This document shows, piece by piece, positions 1 to 64,000 of a stretch of DNA of 64,000 nt (within the stretch, counting starts at the first letter, position 1; each line of letters opens with the position of its first letter). The DNA is from Stigmatella aurantiaca. GTDB taxonomy: Bacteria; Myxococcota; Myxococcia; Myxococcales; Myxococcaceae. The stretch spans positions 124,001-188,000 of the forward strand of contig NZ_FOAP01000001.1 of assembly GCF_900109545.1 (NCBI RefSeq), in the 5' to 3' direction. The notes beneath the pieces are model-generated. The model saw only the letters and a list, made by a program, of their open reading frames with translations, did not search any database and had not been told where the DNA came from. Made by a program: the position numbers and the translations under genes.

Positions 1-218
1 CGCTCGCAGGCGGCGGCCATGGTGACGAACTCCCGGCCGGTGAAGGTGCCATGCGGCGAATCGGAGAGGGGGGCCGCCGGGGTGGCCGGGGCCTCGTCCG
101 AGGCCGAGCGCTTGCAGGCCGTAGGGCCCAGCAGCACCACGCCCCCGCCGAAGAAGGTCAGCCGCTGGATGAAGGAGCGCCGGGACAGGCGCCTCGAAGA
201 AGGGCGTTTGCGGGCCAT
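1..218 (-). CDS. Tat-exported lipoprotein, gluconate 2-dehydrogenase subunit 3-like (partial)
   Basis: Only the first 72 codons lie in the window; the gene runs off the left edge. The N-terminus carries a twin-arginine motif (SRRSFIQRL) followed by a hydrophobic stretch and a lipobox-like GPTAC, so a folded lipoprotein exported by Tat is predicted. Downstream the segment FTGREFVTMAAACER resembles the start of the gluconate 2-dehydrogenase subunit 3 (DUF1800-unrelated) family, in which a small Tat-exported subunit partners a GMC-type flavoprotein dehydrogenase. The partner would lie outside the window, to the left. The ATG at 218 is chosen because the Tat motif follows directly. The family call rests on a short segment and is moderate. 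Confidence 0.6.
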   Translation of the reverse strand, partial: MARKRPSSRRLSRRSFIQRLTFFGGGVVLLGPTACKRSASDEAPATPAAPLSDSPHGTFTGREFVTMAAACE

Positions 219-313
219 GCGGGGGCCAGCCTAGGCCGGTCCTCGGGCTTTGGAAACCGGGCCGGTAGCGTAGGATGGCGGCCTTCAACTCGGCCGACAC
301 CGGAGGAGACGTG

Positions 314-1636
314 ATGAGACGGCATGCATGGGGACTGTGCCTGATGCTCGCGCTGGCAGGCTGCAAGGGCGACGACGGCGGCGGTGGCGGCGGGGGCAAC
401 AACGACGCGGGGCCCAACCCCGTGGATCCGAACAAGGACTCGCCCTACCAGCGCTTCACGCTGGATGCGGCGAGCACCGACCTGCAACCGCTGTCGCTCG
501 CGGTAGGGCCTGGGGACACGGTCGGCGTGGCGTACTTCTTCCGGGTGAGTGATGCCCAGTACGAGATTCGCTACGTCCAGACGGGCAGTGACGGCCGGGT
601 CTCCACGCCCGAGACGATCACCACCGTGAAGATGGTGTACGGCCTGTCGCTGGCGTTCGACGGGAACGGCCGCCCGGCGGTGGCCTACCTCGGGGGCGCG
701 GAGGATCCCGCCGCGGCCTTCTGGTTCCTGAATGACCAGGAGGTGGCCTACCGGAACGCCTCGGGCCAGTGGGTGAAGAAGGTGGCCGTGCGCGAGAGCA
801 ACGAGGCGAAGGCCGGCAACCCGGTCAGCGACAGCGGCAACGTCGTGGGCATCAACCCCGCGCTCGTCTTCAATGGGACGCAGGCGATCGTCGCTTACCG
901 CGACGTCCACCAGGGCCAGTTCGACAAGCAGGACTATGAAGCGAGCGATCTGGAAGTGGCCGTGGGAGGCCCGGACACCTGGACGCACGCCGTCGTGTCC
1001 GCGGGGGGCAACGACAAGCGCGCCTACGGTGGCCACATCGACATGGTGATGGCGGACGGGCAGCCGGCGCTGGTGCATGACCAAGTGTCCGGGAGCGCAG
1101 ATGGTACAGGCTCGAACGTCCTGTTCCAGCGGCGCAACGCGAACGGCACCTGGACGAAGGATGTGCAGGTGCAGGCGGTGTCCAATGCGCAGCGGGGCGC
1201 CTCGCTGGCGTGGGACCCGGTGCTGGGCTTCGGCATCGCCGTGGTGGAGCGCTCCGCCAACCGGCTCACGTTCACGTCCTGCGAGGGAACGTCGGTCTCG
1301 CGGTGCGCCGCCGAGGGGGACTGGACCGAGCCGGATCCCGTCTACGCGTCGGGCACGGGCGGCTGGTACCCATCGCTGGCCATCGACCCCACGACGCATG
1401 ATCCGTCCATCGCCTTCTACATCTGCTCGAACGCGTCGGGGATCAACGAGGGCAGCTGCAACCCGAACGACGACGAGCTGCGGGTGACCACGCGCATCGC
1501 AGGCAACTGGCGCGAGGCGTTGGTGGACGCGGACGGCGGCTGGTCTCCGAAGATGGCGTACCTCTCCACGGGGCAGCGGGTCATCGCCTACCGGGCGCCA
1601 GGAAGCGGCGCCCTCAAGCTCGCGGTGGAGCGATGA
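314..1636 (+). CDS. Lipoprotein of unknown function (440 aa)
   Basis: A type II signal peptide (MRRHAWGLCLMLALAGC) is followed by a Gly/Asp/Asn-rich linker, then about 400 residues rich in W, Y and short beta-like segments (for example RPAVAYLGGAED, QAIVAYRDV, VIAYRAPG). The recurring 'xxVAYxxx' spacing suggests a secreted beta-propeller or beta-sandwich protein, but I recognise no named domain. The start at 314 is preferred over an in-frame ATG at 275 because GGAGGA lies just upstream and the signal peptide begins there. The stop overlaps the ATG of the next lipoprotein gene (ATGA), so the two are probably co-translated. Confidence 0.75.
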   Translation: MRRHAWGLCLMLALAGCKGDDGGGGGGGNNDAGPNPVDPNKDSPYQRFTLDAASTDLQPLSLAVGPGDTVGVAYFFRVSDAQYEIRYVQTGSDGRVSTPETITTVKMVYGLSLAFDGNGRPAVAYLGGAEDPAAAFWFLNDQEVAYRNASGQWVKKVAVRESNEAKAGNPVSDSGNVVGINPALVFNGTQAIVAYRDVHQGQFDKQDYEASDLEVAVGGPDTWTHAVVSAGGNDKRAYGGHIDMVMADGQPALVHDQVSGSADGTGSNVLFQRRNANGTWTKDVQVQAVSNAQRGASLAWDPVLGFGIAVVERSANRLTFTSCEGTSVSRCAAEGDWTEPDPVYASGTGGWYPSLAIDPTTHDPSIAFYICSNASGINEGSCNPNDDELRVTTRIAGNWREALVDADGGWSPKMAYLSTGQRVIAYRAPGSGALKLAVER

Positions 1637-2178
1637 GCCAGGCGGGCCCGGGGCTGAGAAGAGGGCTCGTGGGCCTGCTGGCGGCAGGGGGGCTGCTGGG
1701 CTGCGGCGGCCCCAACTCGCTGTCGGGCAGCGTGGAGGAACTCTTTTCGCTGGAGGTCTCGCGCGTGGAAGTGCTGCGCAACGCCGAGGCACTCCAGGTC
1801 AGCTACTACCGGAACGCAGGGCAGGATGTGGACCTGGTGGTGCGCCTCACGCTGGCCACCGAGGGGCTGGACCTGCGGCCCGGCAAGAAGGTGAACCTGG
1901 CGGGCACCACGCCCTCTGGAATGGCCCGGACGACGGTGGTCCACCTGTCGGCAGGAGAGCCCGCCCGGCTCTTCGGGCCGGTGGACAAGGGAGACCTCTC
2001 CCTGGACGAGGGCGGCGGCATCGGTGAGTCCACGAGCGGCGACTTCTCCCTCTCCTTCCAGCGGGGAGACAGCTACGGCGCGGGCCGCAGCCTGGAGGGC
2101 CGTTTCTCCGCCGTGGCGCTGGATGCGGGCTTTGGTCCGGAGCCTCTTCCCCCGGAAGGCATCGTTCCCTCGCCGTGA
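1633..2178 (+). CDS. Small lipoprotein of unknown function (181 aa)
   Basis: Starts inside the stop codon of the preceding lipoprotein gene (ATGA overlap), which indicates an operon. The N-terminus is a signal peptide ending in a lipobox (GGLLGCGG). The mature part of about 155 residues has alternating hydrophobic beta-like segments (VEVLRNAEALQVSYYRN, DLVVRLTLAT) and is glycine-rich at the end; no known domain is recognised. Both proteins should sit in the cell envelope, so they may act together, but nothing in the sequence gives the function. Confidence 0.72.
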   Translation: MSQAGPGLRRGLVGLLAAGGLLGCGGPNSLSGSVEELFSLEVSRVEVLRNAEALQVSYYRNAGQDVDLVVRLTLATEGLDLRPGKKVNLAGTTPSGMARTTVVHLSAGEPARLFGPVDKGDLSLDEGGGIGESTSGDFSLSFQRGDSYGAGRSLEGRFSAVALDAGFGPEPLPPEGIVPSP

Positions 2179-2282
2179 GTCCAGGCGGGGCCGGGTAACC
2201 CAAGGGGGAGGGCTGACAGGCGGTGACTCAGGGAGTAGGGTAGGAGCCGGTGAAGGCAACCGGCCGCCCCTGCGAGGCTCCC

Positions 2283-3662
2283 ATGGACACGGCATTTCCC
2301 GAGAAGCTCCCCCCTGGCACCATCATCGGTTCCTGGCAGGTCGTCAGCGGCGCGGGCCGGGGAGCGTACGGCGCCGTCTACCGCGCCGTGCTGGAGGGGC
2401 AGGAGGCGGCGGGGTGGGTGGCCCTCAAGGTGGCCCTGCGCTCCCGGGAGGAGCGCTTCGAGCGCGAAGCGGAGGTGCTGTCCCGGATTCTCCACCCGGG
2501 AGTTCCCCGCTTGCTCGCCCGGGGGGAATGGACGGGAGGCCGCTGGCGGGTACCTCATCCCTATCTCGTCATGGAGTGGGTGGAGGGGCTTCCCCTGTAC
2601 CAATGGGCCTGGGAGTGCTCGCCCAGCTCGCGCCAGGTTCTCTGGCTGCTCGCGCAGTTGTGCCGTGCCCTTCAGGCAATCCACGCGGCCCAATGCCTGC
2701 ACCGGGATGTGAAGGGCGCCAATGTCCTCGTGGGGGCCAATGGAAAGGCGTCCCTGGTGGATTTCGGCTCCGGAACGTACCCGGAGGCACCACCGCTCAC
2801 GGAGGCTCCGCTCGCTCCGGGAACACGGCCCTACCGGAGTCCCCAGGCCCTGCGCCACGCAGCGGCCCACGCGTGGGATGGCGCGCGTTACCAAGCCGGG
2901 CCCGAGGACGATGTGTATGCCTTGGGGGTCACCGCCTACCGGATGGTGACTGGAGTCTATCCGTCACAGGAAGAAGACCCGGCGGTGGGGCAGGGCACAC
3001 GCCAGGAGGCACAGCCTGTCCGGCAACCACCCCATTTGCGCGTTCGCTGGATCATCCCGGAACTCTCGGCGCTCATCGAGCGGATGCTGGCGGAGAGCCC
3101 CTCGGAGCGGGGCAGCGCACGCGAGCTGGCAGACGCGCTGGAGGCTGCGGCGGCCCGGGCGGGCCCTGAGGCGGACTGCTCTCTGGAGACCTCGGCAGGT
3201 TTTCGGCCCGTGGTGGCAGTGGTTCCGGAGCCCCTCGGCTGGCGGACTCCGCTCCGGGCTGGGCTGATCGGGGCTGTACTGGCATGCCTTGTGATTGGCC
3301 TGTCCACACAGCGCGTGTCCGAGCACTCCTGGCCGACGCCCCCAGAAGCGGAGCAACCGGATGCGGGAACGGTGGGCCTGGCCGATGCCTCCGTGCCCCC
3401 AGAAGCGTTGGCCGCAGCAGCGCGCGCCGAGGATGCCCCTCTGCCCGAGGAACTCGTGGCCTTGGAGATGCCCAAGCAGCCGTTCGCTGGACAGAAGCGG
3501 CCGCCGTGCAAACCTCACCGAGAGACAGAAATCCGGGGTGGATGCTGGGCGGCCCTCCTGAATGCTCAGTCTCCGTGTGAGGACGATGGATACGAGTGGG
3601 CCGGGAAATGTTTTCTGCCGGTAAAGGCCCGTCCTCGTCCCGACACGTCGAACTACCCATAG
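2283..3662 (+). CDS. Membrane Ser/Thr protein kinase with Cys-rich C-terminal tail
   Basis: Hanks-type kinase. Visible motifs are the glycine loop GAGRGAYGAVYRA (about residue 23), the ATP-binding Lys in VALKVALR, HRDVKGANV (about 142), the DFG (VDFGSGT) and a substrate-positioning segment TRPYRSPQ. A single membrane helix (LIGAVLACLVIGL, about 330-350) separates the cytoplasmic kinase from an outer segment. The tail ends in a compact motif with four cysteines (RPPC, GGCW, SPC, GKCFLPV). I chose ATG 2283 (GAGG 5 bases upstream); a GTG at 2250 with AGGAG only 3 bases away would add 11 residues. It probably phosphorylates Ser/Thr on unknown targets. The downstream orphan gene starts 77 bases after the stop and may be co-transcribed. 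Confidence 0.88.
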   Translation: MDTAFPEKLPPGTIIGSWQVVSGAGRGAYGAVYRAVLEGQEAAGWVALKVALRSREERFEREAEVLSRILHPGVPRLLARGEWTGGRWRVPHPYLVMEWVEGLPLYQWAWECSPSSRQVLWLLAQLCRALQAIHAAQCLHRDVKGANVLVGANGKASLVDFGSGTYPEAPPLTEAPLAPGTRPYRSPQALRHAAAHAWDGARYQAGPEDDVYALGVTAYRMVTGVYPSQEEDPAVGQGTRQEAQPVRQPPHLRVRWIIPELSALIERMLAESPSERGSARELADALEAAAARAGPEADCSLETSAGFRPVVAVVPEPLGWRTPLRAGLIGAVLACLVIGLSTQRVSEHSWPTPPEAEQPDAGTVGLADASVPPEALAAAARAEDAPLPEELVALEMPKQPFAGQKRPPCKPHRETEIRGGCWAALLNAQSPCEDDGYEWAGKCFLPVKARPRPDTSNYP

Positions 3663-3739
3663 GTCTCTTCCTGTTGGACGTGGATCTACGGGATGATGCC
3701 GAAATTGGACCTTTGATGATTTGTCGGCTCGGTTGGCGG

Positions 3740-4384
3740 ATGTCGAATGAGGAGAGCAGCCGTGTCCGGAGCCGCCTCAAGGCTTTGGTTCACCAGTATT
3801 ACGCCAAGGGTTTCCCGGCCGAAGAGGACGACTACAGCCAACCTCTCCTGGTCTATCAGCGTACACCGGAGCACCAGCGGTGGCGCGCGTGCTGGGAAAA
3901 AGCCTTGGCCTGGAACGAGTGGCGAACCTTGCTCAAGGAACTGCCACGCGCATTTCCGGGGGATGGCGTAGGCGCCGGTACACAGCCGTTTGCTTCCGCC
4001 TGCCTCCGTTGCTTTGTTTATCGCAAGGAAGTTCAGCCTAGGGGAGAGATCTTCATTACTCGTATTGCCGCTGCCGTGAGCGTTCTTGCTCCGCTCTATG
4101 TCGTTTACGGTACGGCTCAGAAATATGGAGAAGAGGGGGGGAGCGAAGAACAGCGCCGGTATCGCCCCTCCCGCCCTGCGCTTTCCTTCGAATTCCCAGG
4201 CGCTCTGAAAGCTGAAGCTGATGCGCTCTCCCGTCTTGTCGAGCAAAGCCTGGGGTGCCGTCCATTTCCCCTGGCTTTGGCGCAAGTGCCTTTGCCTGGG
4301 ATTCGAGTCGGATTCTTCAATGGGGAGCAGGCGCCGACGCTGCTCGATGCGCTCTTCTCTGACGATTTGGAGAACCTTCCGTAA
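3740..4384 (+). CDS. Orphan protein of unknown function, lower GC than neighbours
   Basis: I do not recognise a named family. The protein (about 214 aa) is soluble, with a charged helical N-terminus (RSRLKALVHQYYAKGFPAEEDD), a Trp-rich central part (RWRACWEKALAWNEW) and a hydrophobic strand APLYVVYGTAQKY. Hand counts over three 60-base lines inside the gene give 57, 63 and 53 % GC, against 77 % in a sampled line of the upstream kinase, which fits recent acquisition or relaxed codon selection. The start is uncertain: in-frame ATGs occur at 3596, 3716 and 3740, none with a convincing ribosome binding site; 3740 avoids overlap with the kinase and begins at a well-formed soluble N-terminus. Confidence 0.6.
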   Translation: MSNEESSRVRSRLKALVHQYYAKGFPAEEDDYSQPLLVYQRTPEHQRWRACWEKALAWNEWRTLLKELPRAFPGDGVGAGTQPFASACLRCFVYRKEVQPRGEIFITRIAAAVSVLAPLYVVYGTAQKYGEEGGSEEQRRYRPSRPALSFEFPGALKAEADALSRLVEQSLGCRPFPLALAQVPLPGIRVGFFNGEQAPTLLDALFSDDLENLP

Positions 4385-4421
4385 CGATGGAGGTTTCTGT
4401 TGGATGCAACCGTACGGAAGC

Positions 4422-4928
4422 CTACGGGGTGGCCACCACCTCGAACACCTCGGCCTCCGGAAGCGTCAGCACCTCGCCGCCGGCGTCCGCCAGGTGCTCG
4501 CGCGGGACATTGAGATAGCGCTCGAAGAAGCGCGCGGCGGGCTTCAGCGTGACGGACTGGCCCGTCGCCCGGTTGCGGAAGGCCGTGGCGGTGCCATCGG
4601 GACGGGCCACCTCCGCGAGGGACAGGTTGAGCTTGCCGAGGCTGGCGCCCGTCGCGGCCGCTGCCCCATCCGCGATGCAGGCGAACTGCACCTGTGGGGG
4701 GCTGTGGTGCAGGACCTCCAGATCGAAGCTGCCCGCCGGGAGCCCCAGGTGCTGAAGCGCGTACTGGCCCATGCGGTAGCCCGCGACGGCCCAGGGGCCC
4801 GCGCCCCCATGAACGGCGGCCACCCGGCTCAGCGCCTCCGGGCGGAGGGCGGGAGCGTGCGGGGAGCCTGCGCACCCCAGCGCAGAGAGGAGGACCAGGG
4901 CAGGAAGCAAGCGGGGCGAGGCAGACAT
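4422..4928 (-). CDS. Lipoprotein with FmdE-like domain
   Basis: A lipoprotein signal peptide (LLSALGCAGS) precedes a domain resembling the FmdE / formylmethanofuran dehydrogenase subunit E family: HGGAGPWAVAGYRMGQYAL matches the family's 'HGHxxPGxxxGYRM' start, and FACIADGAAAATGASLGKLNL matches its 'xxDGxQxxTGxTxGKGN' middle. In canonical FmdE proteins His and Cys residues bind metal; here the Cys of the second motif is partly retained (FAC) but the first HGH is HGG. A molybdenum-pathway role is therefore doubtful; the protein is envelope-anchored. ATG 4928 is chosen because the signal peptide starts there. Confidence 0.65.
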   Translation of the reverse strand: MSASPRLLPALVLLSALGCAGSPHAPALRPEALSRVAAVHGGAGPWAVAGYRMGQYALQHLGLPAGSFDLEVLHHSPPQVQFACIADGAAAATGASLGKLNLSLAEVARPDGTATAFRNRATGQSVTLKPAARFFERYLNVPREHLADAGGEVLTLPEAEVFEVVATP

Positions 4929-5004
4929 GGACGGCTCCAGGACAGGAAGCGGGTGGCTTTCTGTACCTGGAAGTCCGGAGGTTGGCACGCGCCAGGCGCT
5001 TGTT

Positions 5005-6015
5005 TCAGGCGGCAACGGCCTCGGTGATGCTGAGGGCCGTCGGCGTGGAGATGATGCGCGACAGCCGGAGACCCGCCAGGGCGAAGAGCTTCCGGAAGTC
5101 CTCCTCGGTGCGCTCTCGGCCCGGGAGCGAGGCCATCATCATGACATCCAGCACCTTGCCCCCATGGGGCCCGTTACCCGGGGGAATGACGGTGTCGATG
5201 ACCAGGACGCGCCCTCCGGGCTTCATGGCGCTCCGGCAGTTGCGCAGGATGTTGACGCACACCTCGTCGCCCCAGTCGTGGAGGATGCGCTTCAGGACAT
5301 ACACATCCGCGCCCGCGGGAACCGTCTGGAAGAAATCCCCCACGGCCTGCTCGCAGCGGTCCGAAAGTCCGGCGCTGGCGATCCGGGAGCCGCTCAGGAC
5401 GTGGGCATGGTCGAAGAGCACTCCGCGGAGCGAGGGCGTGGCGCGGAGTGCCTCGATGAGGAACCCTCCGTGTCCACCGCCGACATCCACCACCCGCTGG
5501 AAGGGGCTGAAGTCATAGCTGTGCGCGATGGGGCCGTTCTCCAGATCCGAGAGGCTGGACATGCCCTGGTGGAAGGTGGCCGCCTCCGCCGCATCGCCCG
5601 CGAGGTAATCGAAGAAGGGCTTGCCGAAGATGCGATCGAACGGCGTCTGTCCTGTCCGCACTGTCTCCGCCAGCTCTCCCGCCGGAAGCCAGAAGACTTT
5701 CTGGGTGAGCATCAGCACCGCATCCCGCAGCGAGCCGGGGACCTGCGAGCGCAGCAGGTCGGCGGCGGGGGTCAGGCCAAAACGGCCTTCGGCGTCTTCG
5801 ACGAACACGTTCACGCTCGCCAGCAGGCGGAGCAGCCGGAAGAGCGAGCGCGCATCGGCCCCCAGCTCTTTCGCGAGCACCTGGGGATGCTTGGGCCCCT
5901 CGGCCAGGCGGTCCGCGACGCCGAGCTGGGTGACCGCCGCGAGGGCGCCGGAGAGGATGAATCCAAAGCCGAGATCGACGAGGAGCTGGGCCGGGGGGGG
6001 AGGGGACGGGTTCAT
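5005..6015 (-). CDS. SAM-dependent O-methyltransferase (acetylserotonin/hydroxyneurosporene type)
   Basis: About 336 residues with the two-part layout of small-molecule O-methyltransferases: an N-terminal helical dimerisation domain with a winged-helix feel (VADRLAEGPKHPQVLAKELGADARSLFRLLRLLAS) and a C-terminal Rossmann domain with the SAM motif VVDVGGGHGGFLIEAL. The segment LKRILHDWGDEVCVNILRNC contains the catalytic His of this family (HDW). Such enzymes methylate hydroxyls of secondary metabolites or pigments; no biosynthetic cluster is visible here, so the substrate is unknown. Start ATG 6015 follows GGAG by 9 bases; ATG 6030 lacks a binding site. It is divergent from the ATP-grasp gene at 6098. 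Confidence 0.85.
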   Translation of the reverse strand: MNPSPPPPAQLLVDLGFGFILSGALAAVTQLGVADRLAEGPKHPQVLAKELGADARSLFRLLRLLASVNVFVEDAEGRFGLTPAADLLRSQVPGSLRDAVLMLTQKVFWLPAGELAETVRTGQTPFDRIFGKPFFDYLAGDAAEAATFHQGMSSLSDLENGPIAHSYDFSPFQRVVDVGGGHGGFLIEALRATPSLRGVLFDHAHVLSGSRIASAGLSDRCEQAVGDFFQTVPAGADVYVLKRILHDWGDEVCVNILRNCRSAMKPGGRVLVIDTVIPPGNGPHGGKVLDVMMMASLPGRERTEEDFRKLFALAGLRLSRIISTPTALSITEAVAA

Positions 6016-6097
6016 GGGCACGCTCTCCATGGGGTGACGGGGGGCGCACCGACAGTACTCATTTGTGGGTGCAACCGGAGGGGTATGCTCGCGCGCC

Positions 6098-7264
6098 ATG
6101 AATTTCGTCTTCGTCTCCCCCCAGTTCCCGCCGCATTTCTATCTCTTCGTTCAGGCGCTACGGGAGCAAGGGTTCAAGGTGCTCGGCATTGGGGATGCCC
6201 CCTACGACAGCCTGCGTCCGGAGCTGCGTGACGCGCTGCAGGAGTATTTCTACACGCCCAACCTCACCGACACGGACGCGATGCTGCGCGCGGTGGGCTA
6301 CTTCACCTGGAAGCACGGCCTCGTGCACCGCATCGAGTCGCTCAACGAGAGCTGGCTGGCGGTAGAGGCCACCCTGCGCGAGCACTTCAACGTTCCTGGC
6401 TTGCGTCCCCCGGACATTGCCCGCTTGCGCACCAAGTTTGGCATGGCCCAGGTCTTCCGCTCGGCGAACATCCCGCATCCGCTGTGCGAGCGCGCGGTGG
6501 ATGGCCCGCAGGTGAAAGCCTTTGCCCAACGCGCGGGCTACCCCGTCGTCATCAAGCCGGACGTGGGCGTGGGCGCGGTGCGTACCTTCAAGTTGTCGTC
6601 GGACGCGGAGGTGGACGCCACGATCATCCAGCCGCTCGCGGACGCCGTGGTGCAGAACTTCGTGAGGGGGCAGATCTTCACCTACGACGGCTTCGTGGAT
6701 CCCCAGGGCCGCGTGGTCTTCGCCATCAGCCACCAGTACCTCGACGGCATCATGGAGGTGGTCAACGAGGTGCGGGACTCGGCGTTCTGGACGCTGCGCG
6801 AGATGCCGCAGGAACTGGAGGCCATCGGGCGCAAGACGCTGGCGGCGCTGGGGCTGCGCGAGCGCTGGTTCCACCTGGAGTTCTTCCGGGGCGAGGATGG
6901 CCGCTTCCTGGTGCTGGAGGCGAACCTGCGGCCGCCCGGGGCCACGATGACGGACACCATGAACTACGCCTGCGACGTGGACGTGTACCGGCTCTGGGCG
7001 AGGATGCTCACCGGAGAGACGATGGACGGGGTGCGCATCGAGGCGCACTACCACGCGGGCCACATCACCCGCCGCCATGCCAACCGCCACTACCGCCTCT
7101 CACGCGAGGAGTTCATCTCCCGGCTCGGGGAGAACCTCATCCTCTTCGGGGAGACGCCGCCCGCCTACCGGGTCAACCTGGGGGATGAGATGTACCTGGT
7201 GCGCTACAAGAGCCTGGATCAACTGCGCGAGGCCATCTCCTGGGCGCATGCTCAGGTGGACTGA
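6098..7264 (+). CDS. ATP-grasp domain enzyme (carboxylate-amine ligase type)
   Basis: The protein of 388 residues has an N-terminal Rossmann-like domain (MNFVFVSPQFPPHFYLFVQAL), then an ATP-grasp fold: the nucleotide-binding Lys in GYPVVIKPDVGVGAVRTFK and the Mg-binding end of the fold in HLEFFRGEDGRFLVLEANLRPPG. Enzymes of this fold join a carboxylate (as acyl phosphate) to an amine or thiol. No substrate can be deduced. The start ATG 6098 is chosen because the first strand begins directly there; GGAGGGG lies 14 bases upstream. The 3' end overlaps the convergent desaturase gene by 92 bases. Confidence 0.85.
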   Translation: MNFVFVSPQFPPHFYLFVQALREQGFKVLGIGDAPYDSLRPELRDALQEYFYTPNLTDTDAMLRAVGYFTWKHGLVHRIESLNESWLAVEATLREHFNVPGLRPPDIARLRTKFGMAQVFRSANIPHPLCERAVDGPQVKAFAQRAGYPVVIKPDVGVGAVRTFKLSSDAEVDATIIQPLADAVVQNFVRGQIFTYDGFVDPQGRVVFAISHQYLDGIMEVVNEVRDSAFWTLREMPQELEAIGRKTLAALGLRERWFHLEFFRGEDGRFLVLEANLRPPGATMTDTMNYACDVDVYRLWARMLTGETMDGVRIEAHYHAGHITRRHANRHYRLSREEFISRLGENLILFGETPPAYRVNLGDEMYLVRYKSLDQLREAISWAHAQVD

Positions 7265-8015
7265 CCCCAGCCGGTTGGGGCCGGGCGAATGAGGCCTCAT
7301 AGTCCGGCGCCAGCGTGCCGAAGAGCCGGTCCCACACCACGGTGTAGAAGCCGTAGTGGTGCGCCAGGTCCAGGTGGTGCCGGGCGTGGAACGTGGTGGT
7401 GGCCACGGCCCGGGCGCCGGGCCAGCGCACCCAGCCGTCCGGGAAGGGCTCCACCCCGAGGTGGCCCAGCACGCCCCAGACAGTGTTGAAGACCAGGTAG
7501 AGCATCATGGCGAGCCAGGAGGCCTCGTATGCCACGCACAGGGCCAGCCACAGGGTGCCGAAGCCCAGCACTTCCAGGGGATTCATCACGAAGAGCGTGA
7601 GCGGCCGGGCCCGCGTGTAGCGGTGATGGGCCGCGTGCAGCCAGCCGTAGAGCCACCGCGAGTGGGCCGCGCGGTGCATCCAGTACATGGCCAGGTCCAT
7701 CACCCCCACGAGCACCACCAGGTCCACGAGCACGCGCGGGCCCGTGTCGAGCCGGAAGCGGATCCACCCCTGCCGCCACAGCAGGAGGCCCGCGAAGGTG
7801 ACGGCGCTGTTGAGCAGGACGCACACTCCCGCGAGCACGAGTTCCTGTGGCTGGAGGGCCAGCGCCTCGGGGGCCACGCGGCGGTGGGCGAAGCGCCGCA
7901 CCAGCCCCTCGCCCAGCATGACGGCCAGGGCGAAGACGCCCACGTTCTGGAGGAGAAAGAGCCCCGCGGCGTACCCCAGCGGCACGGTGTGGAGTGCGTC
8001 GATGGCCCACTGCAT
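7173..8015 (-). CDS. Fatty acid hydroxylase / sterol desaturase family membrane protein
   Basis: A polytopic membrane protein of 280 residues carrying the di-iron histidine clusters of the superfamily: HRAAHSRW (HxxxH), HAAHHRYT (HxxHH), and HARHHLDLAHHYG. Members hydroxylate or desaturate sterols, fatty acids or carotenoids at the membrane. Several hydrophobic spans surround these clusters (for example GLFLLQNVGVFALAVML and VLVDLVVLVGVMDLAMYW). The last 30 or so residues (after the segment DYEASFARPQPAG) are Pro/Arg-rich and lie antisense to the 3' end of the ATP-grasp gene, which suggests a lost stop codon or late frameshift. Confidence 0.87.
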   Translation of the reverse strand: MQWAIDALHTVPLGYAAGLFLLQNVGVFALAVMLGEGLVRRFAHRRVAPEALALQPQELVLAGVCVLLNSAVTFAGLLLWRQGWIRFRLDTGPRVLVDLVVLVGVMDLAMYWMHRAAHSRWLYGWLHAAHHRYTRARPLTLFVMNPLEVLGFGTLWLALCVAYEASWLAMMLYLVFNTVWGVLGHLGVEPFPDGWVRWPGARAVATTTFHARHHLDLAHHYGFYTVVWDRLFGTLAPDYEASFARPQPAGVSPPEHAPRRWPRAVDPGSCSAPGTSHPPG

Positions 8016-8046
8016 GGCGAGGCTCCTTCTGCGTCAGGCTTGCCGA

Positions 8047-9084
8047 TCAGCGCGTGTAGCGCACCGCGCCGGGCTGGTCTCCAGGCATGAAGAATACCTG
8101 GCCCGTGTAGAGCAGGACCGCAGGCCTCAAATAGGAGGAAGGGGGGGAGGGCTCCAACTGCCAGGCATTTTGGGAGGGCGAGTACAGCGCCGCCTGCCCA
8201 CTGTTGTTCGTGACCAGCACTTCGTGGGTGGTGAGCAGCGTCGCGCTGGACGGCTGCGCGAAGGGAAGGGCGGGACCCGCGTACCAGCGCTGATTGTACG
8301 GGTCATAGATGTCCACGGCGGTCTGGGTGGAGTTGTCCTGACCGCTCAAGACCATCACGTGACCCGAACCGAGCCGGATCGCCTGGTGACGTTCCCGGGG
8401 GTGTGACAGCGTGCCCGCCGCCGTCCAGGTGCCGGTGGCGGGATCGTACAGTTCGGCGGAGGCGAGCGGCTGCCGGTCCGACGTGAGCCCCCCGGTGACC
8501 AGGACCTTGCCCGAGTAGAGCACCGTCGCGGTGTGGTTACTCCGGGCCGTCAGCATCTTCCCTGGCAGAAGGGTCCAGGTCTCCGTGACGGGGTCGAATT
8601 CCTCGGCGCTTGACAGGGCGGTGGCCTGCGGGATTTCCGAGTAATTGTATCCTCCGGTCGCGAGGGCCCGGCCCGAGGGGAGCAACGTGATGGCCGGATC
8701 CCTGCGGTAAACCTTGAACCCTTGCGTCAGGTAGGTCCACTGATCTGTTTCCGGGGCGTAGGTGCTCAGCCTTACCTCCCCACCCATCCGGCCTGGGGCC
8801 ATCGAGATGGCCAGCACCTTGCCTGAGGGGAACTCGGTCAGCATGGGATTGCTGCACATTCCGGGAGGACACATGGGACTCGTGATTCGCCACGTGTCCG
8901 TGTAGGGATTGTAGCGCTGCACGAATCCCGCCCAGATGGTCATGGCCTCCCCCGTGCCGCTGAGCCGCAGGATCGCCTCGGCGGCATAGGGCATGGGGGC
9001 GGGGGACGTGGCGGACCACGTCCCGGCCTGGGCGTTGAGGGAAAGCAATCCTGCCAATGCCAGAACTGACCTGCTGAGCTGCAT
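8047..9084 (-). CDS. Secreted kelch-repeat beta-propeller protein
   Basis: A cleavable signal peptide (MQLSRSVLALAGLLSLNAQAG) is followed by about 320 residues made of kelch-type repeats: recurring 'xxLPSGxVLxxGG', 'xxAELYDPATGTWT' and 'xxRxxHxAxxLxxGxVLVxGG' units, for instance KVLVTGGLTSDRQPLASAELYDPATGTWT. This folds as a beta-propeller and is usually a binding or oxidase scaffold. No galactose-oxidase copper ligands are evident, so binding seems more likely than catalysis. ATG 9084 is preferred over 9099 because a G-rich run (GGGGG) precedes it by about 8 bases. Confidence 0.82.
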   Translation of the reverse strand: MQLSRSVLALAGLLSLNAQAGTWSATSPAPMPYAAEAILRLSGTGEAMTIWAGFVQRYNPYTDTWRITSPMCPPGMCSNPMLTEFPSGKVLAISMAPGRMGGEVRLSTYAPETDQWTYLTQGFKVYRRDPAITLLPSGRALATGGYNYSEIPQATALSSAEEFDPVTETWTLLPGKMLTARSNHTATVLYSGKVLVTGGLTSDRQPLASAELYDPATGTWTAAGTLSHPRERHQAIRLGSGHVMVLSGQDNSTQTAVDIYDPYNQRWYAGPALPFAQPSSATLLTTHEVLVTNNSGQAALYSPSQNAWQLEPSPPSSYLRPAVLLYTGQVFFMPGDQPGAVRYTR

Positions 9085-9210
9085 GACGAAAACCCCCATG
9101 AACCTGCAATGACTTGCAGGAGCGTGCCCGCGCTCAGAGGCCAAAGCAATCCCCCTCCAGGCCCAGTGACAGGCCGCGGACCTTGCCGCGGCCTGCCATC
9201 GGCGCGTGCG

Positions 9211-11382
9211 CTACTTGGGAACCGGGAAGCCGCGCTTGCGCATCAGCGCTTGGATGCCCGCGTCCTTGCCCCGGAAGACCCGGTAGGCCTCCGCCGGATC
9301 CACGGTGTTGCCGGCCGAGAAGACGTTCTTCCGCAGCCGCGCGGCCACGTCCGAATCATACGGCCCCTTGCCCTGCGTGAAGGCCTCGTACGCGTCGGCC
9401 GTGAGGGTGTCCGACCAGAGGTAGCTGTAGTAGCCGGCCGAGTACCCGTCGCCCGAGAAGATGTGGCCGAACTGGGGCGTGCGGTGCCGCATGACGATTT
9501 CCTCGGGCATGCCGAGCTTCTTCAGCGTGTCGCGCTCGAACGCGTCGGGATCGATCTTCTGGTCACCGGCCGTGTGCAGCTTCATGTCCACCAGCGCGCT
9601 CGACAGGTACTCCACCGTGGCGAAGCCCTGGTTGAAGGTGGAGGCCTTGTCGATCTTCGCTACCAGCTCGGGCGGGATGGGCTTGCCCGTCTGGTAGTGC
9701 AGCGCGTAGCGGTTGAGCACCTCGGGCGTGGACAGCCAGTGCTCCAGGAGCTGGGAGGGGAACTCCACGTAGTCGCGCGCCACGGACGTGCCGGACAGCG
9801 ACGGGTAGGTGACGTTGGAGCTCAGCCCGTGCAGCGCGTGGCCAAACTCGTGGAACAGGGTGGAGGCGTCCTCCCAGCTGATGAGGACAGGCTCGCCGGG
9901 GTTGCCCTTCAGGAAGTTGGAGTTGTTCGAGACGATGGTGGTGATGTCGCCCTTGAACCGCTCCTGGTTGCGGTAGGCGTTCATCCACGCCCCCGAGCGC
10001 TTCCCGGCGCGGGCGTAGGGATCGAAGTACCAGAGCCCCACGTGCTTGCCGCTGGCCTTGTCCTTCACCTCCCAGACGCGCACGTCCGGGTGGTAGACGG
10101 GCACATCGCTCACGGGCGAGAAGGTGAAGCCAAACAGCTCCCCGGCCACCCAGAACATGCCCTCGCGCAGCTTCTCCAACTGGAGGTAGGGCTTCACCTC
10201 GTTCTCATCCAGGTCGTACTTCGCCTTGCGGACCTTCTCCGCGTAGAAGCGGTAGTCCCAGGGGGCGATCTTCAGCTTGGTGCCCTCTTTGTTGGCGATG
10301 GCCTGCATGTCGGCCACTTCCTCGCGGACGCGGGCGACGGCCGCGGGCCACACGGCCTCCATCAGGGCCGTGGCGCGCTCCGGCGTCTTGGCCATGGCGT
10401 TCTCGAGCCGCCAGTGCGCGTGCGTCGGGTACCCGAGCAGCTTGGCGCGCTCGGCGCGCAGCTGGAGGATCTCCGTGATGAGCGCGTTGTTGTCGCGCGC
10501 GTCCCCGTTGTCGCCGCGGTTGACGTAGTTGCGCCAGACCTTCTCGCGCAGGTCCCGGCGGGTCGAGTAGGTGAGGAACGGCTCCATGGAGGAGCGCGTG
10601 TTGGTGATGGCCCACTTGCCCTTCTGGCCCCGCGCCTCGGCGGCGGCGGCGGCGGCATCCCGGATGGAGCTGGACAGGCCCGCCAGGTCCGCCTCCGTCT
10701 CCAGGATGACGGCGTAGCCCTCCTCGTCGGCCAGCACGTTCTGGCTGAAGGAGGTGTAGAGCGTGGCGAGGCGCTGGTTGATGTCCGCCAGGCGCTTCTT
10801 GGCGGTGGCGTCGAGCTTGGCGCCCGAGCGCACGAAGTTCGTGTAGTAGTACCACGCGAGGCGCTGCTGCTCGGGGTTCAGCTTCGCCTTGTCCGGAGAG
10901 TTGTACACGGCCTCGATGCGCTGGAAGAGCTTCTCGTTCTGGTAGATTTCATCCGAGAAGGCCGCGAGCTTGGGGGCCATCTCCCGCTCGATGATCTGGA
11001 ACTCGGGGCTGTTGAGCGTCGAGGCCCAGACGCCGAAGACGGTGCCGACGTCGTTGAGCGTCCGTCCGGAGTCCTCCATCGCGGCCAGGGTGTTCTCGAA
11101 GGTGGGGGCCTGCGTGTTGGCCGTGATGGCGGCGATGTCCCGGCGGTTGGCCTCCATCGCCTCTTCCAGGCCGGACCGGAACTGCGAGACGGCGAAGCGG
11201 TCAAAGGCTGGGACTCCGCCGTAGGGGCCGGTCCAGGAGGCCAGCAGGGGGTTGGTCTCCTGGGCTTTCGATTCGGATGGGCTGCTGCTCATGGCGGGGC
11301 GGCCCTCCTGGGCCGTGGTCGCGCACGCGGTGGAGAGGAGGGCGGCGACACCCGCGCTGGCGAAGAAGAACGTTCGTCTCAA
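9211..11382 (-). CDS. dcp: M3 family zinc metallopeptidase (peptidyl-dipeptidase Dcp-like) lipoprotein
   Basis: The 723-residue protein begins with a lipoprotein signal (ALLSTACATT). The gluzincin motif LFHEFGHALHGL lies at about residue 508, followed by the downstream Glu helix (SQLLEHWLSTPEVL), the pattern of the M3A family (Dcp, oligopeptidase A). Dcp releases C-terminal dipeptides; the Tyr-rich YSAGYYSYLWSDTL segment near the end matches the substrate-binding region of this family. Length matches the usual 680-720 plus signal. Its lipoprotein signal places it in the envelope, where it would degrade periplasmic or external peptides. Dcp versus another M3A member cannot be settled by reading. 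Confidence 0.9.
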   Translation of the reverse strand: MRRTFFFASAGVAALLSTACATTAQEGRPAMSSSPSESKAQETNPLLASWTGPYGGVPAFDRFAVSQFRSGLEEAMEANRRDIAAITANTQAPTFENTLAAMEDSGRTLNDVGTVFGVWASTLNSPEFQIIEREMAPKLAAFSDEIYQNEKLFQRIEAVYNSPDKAKLNPEQQRLAWYYYTNFVRSGAKLDATAKKRLADINQRLATLYTSFSQNVLADEEGYAVILETEADLAGLSSSIRDAAAAAAEARGQKGKWAITNTRSSMEPFLTYSTRRDLREKVWRNYVNRGDNGDARDNNALITEILQLRAERAKLLGYPTHAHWRLENAMAKTPERATALMEAVWPAAVARVREEVADMQAIANKEGTKLKIAPWDYRFYAEKVRKAKYDLDENEVKPYLQLEKLREGMFWVAGELFGFTFSPVSDVPVYHPDVRVWEVKDKASGKHVGLWYFDPYARAGKRSGAWMNAYRNQERFKGDITTIVSNNSNFLKGNPGEPVLISWEDASTLFHEFGHALHGLSSNVTYPSLSGTSVARDYVEFPSQLLEHWLSTPEVLNRYALHYQTGKPIPPELVAKIDKASTFNQGFATVEYLSSALVDMKLHTAGDQKIDPDAFERDTLKKLGMPEEIVMRHRTPQFGHIFSGDGYSAGYYSYLWSDTLTADAYEAFTQGKGPYDSDVAARLRKNVFSAGNTVDPAEAYRVFRGKDAGIQALMRKRGFPVPK

Positions 11383-11435
11383 CGAGCTACCTCCGGTAGG
11401 AACTGCGGGAACCGGTGACCGCAGTCATCGGCAGG

Positions 11436-11504
11436 GTCTTTTCGCACAGGGCACGGCGCTCCGCCTCTCCTTCCCGCCAGGGCGGCGGAAGGGTGCGAAA
11501 AGAC
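11436..11504. repeat. 12-base perfect inverted repeat with 45-base spacer
   Basis: GTCTTTTCGCAC at 11436-11447 is the exact reverse complement of GTGCGAAAAGAC at 11493-11504. The spacer holds GC-rich sub-hairpins (CCTTCCCGCC / GGCGGCGGAAGG, imperfect). It lies between the end of the minus-strand gene at 11592 and the start of the M3 peptidase gene, so it could terminate or attenuate minus-strand transcription or form a structured leader for the peptidase mRNA. Confidence 0.6.
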
Positions 11505-11591
11505 AGGCGAATGGAAGGGATGTACCGGGAGGGGGGGGCCGGGAGCGCCCGGCCGTCCCCTGGTGACGGGAGCCACCAGGGGCAGGGGGGC

Positions 11592-12785
11592 TCAGACGTA
11601 GAGCTGCTCGACCGCCTGGAGCTTCAGGAGCTGGCGGGCCATGTGCTGCACCTGCTCCACTTCCATGTTCCCCATGAGCTTGCGGCCCATGGTCTTCAGG
11701 TCCGTGGAGGCGTTGAGGAGGATCTGCCGCACCTGCTTGTTGGTCAGGCGGGGGTTGAGGCGGCGCATGTGGGCCACGAGCGTGCCGAGCTGGGCCACGT
11801 TCAGCCCGGCGACCATGATCTGGGTGTCCGAGCCCTCATCGGGGTTGAGCCCCACGGCCAGCAGCAGCGGGTCCACCAGCAGCGAGCGCGAGAAGCTCTC
11901 GGGGGCGGTCATCTTCAGCCCGGCCAGCTCGGCCAGCATGGGGCCCGTGTCGTGGCCGGGCACGATGGGCAGCACGTTCGCCTTGTCGTAGGCTTTGAGC
12001 ACTTCCTCGTACTGGGCCCGGGTCTCCTTGCCGGGACGGCTGGCCTGGTAGTCCACGAAGGCCTGGTGGACGATGTTCATCAACTCCTGGAGCAGGGTGG
12101 CATTGTCCGCCGCCGGGGAGAACCCCAGCGTCAGGGCCATGCGCTCGCGGCGGGCAGGGACGGAGCTGGGCTCCTTCCAGAGCTCATAGGTGATGGCGCT
12201 CTCGCTGAGCACCAAGGTCAGGTTGACGACGCCCAGGCGGCCGGGGCTCTTGATGAACTTGGTCAACCGGCCCAGGACATCCTGCATGCCGGCCTGGATG
12301 CGCTGGGCCAGGGCGGCTTGGAGCTTCGCGCGGCCCTCCAGGGCCTGGCGCGCGGCATTGGAGTGCTCCCGGTCCTCCGCGGCCTTCCTCTCGCGGGGCA
12401 GCTCGGGCGCGGCCGGAGCGGGCTGCTCGCGCGCGGGGCCCTGGGGAACCGGCTTGGAGTTAGTGGACTCGCCCTGGAGCATGTCGAACCGGCCCCGGCC
12501 CTGGCCCTGGGCCTCGCGCTTGTCCAGGGAGCCCGCGCCACCCCCGGCCTGCGCCCCGACGGCGCCGCCCGACTCCATGCCATCCTGGTTCTGAAGACCC
12601 TGGGCCCCAGCGCCCTTGCTGCTGCCCGCGGACTTGCCCGCGGCGGCGCCGCCCGTGGAGCCCTTGCCCGAGCCGGGCTTCGCGGGCTCCTTGCGGACCT
12701 CCTCCTTGGCTGCGGGTGTCCGGGCCGGCGTTCCCGTCGTTCTCGCGATGATTGCCGCCTGTGCCTGTGCTGACCGGACGCTCAT
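11592..12785 (-). CDS. Protein of unknown function with disordered N-terminus (397 aa)
   Basis: The first 140 residues are low-complexity, rich in A, G, K, P, Q and E (AAKEEVRKEPAKPGSGKG), and probably disordered. A helical C-terminal half follows (QAALAQRIQAGMQDVLGRLTKF, TNKQVRQILLNASTDLKTMGR), without a recognised fold. No signal peptide or membrane segment is seen, so it is probably cytoplasmic. Start ATG 12785 is chosen because the GAGG upstream (reading the minus strand) sits at suitable spacing, and the upstream in-frame ATG at 12842 adds a segment unlike the rest. It may be co-transcribed with the M3 peptidase across 209 bases that hold the inverted repeat. Confidence 0.7.
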   Translation of the reverse strand: MSVRSAQAQAAIIARTTGTPARTPAAKEEVRKEPAKPGSGKGSTGGAAAGKSAGSSKGAGAQGLQNQDGMESGGAVGAQAGGGAGSLDKREAQGQGRGRFDMLQGESTNSKPVPQGPAREQPAPAAPELPRERKAAEDREHSNAARQALEGRAKLQAALAQRIQAGMQDVLGRLTKFIKSPGRLGVVNLTLVLSESAITYELWKEPSSVPARRERMALTLGFSPAADNATLLQELMNIVHQAFVDYQASRPGKETRAQYEEVLKAYDKANVLPIVPGHDTGPMLAELAGLKMTAPESFSRSLLVDPLLLAVGLNPDEGSDTQIMVAGLNVAQLGTLVAHMRRLNPRLTNKQVRQILLNASTDLKTMGRKLMGNMEVEQVQHMARQLLKLQAVEQLYV

Positions 12786-12893
12786 GTGGGGGCCTCGGAA
12801 GAGGTGCTGCGCGCGGAAGTCTACTGCAACTGGTGTTCCCACGTCTGGAGCTTCACTCCAAGTCCGTTTGAGCTCAGACTATCCGCGACGGAA

Positions 12894-14159
12894 TCAGGCC
12901 GCCGGGGGGCGTTCGGTGACTTCGAACGTCATCCCGGCCTTTCGCAGCCGCTCGATGAGCGTGGAGCCCATGCTGGAGGCGGGGGTGAGCACACCGCCCC
13001 CGGTGGCGGGCGGGTCGAAGGCCAGGCACAGGGCGGACTGGGAGAGCATCCGGGCCGTCGCCGCGTAGCCCGGGTCGCCCTGGGAGGCCACCTTGCCCTC
13101 CAGGCGGAGCGTGCCGCCCTTCGGGGAGGTGCCCTCGCCGCGCAGCCGCACCTCGAAGAAGCCGTTCTCGCGCGCCTCGGCCGAGGGGCCCTCGCCGGGG
13201 CCCGGCAGGACGCGCTGCTCGAGCAGGCGCCGCACCGGGGTGATGCTCGCCGCCGCCATGAAGGCGCCCATTCCCGCCGTCATGCCCGCGGCGGTGAGCA
13301 GCCCCTTCACGCCGGGGGCGAAGCTGGAGGACTCCGCGTAGAAGAAGTCCCGGCCCCAGGGGTAGCCGAGCAGGGCATTGGAGCGGCGGACCACGCGCGT
13401 GTTGACGGAGGCCATCAGGAAGGGGGCCGTCCACCGGCCCAGCTCCGCGCTGTAGCGCACGCCCATCTGGTCGCGCTCCTCGCGGGTGCCCCGCCGGGGC
13501 TCCGGGTCCAGCGCGTGGGGATTGCCCATCACCCGGCGGACGGAGGGGTCCGCCGCCATCTCCTCCATCATCTGCATCATGCTCGCCAAGGTGCCCCCGC
13601 TGATGCCGCCGCGCATGCGCGTCATGTAGTAGTTCACGCGGTGGCAGTGCGTGCCGTGGCGCTCCTTCATGGCCTCCTGGAGCATCAGCACGCCCAGGTC
13701 CGAGGGGATGGAGTCGAAGCCACAGGTGTGGACGATGCGCGCGCCGCTCTTCTGGGCTTCCTCGTGGTGCGCGTCGATCATCCGGCGCATCCAGTGCACC
13801 TCGCCGGTCAAGTCACAGTAGTCCGTGCCGCTCCGGGCACAGGCCGCCACCAGCTCGTTGCCATGGCGGGCGTAGGGGCCCACGGTGGAGATGACCACGC
13901 GCGTGCGCGCCACCATCGCATCCAGCGAGGCGGCGTTCCGGGCGTCCGCGAGGACGATGGGGAGGTTGGCGCTCGAGGCATTGAGGGCGCCCAGCGACGC
14001 GCGGACCTGCTCCAGCCGGGTGCGGTCCCGGCCCGCCAGCGCCCACGTGGCGCCGTGGGTGTCCTGGGTCTTGGAGAGGTACTCGGCGACGAGGCGTCCG
14101 GTGAACCCGGTGGCGCCCCAGAGGATGATGTCGAACTCGGTTTTCTCGGATTTGGGCAT
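12894..14159 (-). CDS. Saccharopine dehydrogenase-like NADP-binding oxidoreductase (trans-acting enoyl reductase family)
   Basis: The 421-residue protein starts with a dinucleotide-binding motif (FDIILWGATGFTGRLVAEYL), has the second-strand segment WALAGRDRTRLEQVRASLG, and a central YCDLTGEVHWMRRMIDAHHEEA followed by HTCGFDSIPSDLGVLML. This set is typical of the saccharopine dehydrogenase NADP-binding family that includes mycobacterial trans-acting enoyl reductase, which reduces enoyl groups in lipid/PKS products. There is no PKS gene nearby, so a role in lipid metabolism is inferred only. No membrane segments are evident. Confidence 0.85.
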   Translation of the reverse strand: MPKSEKTEFDIILWGATGFTGRLVAEYLSKTQDTHGATWALAGRDRTRLEQVRASLGALNASSANLPIVLADARNAASLDAMVARTRVVISTVGPYARHGNELVAACARSGTDYCDLTGEVHWMRRMIDAHHEEAQKSGARIVHTCGFDSIPSDLGVLMLQEAMKERHGTHCHRVNYYMTRMRGGISGGTLASMMQMMEEMAADPSVRRVMGNPHALDPEPRRGTREERDQMGVRYSAELGRWTAPFLMASVNTRVVRRSNALLGYPWGRDFFYAESSSFAPGVKGLLTAAGMTAGMGAFMAAASITPVRRLLEQRVLPGPGEGPSAEARENGFFEVRLRGEGTSPKGGTLRLEGKVASQGDPGYAATARMLSQSALCLAFDPPATGGGVLTPASSMGSTLIERLRKAGMTFEVTERPPAA

Positions 14160-14295
14160 GGCCAGGCCGCGATCTGCCCGGATGTGATTCTTGGGTCAAT
14201 CATCATCGAATAGCTGCTATTCATTCCTGGCCATATGCGGCGCCGGGGCGCGGGGCGCATTCTCCCCGCCAGACGCATGCTGCTGGAGACACGCC

Positions 14296-14886
14296 ATGGC
14301 TGAACCCGAGATTCGCATCCAATCCGTCCAGGTTCTCTCGGACGATTGGGCCATCCTGAAGAAGACCGTGCTCGACTACCGGCGCCGCGACGGGACGTGG
14401 CAGACCCTGGTGCGGCAGACGTATGACCGGGGCCATGGCGCGGCCGTGCTCCCGTATGACGCGGGGCGGGGCACGGTGCTGCTCATTCGCCAGTTCCGCT
14501 ACCCGGCCTACGTGACAGGGCACCGGGAGCCGCTCATCGAGGTGTGCGCGGGGCTGCTCGACAAGGATGATCCGGAGACGTGCATTTGCCGGGAGGCCGA
14601 GGAGGAGACGGGCTATCGCATCCGCAACGCGCGCCGCATCTTCGATGTCTTCATGAGCCCGGGCAGCGTGACGGAGCGTCTGGCGTTTTTCCTGGCGGAT
14701 TACTCGCCCGCGGACCGGCTCAACACGGGGGGAGGGGACGCAGGCGAAGGGGAGGACATCGAGGTGCTCGAAATGCCGCTGGCGGAGGCCCTCGCGATGA
14801 TTGGCCGGGGCGCCATCATCGATGGAAAGACCATCATGCTCCTGCAACACCTGGCGCTGGAGAGGCTCCAGCCGCCGTCCCGATGA
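14296..14886 (+). CDS. nudK: NudK-like GDP-mannose / nucleoside-diphosphate-sugar pyrophosphatase (Nudix)
   Basis: The 196-residue protein carries the Nudix box AGLLDKDDPETCICREAEEET continuing to GYRI, and the characteristic NudK downstream block (FDVFMSPGSVTERLAFFLADY, then EDIEVLEMPLAEALAMI, then DGKTIMLLQHL). From memory these are near-identical in layout to E. coli NudK, which hydrolyses GDP-mannose. The ATG at 14296 places the conserved N-terminus (VQVLSDDWAILKKTVLDYRR) at the start. The stop overlaps the ATG of the LysR gene (ATGA), so the two form a translationally coupled unit, which is unusual because LysR genes are more often divergent from their targets. Confidence 0.93.
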   Translation: MAEPEIRIQSVQVLSDDWAILKKTVLDYRRRDGTWQTLVRQTYDRGHGAAVLPYDAGRGTVLLIRQFRYPAYVTGHREPLIEVCAGLLDKDDPETCICREAEEETGYRIRNARRIFDVFMSPGSVTERLAFFLADYSPADRLNTGGGDAGEGEDIEVLEMPLAEALAMIGRGAIIDGKTIMLLQHLALERLQPPSR

Positions 14887-15815
14887 GCCAGCGCCTGTCC
14901 AACTGGGATGACCTGCGCGTCTTCCTGGCGGTGGCGGAGACTGGCTCGCTCAGCGCCGCGGCCCGGCAGCTCCAGATGAGCCAGCCCACGGTGGGGCGCA
15001 GGCTCCGCGCGCTGGAGCAGGACGCGGGCGTGCGCCTCTTCGACCGGGTGTCGAACCGGATGGAATTGACCGAGGCGGGGCGGGAGGTGCAGCGCGTGGC
15101 CTCGCCCATGCGCGGCACCGCGGACGCGGTGGAGCGGCGCCTCGGTGGGCTCCTGGCGGGTGAGCGCGATCCGGTCCGCATCACCGCGACGGGCTCGGTG
15201 GCCTTCTTTCTGACGCAATTCCTGCCGGAGTTGATGGCGAGGACAGGCGGCATTCCCATCGCCCTCTCGTCCACGAAGGAGCCGCTCAACCTGGCCCGCC
15301 GCGAGGCGGACGTGGCCATCCGCATGCGCCGGTTGCCCGTGGACGGCGACCTGGTCTCGCGCAAGCTCGCGACGCTGCGCTTCTCCATCTATGGGCCCAC
15401 GCAGGCCCCTGCTCACCCGTCCATCATCGGGTTGCCGAAGACCGAGCGGAGGCCATCACAGTCCGGGTTCCTCGACGACTGGGCGGCGGGGCGGCCGGTG
15501 GCCCTGCGGCTCTCGGACGTGTTCTTGCGCTACCAGGCCGTGCGCTCCGGCCATGGGGTCTCGCTCTTGCCCTGCTGGCTGGGGGATGGCGATTCCGGGC
15601 TTGTCCGTCTGATGCCTCCTCCAAAGGAGCTGACGGAGGACGTCTACTGCCTCTACCACGGCGACAACCGCGCCTTCGCCCCGGTGGTGAAGGTCTGCCA
15701 GGCGCTGGGAGAAGTCTTCCGGTCGCACGCGAGCCTCTTGGCGGGCGAGGGCAGCGAAGCCAGACGCCGGAAGCGCCGCGAAAGCCGGCCCCGGGTTACC
15801 CGAAAGGGCAAGTAG
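14883..15815 (+). CDS. LysR-family transcriptional regulator
   Basis: An N-terminal winged helix-turn-helix (WDDLRVFLAVAETGSLSAAA and QPTVGRRLRALEQDAGVRLF, residues 8-62) matches the LysR family. The C-terminal effector domain is compact (about 200 residues, VRITATGSVAFFLTQFLPELM) and ends in a basic tail (RRRKRRESRPRVTRKGK) that the family does not usually have. The start overlaps the nudK stop. It is probably co-expressed with nudK; which genes it controls is unknown. The neighbouring thiolase operon on the right is also a possible target. Confidence 0.9.
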   Translation: MSQRLSNWDDLRVFLAVAETGSLSAAARQLQMSQPTVGRRLRALEQDAGVRLFDRVSNRMELTEAGREVQRVASPMRGTADAVERRLGGLLAGERDPVRITATGSVAFFLTQFLPELMARTGGIPIALSSTKEPLNLARREADVAIRMRRLPVDGDLVSRKLATLRFSIYGPTQAPAHPSIIGLPKTERRPSQSGFLDDWAAGRPVALRLSDVFLRYQAVRSGHGVSLLPCWLGDGDSGLVRLMPPPKELTEDVYCLYHGDNRAFAPVVKVCQALGEVFRSHASLLAGEGSEARRRKRRESRPRVTRKGK

Positions 15816-15821
15816 CATGGC

Positions 15822-15850
15822 TTGACTCCGGTGATTCCGGCCGACATATT
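15822..15850 (+). promoter_or_regulatory. Candidate sigma70 promoter of the thiolase-TetR operon
   Basis: A -35-like TTGACT (15822-15827) is followed after 17 bases by CATATT (15845-15850), about 25 bases upstream of the thiolase ATG. The match is 5/6 at -35 and 4/6 at -10. This is a consensus reading only; no start site is known. Confidence 0.5.
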
Positions 15851-15861
15851 ATGGCCGTAAT
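15834..15861. promoter_or_regulatory. Inverted repeat overlapping the -10 box, candidate TetR operator
   Basis: ATTCCGGCC (15834-15842) and GGCCGTAAT (15853-15861) are inverted copies matching at 8 of 9 positions, with a 10-base spacer containing the candidate -10 box. This size and position fit a TetR-family operator; the thiolase operon encodes a TetR protein. Confidence 0.45.
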
Positions 15862-15875
15862 CAAAGGAGCCGTGC

Positions 15876-17111
15876 ATGCCAAGCAGCTACGTCATCGACG
15901 CCGTGCGCACCCCCCGGGGCCGTGGAAAAGCCGGCAAGGGAGCGCTGTCCGGGATTCACCCCCAGGAACTCTTCGCGCAGGTGCTGACGGCCCTTCAGGC
16001 GCGAGGCCGCTTCGATGCGCGGAACGTGGATGACGTGATGGTGGGCATCGTGTCGCAGGTGGGCGAGCAGGGCGCCAACCTTGCCCGGAACGCCGTGCTG
16101 TCCGCGGGCTGGCCCCAGGAAGTGTCCGCCGTCTCCCTCAACCGCTTCTGCGGCTCGGGCCTGCAGGCGATTCACTTTGGCGCCATGGGGGTGGGCTCGG
16201 GGACGATGGATCTCGCCGTCGCCGGGGGCGTCGAGAGCATGTCGCGCGTGCCCATGGGCGCGGATGGCGGAGGCCAGGATGGGGACAACAAGCACCTCCG
16301 GGAGCGCCTCTTCCAGGTTCCCCAGGGCATCAGCGCCGACCTCATCGCCACGCTCGAGGGCTTCTCGCGCGAGGAGCTGGACGCCGTGGCGCTGCGGTCC
16401 CAGCAGAACGCCGCCCGGGCCATCGAAGAGGGCCGCTTCTCCCCGTCGCTCTTCGCCGTGAAGGACCCGTTCACCGGGGCCGTGGTGCTCGAGCGCGATG
16501 AGTTCCCCCGGCCCGATACCACCGCCGCGGGCCTGGCCGCCCTGAAGCCCGCGTTCACCGCCCTGGGGGAGACGGCGGTGGGTCCCAAGGGGGAGACGCT
16601 GGATCAGCTCGCGCTCGCCGTGTACCCGCGCGCCAAGGCCATCCACCACCTGCACACCGCCGGCAATTCGAGCGGCATCGTCGATGGGGCCGCCGCCGTG
16701 GTGCTCGCCTCCGAGCGGTACGTCCGCGAGAAGGGCATCCGGCCGCGGGCCCGCATCCGGGCGATGGCCACCCTGGGCACCGAGCCCGTCCTGATGCTCA
16801 CCGCCCCGGCACCCGTGAGCCAGAAGGCCCTGCGCCTCGCGGGCATGCAGGCGGGGGACATCGACCTGTGGGAAATCAACGAGGCCTTCTCCGGTGTGGT
16901 GCTGCAGACCATCCGCGCGCTGAACATCGATCCGGACCGGGTGAACGTGAATGGTGGCTCCATCGCCCTGGGGCATCCGCTGGGCGCCACGGGGGCCATG
17001 CTGTTCGGGACGGCGCTCGATGAGCTGGAGCGCACCGGCAAGCAGACCGCGCTCATCACCATGTGCATCGGGGGCGGCCAGGGCATCGCCACCATTCTGG
17101 AACGGCTCTGA
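15876..17111 (+). CDS. Thiolase (acetyl-CoA C-acyltransferase)
   Basis: The 411-residue protein shows all thiolase signatures: the acyl-accepting Cys in [12 protein letters not shown] (about residue 92), the GHP motif in [18 protein letters not shown], and the second catalytic Cys in CIGGGQG near the end. Thiolases cleave or condense acyl-CoA at the beta-keto position, in fatty acid degradation or ketone formation; the FadA-like layout favours degradation. AAAGGAG lies 6 bases before the ATG. It is followed after 2 bases by a TetR gene, which probably senses an acyl-CoA or related ligand and represses the operon. Confidence 0.93.
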
Positions 17112-17113
17112 GC

Positions 17114-17692
17114 ATGAACCAGAAGACGGAGCAGAAGCTGAAGTCCCGGGAGGCCATTCTGGCCTCCGCCGCGGCGCTCCTGCGTGAGCGGGGCATCCGG
17201 GCCAGCTCGGTGAGCGACGTCATGAAGGGCGCGGGCCTCACGGTGGGCGGCTTCTACAACCACTTCGACTCGAAGGAGGACCTCTTCGCCGCCACCATTC
17301 GCAGCTCGGCGAGCATCATGTGGAACAAGCTGCTCGCGACCGCCAAGGGCGAGTCGCCCCGGGAGCGGGTGATGAGCGTGCTGGGCCGCTACCTCTCGCG
17401 CACCCACCGGGACAACGCGGAGCCAGGATGTCTGCTGCCCAACACCGTGCCCGAGGCTTCCCGGGAAGGGGAGCCGTACCTGAGCGCCCTGGAAGCCGAG
17501 CTGGCCGGGTTCGTGAAGTCGTTGAGCGAGCTGCTCAGCGAGGGGAGCGGGCGCAGGGAGAAAGCGGTCGGACTGATTGCGCTGATGTACGGCGCGCTCT
17601 CGCTGGCCCGGGCCGTCCGGGGCACGCCGCTCAGTGACGAGTTCTTGCAGGCGGCGAAGAGGCTCGCCGAGAGATCGCTCGCCGAGGATTGA
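17114..17692 (+). CDS. TetR/AcrR-family transcriptional regulator
   Basis: A typical TetR helix-turn-helix occupies residues 10-55 ([40 protein letters not shown]), followed by a helical ligand-binding C-terminal half with a Cys ([12 protein letters not shown]) as in the TetR_C family often seen with YcdC/NemR-like proteins. It lies 2 bases after the thiolase stop (TGAGCATG), so it is part of the same operon and likely its repressor. Confidence 0.92.
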
Positions 17693-17749
17693 GCTTCGGG
17701 GTGGAACGTCTAAGGTCTCCCATTCCTGGCAACATTCGAGGAGTGGGTG

Positions 17750-18778
17750 ATGGGAATCTTTCAAGCCTTGGGGCTGGAGCTCGCGGGTCTGGGCGCCGGT
17801 CTTTTCGCCGGCGCATTGGCCTGGTTCGCGGTGCGGTGTGTCCTTACCGGTTTCTTCAGCGTGGACCAGAGCGAGCGGGCGGTGAAGGTCCGGTTCGGCC
17901 GCGCCGTGCGCCTGGCCGGTGAGCCCACGACGAAGACCGGGCCCGTCAGCGAGGGGCTGGCCCGCGCGGACGAGGACCGCTACGTCTACCCGCGGGTGGA
18001 AGTGATTCCGCCCGGGGGCCCGTACTTCAAGTGGCCCTGGGAGCGGGTGGTCAAGGTCTCGGTGGCCACCCAGACGCTCAACATGGCCTATGATCCCGAG
18101 TCCTCCGATGCCAACGAGGGCGGCACGGTGCTGGAGGCGGTGACGAAGGACCAGCTCAACACCGGGCTCACCGGGCAGATCCGCTACCGCGTCTCGGAGC
18201 AGAACCTCTACGCCTACCTGTTCGCCGTGAAGAACCCCATCGCGCACGTGATGGGCTACTTCATCTCCATCCTGCGCGAGCGCATCGCCAGCTTCGAGGC
18301 TCCGCCCCCGGTGGCCGAGGAGGGCACGGTGCAGGCGGTCGAGGCGATGGCCGTGTCCGGCGTCTCCATCAATGACTTGCGCAAGAACATGCGCGACCTC
18401 AATGAGCACATGCTCCGGGAGAGCCGGGGCAGTCTGTCGCGCTATGGCATCGTGCTGGATGCCTCGCTCATCACCGGCATTGATCCGCCCGCGGAGGTGG
18501 ACTCCGCGCTCGCGGCCATCAACACCGCGCACAACCATGTCTCCTCCGACATCAGCCTGGCGCAGGCCGCGGCGGATCAGAAAATCGTCCAATCGCACCG
18601 GGCGGTGGAGCTGGAGACCCTGAAGGCCCAGGCGGAGGTGGAGCCGCTGGTGGCCATGTCCGCCCAGCTCTCCCTGCTCAAGCAGAGCGGCCCCGGAGCC
18701 CTGGAGGCCTACCTGCGCAACATCCGCCTCGGCCTCTTCTCCAAGGCCAGCCAGGTGGTGATGGGGGTGAAGCCATGA
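17750..18778 (+). CDS. SPFH/band 7 membrane protein (HflK-like)
   Basis: One N-terminal hydrophobic segment ([20 protein letters not shown]) is followed by a band 7/SPFH domain ([16 protein letters not shown] at about residue 40; [26 protein letters not shown]). A helical segment with repeated A/E/Q residues ([20 protein letters not shown]) at the C-terminal side is typical of HflK/stomatin oligomers. It was assigned the ATG at 17750, with GAGGAG 6 bases upstream; a GTG at 17747 adds one residue. The next SPFH gene overlaps its stop, indicating a hetero-oligomeric pair. Confidence 0.88.
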
Positions 18779-19677
18779 GCGGCTTCGTCGTGGGCGCGGT
18801 CCTGGGGTTCCTGGTGATGCTGATGGGCGTCCCCATGCTGCTGGGGGTCTGCCGGATGCTGGGGCTCTACGCGATCGTGGAGGAGCGCACCTGCCGGGTC
18901 TATGTGCTGCTGGGCCAGGTGGTGGCGGTGCTGGATGAGCCCGGCCTGCACTTCCTGTTGCCCCGGCTCGGGTGGAAGGCGCTGCTGGTGAACTGGTTTG
19001 GGCGCTGCCAGGTGATTGATCTGCGCACGGACCAGCAGTACCTGCGCAGCCAGCCGGTGAACTCCGAGGAGGGCGCGCCCATGGGGATCGGCATCTGGTA
19101 CGAGATGTCCATCTCGGATCCCCTCAAGTACCTGTTCGAGAACGCGGACCCCCGGGGGTCGCTGGCCTCCAACGTGAGCAACGCCACGGTGCGCTGCCTG
19201 TCCAACATGAAGCTCGCCCGGATGATGGAGAACCGGCACGAGATGAGCCGCACGGTGCGCGCCGAGGTCTCCCCCATGTCGCATGCCTATGGCTACCAGC
19301 TGGGCTCGGTCTACATCCGCAAGGTGCACTTCCGCGACCAGGGGATGATTCACCAGATCGAAGAGAAGGTCGTGAACCGGCTGCGGCAGGTGACGTCGGC
19401 CATCCGCCAGGATGGCGCCAACCAGGTGAGCATCCTCACCAGCTCCGCCGACCGCCGGGCCGCCATCGAGTTCGCCAAGGCGGCGGCCCTGCGCCCGCGC
19501 ATCGTGGGCGAGGCCCTGCAGCGCATCTCCCACGATCCGGAGGTCGCCTCGGCGATGTTCGAGATCCTGGAGCTGCAGCGGCTCCAGGAGGGCTCCGCGA
19601 AGCTGATCCTCATTCCGGAGAACCAGAAGGAGGGGCTGCTCGCGCAGATGCTGGTGGCGTCCCCGGTGGGGCGCTAG
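18775..19677 (+). CDS. SPFH/band 7 membrane protein (HflC-like partner)
   Basis: The start overlaps the stop of the first SPFH gene (ATGA). It has an N-terminal membrane segment ([19 protein letters not shown]), an SPFH domain ([39 protein letters not shown]), and a helical C-terminus. Together the two proteins resemble the HflK-HflC pair that caps the FtsH protease in the inner membrane, but no ftsH lies nearby. Family assignment is firm; function in this organism is inferred. The stop directly abuts the stop of the convergent SDR gene. Confidence 0.87.
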
Positions 19678-20445
19678 TCAGAAGGCGCGGCCCTGGCCTC
19701 CATCGACGGGCAGGGTGGCTCCGGTCACCCAGCGCGCGCGCTCCGAGCACAGGAAGGTGACGACATCCGCCACCTCCTCGGGTGTTCCGAAGCGGCCCCA
19801 GGGCATCTCCTCGCGCAGCAGCTTCTCCACCTTCTCGGGCTGGGCCTTCTGGCGCCGGTCCCAGCTTCCGCCCGGAAAGAGGATGGAGCCGGGGGCCACG
19901 CCGTTCACCCGGATGCGGTAGCGCGCCAGGTCGATGGCCATCTCCTTGGTCAGGGCGGTGAGCCCCGCCTTGGCGGCGGTGTAGGGCGCGCTGGTGGCGT
20001 ACTCCCGGCCGTAGATGGAGTTGATGTGCACGATGCAGCCGCCGCGCTCGCGCATGGTCTCCACGGCGCGCTGGCTGCACCACACGGCGGCCAGGAGGTT
20101 GCGGTCCAGCACGTCCGTCCACTGGGCCGCGGTGGCGTGCTCGAAGGAGCCCGCGCCGCCGCTGCCCCCCACGTTGTTGACGAGGATGTCCACGGTGCCG
20201 AACGCGTGGACCGTGGCATCCACCGCGGCCTGGGCCCCCTCGGGCGTGGCCACGTCCCCCACGGCGGTGGTGACCTGGGCGCCTTCTGCCCGGAGCTCCG
20301 CGGCCGTCTGTTCCAGGGGCTCCGCGTTCCGGGCGCTCAGGCACAGCCGTGCCCCCTCCCGTGCCAGCGCGAATGCGATGGCGCGCCCGATGCCTCGGCT
20401 GCTGCCGGTGACGAGTGCCGCCTTGCCCGTGAGTTCCAGGTTCAT
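19678..20445 (-). CDS. SDR-family short-chain dehydrogenase/reductase
   Basis: A classical SDR of 255 residues: NAD(P)-binding TGSSRGIGRAIAFAL, NNVGG in the fourth strand, Ser of the catalytic triad in HINSIYG, and YTAAKAGLTALTKEM with the catalytic Tyr-x-x-x-Lys. ATG 20445 starts at the conserved N-terminus (MNLELTGKAALVTGS). The substrate is unknown. The gene is divergent from the DUF885 gene across 32 bases. Confidence 0.92.
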   Translation of the reverse strand: MNLELTGKAALVTGSSRGIGRAIAFALAREGARLCLSARNAEPLEQTAAELRAEGAQVTTAVGDVATPEGAQAAVDATVHAFGTVDILVNNVGGSGGAGSFEHATAAQWTDVLDRNLLAAVWCSQRAVETMRERGGCIVHINSIYGREYATSAPYTAAKAGLTALTKEMAIDLARYRIRVNGVAPGSILFPGGSWDRRQKAQPEKVEKLLREEMPWGRFGTPEEVADVVTFLCSERARWVTGATLPVDGGQGRAF

Positions 20446-20477
20446 GCCGGGGGTTTTACCTGAAAGACTCGGCACCC

Positions 20478-22268
20478 ATGAACGCCCGGCTCACGTTGGT
20501 GGTGGTGGGGTGGCTGGCTTCGGCCTGTACCCCTTCTTCCGCAGTTCGTCCGTCCTCCGCTGAGGCCTTGGCCCCCGAGGATGCGCGCTTCACCGCCCTC
20601 CTGGCGGAGGACTGGGAGAAGAACCTGCGTGAGTACCCCACGCTCGCCACGTTCGTGGGGGATCCCCGTTACAACGGCCTGCTGACGGACGAGTCCTTCG
20701 AGGCCATCGCCCGCCGCAAGCAGGAGCAGCGGGAGCTGCTCGAGCGGGTGAAGGGAATTGACCGCTCGCGCCTGTCGCCCGCCCAGCGCCTCAACTACGA
20801 GCTCTTCCGCCAGGAGGTGGAGAGCGGCCTCGAAGGCCAGCGCTTTCCCGAGGAGTACCTGCAGATCAGCCAGCTCGGCGGCGTCCACAACCAGATGGCG
20901 GAGCTGGCGCAGGGCACGCCCAAGCGCACGGTGAAGGACTTCCAGGACTTCGTGAAGCGCCTGCGCGCGGTGCCGGTGATGGTGGATCAGTCCCTCGCGC
21001 TGATGCGCAAGGGGCTGGAGACCGGGGTGACGCCCCCGAAGGTGACGCTGCGTGAGGTGGCGGGCCTCATCCGCAACCAGATCGTCGAGGCCCCCGAGCA
21101 GAGCCCCATCTACCGGGCCCTCTTCGAGGGCTTTCCGCCGTCCTTGAAGGCGGAGGAGGCCTCACTGCGCGCCGAGGTGGCCACGGCCCTGCGCGAGGCG
21201 GTGGTGCCCGCCTACCGGAAGCTGCTCGTCTTCTTCGAGACCGAGTACTCCCCGCGGGCGCGGGAGTCGATCGCCATGTCCGCGCTGCCGGACGGGGCCG
21301 CCTGGTACGCCTACCGGGTGAAGGAGCTGACCACCACGGACCTGACGCCCGAGGCGATTCACCAGCTGGGTCTGGCCGAGGTGAAGCGCATCCGCGCGGA
21401 GATGGAGAAGGTGAAGGCCGAGGCGGGCTTCCAGGGCTCCCTGGCGCAGTTCTCCCAGTTCCTGCTCAAGGACCCGCGCTTCTCCTTCCGCTCGAAGCAG
21501 GAGCTGTTGATGACGTACCGGGACCTGACCAAGCGCCTGGATCCCGAGCTGCCCAAGCTGTTCCGCGTCCTCCCGCGCCTGCCCTACGGCGTGCTGCCCA
21601 TCCCCGAGTACTCGGAGAAGACGATGTCCGCCGGCTACTACATGCCGGGCTCGCTGGAGGTGGGCCGCGCCGGGTACTTCTTCGTCAACACCTATGACTT
21701 GCCCTCCCGGTCCACGTGGATGGTGGACGCGCTGGTGCTGCACGAGACCGTGCCGGGGCACCACTTCCAGATTGCCCTCGCGCAGGAGCAGGGCGGGGTG
21801 CCTGCGTTCCGCCGCCACGGCTACTACGGGGCGTTCATCGAGGGCTGGGGCCTCTATGCCGAGTCGCTCGGTGCCGAGCTGGGCGCCTACCGGGACCCCT
21901 ATGCGAAGTTTGGCCGGCTGGCCTCGGAGATGCTGCGCTCTATCCGGCTGGTGGTGGACACGGGGCTTCACTCCCAGGGCTGGAGCCGCGAGCAGGCCCT
22001 CGCGTTCTTCCGGGAGCACTCCGGCGAGCCCGAGCACGATCTCACCGTCGAGGTGGACCGCTACATCGTCAATCCCGGCCAGGCCCTTTGCTACAAGCTG
22101 GGCGAGCTGAAGATCCAGGAGCTGCGTGCCTTCGCCACCCGCGAGCTGGGCGCCCGCTTCGATGTGCGCGCCTTCCACGAGGTGGTGCTGCGCGCAGGCG
22201 CGCTGCCCTTGCCCGTGCTGGAGCAGCAGGTGAAGGCGTGGGTGACCCAGGCGCCTCTCGCACCCTGA
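20478..22268 (+). CDS. DUF885 family lipoprotein (probable metallopeptidase)
   Basis: A lipobox (WLASACTP) marks an exported lipoprotein. The DUF885 family is recognised by HETVPGHHFQ (about residue 421) and EGWGLYAESLG, the likely zinc-binding and downstream Glu motifs, within a mostly helical 596-residue protein. From the HExxxGHH form it is expected to act as a peptidase on the cell surface or in the periplasm, but substrates are not known. Confidence 0.9.
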   Translation: MNARLTLVVVGWLASACTPSSAVRPSSAEALAPEDARFTALLAEDWEKNLREYPTLATFVGDPRYNGLLTDESFEAIARRKQEQRELLERVKGIDRSRLSPAQRLNYELFRQEVESGLEGQRFPEEYLQISQLGGVHNQMAELAQGTPKRTVKDFQDFVKRLRAVPVMVDQSLALMRKGLETGVTPPKVTLREVAGLIRNQIVEAPEQSPIYRALFEGFPPSLKAEEASLRAEVATALREAVVPAYRKLLVFFETEYSPRARESIAMSALPDGAAWYAYRVKELTTTDLTPEAIHQLGLAEVKRIRAEMEKVKAEAGFQGSLAQFSQFLLKDPRFSFRSKQELLMTYRDLTKRLDPELPKLFRVLPRLPYGVLPIPEYSEKTMSAGYYMPGSLEVGRAGYFFVNTYDLPSRSTWMVDALVLHETVPGHHFQIALAQEQGGVPAFRRHGYYGAFIEGWGLYAESLGAELGAYRDPYAKFGRLASEMLRSIRLVVDTGLHSQGWSREQALAFFREHSGEPEHDLTVEVDRYIVNPGQALCYKLGELKIQELRAFATRELGARFDVRAFHEVVLRAGALPLPVLEQQVKAWVTQAPLAP

Positions 22269-22331
22269 AATTCCGGTAAATTCATTTTTCTGTTGTCCTT
22301 TGCGCGTCCAGAGGGCATAGAAAAATACAAT

Positions 22332-23297
22332 ATGAACGCAACCGCTCGAACTGGCACGCATGCTTCAGCTGGGTGGACGCCGTGGGGCCTGCAAGGAAAC
22401 TCCAGTGGTTCTCAGGACTTGCCCACGTTGAATGTGGGGGGCCCGTCCGAGAGCCGTCCGCTGGAGAAGGGGCTCTTCGCCGAGCGGTACGCGTTGCGGC
22501 GGGTGATTGGCCGGGGCGGGATGGGGACGGTGTACCAGGCGTGGGATGAGCTGTGCGGCCAGTCCGTGGCGCTGAAGGTGCTGGAGGCCACGGGCCCGCT
22601 GAGCCCCGTGGCACAGGAGCGCTTCCGCCGGGAGGCGAAGCTGGCGCGGCGCATCTGCCATCTCAACGTGGCCCGCGTGTTCGAGCTGGGCAGCCACGAG
22701 GGGCGCTCCTTCCTCACCATGGAGTTCGTGGAGGGGGAGGACCTGAGGACCCTGCTGGCGCGCGAGGGCGTGCTCTCCCCGGTGCGCGCGGCGCGGCTGG
22801 CGGTGGAGGTGTGCTCCGGGCTGGGGGCCGCGCACCAGGCGTCGGTGGCCCACCGGGACCTGAAGCCGGCCAACGTGCTGGTGGAGCGCGGCGGCCGGGT
22901 GGTGCTGACGGACTTCGGCATCGCGCGCGCGCTGGAGGACTCGAACGAGGAGGGGCTCACGCGCATTCACGGCGTGGTGGGCACCCCGCAGTACATGGCG
23001 CCCGAGCAGCTCACCGAGGGCAAGGTGGATGCGCGCACGGACCTCTACGCGGTGGGGCTGCTGCTCTTCGAGATGCTGGTGGGGCAGCCCGCGTTCGCCC
23101 AGGCGACGTCCCTCAAGGCCGCCTTCGAGCGCCTGTCGGCCCCGCCTCCGGACCCGCGCAATCATCACCGTGACGTGCCCCCGGAGCTCGCGCGGGTGGT
23201 GCGCCAGTGCCTGTCCGTGTCGCCCTCGGGGCGGCCCTCGGACGCCCGCGAGGTGGCCCGGGCGCTGGAGACGTGGTTGACGGGAGGCAGCGCCTGA
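22332..23297 (+). CDS. Soluble Ser/Thr protein kinase
   Basis: About 321 residues: a short disordered leader (residues 1-45), then a Hanks kinase with the glycine loop VIGRGGMGTVYQAWD, Lys in VALKVLE, HRDLKPANV, DFGIAR, GTPQYMAPEQ, and the standard subdomain ending. No membrane segment or C-terminal sensor domain is seen, unlike the kinase at 2283, so it is cytoplasmic and regulated through partners. A candidate promoter TTGTCC-17-CATAGA (22293-22321) is weak. Base composition of the upstream 60 bases is noticeably more AT-rich than the coding region. Confidence 0.93.
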   Translation: MNATARTGTHASAGWTPWGLQGNSSGSQDLPTLNVGGPSESRPLEKGLFAERYALRRVIGRGGMGTVYQAWDELCGQSVALKVLEATGPLSPVAQERFRREAKLARRICHLNVARVFELGSHEGRSFLTMEFVEGEDLRTLLAREGVLSPVRAARLAVEVCSGLGAAHQASVAHRDLKPANVLVERGGRVVLTDFGIARALEDSNEEGLTRIHGVVGTPQYMAPEQLTEGKVDARTDLYAVGLLLFEMLVGQPAFAQATSLKAAFERLSAPPPDPRNHHRDVPPELARVVRQCLSVSPSGRPSDAREVARALETWLTGGSA

Positions 23298-23313
23298 GTC
23301 TCTGCTCGGGGCC

Positions 23314-24387
23314 ATGCCCATCACCCGCGTTGAGCCGCATGAGGCGTTCCTGCGCGTCCACTTCGCTCCGGGCGAGAGCCCCCGCCACGCCGACTTTCAC
23401 TGGTTCTGGCTGAGGCACAACTCCGAGCTCGACCGGCACCCGCTCACCCAGGAGCGCATCGTCTGTTCGTCCGAGCTGCCGCTCGACCCCGAGCCGCGCA
23501 GCGTGCGCATCGCCGAGGGGGCGGATGCGCTCGACATCGACTGGGGAGGCCGCTCCGACGGCAAGGTGAGCCGCTACGCCACCGAGTGGCTCCGGGCGCA
23601 TGCCTATGCGGCCGACCAGGAGGCGCCCGCGGCGCCCCCGTCCAACAGCGAGGCGGTGACGGTGGACTTCGCGCGCCTGAAGGAGCCGCTCGGGCCCACG
23701 ATTCTGCGCGCACTGGAGCAGCAAGGGCTGCTCATCGTCCGGGGCTATGGGACGGACACCGAGGCCCTCATCGAGACGATTGGCCAGCAGGGCCTGTCCG
23801 TCATCGAGACCCACTTCGGCCGCATCGAGGACCTGCGCACCGACAACACGACGAACCGCAACACGGACCAGCTCGGCTACACCGACAGCGCCGTCCAGCT
23901 CCACACCGACCAGCCCTTCTTGGAGCGCCCTCCGCGCTACCAGCTGCTGCACTCGCAGCGGCCCGCGGAGACGGGCGGGGCCAACGCGGTGGTGGATGCG
24001 CTCGCCGCGGCCCGGTACCTGGCCGCGCTGGACCGGCCGGCGTTCGACTTGCTGCGCACGGTGCCGGTGACGTTCCACCGCAAGCAGAAGGCCTTCGAGC
24101 GGGTGCTCGTCTCGCCCATCCTCGACTTCGACGCGCCGGGGGGCTTCCGGGTCCGCTACAGCTACTTCACGCTGGCGCCGCACCGGCGGCCCTTCGCGGA
24201 GATGGAGGCGTGGTACCGGGCCTACAACCGCTTCGCCAGGCTGGTGCGCGACGAGCGCCATCAGTACCGGTTCCTCCTCCAGTCCGGCGACTTCCTCATC
24301 TATGACAACTGGCGGATGCTCCATGCGCGCACGTCCTTCACCGGCGCGCGCTGGGTGAGGGGCGTCTACTTCGACAAGGGGGGCTGA
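23314..24387 (+). CDS. TauD/TfdA-type Fe(II)/2-oxoglutarate dioxygenase (gamma-butyrobetaine hydroxylase-like)
   Basis: The N-terminal 90 residues match a GBBH-like N-terminal domain ([12 protein letters not shown]), and residues 110-357 form a TauD-type jelly roll with the iron ligands in LHTDQPF (about 195) and LHARTSF (about 335), plus RGVYFD at the end for 2-oxoglutarate binding. In the family the N-terminal domain usually binds zinc through Cys residues of a 'WLRDNCxC' motif; here those Cys are absent (WLRHNSE). It would hydroxylate a small carboxylate or amine; substrate unknown. Confidence 0.87.
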
Positions 24388-24409
24388 GCGGGCGTCAGGG
24401 CAAGGCGGT

Positions 24410-25465
24410 GTGGACTCCGCCGGGAATTCAGCGGAACATTCCCGGCCAAGCCGGGGGTGTCCTCTGAAGAAGCTGATCAACCAGCCGCAGAACGTGGTGG
24501 CCGAGGCGCTGCGGGGCATGGCCGCCGCGCACGCGGACCTGTTGAGGGTGAACGCCGAGCCGCCGTACCTCGTGCGCCGGGACGCGCCGGTGCAGGGCAA
24601 GGTGGGGATCGTCTCCGGCGGTGGCTCCGGGCATGAGCCCCTGCACGGCGGCTTCGTGGGGGCGGGCATGTTGGATGCGGCCTGTCCCGGGCCGGTGTTC
24701 ACCTCGCCCACGCCGGACCAGATGCTCGCGGCCAGCCATGCGGTCAACGGCGGCGCGGGCGTGCTGCACCTCATCAAGAACTACACCGGGGACTGCCTGA
24801 ACTTCGAGATGGCCGCCGAGCTGGCCCGCGCGGAGGGCATCGAGGTGGAGCAGGTCCTCATCAACGACGATGTGGCGGTGGAGGACAGCCTCTACACCGC
24901 CGGGCGGCGCGGCGTGGGGGCCACGGTGCTGGTGGAGAAGATCGCCGGGGCCGCGGCCGAGCAGCGGCGGCCGCTGAAGGCGGTGGCCGAGGTGGCGCGC
25001 ACGGTGAATGCCCGGAGCCGCAGCATGGGCATGGCGCTCACCTCGTGCACGGTGCCCCAGGCGGGCAAGCCCACCTTCGAACTCGCCGAGGACGAGATGG
25101 AGATCGGCATCGGCATTCACGGCGAGCCGGGCCGCCGCCGGATGAAGCGTGCGTCCGCCGCCGAGGTGGCCGTGATGCTGGTGGAGCCCATCCTGGGGGA
25201 CCTGCCCTTCCGGTCCGGGGATGAGGTGCTGGCGTTCGTGAACGGCATGGGCGGCACGCCCCTGCTCGAGCTGTACATCATGTTCGCCGAGGTGGCCCGC
25301 ATCCTGGAGGGCAAGGGCATCCGCATCGCCCGCAGCCTCGTGGGCCCGTATGTCACCTCGCTGGAGATGGCGGGGTGCTCCGTCACCTTGCTGAAGCTGG
25401 ACGGGGAGTTGCTCCAGCTCTGGGATGCGCCGGTGAAGACGCCCGCGCTGCGCTGGGGGGCATGA
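24410..25465 (+). CDS. dhaK: Dihydroxyacetone kinase subunit DhaK
   Basis: DhaK binds dihydroxyacetone covalently. The sequence has the expected [40 protein letters not shown] and IGIHGEPG with the substrate-binding His. In E. coli it is phosphorylated by DhaL. The frame opens at GTG 24410, but the conserved N-terminus ([11 protein letters not shown]) begins after a CTG at 24464, where the E. coli enzyme has its initiator Met. The CTG has GGGGG 6 bases upstream. Initiation at CTG would give a 333-residue protein, at GTG 24410 351 residues. The gene overlaps dhaL by the ATGA at its stop. Confidence 0.93.
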
Positions 25466-26097
25466 CGATGGCGGTGACTCGTGAGGCGGCAGAGCAGTGG
25501 ATCCGGGCGTACGCGGCCGCCATCGCCGAGCATGAGCAGGCCCTCACGCAGCTCGACATGGCCATTGGGGATGGGGACCACGGGACGAACATGCACCGGG
25601 GGTTCCAGGCGGTGGTGTCCCGCCTGCCCACCGTGGCCGAAGGGGACCTGTCCGCCCTGTTCAAGCTGGTGGGCATGACGCTGCTGTCCACCGTGGGGGG
25701 GACCAGCGGTCCGCTCTACGGCACGCTGTTCCTGCAGATGGCCGTGAGGGCCCAGGGCAAAAGCGAGCTGGCGCCCGAGGATTTGGAGGCCGCGCTCCGG
25801 GCAGGCCTGGAGGGCATCATCGCCCGGGGGAAGGCGGCCCCGGGAGACAAGACGATGATCGACGCGCTGAAGCCCGCCCAGGATGCGCTCCGGCTGGCGC
25901 TGAATCAGCAGGCGCCTCTGCCGGAGGCCCTGCGCCGGGCCGAGGAGGCCGCCCGGAAAGGCCGGGATGCCACCACGGCGATGGAGGCGCGCAAGGGACG
26001 CGCCAGCTACCTGGGACCGCGGAGCGTGGGCCATCCGGATCCCGGCGCCACCTCGGCCCACCTGTTGATGGAATGTGCCGCAAGGACGTGGGTGTGA
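25462..26097 (+). CDS. dhaL: Dihydroxyacetone kinase subunit DhaL
   Basis: The nucleotide-binding subunit of the PTS-linked dihydroxyacetone kinase. It shows the metal/ADP-binding motif [15 protein letters not shown] and [21 protein letters not shown], and [17 protein letters not shown], all typical. In this system bound ADP is re-phosphorylated from DhaM rather than exchanged for ATP. It overlaps dhaK by 4 bases and dhaM by a GTGA, so the three are coupled. Confidence 0.95.
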
Positions 26098-28634
26098 CGG
26101 ATCGCAGCGACAGTTCGCCCCTGGTGGGATTGGTCATTGTCTCGCACAGCCGGCAGCTCGCCGAAGGCGTCGCGGAGCTTGCGCGCGAGATGGCAGGGCC
26201 CAGTGTCCGGATCGCCACCGCCGGGGGGACGGATGCCCCGGATGCCCCCCTGGGGACCGATGCCCTCCGGGTGATGAACGCCATCGAGAGCATCTATTCG
26301 GAGGCGGGCGTGCTGGTGTTGATGGACCTCGGCAGCGCCGTGATGAACGCGGAGCTGGCGGTGGATCTGTTGCCTCCGGACCACCGGGAGCGCGTGCTGC
26401 TGTGCAGCGCGCCGCTGGTGGAGGGGGCGGTGGTGGCGGCGGTTCAGGCGCGCCTGGGCAACCCGCTGGGACGGGTGGCCGAGGAGGCCGGCATGGCCCT
26501 GATGGCGAAGCAGGGGCAGGTGGGTGGCCCGGCGGTGTCCGGGGCCCTCGCCTCCCCCCGGCCGCTGGGGGCGCCCGAGGTGACCCTGCGCATGGCCGTG
26601 CTCAACCCCCTGGGGTTGCACGCGCGGCCGGCCGCGCGCCTGGTGCAGGCGGTGGCGTCCTTCTCGGCGGCCATCCAGCTGCGCAACCTCACCACCCAGA
26701 GCAAGGAGGTGGATGCCCGGAGCATCAGCGCGGTGATGACGCTGGGCGTGCAGCAGGGCCATGAAGTCGAGTTCATCGCCAGCGGAGTGGATGGGGCGCA
26801 TGCGCTGGAGGCGCTGCGTCTGCTGGTGGAGACCCACTTCGGCGATGCCTCCGCCTCGCGGGGCTCCGCCGCGCCCGCGGTGGGCCCGCTGCTGGCGTCC
26901 GAGGCGTCCGTCACCACCTGGCTGCCCGGGGTGCTCATCTCCCCGGGCATCGCCGTGGGCCCCGCCATCGTGCTCCAGCCGGAGGTGGACGGGGGGGACG
27001 GGGGCGCCATGGGCTCGCCTTCCCAGGAGTGGGAGCGGTTGCAAAGGGCCATCCAGTCCGTGCGCGACGAGCTGATGGCGACGCGCGCCGCCCTGGCCCT
27101 GCGCGCGGACCACCAGACGGTGGAGATCTTCGATGCCCACCTGCTGGTGCTCGAGGACTCCGAGCTGCTCCAGTGGCTTCACGAGCGCATCCTCCGGGGG
27201 GCCGAGGGGGCCGTCTCGGCGTGGAAGGCGGCCGTGGAGGGGGTGGCGCTGCGCTACGAGACCCTGCCGGATGAGTACCTGCGCTCCCGCATCGCGGACA
27301 TCCGCGACGTGGGCCGCCAGGTCTTCGCGGCCCTGACGGGGGCCTCCCGCGCGGCCCCGGCCGAGCCCCTCTCCGGCATTCTGGCCGCGCTGGACTTCGT
27401 GCCCTCGGAGATCGCCCGCCTGGATGTCCACCGGGTCCAGGGACTGTGCGCGGCACGGGGCACGGCCAACAGCCATGCCGCCATCCTGGCCCGCTCGCTC
27501 GGGATTCCCGCCGTGTTTGGCGTGGGCGAGGGGCTGTTGCAGGTCCGTGACGGCGACACCCTGCTCGTGGATGCCACGGCGGCGCGCGTGTGCCTCCGGC
27601 CCGATGCGGCCCTCCTGGAGGAGTACGAGGACCGGGCGCGCGTGGAGCAGAAGTCCCGGCGGCTGGCCCATCAGCTTCGCTCCCAGGCGGCGCTGACGCG
27701 GGATGGCCACCGGGTGGAGGTGGCCGCCAACATTGGCCGGGTGGCCGAAGTCGAGGCCGCCGTCGAGGCCGGGGCGGAAGGGGTGGGTCTGTTCCGCACC
27801 GAGTTTCTCTTCCTCCAGCGCACCTCCGCCCCGGACGAGGACGAGCAGTACGAGGCGTACCGCGAGGCGGCGCGGGCGCTCGATGGGCGTCCGTTGATCA
27901 TCCGCACGCTCGATATCGGCGGGGACAAGCCGCTGCCCTACCTCGGCGTGGGGCCGGAGGCGAACCCCTTCCTCGGGGTGCGTGGCCTGCGCTTCTGCCT
28001 GTCGAACCGGGAGCTGTTCTCCTCCCAGCTCCGGGCCATTGCCCGGGCCGCGGTGGATGCCCCCATCCGGGTGATGTTTCCCATGGTGGCCACGCGCGAG
28101 GAGTGGCGCGAGGCCCGGGCGCTCTGGGAGGAGGCCGCCCGGCCGTTCCCCGCGGCCCGGCACGTGGAGGTGGGCCTGATGATCGAAGTCCCCTCCGCGG
28201 TGCTCCTTGTGCGGCACCTGGCGGCCGAGGCCCACTTCTTTTCGTTGGGGACCAACGATTTGACGCAGTACCTCTTCGCCGCCGAGCGGGGCAATGAGCA
28301 GCTGGCGCACCTGTCCGACGCGCTCCACCCGGCCCTGTTGCAGATGGTGGCGCGGGTGACTGAGGAGGCGCACGCGCGGGGCCGGTGGGTGGGCCTCTGC
28401 GGAGAGCTGGCTGGCGAGGCGCTGGCGGTGCCGCTGCTCGTGGGGCTGGGGGTGAATGAGCTGAGCATGAGCGTGCCGTCCATCGCCGCGGTGAAGCAAG
28501 CCCTGCGCGCCTGCCACCTGGGCGAGTGCCGGGCGCTGGTTCGGCAGGCGCTCGCCTGTGGGAGCGCCGCGGAGGTCAGGCGTTTGTTGGCGGGCGAGGC
28601 GTTCGAGGGGATAATGCCGGGGGCGCGCCCGTAG
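26094..28634 (+). CDS. dhaM: DhaM fused to HPr and full-length Enzyme I (dihydroxyacetone PTS phosphotransferase)
   Basis: Domain order: EIIA-Man-like DhaM (residues 10-130, active His in VIVSHSRQLAEG), HPr (about 165-250, NPLGLHARPAARLV with active His), and a complete Enzyme I (about 277-846): LISPGIAVGP, the phosphorylatable His in GTANSHAAILARS (about 460), MIEVPSAVL (about 697), FSLGTNDLTQY and LCGELAGEALAVPLLV (about 769), the last three belonging to the PEP-binding barrel. E. coli DhaM has only a truncated EI; here EI is full length, so PEP could be used directly. GTG 26094 is preferred because AAGGA precedes it and it overlaps the dhaL stop; an ATG at 26073 would add 7 residues. Confidence 0.93.
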   Translation: MTDRSDSSPLVGLVIVSHSRQLAEGVAELAREMAGPSVRIATAGGTDAPDAPLGTDALRVMNAIESIYSEAGVLVLMDLGSAVMNAELAVDLLPPDHRERVLLCSAPLVEGAVVAAVQARLGNPLGRVAEEAGMALMAKQGQVGGPAVSGALASPRPLGAPEVTLRMAVLNPLGLHARPAARLVQAVASFSAAIQLRNLTTQSKEVDARSISAVMTLGVQQGHEVEFIASGVDGAHALEALRLLVETHFGDASASRGSAAPAVGPLLASEASVTTWLPGVLISPGIAVGPAIVLQPEVDGGDGGAMGSPSQEWERLQRAIQSVRDELMATRAALALRADHQTVEIFDAHLLVLEDSELLQWLHERILRGAEGAVSAWKAAVEGVALRYETLPDEYLRSRIADIRDVGRQVFAALTGASRAAPAEPLSGILAALDFVPSEIARLDVHRVQGLCAARGTANSHAAILARSLGIPAVFGVGEGLLQVRDGDTLLVDATAARVCLRPDAALLEEYEDRARVEQKSRRLAHQLRSQAALTRDGHRVEVAANIGRVAEVEAAVEAGAEGVGLFRTEFLFLQRTSAPDEDEQYEAYREAARALDGRPLIIRTLDIGGDKPLPYLGVGPEANPFLGVRGLRFCLSNRELFSSQLRAIARAAVDAPIRVMFPMVATREEWREARALWEEAARPFPAARHVEVGLMIEVPSAVLLVRHLAAEAHFFSLGTNDLTQYLFAAERGNEQLAHLSDALHPALLQMVARVTEEAHARGRWVGLCGELAGEALAVPLLVGLGVNELSMSVPSIAAVKQALRACHLGECRALVRQALACGSAAEVRRLLAGEAFEGIMPGARP

Positions 28635-28668
28635 CGAGCGCGCGGACGCTGAGCGTCAGGAGTGTTCC

Positions 28669-29139
28669 GTGGGCATCAAGGTGGGCGACAAGGCTCCGGG
28701 CTTCACGCTGCCGAAGCAGGACGGCACGGCGGTGAGCCTGAGTGACTTGCTCCAGAAGTCGGCCGTGGTCCTCTATTTCTACCCGAAGGACGATACGCCG
28801 GGCTGCACCCAGGAGGCGTGCTCCTTCCGCGACTCCTACGAGGCCTTCAAGGACGCGGGCGCCGAGGTGGTGGGCATCAGCTCGCAGTCGGCGGACTCCC
28901 ACAAGGCCTTCGCCGCGAAGCACCGGCTGCCGTTCACGCTGGTGAGCGACGAGGGCGGCAAGGTGCGCAAGCAGTACGGGGTGCCGAGCACGCTGGGGCT
29001 GATTCCGGGCCGGGTGACGTATGTCATCGACCGCGGCGGCACCGTGCAGCACGTGTTCAACTCGCAGCTCAACGCCGCCCGGCACGTCACCGAGGCCCTG
29101 GGCATCATCCAGAAGCTCAACGGCGCGCGCGCCTCTTAG
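28669..29139 (+). CDS. bcp: Peroxiredoxin, Bcp/PrxQ family
   Basis: The 156-residue thioredoxin-fold protein has the peroxidatic Cys in YPKDDTPGCTQEACSFRD, with the resolving Cys 5 residues later (TPGCTQEAC), the PrxQ arrangement. It reduces hydrogen peroxide and organic peroxides using thioredoxin. GTG start at 28669 with AGGAG 6 bases upstream. It lies 34 bases after dhaM and might be co-transcribed with the dha genes, or have its own promoter. Confidence 0.95.
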   Translation: MGIKVGDKAPGFTLPKQDGTAVSLSDLLQKSAVVLYFYPKDDTPGCTQEACSFRDSYEAFKDAGAEVVGISSQSADSHKAFAAKHRLPFTLVSDEGGKVRKQYGVPSTLGLIPGRVTYVIDRGGTVQHVFNSQLNAARHVTEALGIIQKLNGARAS

Positions 29140-29157
29140 CCGGACGCGGCGCGTGTC

Positions 29158-29194
29158 CCGGAGAGGGAGGCCCTCGCGGGGAGCCTCCCTCCGG
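29158..29194. terminator. GC-rich hairpin between convergent genes
   Basis: AGGGAGGC (29164-29171) pairs with GCCTCCCT (29183-29190), and the flanking CCGGA/CCGG extends the stem with a 2-base bulge. It lies between the convergent bcp and DUF3332 genes. No T-run follows on either strand, so termination strength is uncertain. Confidence 0.5.
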
Positions 29195-29202
29195 ACGGAG
29201 CG

Positions 29203-29847
29203 CTACGGCTGGCTCGTGCAGAGCGCCAGGCCCTGGCTCAGCGGGGCGAGCTGGTTCTGGGCGTAGTGCGCCAGGCCCACGGCGCCCTCGTTGAGGAGCA
29301 CCTGCCGCGCCTGGGCCACGGCCTCGGCCGAGTGCAGCGCCATCGTCTGCCCGGCCGCGTCCGTCACCGCCACGGCGCCTCCAGTCTGCTCGCGCGCCTG
29401 GAGCAGCAGCGCGCCCGCGTCGTCGCGCACGGCGATGCCGTCTTCCAGCGGCTCGAAGTAGCGCACCAGCGGGGCCTGGCCCTCGCGCTCCAGCTCCACC
29501 TTCATCACGCCCGAGGCCGCATCGCGCGACAGCCGCAGCGTCTCGCTGGGCCCCAGCCGCACCACGCGCGTGGTGCCCGGCGTGCCGTCCGCGTTCGCCA
29601 CGGGGTTCTCCCCGGTCCAGAACTCGATGCTGTTGATGACGAGCATGTCCACCAGCGTGCCAATGGCGTACACGGGGACGATCGCCATCACCAGGAACAC
29701 GGCCCACTGGGCGAACTTGTTGTCCGAGACGTTCTTGTTGAACTCCCACATGGCCCGCGTCAGCGAGAACTTGCCGAAGCATCCGGACATGTGAAGCGAC
29801 AGAACGCCCACGCACAGCGTGGCCAGCAGACGGGAAGAGCGCTTCAT
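29203..29847 (-). CDS. DUF3332 family lipoprotein/membrane protein
   Basis: The start ATG 29847 begins a signal segment ending with a Cys (SLHMSGCFGKF). The following region (SLTRAMWEFNKNVSDNKFAQWAVFLVMAIVPVYAIGTLVDMLVINSIEFWTGENPV) contains a membrane helix and the IEFWTGxNP motif I associate with DUF3332. The rest is a beta-rich periplasmic-like domain. Function is unknown. The gene is transcribed in the same direction as the FHA-sigma54 gene immediately upstream on the same strand (32 bases), so the pair may be one unit. Confidence 0.82.
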   Translation of the reverse strand: MKRSSRLLATLCVGVLSLHMSGCFGKFSLTRAMWEFNKNVSDNKFAQWAVFLVMAIVPVYAIGTLVDMLVINSIEFWTGENPVANADGTPGTTRVVRLGPSETLRLSRDAASGVMKVELEREGQAPLVRYFEPLEDGIAVRDDAGALLLQAREQTGGAVAVTDAAGQTMALHSAEAVAQARQVLLNEGAVGLAHYAQNQLAPLSQGLALCTSQP

Positions 29848-29878
29848 ACGGTGTGTAGACCTCCAGAGGACCGCGAAG

Positions 29879-31243
<1,365 letters not shown>

Positions 31244-31323
31244 GGGCGGTGCGGACTCTATCCTGGATGGTCCACGAAGGGGTCAGGAGGATTCGGCCCC
31301 GGCCGTGTTAGACGGGGCGTCGC

Positions 31324-34020
31324 ATGCGCCCTCTCTTTCTGTTGCTGCCCGTGCTGGCCTCGTGTGCCTCCGTTCCTCCCACATCGGCGCCCCCGGCGCT
31401 CCCCGCTCCGGCACCGGCGCAGGTCCTGGCCACCCGGACGTGGGTCCAGCCGCGCGCCGTCGTCATCCGCCATGCCACGGTGATGCCCGCCTCGGGCCCG
31501 GCCATCGAGGATGGCGCGGTGGCCTTCGCCGAGGGCCGGTTGCTGGCGGTGGGCCGCAACGCGGAGGTGCAGACGCCGCCGGGCGCGGAGGAACTGGACG
31601 GCACGGGGCTCTTCGTCACCCCGGGCATCATCGACGCGCACAGCCACCTGGGCGTGTATGCCACCCCGGCGAGCTTCGCCAACGAGGAGGGCAACGAGGC
31701 CACCGCCCCGGTGACGGCCGAGGTGGATGCCGAGCACGGCTTCTGGCCGCAGGACCCGGGGCTGCGGCGCGCGGCGGCGGGCGGGGTGACCTCGCTGCTC
31801 GTGCTGCCGGGCAGCGCCAACCTGATTGGGGGCCGGGGCTTCCCGGTGAAGCTGCACTTTGGCCGCACGGCGGCGGAGATGCAGTTTCCGGGGGCCAAGG
31901 ACGCGCTGAAGATGGCCTGCGGGGAGAACCCGCGCCGGGTGTACGGCGAGGGCCGCAAGATGGCGCCCGCCACGCGCATGGCCAACGTGGCCGGCTTCCG
32001 GCAGGCGTTCGCCCTGGCGCGCGACTACCTCCAGAAGCGCGAGGACTGGGAGAAGAAGCGGGCGAAGAAGCCCGAGGAGGCGGGGCCGCCGCCCGCACGG
32101 GACTTGAAGCTGGAGACGCTGGCGGAGGTGCTGCGCGGCAACCTGCTGGTGCAGAACCACTGCTACCGCGCCGATGAGATGGCGGTGATGCTCCAGGTGG
32201 CGGAGGAGGCGGGCTTCTCCATCCGCGCCTTCCACCACGCGGTGGAGGCCTACAAGCTCCGGGACGTGCTGGCGAAGAAAGAGGTGGCGGTGGCCACCTG
32301 GACGGACTGGTGGGGCTTCAAGATGGAGGCCTGGGACGGCATCCCCGAGAACCCGGGGCTCCTGTGGCAGGCGGGGGTTCGGACCGTCATCCACTCGGAC
32401 TCGGCCTATGGCATCCAGCGGCTGAACCAGGAGGCGGGCAAGGCGATGTGGCGGGCGCGCGAGTCGGGCATCCCCGTCACCGAGGAGGAGGTGCTGCGCT
32501 GGGTGACGCTGCATCCCGCGTGGGTCATGGGGGTAGAGGAGCGCACGGGCTCGCTGGAGCCGGGGAAGATGGCGGATGTGGTGCTGTGGAAGGGCCACCC
32601 GCTGAGCGCCTATGCGCGGGCGCAGCGGGTGTGGGCCGATGGCGTCGTCACCTATGACGCGGCCCAGGGCGTGGTGGAGGCGAGCGACTTCGAGGTGGGG
32701 GAGCACGCGCGGACCTCGGCCCGGCTGGTGGCGCAGCCCGCGGCCGTGCCCACGCGGCAGGCGCTGGGGCTGGAGGCCCCGTGCGACGGCGTGAAGGACC
32801 CGGCCTGCGCCACGCCGCTGGCCTTGGAGGAGGGGACATGCACGGCCTTCCAGGGCGTGACGGTGTTCACCGGCTCCGAGTGGTGGACGGGCGCCTCCGT
32901 GCTCGTGGAGGGCGGCAAGGTGACGCGGGCGCAGAAGGGCGCGCTGGGGAAGCTGCCTGCCGGGTGCCGCGAGGTGGAGGGCCGGGGCCGGTTGCTGACG
33001 CCGGGCTTGATGGATGCCTTCACGGGGCTGGGGCTGGTGGAGGTCCCCGCGGAGTGGTCGGCCTCGGATGAGGACTTCCGGGGCGAGGCCGCGGCGAAGA
33101 CGCCCATCCGGGCCGCGCTGCGGGCCTCCGATGGAATCAATCCGGCCTCCGAGCTCTTCCCGGTGGCCCGGCTGGGCGGCGTGACGGCGGTGGGGGCGGT
33201 GCCTTCAGGGGGACTGGTGCCCGGCCAGAGCGCCTTCGTGGCGGCGGATGGCCGCGTGCTCCGGACACCCCTGGCGCTCCACATCAACCTGGGGATCTCC
33301 GGCCGGGCGGCGCTGTCTACCTCGCGCTCGGGGGTGCTCGAGCGCCTGCGGGAGCTGCTCTCGGATGCGCGGGAGTACGGCCGGCGACGGGCGGACTTCG
33401 AGCAGAACCGCATGCGGGACGTGGCCGCGAGCCGGTTGGATCTGGAGGCGCTCCAGCCGGTGCTGAACGGCTCCGTGCGGGTGGTGGTGGCGGCGAAGCG
33501 GGCAGGGGACTTGCTGGCGGCGCTGGAGCTGGCGCGCGAGTACAGGCTCAAGCTCGTGCTCGTGGGCGCGGACGAGGCGTGGCAGGTGGCAGGGGCCCTG
33601 GCGGCGGCGAAGGTGCCCGTCATCCTCCAGCCCACGCAGAACCTGCCCAGTGACTTCGACAGCCTGGGCGGGCGGCTGGACCAGGCGGCCCTGCTGCATG
33701 CCGCGGGGGTGAAGGTGCTCTTCTCCACGCTGGGCGAGCCGCACCGGGTGCGCACGCTGTCCCAGGAGGCCGCGAACGCGGTGGCCTGGGGCCTGCCCCA
33801 CACCGAGGCCCTGCGGGCGATGACGTCCAATGTGGCGGAGGCCTTTGGGGTGGAGGGCGGCCGAATCGCCCCGGGCGTGGTGGCGGACCTGGTTCTGTGG
33901 AACGGGGACCCGCTGGAGAGCGCCAGCCGCCCGCTGGGCATGTGGCTCGCGGGCAGCCAGGTGCCGCTCGTCAGCCGGCAGCAGGCGCTTTTCGAGAAGC
34001 ACCGCGCGCCGGTGAAGTAG
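31324..34020 (+). CDS. Lipoprotein with two tandem amidohydrolase-like domains
   Basis: The 898-residue protein has a lipobox (VLASCAS). The first half is an amidohydrolase: a metal-binding HSHLG ([10 protein letters not shown], about residue 105), [21 protein letters not shown], and [10 protein letters not shown] with the catalytic Asp (about 360), ending in [10 protein letters not shown]. The second half begins at about 530 ([19 protein letters not shown]) and repeats the layout, finishing in [10 protein letters not shown], but the HxH is replaced, so it is probably non-catalytic. Exported amidohydrolases of this type act on small amides or imidazolones; the substrate is not known. Confidence 0.85.
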
Positions 34021-34044
34021 GGTCTCTGAAGCGACGGGCGGACC

Positions 34045-34064
34045 CGCTTGCGCCTATGCAAGCG
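34045..34064 (+). terminator. Candidate hairpin after the amidohydrolase gene
   Basis: CGCTTGC (34045-34051) pairs with GCAAGCG (34058-34064) around a 6-base loop, 25 bases after the amidohydrolase stop. No T-run follows. This is a weak candidate terminator. The rest of the 192-base gap before the M20 gene shows nothing else I can name. Confidence 0.35.
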
Positions 34065-34212
34065 ATTCGCGGGCTCGGTCCACGCAAGCGTGAAATTCTC
34101 CACAGCCCGCATGGCATCTCTTCACTCCGCCCGTGCGACGCAAGTATGTAGAGCGGCGTGAGTTGGGGGGGAAAGGCCGATGAGCCCTCCTGGCCCGTCA
34201 GGGGAGGCGTGA

Positions 34213-36063
34213 ATGCCGCGCATGAACAGAAAGGCTGATATGTCTAGGATTGGGATCCGGCTTGCCGCTGTGGCGTTGCTGGGATTGATGTGTGCGTGTT
34301 CCTCGACGGAGGATGAGCCTTCAGACGATGGGCTCGTGCAGCTCCATCGCTATATCGACGAAGAGTTGTTCGATGATCTCTCGACCTTCGTTGCAGCCCG
34401 GACCTACCGCGGGGTAGACCTGTCCGAGGCTCAGGTCGTGGCCAACCTCCAGCAGATCCAGGCGGAGCTGCTGCGTCAGGTCGAGCAGTTCAATCAAACG
34501 CAGAAGGTCCACAAGCTCACGCCCTTCGAGTGGAAGAAGACCATCAATGGCCAGGAGTACTGGCTGTTTGGCGTCCGCGTGGGCTCGGGGCCGCGCCGGG
34601 TCGCGCTGAGCAGCCACCTCGACACGGTGGCTCCAGGCAACCAAGAGGGCTGGGAGCCCTTCAAGCTCGTGAAGGAGCAGCGGATCTATCTGGGCAAGGA
34701 GCAGGAGTTCTACGTCGGCCGCGGAGCCATCGATGACAAGGGCCCCGCCCTCATCGCCCTCAACGTCCTGAAGGCCGTGGCCCGGCAGTATGACGGCGAT
34801 TCCAGGCTGGACCGGCTCACCCTGGAGGTCATCTTCGATACCTCGGAGGAGACCGACATGTCGATGCACCACTACCTGGAAGACAAGCCGGAGGAGAACC
34901 CGGACCTGGGGGTCATCTTCGATGCCATGTGGTGCATCCGTGCCGAGAAGGGAATCGAGCGCCCCGTCTTCACCATCCAGCGCCGGGCGACGCCGCCTGA
35001 GCCCGGGCCTGGGGCCCCCGCGCGGGTGTGGATCGAATCGCTCGACACGCCGAAGGGGCCCGCGAACCAGATTCCCGACTCGGCCACCGCGGTCATCCGC
35101 TCGGATTCTCCGGAGGCCCTCCAGCGCTTCGCCCAGCAGGTGGAGGCCCTGTACCAGGGCCACGGGTTCGACGATCCCGCCTATCGCAAGGCCCCGCTGA
35201 CCGTGGACACGTCGGGCCTGGCGGACAACCGCCTCGTCCTCAAGACCTCGGTGATCGGTGCGCAGCACGGCTCGGCGCCGGATGAGAACCGGAGGGAGGG
35301 GGCCAACCCGCTGGTCGCGCTGACCAACTTCTTGAGTGCGATGGTGGGCAGCCACCTGGAGCGCAACGAGCTCAGCGAAATGAGCCGGTTCATCACCTGG
35401 AGCTGGGGCACCCAGGTCCTCGGCGAGCACCACCCGGAGCTGCTGCTGAGCCACGACGCGGTCTTCCCGGAGGGCAAGGGGACGACGTATGCCGTGACCC
35501 GCTTCTATTCCAACCCGGCGGGCGCTCCTGGCATTGCCGCGCGGGTAGAGATCGACATCCGCTACGCCCTGGGCCACCACAGCGTGGCGTGGGACGGTAA
35601 GACCGAGGGACTGGTGGGAGGCAAGACATCCCCCAGCCGTTTCCAGGAAATCTTCGCGGAGCTGCTGCGGCGATTCCCCGCCGAGACCGGCTACACCATC
35701 GGGTACCAGACGACCAACTTCTTCCCGCCCGACGTCCGGCTTCCGGAGAGCGCTGCGTTCCGGAGCGTCAGCCAGGCGTTCGAGAAGGTTCTGGGCGAGC
35801 CGTGTCCGGCCAGGGCCATCGGGGGTGGAACGGATGCCAAGGGCAATACGAACCTGATCGCCGCCGGCGCGCTGTTCACCGAGAACATGGGGCCTCCCAT
35901 CAACTACCACGGCTTCAACGAGGGCGCCCCGGTCGAGGATCTCCGCAAGAGCGCCGACATCCTCTACGGCCTGCTGGCGGATGAGGTGACAGGCGCCGCG
36001 AAGTCTTCGTCCAGCGCCCGTCCCCGCTTCACACCGATGCGCGCCGCGCCGGACTTCCACTAA
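34213..36063 (+). CDS. M20-family metallopeptidase lipoprotein
   Basis: The lipobox MCACSS marks a lipoprotein. M20 signatures are present: the first metal ligand in SSHLDTVAPG (about residue 133), the bridging Asp in GRGAIDDKGPA (about 174), the SEETDMS segment with the catalytic Glu (about 211), and the later His in NYHGFNEGAP. A dimerisation domain lies between. Family members cleave dipeptides or deacylate amides. ATG 34213 has GGGGAGG upstream; ATGs at 34222 and 34240 are alternatives. The stop is followed by the strong terminator at 36091. Confidence 0.9.
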   Translation: MPRMNRKADMSRIGIRLAAVALLGLMCACSSTEDEPSDDGLVQLHRYIDEELFDDLSTFVAARTYRGVDLSEAQVVANLQQIQAELLRQVEQFNQTQKVHKLTPFEWKKTINGQEYWLFGVRVGSGPRRVALSSHLDTVAPGNQEGWEPFKLVKEQRIYLGKEQEFYVGRGAIDDKGPALIALNVLKAVARQYDGDSRLDRLTLEVIFDTSEETDMSMHHYLEDKPEENPDLGVIFDAMWCIRAEKGIERPVFTIQRRATPPEPGPGAPARVWIESLDTPKGPANQIPDSATAVIRSDSPEALQRFAQQVEALYQGHGFDDPAYRKAPLTVDTSGLADNRLVLKTSVIGAQHGSAPDENRREGANPLVALTNFLSAMVGSHLERNELSEMSRFITWSWGTQVLGEHHPELLLSHDAVFPEGKGTTYAVTRFYSNPAGAPGIAARVEIDIRYALGHHSVAWDGKTEGLVGGKTSPSRFQEIFAELLRRFPAETGYTIGYQTTNFFPPDVRLPESAAFRSVSQAFEKVLGEPCPARAIGGGTDAKGNTNLIAAGALFTENMGPPINYHGFNEGAPVEDLRKSADILYGLLADEVTGAAKSSSSARPRFTPMRAAPDFH

Positions 36064-36090
36064 GCTCGATGCGCAGGTACCGATAGACAG

Positions 36091-36132
36091 ACAAACGCCC
36101 TGCTTCCGCGACGTGGGAAGCAGGGCGTTTGT
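36091..36132. terminator. Strong bidirectional terminator
   Basis: A perfect 17-base stem (36091-36107 with 36116-36132) flanks an 8-base loop. A TTTGTTTT tract follows on the plus strand, and a T-rich run (TTTGTCTGTCT) on the minus strand. It lies between the convergent M20 and propeller lipoprotein genes and should terminate both. Confidence 0.93.
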
Positions 36133-36143
36133 TTTCCGGCGTA

Positions 36144-37805
36144 TCAGTCCCCGGTGTAGATGCCGATGGAGCCGGCCACCCAGCGCTTGTCACTGCGCTC
36201 GTAGCCCATGAAGCCCACGAGGATGCGGCGCTGAGCGCCCGAGGTGTCCGCCTGGATGTCGGACACGCGGGACATGGCCAGGTCCATGCCGATGATGTCG
36301 CTGTTGTAGTGCGTGACGGTGTTGCCCCGGATGCGGCTGATGCCTCCGCCCCAGCTCGTGCCCGCCCAGACGCTGCCATCGAGCGGATCCGCCGAGAGCG
36401 AGGCGACGTAGCCCTTGCGGTCCACCAGCTCCGCGCTGAACCGGCGCAGCACCTTGCCCTCGCCGTCGAGCTGGGCCACCCCGTTCGCGAAGGAGCCCAC
36501 CCACACCGTGCCGTCCTTGGCCACCGCCATGCCGGAGACGTTGTCTGAGGTGCGCTGCTCGGGGCGCGAGCCGTTCGCCACCGCGTCCGTCCAGATGTCG
36601 TACCGGTTCCAGGCGTAGGCGCTGTCCTCGGTCATCGACTGGGCCCGCCAGTAGTTCGGGCTGCCCGTCGCGGTGACGTAGCGGAAGCGCGTGGAGCGGT
36701 CCGCGCCGCCGAACCACACGTCCCCGCTGGGGTCCACCGCCACGCCGTAGTAGGCGTCCGTGAGCAGCGCGTTGCGCACGCGCCACTTGGACGGATCATT
36801 CGGGTAGAGCTTCGAGTCCTCGGCCTTGTTCGAGTAGACGAAGGCGTTGATGGCCGGGTGGACGTGCTCGTAGAGGCCCGCGCACGAGTGCTGCCCGTTG
36901 CAGGCCGGGTTGCCCTCGAAGCGGATGTCGCCCCAGGCGAAGCCGTGGTTGCCGCCGAACCAGACACTGTTGGTCTTCTTGTCCACCGCGATGCGCAGGA
37001 TGTTGCAGACCTTCTCCCGGCCGCGGGGCTCGTCGCGCACCACGTCCGGACCCGAGAAGATGTCGTAGTGCACCGTGGTGATGGTGCCATCGGGCAGCAG
37101 CGTCACCTTGTCCGCGTCTCCGCTCTTGTAGCGGCTGGCGTCCGGGTTGGCCCCGTCCCAGTTGTTCTCGCAGTGGTTCGCGCCCTCGCCGGGCAGCCCC
37201 TCGTAGCCCACGAACACCATGCCCGAGGCGCCCGCCTTCTTCACGCCGCCGGCCACGGAGATGACCTTGAGGTACTTGGTGCCCGTGGGCGTGCCCCCGC
37301 CCGGCAGGTAGCCGTAGGGCCGCAGGCCGTCGCTCATCGTGAACTTCTGGAAGCTCGTGGCGCCGGGCTTCAGCACGAAGAGGCCCTCTTCGCCGCCCGC
37401 CACCCAGATGTTGCCGTCCTCATCGGACGTCACGCCGTACACCTTCTCCGGACCCCCCTCGGCCCGGCCGAAGAACCGCCAGCCGGCCGCCGACGGCGGG
37501 GGGGCGATGATGGGCGGGGTGGGGGGGGGCGGCGGCGTGGGCGGGGTTCCCCCGTCCGTGGGCGGCGTGCCCCCGTCGCCTGGAGGCGTCCCGGCATCGG
37601 GGGTTCCGCCATCGTTCCCCGAGGAGGGCGGGTTCTCCGCCGCCGGGGGATTCACGGGCACCACGGGCGTCTCAGGCCCTGGATTGTCCAGTCCTGGATT
37701 GCCCTGCTCCGAGGTGTCGTTGCTCTCGCCGCCATCCGAGCACGCCGCCGCCGACACCAGCCCAGCCGCCAGCAGTGCTCCCGCCCACTTCCGTCCGCCC
37801 TTCAT
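36144..37805 (-). CDS. Lipoprotein with two-component-regulator-like propeller repeats
   Basis: A lipobox (VSAAACSDG) is followed by a disordered linker of about 80 residues, rich in P, G, D and T (TPPTDGGTPPTPPPPP). From about residue 110 the sequence has recurring 'GVTSDEDGNIWVAGGEEGLFVLKPG' and 'AVDPSGDVWFGGADRSTRFR' units typical of the two-component regulator propeller (YVTN/ligand_gated-like) fold. No catalytic motif is seen. Likely a surface binding protein. Start ATG 37805 is chosen because the signal peptide begins there. Confidence 0.8.
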   Translation of the reverse strand: MKGGRKWAGALLAAGLVSAAACSDGGESNDTSEQGNPGLDNPGPETPVVPVNPPAAENPPSSGNDGGTPDAGTPPGDGGTPPTDGGTPPTPPPPPTPPIIAPPPSAAGWRFFGRAEGGPEKVYGVTSDEDGNIWVAGGEEGLFVLKPGATSFQKFTMSDGLRPYGYLPGGGTPTGTKYLKVISVAGGVKKAGASGMVFVGYEGLPGEGANHCENNWDGANPDASRYKSGDADKVTLLPDGTITTVHYDIFSGPDVVRDEPRGREKVCNILRIAVDKKTNSVWFGGNHGFAWGDIRFEGNPACNGQHSCAGLYEHVHPAINAFVYSNKAEDSKLYPNDPSKWRVRNALLTDAYYGVAVDPSGDVWFGGADRSTRFRYVTATGSPNYWRAQSMTEDSAYAWNRYDIWTDAVANGSRPEQRTSDNVSGMAVAKDGTVWVGSFANGVAQLDGEGKVLRRFSAELVDRKGYVASLSADPLDGSVWAGTSWGGGISRIRGNTVTHYNSDIIGMDLAMSRVSDIQADTSGAQRRILVGFMGYERSDKRWVAGSIGIYTGD

Positions 37806-37944
37806 ACGTCCCTCACTTGAGGAAAACGGGTGTTGCCATCCCGTGCTCACCCAGGGTGAGGCAAAACCGGGGCCAACGGGATCGACTGCGGGGCAGAGGG
37901 GCGCGTCGGTTCCTGGACAGGCCGTGGGAAGAGGATTGCTCAGT

Positions 37945-38691
37945 ATGAGCAGGCCCCTGTCCCGGCAAGGTGTCTTTCCGTGCTACGTCCGGGACATGAG
38001 CGGGAATGATGTCCGCGGCCGTGCGCCCCTGTCCCTGGTGAGCCAGGAGCCGGATCTCCTCTTCTACATGCGCCAGGCGGGTGAGCGGGGCGGGCCGGTG
38101 CTCGTGCTGGGCACCGCCAACGGCCGGGTGCCCTGGTCCCTGGCGGGCCATGGGTTCCCGGTGGTGGGCGTGGACGCCTCCGAGGCGATGATTCGCTCCG
38201 CCGAGGAGCGCCGCGGCGCGGAATCCCCGGAGGTCTCCGGCCGGGTGCGCTTCGTCATCTCCGATGTGCGGGCCCTGCGCCTGGAGGAGCGCTTTCCGCT
38301 GGTGCTTGCCCCCCAGCACGCCATGGGGCTCATGCCGAACCGGGATGACCTGGAGGCCTTCCTGGCCACGGTGCGTCACCACCTCGCGCCGGATGGCACC
38401 TTCATCTATGACGTGCTCAACCCGCCCCGCGAGGCCATCCTCCCCCGGGACGACACCCCCACGGCCCCGCTGGAGCCCCGCCGCTCGCTGTTCGCCCTGC
38501 ACCTGAGCGAGCGCAAGCCCCCCGGGGGCCCGGCGCCCATCCGCCGGTTGCGGCTGCGCCACTTCTCCCCGGAAGAGCTGGAAACGGCGCTCAGTGCCTG
38601 TGGGTTGACGCTGCGCGAGCGCTACGGGCGCTTCGACGGCAAGCCGTTCGATCTGGAGGACTCCCGCCAGATTGGCGTCGTGGGGCTGTAG
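37945..38691 (+). CDS. Class I SAM-dependent methyltransferase
   Basis: The SAM-binding motif appears as VLVLGTANGRVPWSLAGHGF, followed by VVGVDASEAMI and a motif-II Asp. The middle part has PQHAMGLMPNRDDL and the later FIYDVLNPP. In-frame ATGs lie at 37945 (AGAGGA 9 bases upstream, chosen) and 37996 (no binding site but closer to the conserved core). Substrate unknown. The gene is divergent from the propeller lipoprotein gene. Confidence 0.87.
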   Translation: MSRPLSRQGVFPCYVRDMSGNDVRGRAPLSLVSQEPDLLFYMRQAGERGGPVLVLGTANGRVPWSLAGHGFPVVGVDASEAMIRSAEERRGAESPEVSGRVRFVISDVRALRLEERFPLVLAPQHAMGLMPNRDDLEAFLATVRHHLAPDGTFIYDVLNPPREAILPRDDTPTAPLEPRRSLFALHLSERKPPGGPAPIRRLRLRHFSPEELETALSACGLTLRERYGRFDGKPFDLEDSRQIGVVGL

Positions 38692-38695
38692 CCCG

Positions 38696-38953
38696 TCAGC
38701 TGATGACGGGGAGCTTGAACTTGTCCGGCCCGTTGGGGTTGGGCGGGGGCCCCTCGGTCTCGATGCCGAGCGCCAGCTCCATCAAGTCCAGCAGCTGGGC
38801 GCGGCCGTCCTCGCCATCGGGCGCCATGACGATCAGCTCCACGGGCAGCCGGTCCTCGGGGGGCACGGGCTCGGGGTCGATGGCCTTGCCCTGGGCGTCG
38901 AGTTCCTCCACGAGGAGGTCCCCGTCTCGGTGGATGGTGTAGCGGCGGCGCAT
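38696..38953 (-). CDS. Small conserved hypothetical protein
   Basis: An 85-residue, acidic, soluble protein (MRRRYTIHRDGDLLVEELDA, ending KLPVIS). I do not recognise a family. It sits in the same direction as the downstream two-component system genes but is separated by 68 bases from the response regulator stop. Start ATG 38953 is chosen over 39010 because it gives a compact protein beginning at a charged N-terminus. Confidence 0.55.
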   Translation of the reverse strand: MRRRYTIHRDGDLLVEELDAQGKAIDPEPVPPEDRLPVELIVMAPDGEDGRAQLLDLMELALGIETEGPPPNPNGPDKFKLPVIS

Positions 38954-39021
38954 GGTGTCCTCGGCAGCTCGGCGGGCATCGTGCGGGAGGCGGTGGCTCC
39001 CGGAAAGCAAAATGTGCGGCC

Positions 39022-39711
39022 TCAGCGGTCGAACCGGTAGCCCAGCCCCCGGATCGTCAGAAAGTGGCGGGGGGATTCCGGATCCGGCTCGAACTTGAGC
39101 CGCAGCTGGCGCACGAAGTTGTCCACCGTGCGCGCGCTGCCCTCGTAGTCGAAGCCCCAGGCGCCCGACAGCAGCTCCTCGCGGGAGAAGGTCCGCCCCG
39201 GGTGGGCCAGGAAGTGGGTGAGCAGCTTGAACTCCTGCGCCGTCAGCTCCACGGCCTTGCCGGCGCGCGCCACCGTCTTGCCCACCATGTCCACCTCCAC
39301 GTCCCCGAACGTCACCGGGGGCGCGCCCGAGACGGGATGCCGGCGGCGCAGCACGGCCTTGATGCGCGCCATCAGCTCCTGCAGCCCGAAGGGCTTCACC
39401 ACGTAGTCATCCGCCCCCAGGTTGAGGCCGAGAATCTTGTCCGTCTCCATGCCCTTGGCGGAGAGCATCACCACGGCGGTGTCCCGGCCGCGCTGGCGCA
39501 GCTCCTTGAGGACATCGAAGCCGTTGAGCTCCGGCAGCATGATGTCCAGGACGATGAGGTCCGGCGCCTCGTCGAGCGCCTTGGCGAGCCCCACGCGCCC
39601 GTCCTGGGCCTGGAGCACCTCGTAGCCTTCGATGCGCAGGTTGATGGACAGGCCCGTGAGGATGGACAGGTCATCCTCCACGACCAGGATGCGTTGGACC
39701 TTGCCGCTCAT
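39022..39711 (-). CDS. OmpR-family response regulator
   Basis: The receiver domain (residues 5-118) has the acidic pair in VEDD, phospho-acceptor Asp in DLIVLDIMLPEL, Thr/Ser in VVMLSAKG, and Lys in YVVKPFG. A winged helix follows (about 130-228) with ELTAQEFKLLTHFLAHPGRT and LRLKFEPDP, the OmpR/PhoB DNA-binding form. The start overlaps the stop of the histidine kinase gene (ATGA), so it is coupled to its cognate sensor. Target genes are not known. Confidence 0.95.
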   Translation of the reverse strand: MSGKVQRILVVEDDLSILTGLSINLRIEGYEVLQAQDGRVGLAKALDEAPDLIVLDIMLPELNGFDVLKELRQRGRDTAVVMLSAKGMETDKILGLNLGADDYVVKPFGLQELMARIKAVLRRRHPVSGAPPVTFGDVEVDMVGKTVARAGKAVELTAQEFKLLTHFLAHPGRTFSREELLSGAWGFDYEGSARTVDNFVRQLRLKFEPDPESPRHFLTIRGLGYRFDR

Positions 39712-41228
39712 GCCTTTCCCGCTGGAAGCTGGATGGTGAAGAGGCTGCCCCGGCCCAGCTTGCTCTGGACCGAGATGCGCCCCCCGTGGGCCTCGATGAT
39801 GCGCTTGGTGATGGCCAGGCCCAGCCCGCTGCCCTCCGTCTTGCGGGTCAGCAGGTTGTCCACCCGGTAGAAGCGCTCGAAGATGCGCTGGCGGTCTCTG
39901 GGTGCGATTCCCACCCCATTGTCCTCCACGGAGAAGGCCACCCACCGCCGGTACGTGCGGACGGTGAGGGTGATGCGCTTGTCCTGCCCACTGTACTTGT
40001 AGGCGTTCTGCAGCAGGTTGAGCAGGGCGCCGGCCATGGCATGCCGGTCCACGTGCACCGGGGGCAGCCCGCTGGGCACCTCCACCTTCAGGTCCACGCC
40101 CCCATCCAGCCGCTGGGCCCGGAAGGCCGCCACCGCCGTGTCCACCAGGTCGGCCACCGCGATGCGCTCGCGCTGGTACTCCTTGCGCCCGCTCTCCAGG
40201 CGCGCCCAGTCCAGCACCCGCTCGATGAGGACCGACAGCCGCTCGGTCTCCCGCGTGAGCAGCTGGAGCACCTCCTGTATCTGCGCGGGGTCCTTCAGCC
40301 GTCCCAGCGCCAGCGTCTCGATGAAAATGCGGATGGAGGTCAGCGGGGTGCGCAGCTCGTGGCTCACCAGCGAGACGAAGTCCGTCTTCAGCCGCGACAG
40401 CTTCGCCTCCCGGTAGAGGACCCGGCCGGTGTACACCACCCCGAAGGTGAGCGTCAGGTAGAACAGGCCCAGCAGCACGCCGTACACCACGCGGTTGCGC
40501 GTGGAGGCGCGCGCCACCGGGTCCTCGCCCGTGGGGAGCACCACCAGCCGGAAGTCCTGCAGCGGCGCCGCGAGCACCTGGTCCGCCAGCACCTGGGGGC
40601 CCAGGGCGCTTGCCCGGGCCTGCACCACCTCGGACATGAGCCGGCCCATGAGCCCCTCGTTGGTCTCCCGGGGGATGGGCCGCAGCGCGAAGAGCACCGG
40701 CTCCGGGGAGGCCAGGTAGCGCTCGGCCTGCTCCGTCAGCAGCGCCTCCACGGCGGCGGTGGACAGCTGGGTGCCGCGCACCCCGTTGCCGTGCCGCTCG
40801 GCGGCGATGAGCACCGGCAGGCCGCCCACATATAAGGAGAAGACGGTCGTGTCCGGGGGCAGGTGGCTCAGGTCGGTGAGCACCGCGTTGAGCGCGAGCG
40901 CCAGGGGCGCATCCGAGCACGTCACCTTGCCCCCTTCGATCCAGAAGGAGGCGTTGGAGAGCACCCGGCCCGGGGTGTTCACCAGGTCCAGCTCCCCGCC
41001 GCGCTCCACGAAGCGCGCCTGGCGCAGCTCCTGGGGCAGGTCCTTCGCCAGCGCCTTCAGGGTGCCGTGCCAGGCGGCCTCCAGGCGCTTCTCCACCGCG
41101 GCGCGCTCGTTGATGATGGCCACCACGCCGAAGCCCGACAGCCCCGCCGAGGGCAGCACCACCAGCACGATGAGCAGTGCGAAGGTGCGCCGGAAGCTCA
41201 GGACAATAGGGGGCGAGGCACGGGCCAC
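39708..41228 (-). CDS. Membrane sensor histidine kinase
   Basis: Two membrane helices (about residues 12-35, FALLIVLVVLPSAGLSGFGV, and about 245-268) flank an external sensor domain of roughly 200 residues without a recognised fold. The cytoplasmic part has the phosphorylated His in SHELRTPLT, N-box NLLQNAYKYS, G1 DNGVGI, and G2 GSGLGLAI. Length 506 residues. It is encoded upstream of, and overlaps by 4 bases with, the response regulator, so they form a cognate pair. The signal is unknown. Confidence 0.95.
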   Translation of the reverse strand: MARASPPIVLSFRRTFALLIVLVVLPSAGLSGFGVVAIINERAAVEKRLEAAWHGTLKALAKDLPQELRQARFVERGGELDLVNTPGRVLSNASFWIEGGKVTCSDAPLALALNAVLTDLSHLPPDTTVFSLYVGGLPVLIAAERHGNGVRGTQLSTAAVEALLTEQAERYLASPEPVLFALRPIPRETNEGLMGRLMSEVVQARASALGPQVLADQVLAAPLQDFRLVVLPTGEDPVARASTRNRVVYGVLLGLFYLTLTFGVVYTGRVLYREAKLSRLKTDFVSLVSHELRTPLTSIRIFIETLALGRLKDPAQIQEVLQLLTRETERLSVLIERVLDWARLESGRKEYQRERIAVADLVDTAVAAFRAQRLDGGVDLKVEVPSGLPPVHVDRHAMAGALLNLLQNAYKYSGQDKRITLTVRTYRRWVAFSVEDNGVGIAPRDRQRIFERFYRVDNLLTRKTEGSGLGLAITKRIIEAHGGRISVQSKLGRGSLFTIQLPAGKA

Positions 41229-41420
41229 GGGGTCTCCTTACTCCGCTCCCGGCATGTATGCCCGTGTCGTGGAGGCTTGGCCAGGAGCGTGGCTTCTGTG
41301 TCCAGCGAGTCACACCCGGTGTGGGGAAACATTCGACTTTGGGTTGCCGCCGGTGGCACCATGCCGGCCTGGGAGGAAGGGGTGGAGCCGGGCCGGAACC
41401 CTTCCTGTCGAGGAGCGCCC

Positions 41421-43424
41421 ATGCGCAAGCAGGTTCTGGCCGCGGTGATGGTGTTGGCCCTGGGGTGGACGGGCTGTGAGCAGAAGCCCGTCGCCACCTA
41501 TTCGACCTCCGCGGGCTCCGTGGCGCTCAGCCGGGATGACGCGCTGCTCTATGCGGTGGACACCGACAACGGCATCGTCGCGGTGGTGGACACCGAGGCC
41601 TACGAGAAGGTGGCCGAAATCAAGGTGGGCCGCGCCCCCGAGCGCATCACCGTGGGGCCGGATGACACCTTATATGTCTCCAACCGGGGCGACCGCAGCG
41701 TGTCCGTCATCCGCCGGGGCGAGTGGACGGAGGCGGCGCGGCTGAAGGTGGGCGTGGAGCCCATGGGCCTGGCGGTCTCCGCGGACGGCCAGACGCTCTT
41801 CGTGGTGAACACCGCCATGCTCGATACCACCGAGACGGGCTCCGTCGCCGCCTTCGACACGGCCACGCTCGCCAAGCGCTGGGAGCTGCCCGTGGGCGAG
41901 GAGCCCCGTGGCATCGCGCTGATGGAGGATGGCACGGCGCTCGTGACGCTCCACCGCTCGGGCGAGGTGGTTCAGCTGGACTTGTCCAGCCGGGACCGGC
42001 CGAAGGTGCTCAAGGCGAGCACCGGGCTCTACGAGCGCGCCAACGCCACCCTGCTGTTGCGGCGGGGCCCGGGCGGGAGTGCCCAGGAGTTTCCGGGGAC
42101 CCTCTTCCATGCCCGGGGCATGACGGACGTGGTGGTGTCGCCAGATGGCCGCCGGGCCTTCGCGACGGCGCAGTGGGCGCGCGAGGATCCCGTCGTGACG
42201 CCGGGGATGCCGGATCCCGGCAATGGCGGGGGCAGCCTCTACGGGGGCGGCGGGCCGTGCGGCACGGGCGCCATCGCCTCGCCGGGCATCGTCACCTTCG
42301 AGGCGGACACCGCCGAGCCGCGGGTGGACGACCACAGCCAGACCTGCCACGAGGACGGCAACCCGGACTATCCGCCCAACACCATCACCAGCCCGGACCC
42401 CTCGCAACCGGTGCAGGGCCCCATCGCGTCCGTGGTGGACGCGACCGGGGCGTGGCTCTACGTGGTGAACCGCGAGACGAACAACGTGGCGGTGATTCCC
42501 ACCGACCGCCGCTCGGGCGAGGACCTGAGCCGCAGGCCAGGGCTCACCACCTCCACCGTGCGCCAGCTCGTGCGCGTGGGCTCGGGCCCCACCGGCATTG
42601 CCCTGTCGCGGGATGGCCGCCGGGCCTACGTGTACAACGGCTTCGACCACACGCTGAGCCGGCTGGTGGGCGATGGCTCGGGTACGGTCAACATCCGCGA
42701 GGAGGAGCCCCGGCTGAAGCTCGCCGGGGACGTGCTGCCGCCCGAGGTGGTGATGGGCCGCAAGCTCTTCTTCTCCGCGCTCGACACGCGCATGACGGCG
42801 GCCAACGTGGGCGCCGCGTGCTCCACCTGCCACCACGACGTGCGCGATGATGGCCACACGTGGATGTTCCCGGATGGGCCGCGCCAGACGCCCACGATTG
42901 CCGGCCGCATGATTCCCCAGACGGGCCCGTTCCACTGGAGTGGCGAGTTCTCCTCGCTGAGCGACTTCCTGGACACCACCGTGCGCCACCGCATGGGCGG
43001 GGGCATGGTGGATGCGTTCATGACGGCGCAGCTCACCGCCTTCATGGACGCGGCCCCGGCGCCGGACAACCCCTACCAGCGCGAGCAGATGACGGAGGCG
43101 CAGATCCGCGGCTCCCAGGTCTTCCTCAAGGCCCGGTGCGACGAGTGCCACGCGGGCCAGGCGCTCACCAACAACAAGCAGGCCAACGTGGGCACCTTCG
43201 TGCTCACGGGCGCGCAGCCGGACATCGAGGCCGTGCGCAAGCTGGGCCTCAACACCCCGTCCCTGCTGGGGCTGGCGCGCAGCGCGCCGTACTTGCATGA
43301 CGGCAGCGCGAAGACGCTCCGGGAGCGCATCTTCCAGACGCGCTACACGGATCAGCACGGCAAGACGTCGCAGCTCTCCGACGCCGAGGTGGAGGACCTC
43401 GTCGAGTTCCTGCGCACGCTGTAG
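41421..43424 (+). CDS. Lipoprotein: beta-propeller fused to di-haem cytochrome c peroxidase-like domain
   Basis: The lipobox WTGCEQ follows a signal peptide. Residues 25-430 hold propeller-type repeats ('xxVSADGQTLFVVN', 'xxVSPDGRRAFATA', 'xxLSRDGRRAYVYNG'). The C-terminal part (about 440-667) has two haem c motifs: CSTCHH (about 466) and CDECHA (about 572), which is the number in di-haem peroxidases and MauG. No separate peroxidase catalytic test can be made by reading. Start at ATG 41421 has AGGAG about 7 bases upstream. It is an exported redox protein. Confidence 0.87.
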   Translation: MRKQVLAAVMVLALGWTGCEQKPVATYSTSAGSVALSRDDALLYAVDTDNGIVAVVDTEAYEKVAEIKVGRAPERITVGPDDTLYVSNRGDRSVSVIRRGEWTEAARLKVGVEPMGLAVSADGQTLFVVNTAMLDTTETGSVAAFDTATLAKRWELPVGEEPRGIALMEDGTALVTLHRSGEVVQLDLSSRDRPKVLKASTGLYERANATLLLRRGPGGSAQEFPGTLFHARGMTDVVVSPDGRRAFATAQWAREDPVVTPGMPDPGNGGGSLYGGGGPCGTGAIASPGIVTFEADTAEPRVDDHSQTCHEDGNPDYPPNTITSPDPSQPVQGPIASVVDATGAWLYVVNRETNNVAVIPTDRRSGEDLSRRPGLTTSTVRQLVRVGSGPTGIALSRDGRRAYVYNGFDHTLSRLVGDGSGTVNIREEEPRLKLAGDVLPPEVVMGRKLFFSALDTRMTAANVGAACSTCHHDVRDDGHTWMFPDGPRQTPTIAGRMIPQTGPFHWSGEFSSLSDFLDTTVRHRMGGGMVDAFMTAQLTAFMDAAPAPDNPYQREQMTEAQIRGSQVFLKARCDECHAGQALTNNKQANVGTFVLTGAQPDIEAVRKLGLNTPSLLGLARSAPYLHDGSAKTLRERIFQTRYTDQHGKTSQLSDAEVEDLVEFLRTL

Positions 43425-43442
43425 TCCCGGGGGCTGCCCCGC

Positions 43443-44030
43443 TCAGGGCAGCCCTCCGTCGCCTGCGGGCACTTCCGGAGGTGGAGCCGCCATGCCCCCA
43501 TCCGGCTGGAGCAGGACGGAGGTGGTGGCGCGCAGGGCCGTGCGCAGGACTTCGACGGCGCGCTCGGAGCCCGTGCCGAGCCAGGTGACGGCCAGCACGC
43601 ACGGGGTGTCATCGTCCCAGGCCACCACCTGGAGCATGCCGGGCACGGGCGAGCGGCGCGCGGCGGCCCGGCCCAGCGCGGGCACCTCCACGCCGCCGGC
43701 CCTCAGGGTGGGCTCGAGCAGCTCGCGGACCTCGGTGTGCGAGTCCCGGGGCTGGCAGTCATAGGTGAGCGAGACGGTGACGCCGGGCTCGGACGCCGAG
43801 CGGTAGGTGCACAGCGGGCCACACGTCGGGCACGCGCGTGCCTCCTTGCCGGTGAACCCAGGCAGCGCCAGCTCCACGAGATCCGCGGGCAGGAGGGTGT
43901 CACACCCAGGCCCCGTCCACGCCACGGCGGGCGCGCGCGGGCCTGCATCCTCCGGCGAGGAGGGCGCGCGCTCCCGGCATGCCCCGAGTGTCAGCGCCAT
44001 CACCAGTCCCACGCCCCATCCGGGCCTCAT
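43443..44030 (-). CDS. Lipoprotein of unknown function
   Basis: A lipobox is seen in LTLGACRERA. The mature protein of about 175 residues has four cysteines in its N-terminal third (GPGCDTLL, ARACPTCGPLC), plus a Cys in YDCQPRD, suggesting disulphides. No family is recognised. The gene is convergent with the propeller/peroxidase gene across 18 bases and divergent from the outer-membrane-like gene. ATG 44030 begins the signal peptide. Confidence 0.7.
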   Translation of the reverse strand: MRPGWGVGLVMALTLGACRERAPSSPEDAGPRAPAVAWTGPGCDTLLPADLVELALPGFTGKEARACPTCGPLCTYRSASEPGVTVSLTYDCQPRDSHTEVRELLEPTLRAGGVEVPALGRAAARRSPVPGMLQVVAWDDDTPCVLAVTWLGTGSERAVEVLRTALRATTSVLLQPDGGMAAPPPEVPAGDGGLP

Positions 44031-44159
44031 CCCGTCGTGCTCCTCCGCCGGAGATTCCGGCGCGCGGATGCTAGACCGGGCGGGGCGTCTCGGGGGCACA
44101 ATGCGGGCGGTTGGTGGGTGCTGGACGTCCGGGGCGTGTTCTAAGCTGCCCCCGGCCCC

Positions 44160-45026
44160 ATGCGAACCGCCCTCCTGACATCCTTGCTGGCCCTGAGCGT
44201 GGGGCTGCCTGCCTGGGGGCAGGAGGCCTCCGGGCCCGCCTCCGCCAATCCGGAGCCGGACGAGTCCTGGCTGAGCTTCCCGGGCCCGGCGGACGGGCCC
44301 CCTCCGGTGGACGCCATGCCCGCGCCCCCCCTTCCGCCCCGCCGGGAGGCGCCCGGCCCCAAGGTCCCTCGCCGGGAGGTGTCCCGCCCGGAAGCGCGGG
44401 CTCCCGGGCGGACGGCGGCGTTCGGTCCCAACCGGGTGAGCCTGCAGGGCGCCATCCCCCTGGGGCAGGGGCAACTGGCGGCGGGCCTGCTCCTGGGGTT
44501 TCCACTCGTCTCGGCCCAGGTCTCGTGGGGCGTGCTCCCCTGGCTCGATGCGGGCGCCGCCGTGAACAGCCTGTACGGCGTCATGAACGAGGTGAACGCC
44601 CGGGTGCGGCTGTCCCTGGTGAATGGCGAGGAGGCCCAGGTGTCCCTGGGCCTGGAGGGTGGGCACGCCTTCTTCCTCAAGCCGCAGGCCCGTGAGCAGC
44701 ACGGCGGGCGGTACTTCACGGGCCGGCGCGACTGGAACCTCATGCCGGGGCTGACCGGCTCGGCGCGGGTGGGGCGGCGGACCCGGGCCTTCCTGGACGT
44801 GCGCTACCACCTGGCCTTCGACACGGATCCGGTCGTGCGCACGCCGCTGGGCGGGGCGCCGGACGATGTGAAGGTCTCCAGCAATGTTCTGTTCCGTACG
44901 GGGGTGGAGGTGCCCTTCTCCGAGCGGACGTCCTACGTCATCATGGTGGGCGGCAACATTCATGGCCGTCCCGAGGATGCCTCCTTCATGCCCACCCTCT
45001 CCCTGGGCGTGGTCACGGGCATCTGA
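44160..45026 (+). CDS. Outer-membrane-like protein of unknown function
   Basis: A Sec signal peptide (MRTALLTSLLALSVGLPAWG) is followed by a Pro/Arg-rich linker (about residues 30-80) and then a beta-rich part with alternating hydrophobic strands (VRLSLVNGEEAQVSLGLEGG, YVIMVGGNIHGRPED, PTLSLGVVTGI), consistent with a small beta-barrel. It is followed after 36 bases by gpsA, with which it may be co-transcribed. Confidence 0.7.
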   Translation: MRTALLTSLLALSVGLPAWGQEASGPASANPEPDESWLSFPGPADGPPPVDAMPAPPLPPRREAPGPKVPRREVSRPEARAPGRTAAFGPNRVSLQGAIPLGQGQLAAGLLLGFPLVSAQVSWGVLPWLDAGAAVNSLYGVMNEVNARVRLSLVNGEEAQVSLGLEGGHAFFLKPQAREQHGGRYFTGRRDWNLMPGLTGSARVGRRTRAFLDVRYHLAFDTDPVVRTPLGGAPDDVKVSSNVLFRTGVEVPFSERTSYVIMVGGNIHGRPEDASFMPTLSLGVVTGI

Positions 45027-45062
45027 AGGGCTGCCCAGGCCCCCTCTCCTTCCGAGGCTTCC

Positions 45063-46070
45063 ATGCGCAGCAGCGTCATCGGCTCTGGCTCCTTTGGTAC
45101 GGCGCTCGCCAACTCCCTGGCGGTGACGTGTGACGAGGTCCGCCTGTGGGGGCGTGACGAGGCGCTCGCCGCCAGCATCAACACCCGGCACGAGAACCCC
45201 ACGTACCTGCCGGGCATCCCGCTGTCCCCCCGGGTGCGCGCCACGCTGGACTTGAAGGAGGCGCTGGAGGGCGCGGAGCTGGTCATCCTGGCCACGCCCA
45301 GCCAGGCCACGCGGGACATCATCTCCCGGGCGGTGGACTTCCTACCGCGCCACGTGCCGCTGCTCACGGTGGCCAAGGGCATCGAGAACGAGACGCTGCT
45401 GACGATGACGGAGCTGCTGGAGGACTGCCTGCCGGAGGAGTTCCATCCTTATATCGCCGTGCTGTCGGGCCCCAGCTTCGCGCGGGAGCTGGCGCTGCGC
45501 AGCCCCACGGTGGTGACCATCGCCTCGCACTGGGAGAAGGTGGCGGCGCGGTGCCAGAAGATGCTCCAGACGGAGACGTTCCGCTCCTACACCTCCAATG
45601 ACGTGGTGGGGGTGCAGTACGGCGGGGCGCTGAAGAACGTCATCGCCATCGCGGCGGGCATCGCGGACGGGCTGGGCATGGGCCACAACGCGCGGGCGGC
45701 CATCATCACCCGGGGGCTGGCGGAAATCACCCGGCTGGCGGTGCGCAAGGGCGGCAACCCGCTGACGCTCTCGGGGCTGTCGGGGATGGGGGACCTGGTG
45801 CTCACGTGCACGGGCGAGCTGAGCCGCAACCGCCGCGTGGGCATGGAGCTGGGCAAGGGGCGGCCGCTGGCGGACATCCTCGGGGACATGAAGCAGGTGG
45901 CCGAGGGGGTGAAGACGGCCAAGAGCGCCCAGGACCTGGCCGTGAAGCTGGGGGTGGAGCTGCCCATCTGCCAGCAGGTCTACGCCATCTCCCACGAGGG
46001 CAAGAGCGCCAAGGCCGCGGTGGTGGAGCTGATGACCCGTCAGCCGAAGCCGGAGCTGGGCGGCGCCTGA
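45063..46070 (+). CDS. gpsA: Glycerol-3-phosphate dehydrogenase [NAD(P)+]
   Basis: GpsA makes sn-glycerol 3-phosphate from dihydroxyacetone phosphate for phospholipid synthesis. The 335-residue protein shows the dinucleotide motif GSGSFGTALANSLA at the start, GPSFAREL, and the catalytic Lys segment KNVIAIAAGIADGLGMGHNA followed by ITRGLAEITRL. Length and motifs match the family. RBS-like GAGG lies upstream of the ATG. Confidence 0.97.
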   Translation: MRSSVIGSGSFGTALANSLAVTCDEVRLWGRDEALAASINTRHENPTYLPGIPLSPRVRATLDLKEALEGAELVILATPSQATRDIISRAVDFLPRHVPLLTVAKGIENETLLTMTELLEDCLPEEFHPYIAVLSGPSFARELALRSPTVVTIASHWEKVAARCQKMLQTETFRSYTSNDVVGVQYGGALKNVIAIAAGIADGLGMGHNARAAIITRGLAEITRLAVRKGGNPLTLSGLSGMGDLVLTCTGELSRNRRVGMELGKGRPLADILGDMKQVAEGVKTAKSAQDLAVKLGVELPICQQVYAISHEGKSAKAAVVELMTRQPKPELGGA

Positions 46071-46095
46071 GCCCGGGAGGCCCGGGGCAGGGCGC

Positions 46096-46554
46096 TCAGT
46101 AGCGCGCGTCCTTCCGGTCGTTGCCGGTGCCCCGGACGCGCCACACCATCATCCGGTTGGAGCTCATGTAGGAGCTGATCATCCCCTCCTGCTGCATCTG
46201 CTCCAGGAGCTTCATGGTCTTGAGGCGCTCCAGGCCAATGGCGCGGGCGAGCACGTCGCCGGGCAGGCCACTGAGGTTGCTGCGCAGCTCGTTGACGATG
46301 GCGCGCTTGAACTCGTTCTTGGTCAAGCCGTCCATGTCCTGGCTGCGCCAGGCCTGGATGATGCCGATGATGACCAGCCCCAGCGCGAGCAGGCCCAGCG
46401 CGGGGTAGATGATGTGGCTGTTCTGCTCTAGCAGCTCGAAGTACTTCGGCGCCATGGAGGACGCGGGCCGGACGTACTGCGGCCGGTTGTCCTGGCCGGG
46501 CAGGCCTTCGATCTGCGTCAGGTGGAGGAAGAAATAGAAGAGCAGCGTGAGCAC
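46096..46554 (-). CDS. Small membrane protein with possible winged-helix C-terminus
   Basis: A 152-residue protein with a hydrophobic N-terminus (LTLLFYFFLHLT), a clear membrane helix (IIYPALGLLALGLVIIGIIQAW, about residues 48-69) and a cytoplasmic C-terminal part (GDVLARAIGLERLKTMKLLEQM then QQEGMISSYMSSNRMMVWRV) that reads like a winged helix: helix-turn-helix followed by a beta hairpin. The start is GTG at 46554 without a visible ribosome binding site; ATG 46455 is an alternative that would drop the N-terminal hydrophobic part. Family not recognised. Confidence 0.68.
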   Translation of the reverse strand: MLTLLFYFFLHLTQIEGLPGQDNRPQYVRPASSMAPKYFELLEQNSHIIYPALGLLALGLVIIGIIQAWRSQDMDGLTKNEFKRAIVNELRSNLSGLPGDVLARAIGLERLKTMKLLEQMQQEGMISSYMSSNRMMVWRVRGTGNDRKDARY

Positions 46555-46674
46555 GGGGGCGAATCTAGAAAAGCCTGGGGCCGGACACCACCCCTGCCAG
46601 CCGCTCTCCTGCTCGCCCGCCGCGAGGTGCCGGAAAGGGAAGGGGGCCGCAGGTTGCGGGAAGAGGAGGTCCCC

Positions 46675-47100
46675 ATGCTCACCCTGTTGCTGCTGGAGCT
46701 GCTCATGACCGCTCCCCTGACGGTGGAAGGCCCCGGGGTGCCCGAAGGTGTCGAGACCCTCGACGGGCTGCGGTGGAAGCAGCGGGTGCTGCTGCTGTTC
46801 CCCGGGGAGCCGGGCGGAGCGTGGCAGGCCCAGCTTCAGGGCTTGGAGCGGGCCCGGCCGGAGCTCGCCGAGCGGGACGTGCTCGTGCTCATCGTGGGAG
46901 CGAAAGAAGGGAAGGACGCCCGCCTCCCCGACGAGCGCGAGGCGCGGGCGCGCTGGAAGGTGGCGCCCGGGAAGGGGGCCGCGGTGCTCATCGGCAAGGA
47001 TGGGGGCGAGAAGTGGCGCTCGCCCCTGCCCGCCCCCTGGGAGGAGATGTTCTCCGTGATTGACGCCATGCCCATGCGGAAGCAGGAGCAGGGCGGGTAA
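46675..47100 (+). CDS. DUF4174-like protein
   Basis: A short hydrophobic N-terminus (LTLLLLELLMTA) suggests export. The rest has the layout of DUF4174: RVLLLFPGEPGG, ERDVLVLIVG, and GKDGGEKWRSPLP followed by EMFSVIDAMPMRKQE, which is the family's conserved end. Function is unknown. AAGAGGAGG precedes the ATG at good spacing. Confidence 0.82.
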   Translation: MLTLLLLELLMTAPLTVEGPGVPEGVETLDGLRWKQRVLLLFPGEPGGAWQAQLQGLERARPELAERDVLVLIVGAKEGKDARLPDEREARARWKVAPGKGAAVLIGKDGGEKWRSPLPAPWEEMFSVIDAMPMRKQEQGG

Positions 47101-47103
47101 GGC

Positions 47104-48756
<1,653 letters not shown>

Positions 48757-48914
48757 CGATTCACTCTCCCGTGCGGGTGTGGATAGATGCCCGCGGCCGT
48801 CCTCTCCTGACAGTCTAGGGTCTGGCCCGCCCAGTTTCACGGCCTTGCGTGCTTCCGGGTGGGCCAGTGGAAACACCTGAGGGGCGGGCCCTCTTCCGGC
48901 TTAATCTAGGAGCC

Positions 48915-50054
48915 GTGAGTGACTCGGGACGAGACGGGGTGCGCGCCGCCCGGCGCGTGGTGGTGAAGATCGGCACGAACGCGCTGACGAACGCCACGGG
49001 GCGCTTCAACCGCGCCCACTTCGAGGCGCTGAGCGAGGACCTGCTCTGGGCGGCGAAGGACCGGGAGCTGGTGGTGGTCTCCAGTGGCGCCATCGCCCTG
49101 GGGGTGGAGCGGCTGGGGCTTCCAGCCCGGCCCAAGGATATTCCCGGCAAACAGGCCTGCGCGGCCGTGGGCCAGAGCCGCCTGATGCAGGCCTATGAGG
49201 AGGCCTTCGGCCGGGCCGACAAGCGCGTGGCGCAGATTCTTCTGACGCACGAGGACGTGCAGGACCGGCGGCGCTACCTCAACGTGAAGCACGCCCTGGA
49301 CCGGTTGCTGGAGGCCGGGGTGGTGCCCGTCATCAACGAGAACGACACCGTCTCGGTGGACGAGCTGAAGTTCGGCGACAACGACACGCTGGCGAGCCTC
49401 GTGGCCGGTGTCGTCGAAGCCGAGGTGCTGGTGGTGCTCTCGGACGTGGAGGGGCTCTACACGGCCGACCCGCGCAAGGACGCCGGGGCCCGGCTGCTGG
49501 CGCAGGTGGACGCGGTGACGCCGGAGCTGCTGGCGCTGGCGGGCGGCAGTGGCTCGACGGTGGGCACCGGGGGCATGTCCACCAAGGTCCGGGCCGCCGC
49601 CCGGGCCTCCGAGCGGGGCATCCGCTGTGTCATCACCTCCGGCGCCGTCCCGGGGCGCCTCCGGGCAGTGCTGGCGGGGGAGTCCGTGGGCACCCTCTTC
49701 GAGGCCGCCTCCAGCCGCCGCAGCGCCCGCACGGCGTGGATCGCCCATGCCCTGCGGCCCAAGGGGCGGCTCGTCGTGGATGCCGGGGCCCGGGATGCCA
49801 TCGTCGGAAGCAAGCGCAGTCTCCTTCCCTCGGGCATCAAGCAGGTGGAAGGGGACTTTGGCCGGGGAGACCCGGTGGACCTGGTGGACGAGCAGGGCAC
49901 GCCGTTCGCCAGGGGGCTCAGCGCCTACGAGGGCAGCGAGCTGCGCCGCATCGCGGGCCACAAGAGCACGGAGATCGAGTCCCTGCTGGGCTACCGCTAC
50001 CTCGATGAGGCGGTGCACCGGGACGATCTGGCGGTGCTGCAGACCCTGGCGTGA
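48915..50054 (+). CDS. proB: Glutamate 5-kinase
   Basis: ProB phosphorylates glutamate in the first step of proline synthesis. Kinase motifs are VVKIGTNALT, SSGAIALG, ENDTVSVDELKFGDND and GGMSTKVRAA. A C-terminal PUA domain follows (about residues 285-370, GRLVVDAGARDAIVG). No proA lies beside it. GTG start at 48915 has AGGAG only 2 bases upstream, which is tight; no better start is visible before the conserved VRAARRVVVKIG. Confidence 0.96.
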   Translation: MSDSGRDGVRAARRVVVKIGTNALTNATGRFNRAHFEALSEDLLWAAKDRELVVVSSGAIALGVERLGLPARPKDIPGKQACAAVGQSRLMQAYEEAFGRADKRVAQILLTHEDVQDRRRYLNVKHALDRLLEAGVVPVINENDTVSVDELKFGDNDTLASLVAGVVEAEVLVVLSDVEGLYTADPRKDAGARLLAQVDAVTPELLALAGGSGSTVGTGGMSTKVRAAARASERGIRCVITSGAVPGRLRAVLAGESVGTLFEAASSRRSARTAWIAHALRPKGRLVVDAGARDAIVGSKRSLLPSGIKQVEGDFGRGDPVDLVDEQGTPFARGLSAYEGSELRRIAGHKSTEIESLLGYRYLDEAVHRDDLAVLQTLA

Positions 50055-50124
50055 CAGGCTGACAGGGGCATTTTGCCAGGGCGGGCGCCGCAGGGTGCCC
50101 GGCTCCGGGGGCCTAAACGGGGAC

Positions 50125-50589
50125 TCAGATGGGCCGGGCGGTGATGGTGCCCTCGGACTCCGAGAGGTTCATCATCGCCCGGAACTCGGGGGAATCCACC
50201 CGCATCAGGAGGAGGGACACCTCGAGCTCACCCGGCACGTTGCCCAGCTGGAGCTTCCGCTGCTGTCCGTGCAGGAGGGACAGGTCCGAGTGCCCGCGCA
50301 GCTCCGGCAGCGTCAGGTCCAGGGCCAGGCGGTAGGACTGCCCCTCGGGCATGGGCTTCAAGATGAGCTGGTAGTCCGAGTGCGGAGCGCCCGGCTTGCG
50401 GCGCTCGGCCCGGAGCGTGCGGCCCGTCTCCCCCAGCAGCTTGGGCTGGGCCACCAGCCGTCCCTCCCGCCGGACCTCCAGCGCGAAGTAGAGCGGCTCG
50501 GCTTCGGCGGGGGCGGGCGCCATGAAGCTGGTGAGCACGGCCAGGGCCAGTCCCGCGAAGACACTTCTGAGGAAGGAGGAGGTGTTCAC
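50125..50589 (-). CDS. Secreted protein of unknown function
   Basis: A Sec signal peptide (FLRSVFAGLALAVLTSFM) precedes a beta-rich domain of about 125 residues (PLYFALEVRREGRLVAQPKL, YRLALDLTLPELRGHSD, LEVSLLLMRVD). No family is recognised. Start is GTG 50589, since the signal peptide begins there; it is preceded by AGGGACC. The gene is divergent from the WYL pair. Confidence 0.7.
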   Translation of the reverse strand: MNTSSFLRSVFAGLALAVLTSFMAPAPAEAEPLYFALEVRREGRLVAQPKLLGETGRTLRAERRKPGAPHSDYQLILKPMPEGQSYRLALDLTLPELRGHSDLSLLHGQQRKLQLGNVPGELEVSLLLMRVDSPEFRAMMNLSESEGTITARPI

Positions 50590-50773
50590 GATGGGTCCCT
50601 GGCAGAGCAATCTTCGCGCCACGCTGGCCTGGCCGGGCGCCGGCCGGCCCTCTCTCCCCGAGAGGTTGGGGCCGCTTCACCTCAGGAATACCCCAGAAAT
50701 GCCCCGAGGGCGAGTCCCCCCCTGCTCTCTTGGCCGGAGCCCAAGTGTAAATAAATGGGCCACCTGGCATTAC

Positions 50774-50792
50774 CTGCTTGCCTGTTCAGGTG
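50774..50792. promoter_or_regulatory. CTG-N10-CAG element and CCTG-TT-CAGG palindrome
   Basis: CTG at 50774-50776 and CAG at 50787-50789 are separated by 10 bases, the spacing of LexA boxes, and CCTGTTCAGG (50781-50790) is a palindrome apart from the two central bases. Chance is a real alternative in GC-rich sequence. Confidence 0.3.
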
Positions 50793-50797
50793 TCGAT

Positions 50798-50819
50798 GGG
50801 TACCGATCCGGATGTACCC
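50798..50819. promoter_or_regulatory. GGGTAC/GTACCC palindrome upstream of WYL genes
   Basis: GGGTAC (50798-50803) and GTACCC (50814-50819) form inverted arms around CG plus the palindrome ATCCGGAT, 80 bases upstream of the first WYL gene. It could be the operator of an autoregulated regulator. Confidence 0.35.
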
Positions 50820-50898
50820 GCACCCCTCGTTTGTTTCCATGACCATGCCCGCCTTGACCCCGCGTGCCCCCATTCGCCATCGTCGCCGGCCTCCTGAC

Positions 50899-51921
50899 AT
50901 GGACCGTACGGAACGCCTACTCGATCTCGTCGCCTTGCTGCTCGACGCCCGCGAGCCCATCTCGTGGGCGGAGCTGCGCGAGCACTTCCCCGCGGACTAC
51001 GGCGGCATCTCGGACGATGCGGCCGAGCGCAAGTTCGAGCGCGACAAGGCGGAGCTGCTCGAGCTGGGGCTGCCGCTCGCCTACGTCCAGGGCGATGACG
51101 ACCGGAAGGACGGCTACCTCGTCGACCGGAGCGCCTACTACCTGCCCGAGGTGGACCTGACCAAGGAGGAGCTGGCGGTGCTGTACGCCGCGGGCAGCGC
51201 CTCGCTGGCCTCGGGTGCCTTCCCGGGCAGCGACGACCTGGCGCATGCGCTGCGCAAGATCGGCTTCTTCGCGGGGGATGCGCTGCCCACGCCCCGGGTC
51301 CGCATGGAGCTGGGCATGGCCCAGGGCGACGCGGAGCTGTCCTCCCGCCTGGAGCACCTCTGGGAGGCGTGCGCCGCGCACAAGTGGGTGCAGATCTCCT
51401 ACGCCTCGCCCAAGCAGCCCGTGGCCACCGACCGCAAGGTGGATCCGTACGGCCTGGCGCTGCGGCGGGGCGTCTGGACGCTCGTGGGCTACTGCCACCT
51501 GCGCCAGGGGCTGCGCACCTTCCACGTCCACCGCATCCGCGAGCTGAAGGTGAACCCCTCCAAGCCCCGCACGCCGGACTTCGAGGTGCCCGCGGAGTTC
51601 TCGCTCGACGCGCACGTGGCCTACTTCCCGTGGCAGCACCGCTTCCATGAGCCCATGGAGGTGACGCTGAGCCTGCGCGGGGATGCCGCCCAGCGCGTCT
51701 CGAGCCTCTTTCCGGGCGCCACGGTGGAGCCCGACGGCGAGCGGGTGCGGGCCCGGCTCGGGGTGACGTTCCTGGATGGGCTGCTGCGCTTCTGCCTGGC
51801 GCTCGGGCAGGACTGCCGGGTGGAGGCCCCCGAGGCCGCCGTCAACCGGGGGCATGAGATGGCCCGGCGCATCCTGGAGCGCCACGCTCCGTCCTCCGAC
51901 GAGAAGAAGGTGAGTGGATGA
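50899..51921 (+). CDS. WYL-domain transcriptional regulator (PafB-like)
   Basis: An N-terminal winged helix (TERLLDLVALLLDAREPISW, EDDAAERKFERDKAELLE) precedes a WYL domain (about residues 180-310): the conserved KWVQISYASPKQ, DPYGLALRRGVWTLVGYCHLR and HVHRIRELKV carrying the Trp/Tyr/Leu positions. The pair of consecutive WYL genes resembles PafB/PafC, which respond to DNA damage in actinobacteria, but that role is not established here. Start is ATG 50899; in-frame upstream ATGs at 50839/50845 have no better support. It overlaps the next gene by 4 bases. Confidence 0.87.
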   Translation: MDRTERLLDLVALLLDAREPISWAELREHFPADYGGISDDAAERKFERDKAELLELGLPLAYVQGDDDRKDGYLVDRSAYYLPEVDLTKEELAVLYAAGSASLASGAFPGSDDLAHALRKIGFFAGDALPTPRVRMELGMAQGDAELSSRLEHLWEACAAHKWVQISYASPKQPVATDRKVDPYGLALRRGVWTLVGYCHLRQGLRTFHVHRIRELKVNPSKPRTPDFEVPAEFSLDAHVAYFPWQHRFHEPMEVTLSLRGDAAQRVSSLFPGATVEPDGERVRARLGVTFLDGLLRFCLALGQDCRVEAPEAAVNRGHEMARRILERHAPSSDEKKVSG

Positions 51922-52841
51922 GCACCGTCCATGAGCGGCTCCGCCGCCTGCTGTTCCTCGTGCCTTACGTCTCCAAGCACCCCGGCGTCTCGGTGGACGA
52001 CCTGTCCAAGGCGCTCAACGTCAAGCGCGAGGACCTCCTGGTGGAGCTGGACCTGCTCACGTGCGTGGGCCGGCCGCCCTTCAACCCGGACGACTACGTG
52101 GACATCTACGTGGACAACGACCGGGTCTACGTGGATCTGGACCAGCGCCTGTCCCGGCCGCCCCGGCTGACCGCGGGCGAGGCCGCGGCCCTGGCCGCCG
52201 CGGCGGAGCTGCTGCGCCCGGCGGCGGGCGATGCGCTCGAGGGGGCCCTCCAGAAGCTGGAGCGCATCCTGCCGGCGGGCGCCCGCGAGCGCTACCGGGA
52301 GATGCACCGGAAGATCGACGCCTCCACCGACGCCCCGCAGTCCCTGGGGCCCCTGACCCGCGCCATCCTGGAGCGGCGGGAGGTGACGTTCGACTACGCC
52401 AGCCCGGGGCGGGTCTCGGAGCCGCGCAAGGTGCGGCCCTACGAGCTGCTGAGCCACCGGGGCCAGTGGTACCTCCAGGGCTACTGCCACACCCGGCAGG
52501 ACGCGCGGCTGTTCCGCCTGGACCGCATGGAGAACCTGGCGCTCACGGACATCCCCTTCCAGCCGCCCGCGGACGCGCGCGCCGCGGTGCCCAACCCCGC
52601 CCGCTCGGATGCAAGCGTCCGGGTGCGCTTCTCCAAGCTGGTGGCGCCGTACGTCCGGGAGCGCTTCGGCTCGGATGCCCGGCTGCTGGCCGATGGGGGC
52701 GTCGAGGTACGGGTGGCCGGGGACAGCGAGCGGTGGCTCACCCAGTGGGTCCTCTCGTTTGGAGGGGAGGCCGAGGTGCTGGAGCCCGCTTCCGCGCGCG
52801 CGGCCGTTGCCCGGGCTGCCCAGGCCTCGCTAGGATTCTAG
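51918..52841 (+). CDS. WYL-domain transcriptional regulator (PafC-like)
   Basis: The second of the pair, 307 residues, overlapping the first at ATGA. The N-terminal part (ERLRRLLFLVPYVSKHPGVS, VDDLSKALNVKREDLLVELD) is a helix-turn-helix-like domain, followed by an Ala-rich linker and a WYL domain (REVTFDYASPGRVSEPRKVR, YELLSHRGQWYLQGYCHTRQ, RLFRLDRMENLAL). The gene starts with ATG immediately; the tight coupling supports formation of a heteromeric regulator. Confidence 0.87.
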   Translation: MSTVHERLRRLLFLVPYVSKHPGVSVDDLSKALNVKREDLLVELDLLTCVGRPPFNPDDYVDIYVDNDRVYVDLDQRLSRPPRLTAGEAAALAAAAELLRPAAGDALEGALQKLERILPAGARERYREMHRKIDASTDAPQSLGPLTRAILERREVTFDYASPGRVSEPRKVRPYELLSHRGQWYLQGYCHTRQDARLFRLDRMENLALTDIPFQPPADARAAVPNPARSDASVRVRFSKLVAPYVRERFGSDARLLADGGVEVRVAGDSERWLTQWVLSFGGEAEVLEPASARAAVARAAQASLGF

Positions 52842-52848
52842 AGATTCC

Positions 52849-54438
52849 ATGGGCTTCCAGCTGAAGATTGCCGAGGGCAAGGACGCGGGCAAGGAGTTCC
52901 AGTTCGAGCACGAAGAGGTGCTGATCGGACGGACCCCCGAGTGCGACGTGGTCTTGTATGACGCGGGGATTTCCCGCAAGCACTGCCGCATCTTCAGTCT
53001 GGGAGAGCGCTACTTCGTCGAGGACATGGGCAGCTCCAACGGCACCAAGGTGAACGGGGCGCCCATCAAGAAGCAGCCGCTGTCGGACGGGGACCAGATC
53101 GGCCTGGGGCCGGTGGTGTTCTTCTTCGAGGCGCTCGCGTCGGACCCTGGCGAGGAGCCCAACACGGACGCGGGCGATGAGCCGCCCCAGGATGACCCCA
53201 GCACGCGCATCGTCTCCCTGGCGGAGGTCAAACAGCGCCGCGGCAAGCGCGAGGTGATGAAGCCCGAGGGCGAGGAGGCGCAGCCGGAGCGGCTGGACAA
53301 GATGCAGCGCTCGGCCACCCGGATGGGGATGCCCGCGATTCGCCCCTCTTCTCCCCGCGCCCCGGCGGGCGGCTCCCCGCGGGCCCTCGACCGGGCGGCT
53401 CCCTCGGCACCCACCCCTTCCCGCCGGGCCGGTGGCGCCGGGTCCGTGGAGCGGGCGGCGCCCGCGAGGGGGGCTGCGGCCGGGGCGGTGCTGTCCGCCG
53501 CGGAGCGGGCCCGCATCAAGCGGGCCTCCGGAAGCATCGCCGCCCAGCTGAAGATCTTCTGGATCGAAGCGGGCACCTGGACCCGCCGCGGCGTCATCGC
53601 CGGCATGGTGATGCTGGGGCTGGGCGTGGTGGGGCTGGCGTACTGGCTGGTGCTCGATTCGGGCCGCAATCCGAACGCGGGGGCCTCCGAGCCCATGGCC
53701 CTGACCGCCCAGCCCATCGAGGACTCGTTCGGCCTGGGGCCGGACGTGGCGTGGGAGCGGCCCGACCTGAAGTCCTTCACCTGGGAGTACACGGCCGCCA
53801 CGCGCGCGGTCGTCATCCTGCACTTCCAGGCGCAGGGCATCTCGCAGGGCGAGCTGGTGGTGACGGTGAACGGCCTGGACGTGGGGCAGGTGCCCGCGGA
53901 CACCCTGGCCAGCCGGGACCGCTCGCTGGAGATCATGATTCCCCCCAACGTCCTCAAGAAGGGGGAGATCAACCGCTTCACCTTCGACAACACGAAGAAC
54001 CCCCCGGGCGAGGACACCTGGCGCATCTGGAACGTGTGGGTGGAGAAGGCCCTGCTGCCCGAGCTGCCCCCGGATCAGCTCGTGCTGGAGGCGCGCAACG
54101 CCTATCAACGCGGCAAGCAGAACATCGACCGCGCGGACGTGGGCGCCCGCAACCGGTACCTGGCGTGGAAGTCCTTCCGCGAGGCGTGGCTGATGCTGGA
54201 GGCCCACCCCGAGCCCAAGCCGGACCTCTATTACGAGGCCCGCGACCGCATGGGGGATGCGCAGCAGGCGCTGGACCGCACCTGCTCCAAGCTCCTCTTG
54301 GAGGCGGAGGGCTACTACAACCAGCGCAACTACAAGGCGGCCAAGCACACGCTGGAGCACATCCGGGAGTACTTCCCGGAGTTCGACCAGCCCTGCGCCA
54401 TCAAGTCCGAAAACAAGCTGCTCGAATACGACTTGTAG
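52849..54438 (+). CDS. Membrane protein with N-terminal FHA domain
   Basis: The FHA domain (residues 20-95) has LIGRTPECDVVLYDAGISRK and MGSSNGTKVNG, the usual phosphothreonine-binding loops. A disordered linker (about 120-220, rich in P, A, R) leads to one membrane helix (about 248-270, VIAGMVMLGLGVVGLAYWLV) and then a periplasmic-type region with beta-strand-like character followed by TPR-like helices (QRNYKAAKHTLEHIREYFPE). It starts 7 bases after the second WYL gene and is probably in the same operon. Ligand phosphoprotein unknown. Confidence 0.86.
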   Translation: MGFQLKIAEGKDAGKEFQFEHEEVLIGRTPECDVVLYDAGISRKHCRIFSLGERYFVEDMGSSNGTKVNGAPIKKQPLSDGDQIGLGPVVFFFEALASDPGEEPNTDAGDEPPQDDPSTRIVSLAEVKQRRGKREVMKPEGEEAQPERLDKMQRSATRMGMPAIRPSSPRAPAGGSPRALDRAAPSAPTPSRRAGGAGSVERAAPARGAAAGAVLSAAERARIKRASGSIAAQLKIFWIEAGTWTRRGVIAGMVMLGLGVVGLAYWLVLDSGRNPNAGASEPMALTAQPIEDSFGLGPDVAWERPDLKSFTWEYTAATRAVVILHFQAQGISQGELVVTVNGLDVGQVPADTLASRDRSLEIMIPPNVLKKGEINRFTFDNTKNPPGEDTWRIWNVWVEKALLPELPPDQLVLEARNAYQRGKQNIDRADVGARNRYLAWKSFREAWLMLEAHPEPKPDLYYEARDRMGDAQQALDRTCSKLLLEAEGYYNQRNYKAAKHTLEHIREYFPEFDQPCAIKSENKLLEYDL

Positions 54439-54445
54439 TGAAGTG

Positions 54446-54467
54446 TCCCCCCGTGAACGCGGGGGGA
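54446..54467 (+). terminator. GC hairpin after the FHA gene
   Basis: TCCCCCCG (54446-54453) and CGGGGGGA (54460-54467) form an 8-base stem with loop TGAACG, 8 bases after the FHA stop. No T-run follows, so termination efficiency is uncertain. Confidence 0.45.
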
Positions 54468-54513
54468 GACCGAGGGTTGCCGGTTGGACGGACCGTCCTC
54501 ACCGTTGTCCTGT

Positions 54514-55785
54514 ATGCGTGAGCTGGGGGCGGAGAGGGAGCAGGCGGGGCTGACGCGGCGGACGGAGCCGGAGGCGGAGCCCGTGCACCGGGGGGCGGGA
54601 CCGGTGCCGGAGCACGGCCGGGTCTGGAGCCCGGCCATCCCCAACCGGTTGCTGGCGCGGTACTACCTGCCCCGCAGCCACACCATTCTTCCGGGCAACT
54701 CCTGCCAGCTCCTGCGCGACGGCGTGGAGGCCTACCCGGCGATGCTGGAGGCCATCCAGCAGGCGCGCCGCTACATCCGGCTCGAGACGTACCAGTTCAT
54801 CTCGGACGCGGTGGGCGAGCTGTTCGGCCAGGCGCTGGCCGAGGCGGCGGAGCGGGGGGTGCACGTCAAGGTGCTCTTCGACGCGGTGGGCTCGTGGACG
54901 AGCCGCCGGGACTTCTTCGAGGCCTTGCGCCAGCGGGGCGTGGACATCCGCCCCTTCAAGCCCTTCAGCCTGAGCCGGGGCCTGCGGCACTTCGTGCGCC
55001 GGGACCACCGGAAGATTCTGGTGGTGGACGGCGAGGTGGCCTTCACCGGCGGGGTGAACATCTCCGCGCACTGGGCGCCCCTGGGGCAGGGGGGCGGGTG
55101 GCGGGACGACGTGCTGCGGATTGAAGGGCCGGCGGTGCACGAGCTGGAGCGGCGCTTCGTGGCCACCTGGCGCATGGCCTTCCAGGACCGGTTCGAGCGC
55201 TTCCGCTCCCGGCTCCACGTGTCGCGGCGGCGCACCCGGACTTCACCGGGCAAGGTGTGCCTGTCGGTGCTCTCCAGCCGCCGGAGCATTCACCGGGCGT
55301 ACCTGAACGCCATCGCGCGCGCGCGGCGCAGCGTGCTCATCGCCGCGGCGTACTTCGTGCCGGACCGGCGCATGGTGGCGGCGCTGTGCGAGGCGGCGCA
55401 GCGGGGGGTGGAGGTGAGCCTGCTGCTCAACGGCCGCAGCGACCACCCCTTCCTGGAGCACGCCACGCGGGCCTTCTACGAGAAGCTCCTGGGCGCGGGC
55501 ATCCGCATCTTCGAGTGGCAGCGCGGGGTGCTGCACGCCAAGACGGCGGTGGTGGACGGCGTGTGGGGCACCCTGGGCTCCTTCAACCTGGAGCGGCTGA
55601 GCCTGGCCTTCAACCACGAGGCGAACGCCGTCTTCGCGGATCCGCGGCTGGGCAAGGCGCTGGAGGACTCGTTCCGCAACGACTGTGGCAACTGCCGGGA
55701 AGTGAGCCTGGCGGAGTTCCGCCAGCGGCCGTTCTGGCAGAAGGTGCTGGAGCGGGTGCTGTACTTCTTCCGCAAGGTGCTCTGA
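54514..55785 (+). CDS. Phospholipase D / cardiolipin synthase-like enzyme
   Basis: Two HKD motifs are complete: HRKILVVDGEVAFTGGVN and LHAKTAVVDGVWGTLGSFN. A Ser/Gly segment flanks each, and the two copies are separated as in cardiolipin synthases. A basic stretch (RSRLHVSRRRTRTS) lies between. The N-terminal region has no clear membrane helix; the enzyme could be peripheral. It would transfer phosphatidyl groups to form cardiolipin or related lipids. Start at ATG 54514; no strong ribosome binding site. Confidence 0.9.
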   Translation: MRELGAEREQAGLTRRTEPEAEPVHRGAGPVPEHGRVWSPAIPNRLLARYYLPRSHTILPGNSCQLLRDGVEAYPAMLEAIQQARRYIRLETYQFISDAVGELFGQALAEAAERGVHVKVLFDAVGSWTSRRDFFEALRQRGVDIRPFKPFSLSRGLRHFVRRDHRKILVVDGEVAFTGGVNISAHWAPLGQGGGWRDDVLRIEGPAVHELERRFVATWRMAFQDRFERFRSRLHVSRRRTRTSPGKVCLSVLSSRRSIHRAYLNAIARARRSVLIAAAYFVPDRRMVAALCEAAQRGVEVSLLLNGRSDHPFLEHATRAFYEKLLGAGIRIFEWQRGVLHAKTAVVDGVWGTLGSFNLERLSLAFNHEANAVFADPRLGKALEDSFRNDCGNCREVSLAEFRQRPFWQKVLERVLYFFRKVL

Positions 55786-55927
55786 GCTGGGCGCGTTCTC
55801 AGGTTTCTGAGCCGGCCGCGACGGAGGGGGCGTGCTTGCCGGGAGGGGCGGCGCGCCGCTCCGGGAGCGGAGCCTTGGCACCGTCATTGCTCTGGGGGAA
55901 GGGCTCCCCTTTACGCTGGAGCCCGCC

Positions 55928-57247
55928 ATGGATTCGTCATCGGTGTACCGCGCCTTCCTGAATGCCCTGCGTCTGTCGCTCGTGTCCCCCCTGGTACTGG
56001 CGGGGTGTGGGGATGACGAGGATTTGACGGGCTACGCGTTGCCCGCATGTGAGGACGGTGGGCTCGCGGTGAGTGGACTGTCTCCCGCCGCACCGGTGGA
56101 TGCGGTGCAGCTGCGGACGCGGGTCTCCACCGGGAACGAGGTGGTGAATACCCGGGCCACGGCCACCTCGGGGACGCCTTGCGCGACGGCATCCAACCCC
56201 AGCGCGTGCCAGAGCACCCTGGAGGGCCTGGCCCCGGCCAGCAGCTTCCACAGGATCTGTTACGACATCTGCAGCGAGTACTACCTGGCGACGACGCGAG
56301 GGGATGACGTCACCGCCCACGCGACGTTGGAGTCCCTCCGGGGATTCCTGGGCACCGTGGACACCCCGCAGGAGGCGGCGCTGATCGCCTTCGCCGAGGG
56401 GTACAACCTGTCCTGCGGCAATCTGAAGCGCGGCGGGGTGCGGACGAACGCGGATGGGAGCTTCAGCGTCATCGGCACCCAGGGCTTCGCCTGCGGGGAG
56501 GGCACGAAGGTCACCCGCTTCATCCTGGAGGTCTTCCCCTCGGGCGAGCTGAAGGAGGGGAGCCGCAAGGTCATCGAGAAGGGGAACGACAACTGCGCGA
56601 TCGGCCGGCGGCCCGCGGGCCTGCGGACGGCGGAGGAGGTGGCGTGCACGGACGCGCTGGGCCGCCACTTCGCGGCGGCCGCCCACCTGGAGGCGGCCTC
56701 CATCCACGCGTTTCTCCGGCTGCGCGAGGAGCTCGCGCTCCACGGGGCCGATGCAGCCCTCCAGGAGGCGGCACTGAGGAGCGCTTGCGACGAAGTGCGG
56801 CACACGGAGGTCTCCAAGCGCCTGGCGGGCCTCTTCGGCGCCGTGCCCCCGCGGCCCGGGGTGGAAGCGCTGCCCTTGCGCTCCCTGTTCGAGGTGGCCC
56901 TGGACAACGCGGTGGAGGGCTGCGTGCGGGAGACGTTCGGCGCGCTGGTGGCGCACCACCAGGCCGCCCACGCCCGCGACGAGGGGATTCGCCAGGTGAT
57001 GTCGCAGATCGCCGAGGACGAGACGCGGCACGCGGGGCTCTCCTGGACCATTGACCGCTGGGTGCAGCCGAAGCTGTCCGCCCCCGAGCAGGAGCGCCTG
57101 CGCGAGGCGCGGGCGCGGGCCGTGGCGGCGCTGCGCGAGGAGATGGCCACCGCGCCCGAGGCCGTGCTCATCGAGGAGGCCGGGCTTCCGCCGCCGGCCG
57201 TGGCCTCCGCGATGATGGACTCCCTGGCCCGGGACCTCTGGGCCTAG
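55928..57247 (+). CDS. Lipoprotein with C-terminal ferritin-like domain
   Basis: A lipobox (VLAGCGDD) precedes about 210 residues with Cys-rich pieces of unknown fold (ICYDICSEYYL, ACEDG). From about 240 to 370 the sequence carries a four-helix ferritin-like core: AHLEAASIHAFLRLREEL (about 252), ACDEVRHTEVSKRL (about 287), FGALVAHHQAAHA and EDETRHAGLSW (about 362), with the two ExxH pairs of di-iron sites. It could oxidise iron or act as an oxidoreductase in the envelope. ATG 55928 follows GGAG by 7 bases. It shares its stop palindrome (CTAG) with the next gene. Confidence 0.83.
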   Translation: MDSSSVYRAFLNALRLSLVSPLVLAGCGDDEDLTGYALPACEDGGLAVSGLSPAAPVDAVQLRTRVSTGNEVVNTRATATSGTPCATASNPSACQSTLEGLAPASSFHRICYDICSEYYLATTRGDDVTAHATLESLRGFLGTVDTPQEAALIAFAEGYNLSCGNLKRGGVRTNADGSFSVIGTQGFACGEGTKVTRFILEVFPSGELKEGSRKVIEKGNDNCAIGRRPAGLRTAEEVACTDALGRHFAAAAHLEAASIHAFLRLREELALHGADAALQEAALRSACDEVRHTEVSKRLAGLFGAVPPRPGVEALPLRSLFEVALDNAVEGCVRETFGALVAHHQAAHARDEGIRQVMSQIAEDETRHAGLSWTIDRWVQPKLSAPEQERLREARARAVAALREEMATAPEAVLIEEAGLPPPAVASAMMDSLARDLWA

Positions 57248-58740
57248 GGAACGGTGAAGCGCACGCCCTGGCTCTCCGCCCCGCCCCGGCCCACGGCGCT
57301 GACGGCCCACGAGCCGCTGGAGACCTCGAAGCGGGCCTCGGCGCCGCCCGCCACCCGCACGAGCTCCCACTCGCCGGGAGCTGCCTCTCGGTACAGGAGG
57401 TGGAAGCGCACCGCGGGCGGCTGGGGCGAGCTCACCCGCACGGTGAGCCCCTCCTGGGCCACCACCGGCTCGGGGGGAATGAGCGCCGCGCCCATGCGGG
57501 GCACCAGGGGGGGCAGGGCGGGCTTCGCATACAGCGTGTCGCGGAAGAGGGCCTTCACGCCCTTGCCATCATTCGAGAGGAACATCGACCGGAAGTGGAT
57601 GTCGCCCAGCGCGCCCAGGCCCCGCAGGGTGCGGGTGAATGCCACCTGCGCCTCCAGCTCCGCCAGGGGCCAGTCCTGCGCGGACGTCAGGTGGTGCACC
57701 GCGTGCGCGGGGAAGAGGTGCCGCCCGCCCACCAGGCCATTGGCCCACCAGCTGGACAGCTTCGAGTACGACTGGGCCGACGTCTCGCGCCAGTAGAGCT
57801 GGGGGGCCAGGTAGTCGACCCAGCCCTGGTTCATCCACGTCACGGCATCGCAGGAGATGGCGCTGTAGGCATCCAGGCCGGGCACGGGCACGCCGCTCTT
57901 CCAGATGCCGAAGGGCGAGACGCCAAAGCGCACATGGGGGTGCTCCGAGACGATGGTGGCCATCACCTCGCGGATGAGCGCGTTGACGTTCTCCCGCCGC
58001 CAGTCGCCCTTCTCCAGCGTGCCCCCCGCGGCCTGGTAGCGCTCGTATGTCGCGGTGTCGGGGAAGGGCGTCTGCTGGGCATCGGGGTACGGGTAGAAGT
58101 AGTCGTCGAAGATGAGCCCATCGACGTCGTAGCGGCCGAGCAGATCCTTCACCACGGCCTTCACGTGCTGGCGGACCTCGGGCTCGCCCGGGTTCATCAC
58201 CACCGCTTTGTTGTACGTCACCGCCGCGGCGGGCAGCCGCTGGGAGACATGGTCCGGCGCGGCCACCACGGTGGTGGACATCAACGCCCGGTAGGGGTTC
58301 ACCCAGGCATGGACCTCCAGGCCCCGCGCGTGCGCGGCATTCACCAGGTGCTCCAGCGGATCCCACCCCGGATCCGTGCCCTGCGTGCCGGACAGGAAGC
58401 GGCTCCAGGGCTCCAGTGCGGAGTCATAGAGCGCATCGGACTCCGGGCGGACCTGGAAGAAGAGGGCGTTGAGCCCCAGCCCAGCCATTTCGTCCACCAA
58501 CGAATCGAGCGAGGCCCGCCCGGCCTCGGGTGTCATCCCCTCGGCGGGAGGCCAATCGAGCCGCAGCACCGTGGAGACCCACACGCCGCGCAGCTCGCGC
58601 GCATGGCCCACCGTCACCCGCTCGGGCTCGGGGGGAAGGGGCGTGTCCGGGCCCTCCGGCGGAGGCGTTCCGGAGTCACCGCACGCCACGAGCATCCACA
58701 GCAGTCCAAGGGGCAGCAGTCGGGTGGGCATCCGGCGCAT
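57244..58740 (-). CDS. GHL10-like (YngK) glycoside hydrolase-family lipoprotein
   Basis: A lipobox (LVACGDSG) is followed by a beta/alpha-barrel typical of the GHL10/DUF187 family: RGVWVSTVLRLDWPP, LNALFFQVRPESDALY, PWSRFLSGTQG, DGLIFDDYFYPYPD, WVDYLAPQLYW. A C-terminal Ig-like beta domain (about 400-490) is likely a surface module. The substrate could be a polysaccharide, unproven. ATG 58740 or ATG 58731 is possible. The stop is the complement of the ferritin-lipoprotein stop at CTAG. Confidence 0.88.
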   Translation of the reverse strand: MRRMPTRLLPLGLLWMLVACGDSGTPPPEGPDTPLPPEPERVTVGHARELRGVWVSTVLRLDWPPAEGMTPEAGRASLDSLVDEMAGLGLNALFFQVRPESDALYDSALEPWSRFLSGTQGTDPGWDPLEHLVNAAHARGLEVHAWVNPYRALMSTTVVAAPDHVSQRLPAAAVTYNKAVVMNPGEPEVRQHVKAVVKDLLGRYDVDGLIFDDYFYPYPDAQQTPFPDTATYERYQAAGGTLEKGDWRRENVNALIREVMATIVSEHPHVRFGVSPFGIWKSGVPVPGLDAYSAISCDAVTWMNQGWVDYLAPQLYWRETSAQSYSKLSSWWANGLVGGRHLFPAHAVHHLTSAQDWPLAELEAQVAFTRTLRGLGALGDIHFRSMFLSNDGKGVKALFRDTLYAKPALPPLVPRMGAALIPPEPVVAQEGLTVRVSSPQPPAVRFHLLYREAAPGEWELVRVAGGAEARFEVSSGSWAVSAVGRGGAESQGVRFTVP

Positions 58741-58881
58741 TTACTCGGGCACACCCCTGGGCGTCGATCTTGTAGGTAAACGTCGGCACCGGCCCGTGTC
58801 CGGCATTATGAGTCCCTTAAGCCTGACACCCGGGGGGGCTGCGGGCGTGCGTCCGCTCCTGGAAGCGGGCACAGGAACCCT

Positions 58882-58910
58882 TTGCAAGCCGCAAGGTGTG
58901 GGCCTAGAAG
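58882..58910 (+). promoter_or_regulatory. Candidate sigma70 promoter of acnA
   Basis: TTGCAA (58882-58887) and TAGAAG (58905-58910) are separated by 17 bases, 40 bases upstream of the acnA start. Each matches 4 of 6 consensus bases. Confidence 0.4.
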
Positions 58911-58950
58911 ACACCTCGCGCACCCTCATGGGGAAGGACGGCGAACGGAC

Positions 58951-61680
<2,730 letters not shown>

Positions 61681-61744
61681 GGCGCTTCGCCCGAAGCGCC
61701 GGCAGCACCGCGGCCCGGTGTACCTCCTCAGGTACGCCGGGCCG
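61681..61744. terminator. Two hairpins between acnA and asnS
   Basis: GGCGCTTCG/CGAAGCGCC (61681-61700) forms a tight hairpin and 61711-61724 pairs with 61731-61744 over 14 bases with one wobble. The pair lies between the convergent acnA and asnS genes. A short TCGTGTTT follows on the plus strand. Probably bidirectional. Confidence 0.7.
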
Positions 61745-61759
61745 TCGTGTTTCCGGGCC

Positions 61760-63163
<1,404 letters not shown>

Positions 63164-63353
63164 GGCGCTCTCCCTGGCTTCCTGCTCCCAGCCGGAGCAG
63201 CGAGTTAGCCGTGCGCGGGCCGAAGGACAAGGCCCGCGTGGGAACTCCCACCAGGACTGACACCCGTGTCAGGGCATCCCGGGGGCCGAAGGCCCCGGCG
63301 TGACGAAGTTCCAAGGGTTATCGCTGGCACTGGAGTTGCTCAGGGGACCGTGC

Positions 63354-63905
63354 ATGCGCAAGGCACTTCGAATCCTCCTCCTCGTCGCGGGCTGTACCGT
63401 GATGATGGCGACCTCCCAGATCGATGACATGGGCAGACGCTCGGCGTTCGTCACGCTGGGGGCGGGGGAGGCCCAGACCTTCGCGGTCCAGGCGCACCCG
63501 ACGAAGGCTGTCGAACTCCAACACCGGCTTCATGTGAGGTTCTCGAGCGATTGGAAGGGCGGGGAGGGGGCCTGGGTGGTGGGGCTGGTCTCGAAATGGG
63601 GCGCTGGCCCGCTCCAGGTCACCCCCCAGGACACCTTCACCGTGGGGCAGGAGCTGAGCGGCGGGTGGCGGGTGGCCTTCGTGGCCCAGGTGCCCTTCGA
63701 GACGCGCTCCGGCGATGGCTGGGAGCTGCCCGAAGGGGATGCCCTCCTCACGCTGTACGCCCCGGAGCAGGCGCTGCTGGGCGAGCTGGAAGTGGACCTC
63801 AAGGCCATGGAGGCCCAGTGCAAGTGTGACGTGTACGCGGGCGTGAGCCCGCAGGCCGGCTCCTTCGTGCCGGGAATGCCCGCGGATGGCGGCGATGGGG
63901 GCTGA
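63354..63905 (+). CDS. Secreted or lipoprotein of unknown function
   Basis: A signal peptide (LRILLLVAGCTVMMA) with a lipobox-like VAGC precedes about 160 residues of beta-rich sequence (AVELQHRLHVRFSSDW, GGWRVAFVAQVPFETRSG) and a final Gly/Pro segment. No family is recognised. ATG 63354 is preferred over 63300 because the signal peptide begins there and GGGGA lies upstream. Its 3' end overlaps the following gene by 11 bases. Confidence 0.68.
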   Translation: MRKALRILLLVAGCTVMMATSQIDDMGRRSAFVTLGAGEAQTFAVQAHPTKAVELQHRLHVRFSSDWKGGEGAWVVGLVSKWGAGPLQVTPQDTFTVGQELSGGWRVAFVAQVPFETRSGDGWELPEGDALLTLYAPEQALLGELEVDLKAMEAQCKCDVYAGVSPQAGSFVPGMPADGGDGG

Positions 63906-64000
63906 GCCCACAGGCGCCTGCCCCCGGCTCTTCACCCGGGCGCTGCCCGTGGCCTGCATGGGGCTGGTGGCCCTCAATGACCACTGGCTCAAGGGCTCCG
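63895..64000 (+). CDS. Membrane protein, 5' end only
   Basis: The frame opens at ATG 63895 and is still open at the window edge (35 codons: MGAEPTGACPRLFTRALPVA, then CMGLVALNDHWLKGS). The hydrophobic N-terminus and the NDHWLK segment resemble a family of polytopic membrane proteins I have seen in myxobacteria, but with so little sequence this is a guess. Confidence 0.5.
   Translation, partial: MGAEPTGACPRLFTRALPVACMGLVALNDHWLKGS

Follow-up and report, generated by a model that had tools for sequence, protein, structure and literature searches.

The inputs of the kinases of myxobacteria are mostly unknown. Kinases are present in very large numbers in these bacteria, according to the part of the published account drawn on here (PMC2887360). 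Domains such as PASTA and TPR are tethered to kinases, and none of those given in the part of PMC2877116 used here is like a tail with four cysteines. The second system that bears on the present locus is that of the SitA lipoprotein toxins, which are moved by outer membrane exchange, and whose SitI immunity genes lie in the same operon. They comprise six families, with 25-80 loci per genome, as described in the parts of two papers used here (PMC5562445, PMC8546572).

We have analyzed a stretch of 64,000 nucleotides from Stigmatella aurantiaca (the window), in which a kinase gene is followed by a gene of low GC content that we call the orphan. An earlier note had suggested a sensor kinase with an acquired partner. 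One half of this stands, in that the tail is a real and recurring C-terminal domain of membrane serine/threonine kinases that is covered by no model. The other half, the orphan as the partner of the kinase, is not upheld.

The kinase and its four-cysteine tail

The kinase gene is located at 2283..3662, on the + strand as are all the window features described here, and its translation has 459 amino acids. Residues 22-283 (2346..3131) match the Pfam Pkinase model with E 6e-29 and 101.7 bits against a cut-off of 31.7, and include the catalytic K49 (inside an ALK motif at residue 47), HRD at 140 and DFG at 160. With the curated cut-off passed and the lysine, HRD and DFG in place, this is a Hanks-type serine/threonine kinase, whose catalytic core appears intact, ordinary and active-looking. 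A single membrane helix is predicted at residues 324-342 (3252..3308), with a hydropathy maximum of 1.95. Between the helix and the tail lies a recurring linker motif DAGTVGLADA (3360..3389); similar strings were seen by eye, uncounted, in many paralogs of the same genome. A paralog in contig C24 of this genome is an 82-83% match to window positions 2192-3466 and 3573-3658, so the similarity stops at the end of the kinase gene. A kinase that is 77% identical to that of the window is present in Myxococcus xanthus strain AM003, and the family is therefore open to genetic testing.

The tail occupies residues 392-459 (3456..3659). The cysteines PC-GGCW-PC-GKC to which the earlier note drew attention are present there, as PPC-GGCW-SPC-GKC within the last 68 residues, and the hydropathy estimate suggests that they are placed outside the membrane, in the periplasm. 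The opinion that this is neither PASTA nor another known domain is borne out. The NCBIfam PknB_PASTA model scores 98.1 bits on the window kinase against a cut-off of 450, with its best stretch at 56-294 in the kinase part only, and the tail has no match among the Pfam and NCBIfam models. A literature search of titles and abstract openings found no description of a four-cysteine tail.

The tail can be divided into two units, PPC...EIRGGCW (3495..3560) and SPC...YEWAGKCF (3570..3626), followed by the C-terminal end RPDTSNYP (3636..3659). Comparing profiles of the two halves, from an alignment with the window tail as its first row, gave a score of 24.9 with E 1.4e-7, where 200 column shuffles reached at most 15.1, and the tail is thus made of two duplicated cysteine-hairpin units. 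We define the double Cys-hairpin by its two units, four cysteines and a tryptophan following the second cysteine, all of which are found in the window tail. A predicted model has two short hairpins where the units lie, with moderate confidence (pLDDT 81.8, pTM 0.63). We infer, other than from the model, that each hairpin is stapled by its own disulfide bond. Among solved structures the best profile match has E 0.15, Foldseek gives none at 0.001 and there is none with Z ≥2. In an alignment of 26 tails, comprising 25 of the 30 from this genome and one from genome G037, the invariant residues are G, Q, four C, W, P and S. A tail of the same genome outside this alignment (L015) has arginine in place of the invariant glycine.

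With the window tail as query, 30 matches at E ≤0.00124 were obtained in the Stigmatella genome, after a doubtful match at E 0.317 was dropped before counting. A profile search also gave 30, a recurrence well above chance. Full kinases carry 28 of these, and thus the tail occurs on other kinases, a point that the earlier note had left to be checked. The remaining two have no kinase domain, and one of them is directly behind a full kinase. The catalytic lysine and HRD are present in 28/28 of the tail kinases and DFG in 26/28. At least four cysteines occur in the final 85 residues of 27/28; in the exception, a kinase of contig C24, the tail is without its first half. The hydropathy of the membrane helix exceeds 1.5 in 22 and is not above this value in six.

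For the phylum the best 31 candidates of each genome were scored, so that high tail counts are lower limits and absences are provisional. The tail was matched in 54 of 195 genomes, all of Myxococcaceae and in 8 of 90 genera, and provisionally in none outside this family. The number of copies varies from 1 to 67 per genome, with the maximum in G037.

Not all these tails are attached to kinases. In G003 and G034 the tail is found mostly on open frames of ~250-300 residues, with a few longer ones. Among 20 fetched regions the forms from G003, G034, G028 and G060 are short proteins, two of them fragments, while those of G063 are full kinases except for one tail ORF of ~200 residues behind a kinase. 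A further 13 genomes yielded seven tail kinases and eleven shorter forms, and taking nine loci of further genomes with G003 and G034, the tail is mostly on ORFs of ~250-340 amino acids. The short forms have an N-terminal part, a hydrophobic stretch and then the tail, and none of four compared with Pfam matches a family above the cut-off. We considered whether their cytosolic part derives from a kinase lobe. It is collinear with the N-lobe, but with E 0.015 and a probability of 3% this origin was rejected. Given its presence on proteins of ~250-340 amino acids that have no recognized kinase domain, the tail looks like a portable module. The same fact suggests that the shared function lies in the tail rather than in catalysis.

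The third-position GC is 0.71-0.82 in 22 of 27 tail genes of the Stigmatella genome (picked by motif), whereas 233 genes from 20 regions chosen by hand have a median of 0.92. Being below the median of the genome regions, the tail genes too look accessory.

The low-GC orphan gene

The earlier note described the gene following the kinase as markedly lower in GC and without a recognized family, and both observations hold. In 300-base windows the GC content is 0.67-0.73 over 2101-3600, 0.58-0.62 over 3451-4500 and 0.67-0.74 in the next ones. The third-position GC of the orphan ORF is 0.61 compared with 0.76 for the kinase ORF, and the remaining genes predicted in the first 12 kb have 0.83-0.98. 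At E up to 1, the orphan matches no Pfam, NCBIfam or PADLOC family. As listed, its ORF starts at 3596 and has 262 amino acids. However, the alignments with strong full-length relatives begin at about residue 43-65 of this ORF, and 20 related genes have start codons available at the position corresponding to ATG 3740. The gene is therefore most likely located at 3740..4384, encoding 214 amino acids, and would have no overlap with the kinase gene.

Relatives of the orphan are found in at least 42 of 96 Myxococcaceae genomes and at least 7 of 26 genera; a scan of genome contigs with the orphan as query returned no relative. We fetched 20 of these loci. In 16 the same small lipoprotein gene is directly upstream on the same strand, and overlaps the orphan-family gene by 4 bases in nine loci, 8 bases in six and 20 bases in one. 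Short overlaps of this kind are typical of translational coupling. The other four are a locus at a contig edge (L097), a decayed locus (L110), one without a lipoprotein match (L113) and one in which the order is rearranged (L114). The window has no relative of the partner lipoprotein among its ORFs of ≥50 amino acids, and the kinase gene is directly upstream of the orphan instead. The orphan is most likely the immunity-like half of a lipoprotein pair, the lipoprotein gene of which is absent here, as judged by analogy from gene order, GC content and the pattern of copies.

An immunity role is less secure than membership of a pair. Three of the partner lipoproteins (L107, L108 and L099) have no family, toxin domains included, above cut-off in Pfam, and by eye the lipoproteins have four conserved cysteines, which would be odd for a nuclease acting in the cytosol; immunity is therefore a guess by layout. 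It is a real if lesser possibility that within the lipoprotein pair the orphan instead serves as a toxin or as an ordinary enzyme. This would fit with the pair being located between the same core-like genes in three genomes of the g19 group (L104-L106), which is unlike a hypervariable toxin locus, and with the failure to assign the orphan to a known immunity family. Such an assignment was rejected on the grounds that there is no sequence match and that the fold look-alikes are weak, mixed and unrelated. The structural model of the orphan is confident (pLDDT 91.7, pTM 0.88), and its best look-alike is Crl with Z 6.4, an rmsd of 3.3 and 2% identity over 104 aligned residues, where a Z under 8 may reflect a merely common arrangement. 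Against a toxin or enzyme, the overlapping order with the lipoprotein first, the low GC, the multiple copies and the decayed copies all resemble lipoprotein toxin-immunity loci. We retain the immunity-like half of a pair as the better description of the orphan.

Neighbors of the tail and its possible role

The explanation that we favor overall, and regard as probable, is that the tail is the double Cys-hairpin head of a membrane family of the Myxococcaceae, and that the orphan is the remnant of a lipoprotein pair rather than the partner of the kinase. The window kinase would be one member of a large membrane-protein family that, as far as tested, is restricted to the Myxococcaceae. The tail would lie outside the inner membrane in the periplasm, each hairpin closed by its disulfide, and the paired hairpins would serve as a head for binding a ligand or partner. 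Such binding might alter the association and signaling of the versions that are kinases, and those without a recognized kinase domain would retain only the head. The orphan, most likely of immunity type, would be the second and cytosolic member of a lipoprotein-cytosolic gene pair with translational coupling, left here without its lipoprotein gene. We propose that it follows the kinase gene because genes of the two kinds insert at the same small sites.

The tail could alternatively be a handle for anchoring or trafficking, engaging the cell wall, the outer membrane, or a protease of the periplasm that acts at the C-terminus, and not a sensor. We think this rather unlikely. In its favor, the distance from the start of the last Cys-Tyr to the C-terminus is exactly 17 residues in 20 of the 28 tail kinases of the Stigmatella genome; the window kinase has Cys-Phe at this position, and by eye the same spacing. 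In many paralogs the end is R-P-x-T-S plus 2-3 more residues, and Ser 65 of this motif is almost invariant in a wider alignment of 45 tails, with the window tail again as the first row. Also in favor of a handle, proteins that have no recognized kinase domain retain the tail. Yet in those 45 rows only residues of the hairpins are fully invariant, namely the four cysteines and one tryptophan, and several of the short forms end differently at the C-terminus.

The neighborhoods of the tail genes bear on a further possibility. Ten proteins, nine of them from tail neighborhoods of the Stigmatella genome, were compared with Pfam, giving Imm11, Imm52, TsiV, DUF5953, DUF6310 and AHH-nuclease genes, some of them lipoprotein-like by eye. 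The immunity meaning of names such as Imm11 and SitI is taken from the models and papers. Three of the tail kinases of the Stigmatella genome adjoin a DUF6310 lipoprotein gene and a DUF5953 gene. The positions of the tails were then compared with those of Imm11, DUF5953, TsiV and orphan-family genes in five genomes from four genera, in which 194 tails gave 189 loci on counting tandem tails <1.5 kb apart once. Broken immunity genes were merged, one TsiV piece under the cut-off was kept, and the orphan-family positions outside the Stigmatella genome are those among the matches listed. Expected values were calculated by placing tail loci uniformly, or by randomizing the immunity positions in the contig-broken Stigmatella genome.

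An immunity-type gene is located within 1.5 kb of 27 of the 189 tail loci, where 4.2 are expected; the window, which prompted this comparison, is counted among the 27. By genome these are 7/29 in that of the window (G000), 9/65 in G037, 4/42 in G034, 3/24 in G063 and 4/29 in G003. All four families are enriched separately, with 11 of 129 Imm11 genes near tail loci (1.71 expected), 10 of 79 DUF5953 genes (1.29 expected), 6 of 72 TsiV genes (1.06 expected) and 3 of 23 orphan-family genes (0.32 expected), the window being one of these 3 and the count being among the matches listed. The genome of the window is in 61 contigs; in the other four genomes the excess amounts to 20-fold at <500 bp, 4.5-4.7-fold at 500-3000 bp and 1.3-1.9-fold at 3-12 kb, and is 0.7-0.9 beyond. 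A composition control agrees weakly with a real excess. In 20 hand-picked 20-kb regions of the Stigmatella genome, 0 of 42 genes of intermediate third-position GC and 3 of 312 genes of any kind were near immunity genes, compared with 7/29 tail loci (one-sided P 0.0012 and 1.6e-6); the regions held one immunity gene, which makes this control weak.

These data raise the possibility that the tail proteins act in the same conflict of kin discrimination by outer membrane exchange as the adjoining genes for lipoprotein toxins and immunity. They might, for instance, be receptors or alarm kinases in the inner membrane that respond to incoming lipoproteins. The overall excess, its presence in each family, its steep rise at short range, the three kinases beside DUF6310 and DUF5953 genes, and the high and variable copy number of the tail all point in that direction. 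Nevertheless we consider such a role decidedly unlikely. There is no immunity-type neighbor within 1.5 kb of 162 of the 189 tail loci, and the excess is weak in G034 (4 compared with 1.35 expected, P 0.04) and, within 500 bp, not significant in G063 (1 compared with 0.25 expected, P 0.22). Moreover both sides of the tail are hit. At <500 bp in four genomes there are 9 immunity genes on the 3′ side and 7 on the 5′ side, and of the 20 nearest neighbors within 500 bp in five genomes 10 are convergent at the 3′ end while the other three arrangements share the rest. A rule of direction was rejected, since 3′:5′ ratios of 12:5 (3 kb, two genomes) and 16:11 (1.5 kb, five genomes) become only 9:7 at <500 bp in four genomes. 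That both sides and all four arrangements are hit is as expected from shared insertion sites, and a functional link accounts for the adjacency no better than small shared sites do. The more specific version, in which tail proteins with or without a kinase are inner-membrane receptors whose double Cys-hairpin recognizes lipoproteins delivered by exchange and whose kinase reports them, would explain the approximately 20-fold excess within 500 bp, and we hold it to be very unlikely. A literature search returned no paper linking outer membrane exchange with serine/threonine kinases.

There remains the pairing of this kinase with this orphan. Among the matches listed for the five genomes, the immunity-type gene closest to the tail belongs to the orphan family at 3 of 189 tail loci. 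Together with the absence of the family from 28 of 29 tail loci of the Stigmatella genome, this largely refutes the co-occurrence envisaged in the earlier note. In G038, a genome of the same genus, the orphan is broken (L110), window 3786-4376 being matched there at 83% nucleotide identity, and downstream lies a gene with an 88% match to 4401-4749. Nothing upstream of it matches window 1-3785, and there is no tail gene in the 14.5 kb fetched around it. A kinase-orphan operon was rejected on this synteny and the family survey. The idea that kinase and orphan form one functional unit, a sensor kinase with its acquired partner, is thus extremely improbable: the two are 77 bases apart on the same strand if the orphan starts at 3740, an orphan-family gene is 70 bases from a tail kinase in G037 (L108, the only such case in the 20 fetched orphan loci, though in convergent orientation and accompanied by its own lipoprotein gene), and in G003 a third lies 5′ of a tail at a distance of 355 bp, but 28 of 29 tail loci in the Stigmatella genome have no orphan-family gene within 1.5 kb, the decayed orphan of the congener has no tail gene nearby, and the recurring neighbor of the orphan is the lipoprotein gene, at 16 of 20 loci. 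The enrichment of the orphan family at tail loci leaves some room for a link.

What is new is the duplicated Cys-hairpin domain, its spread onto proteins without a recognized kinase domain, and its tight adjacency to immunity-type genes. One unmodeled outer domain at up to 67 loci per genome provides a handle on a block of the kinase repertoire. The tight adjacency to several unrelated immunity families is either a useful marker of small hotspots of insertion or a first sign of kinase signaling in kin discrimination.

Comparison with described systems

C-type lectin-like domains have an N-terminal cysteine hairpin, with Cys-x10-Cys and G-x-C-Y. These features resemble the second unit of the tail, and the rhodocytin beta chain was matched in a comparison with PDB profiles, at a non-significant E of 0.15. 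However, no lectin domain follows the tail, and this is a resemblance only.

Like the PknB/PASTA kinases, the window kinase has a cytosolic Hanks kinase domain, one membrane helix and an outer C-terminal domain. It differs in that the outer part is a putative double Cys-hairpin of ~68 residues without a Pfam or NCBIfam model. The kinase domain is also similar to those of the MAD6 and PD-T4-6 kinases, which are associated with anti-phage activity or methylation. In PADLOC, with which both kinase and orphan were compared and the orphan had no match, mad6 matches the kinase with E 5.7e-44. The NCBIfam MAD6 model scores 113.3 bits against a cut-off of 460, and its best stretches stop before the tail.

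The comparison with SitA and SitI concerns the orphan and the neighborhoods of the tail. Unlike those systems, the window orphan has no lipoprotein gene, and the three partner lipoproteins have no Pfam toxin domain. Because the toxin activity of the orphan pair is putative, and the lipoprotein gene is absent from the window, we have not classed the orphan as SitI. The likeness is in the arrangement: the relatives of the orphan are the second genes of overlapping lipoprotein-cytosolic pairs, and other lipoprotein and immunity-family genes adjoin some of the tail kinases.

The free end of the tail kinases

In 20 of the 28 full kinases of this genome that carry the four-cysteine tail domain, the protein ends exactly 17 residues from the point where the last Cys-Tyr begins, and many have the sequence R-P-x-T-S close to the C-terminus. 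The shared spacing and the frequent motif could reflect recognition of the free C-terminus itself.

Shortened and kinase-less tails

Contig C24 encodes a close relative of the window kinase, a paralogue (L006/L045, 5629-6972) whose tail no longer has its first hairpin. Upstream of it on the same strand lies a DUF6310 lipoprotein gene paired with a DUF5953 gene. On contig C28, a gene comprising only the membrane helix, the linker and the tail (L046, 6301-6876) adjoins the stop codon of a complete tail kinase gene. Short tail frames in three other genomes (G036, G037 and the congeneric G038) are likewise closely spaced, resembling this arrangement. Such genes may be duplication remnants or partners without a kinase.

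A full Myxococcus-type tail kinase (86% identity) is also encoded in BNCN01000003.1. This record bears the title Comamonas sp. KCTC 72670, and the assembly is perhaps mislabelled.

Relatives of the low-GC orphan gene

In region L036 (1-4200) of contig C10, a frame-broken relative of the orphan adjoins genes that resemble a lipoprotein toxin gene and double-CxxC immunity genes; these neighbours received no Pfam or NCBIfam name over the cut-off.

In three genomes of genus g19 (L104, L105 and L106) the core-like genes on either side of the lipoprotein-orphan pair are the same, in contrast to a hypervariable locus.
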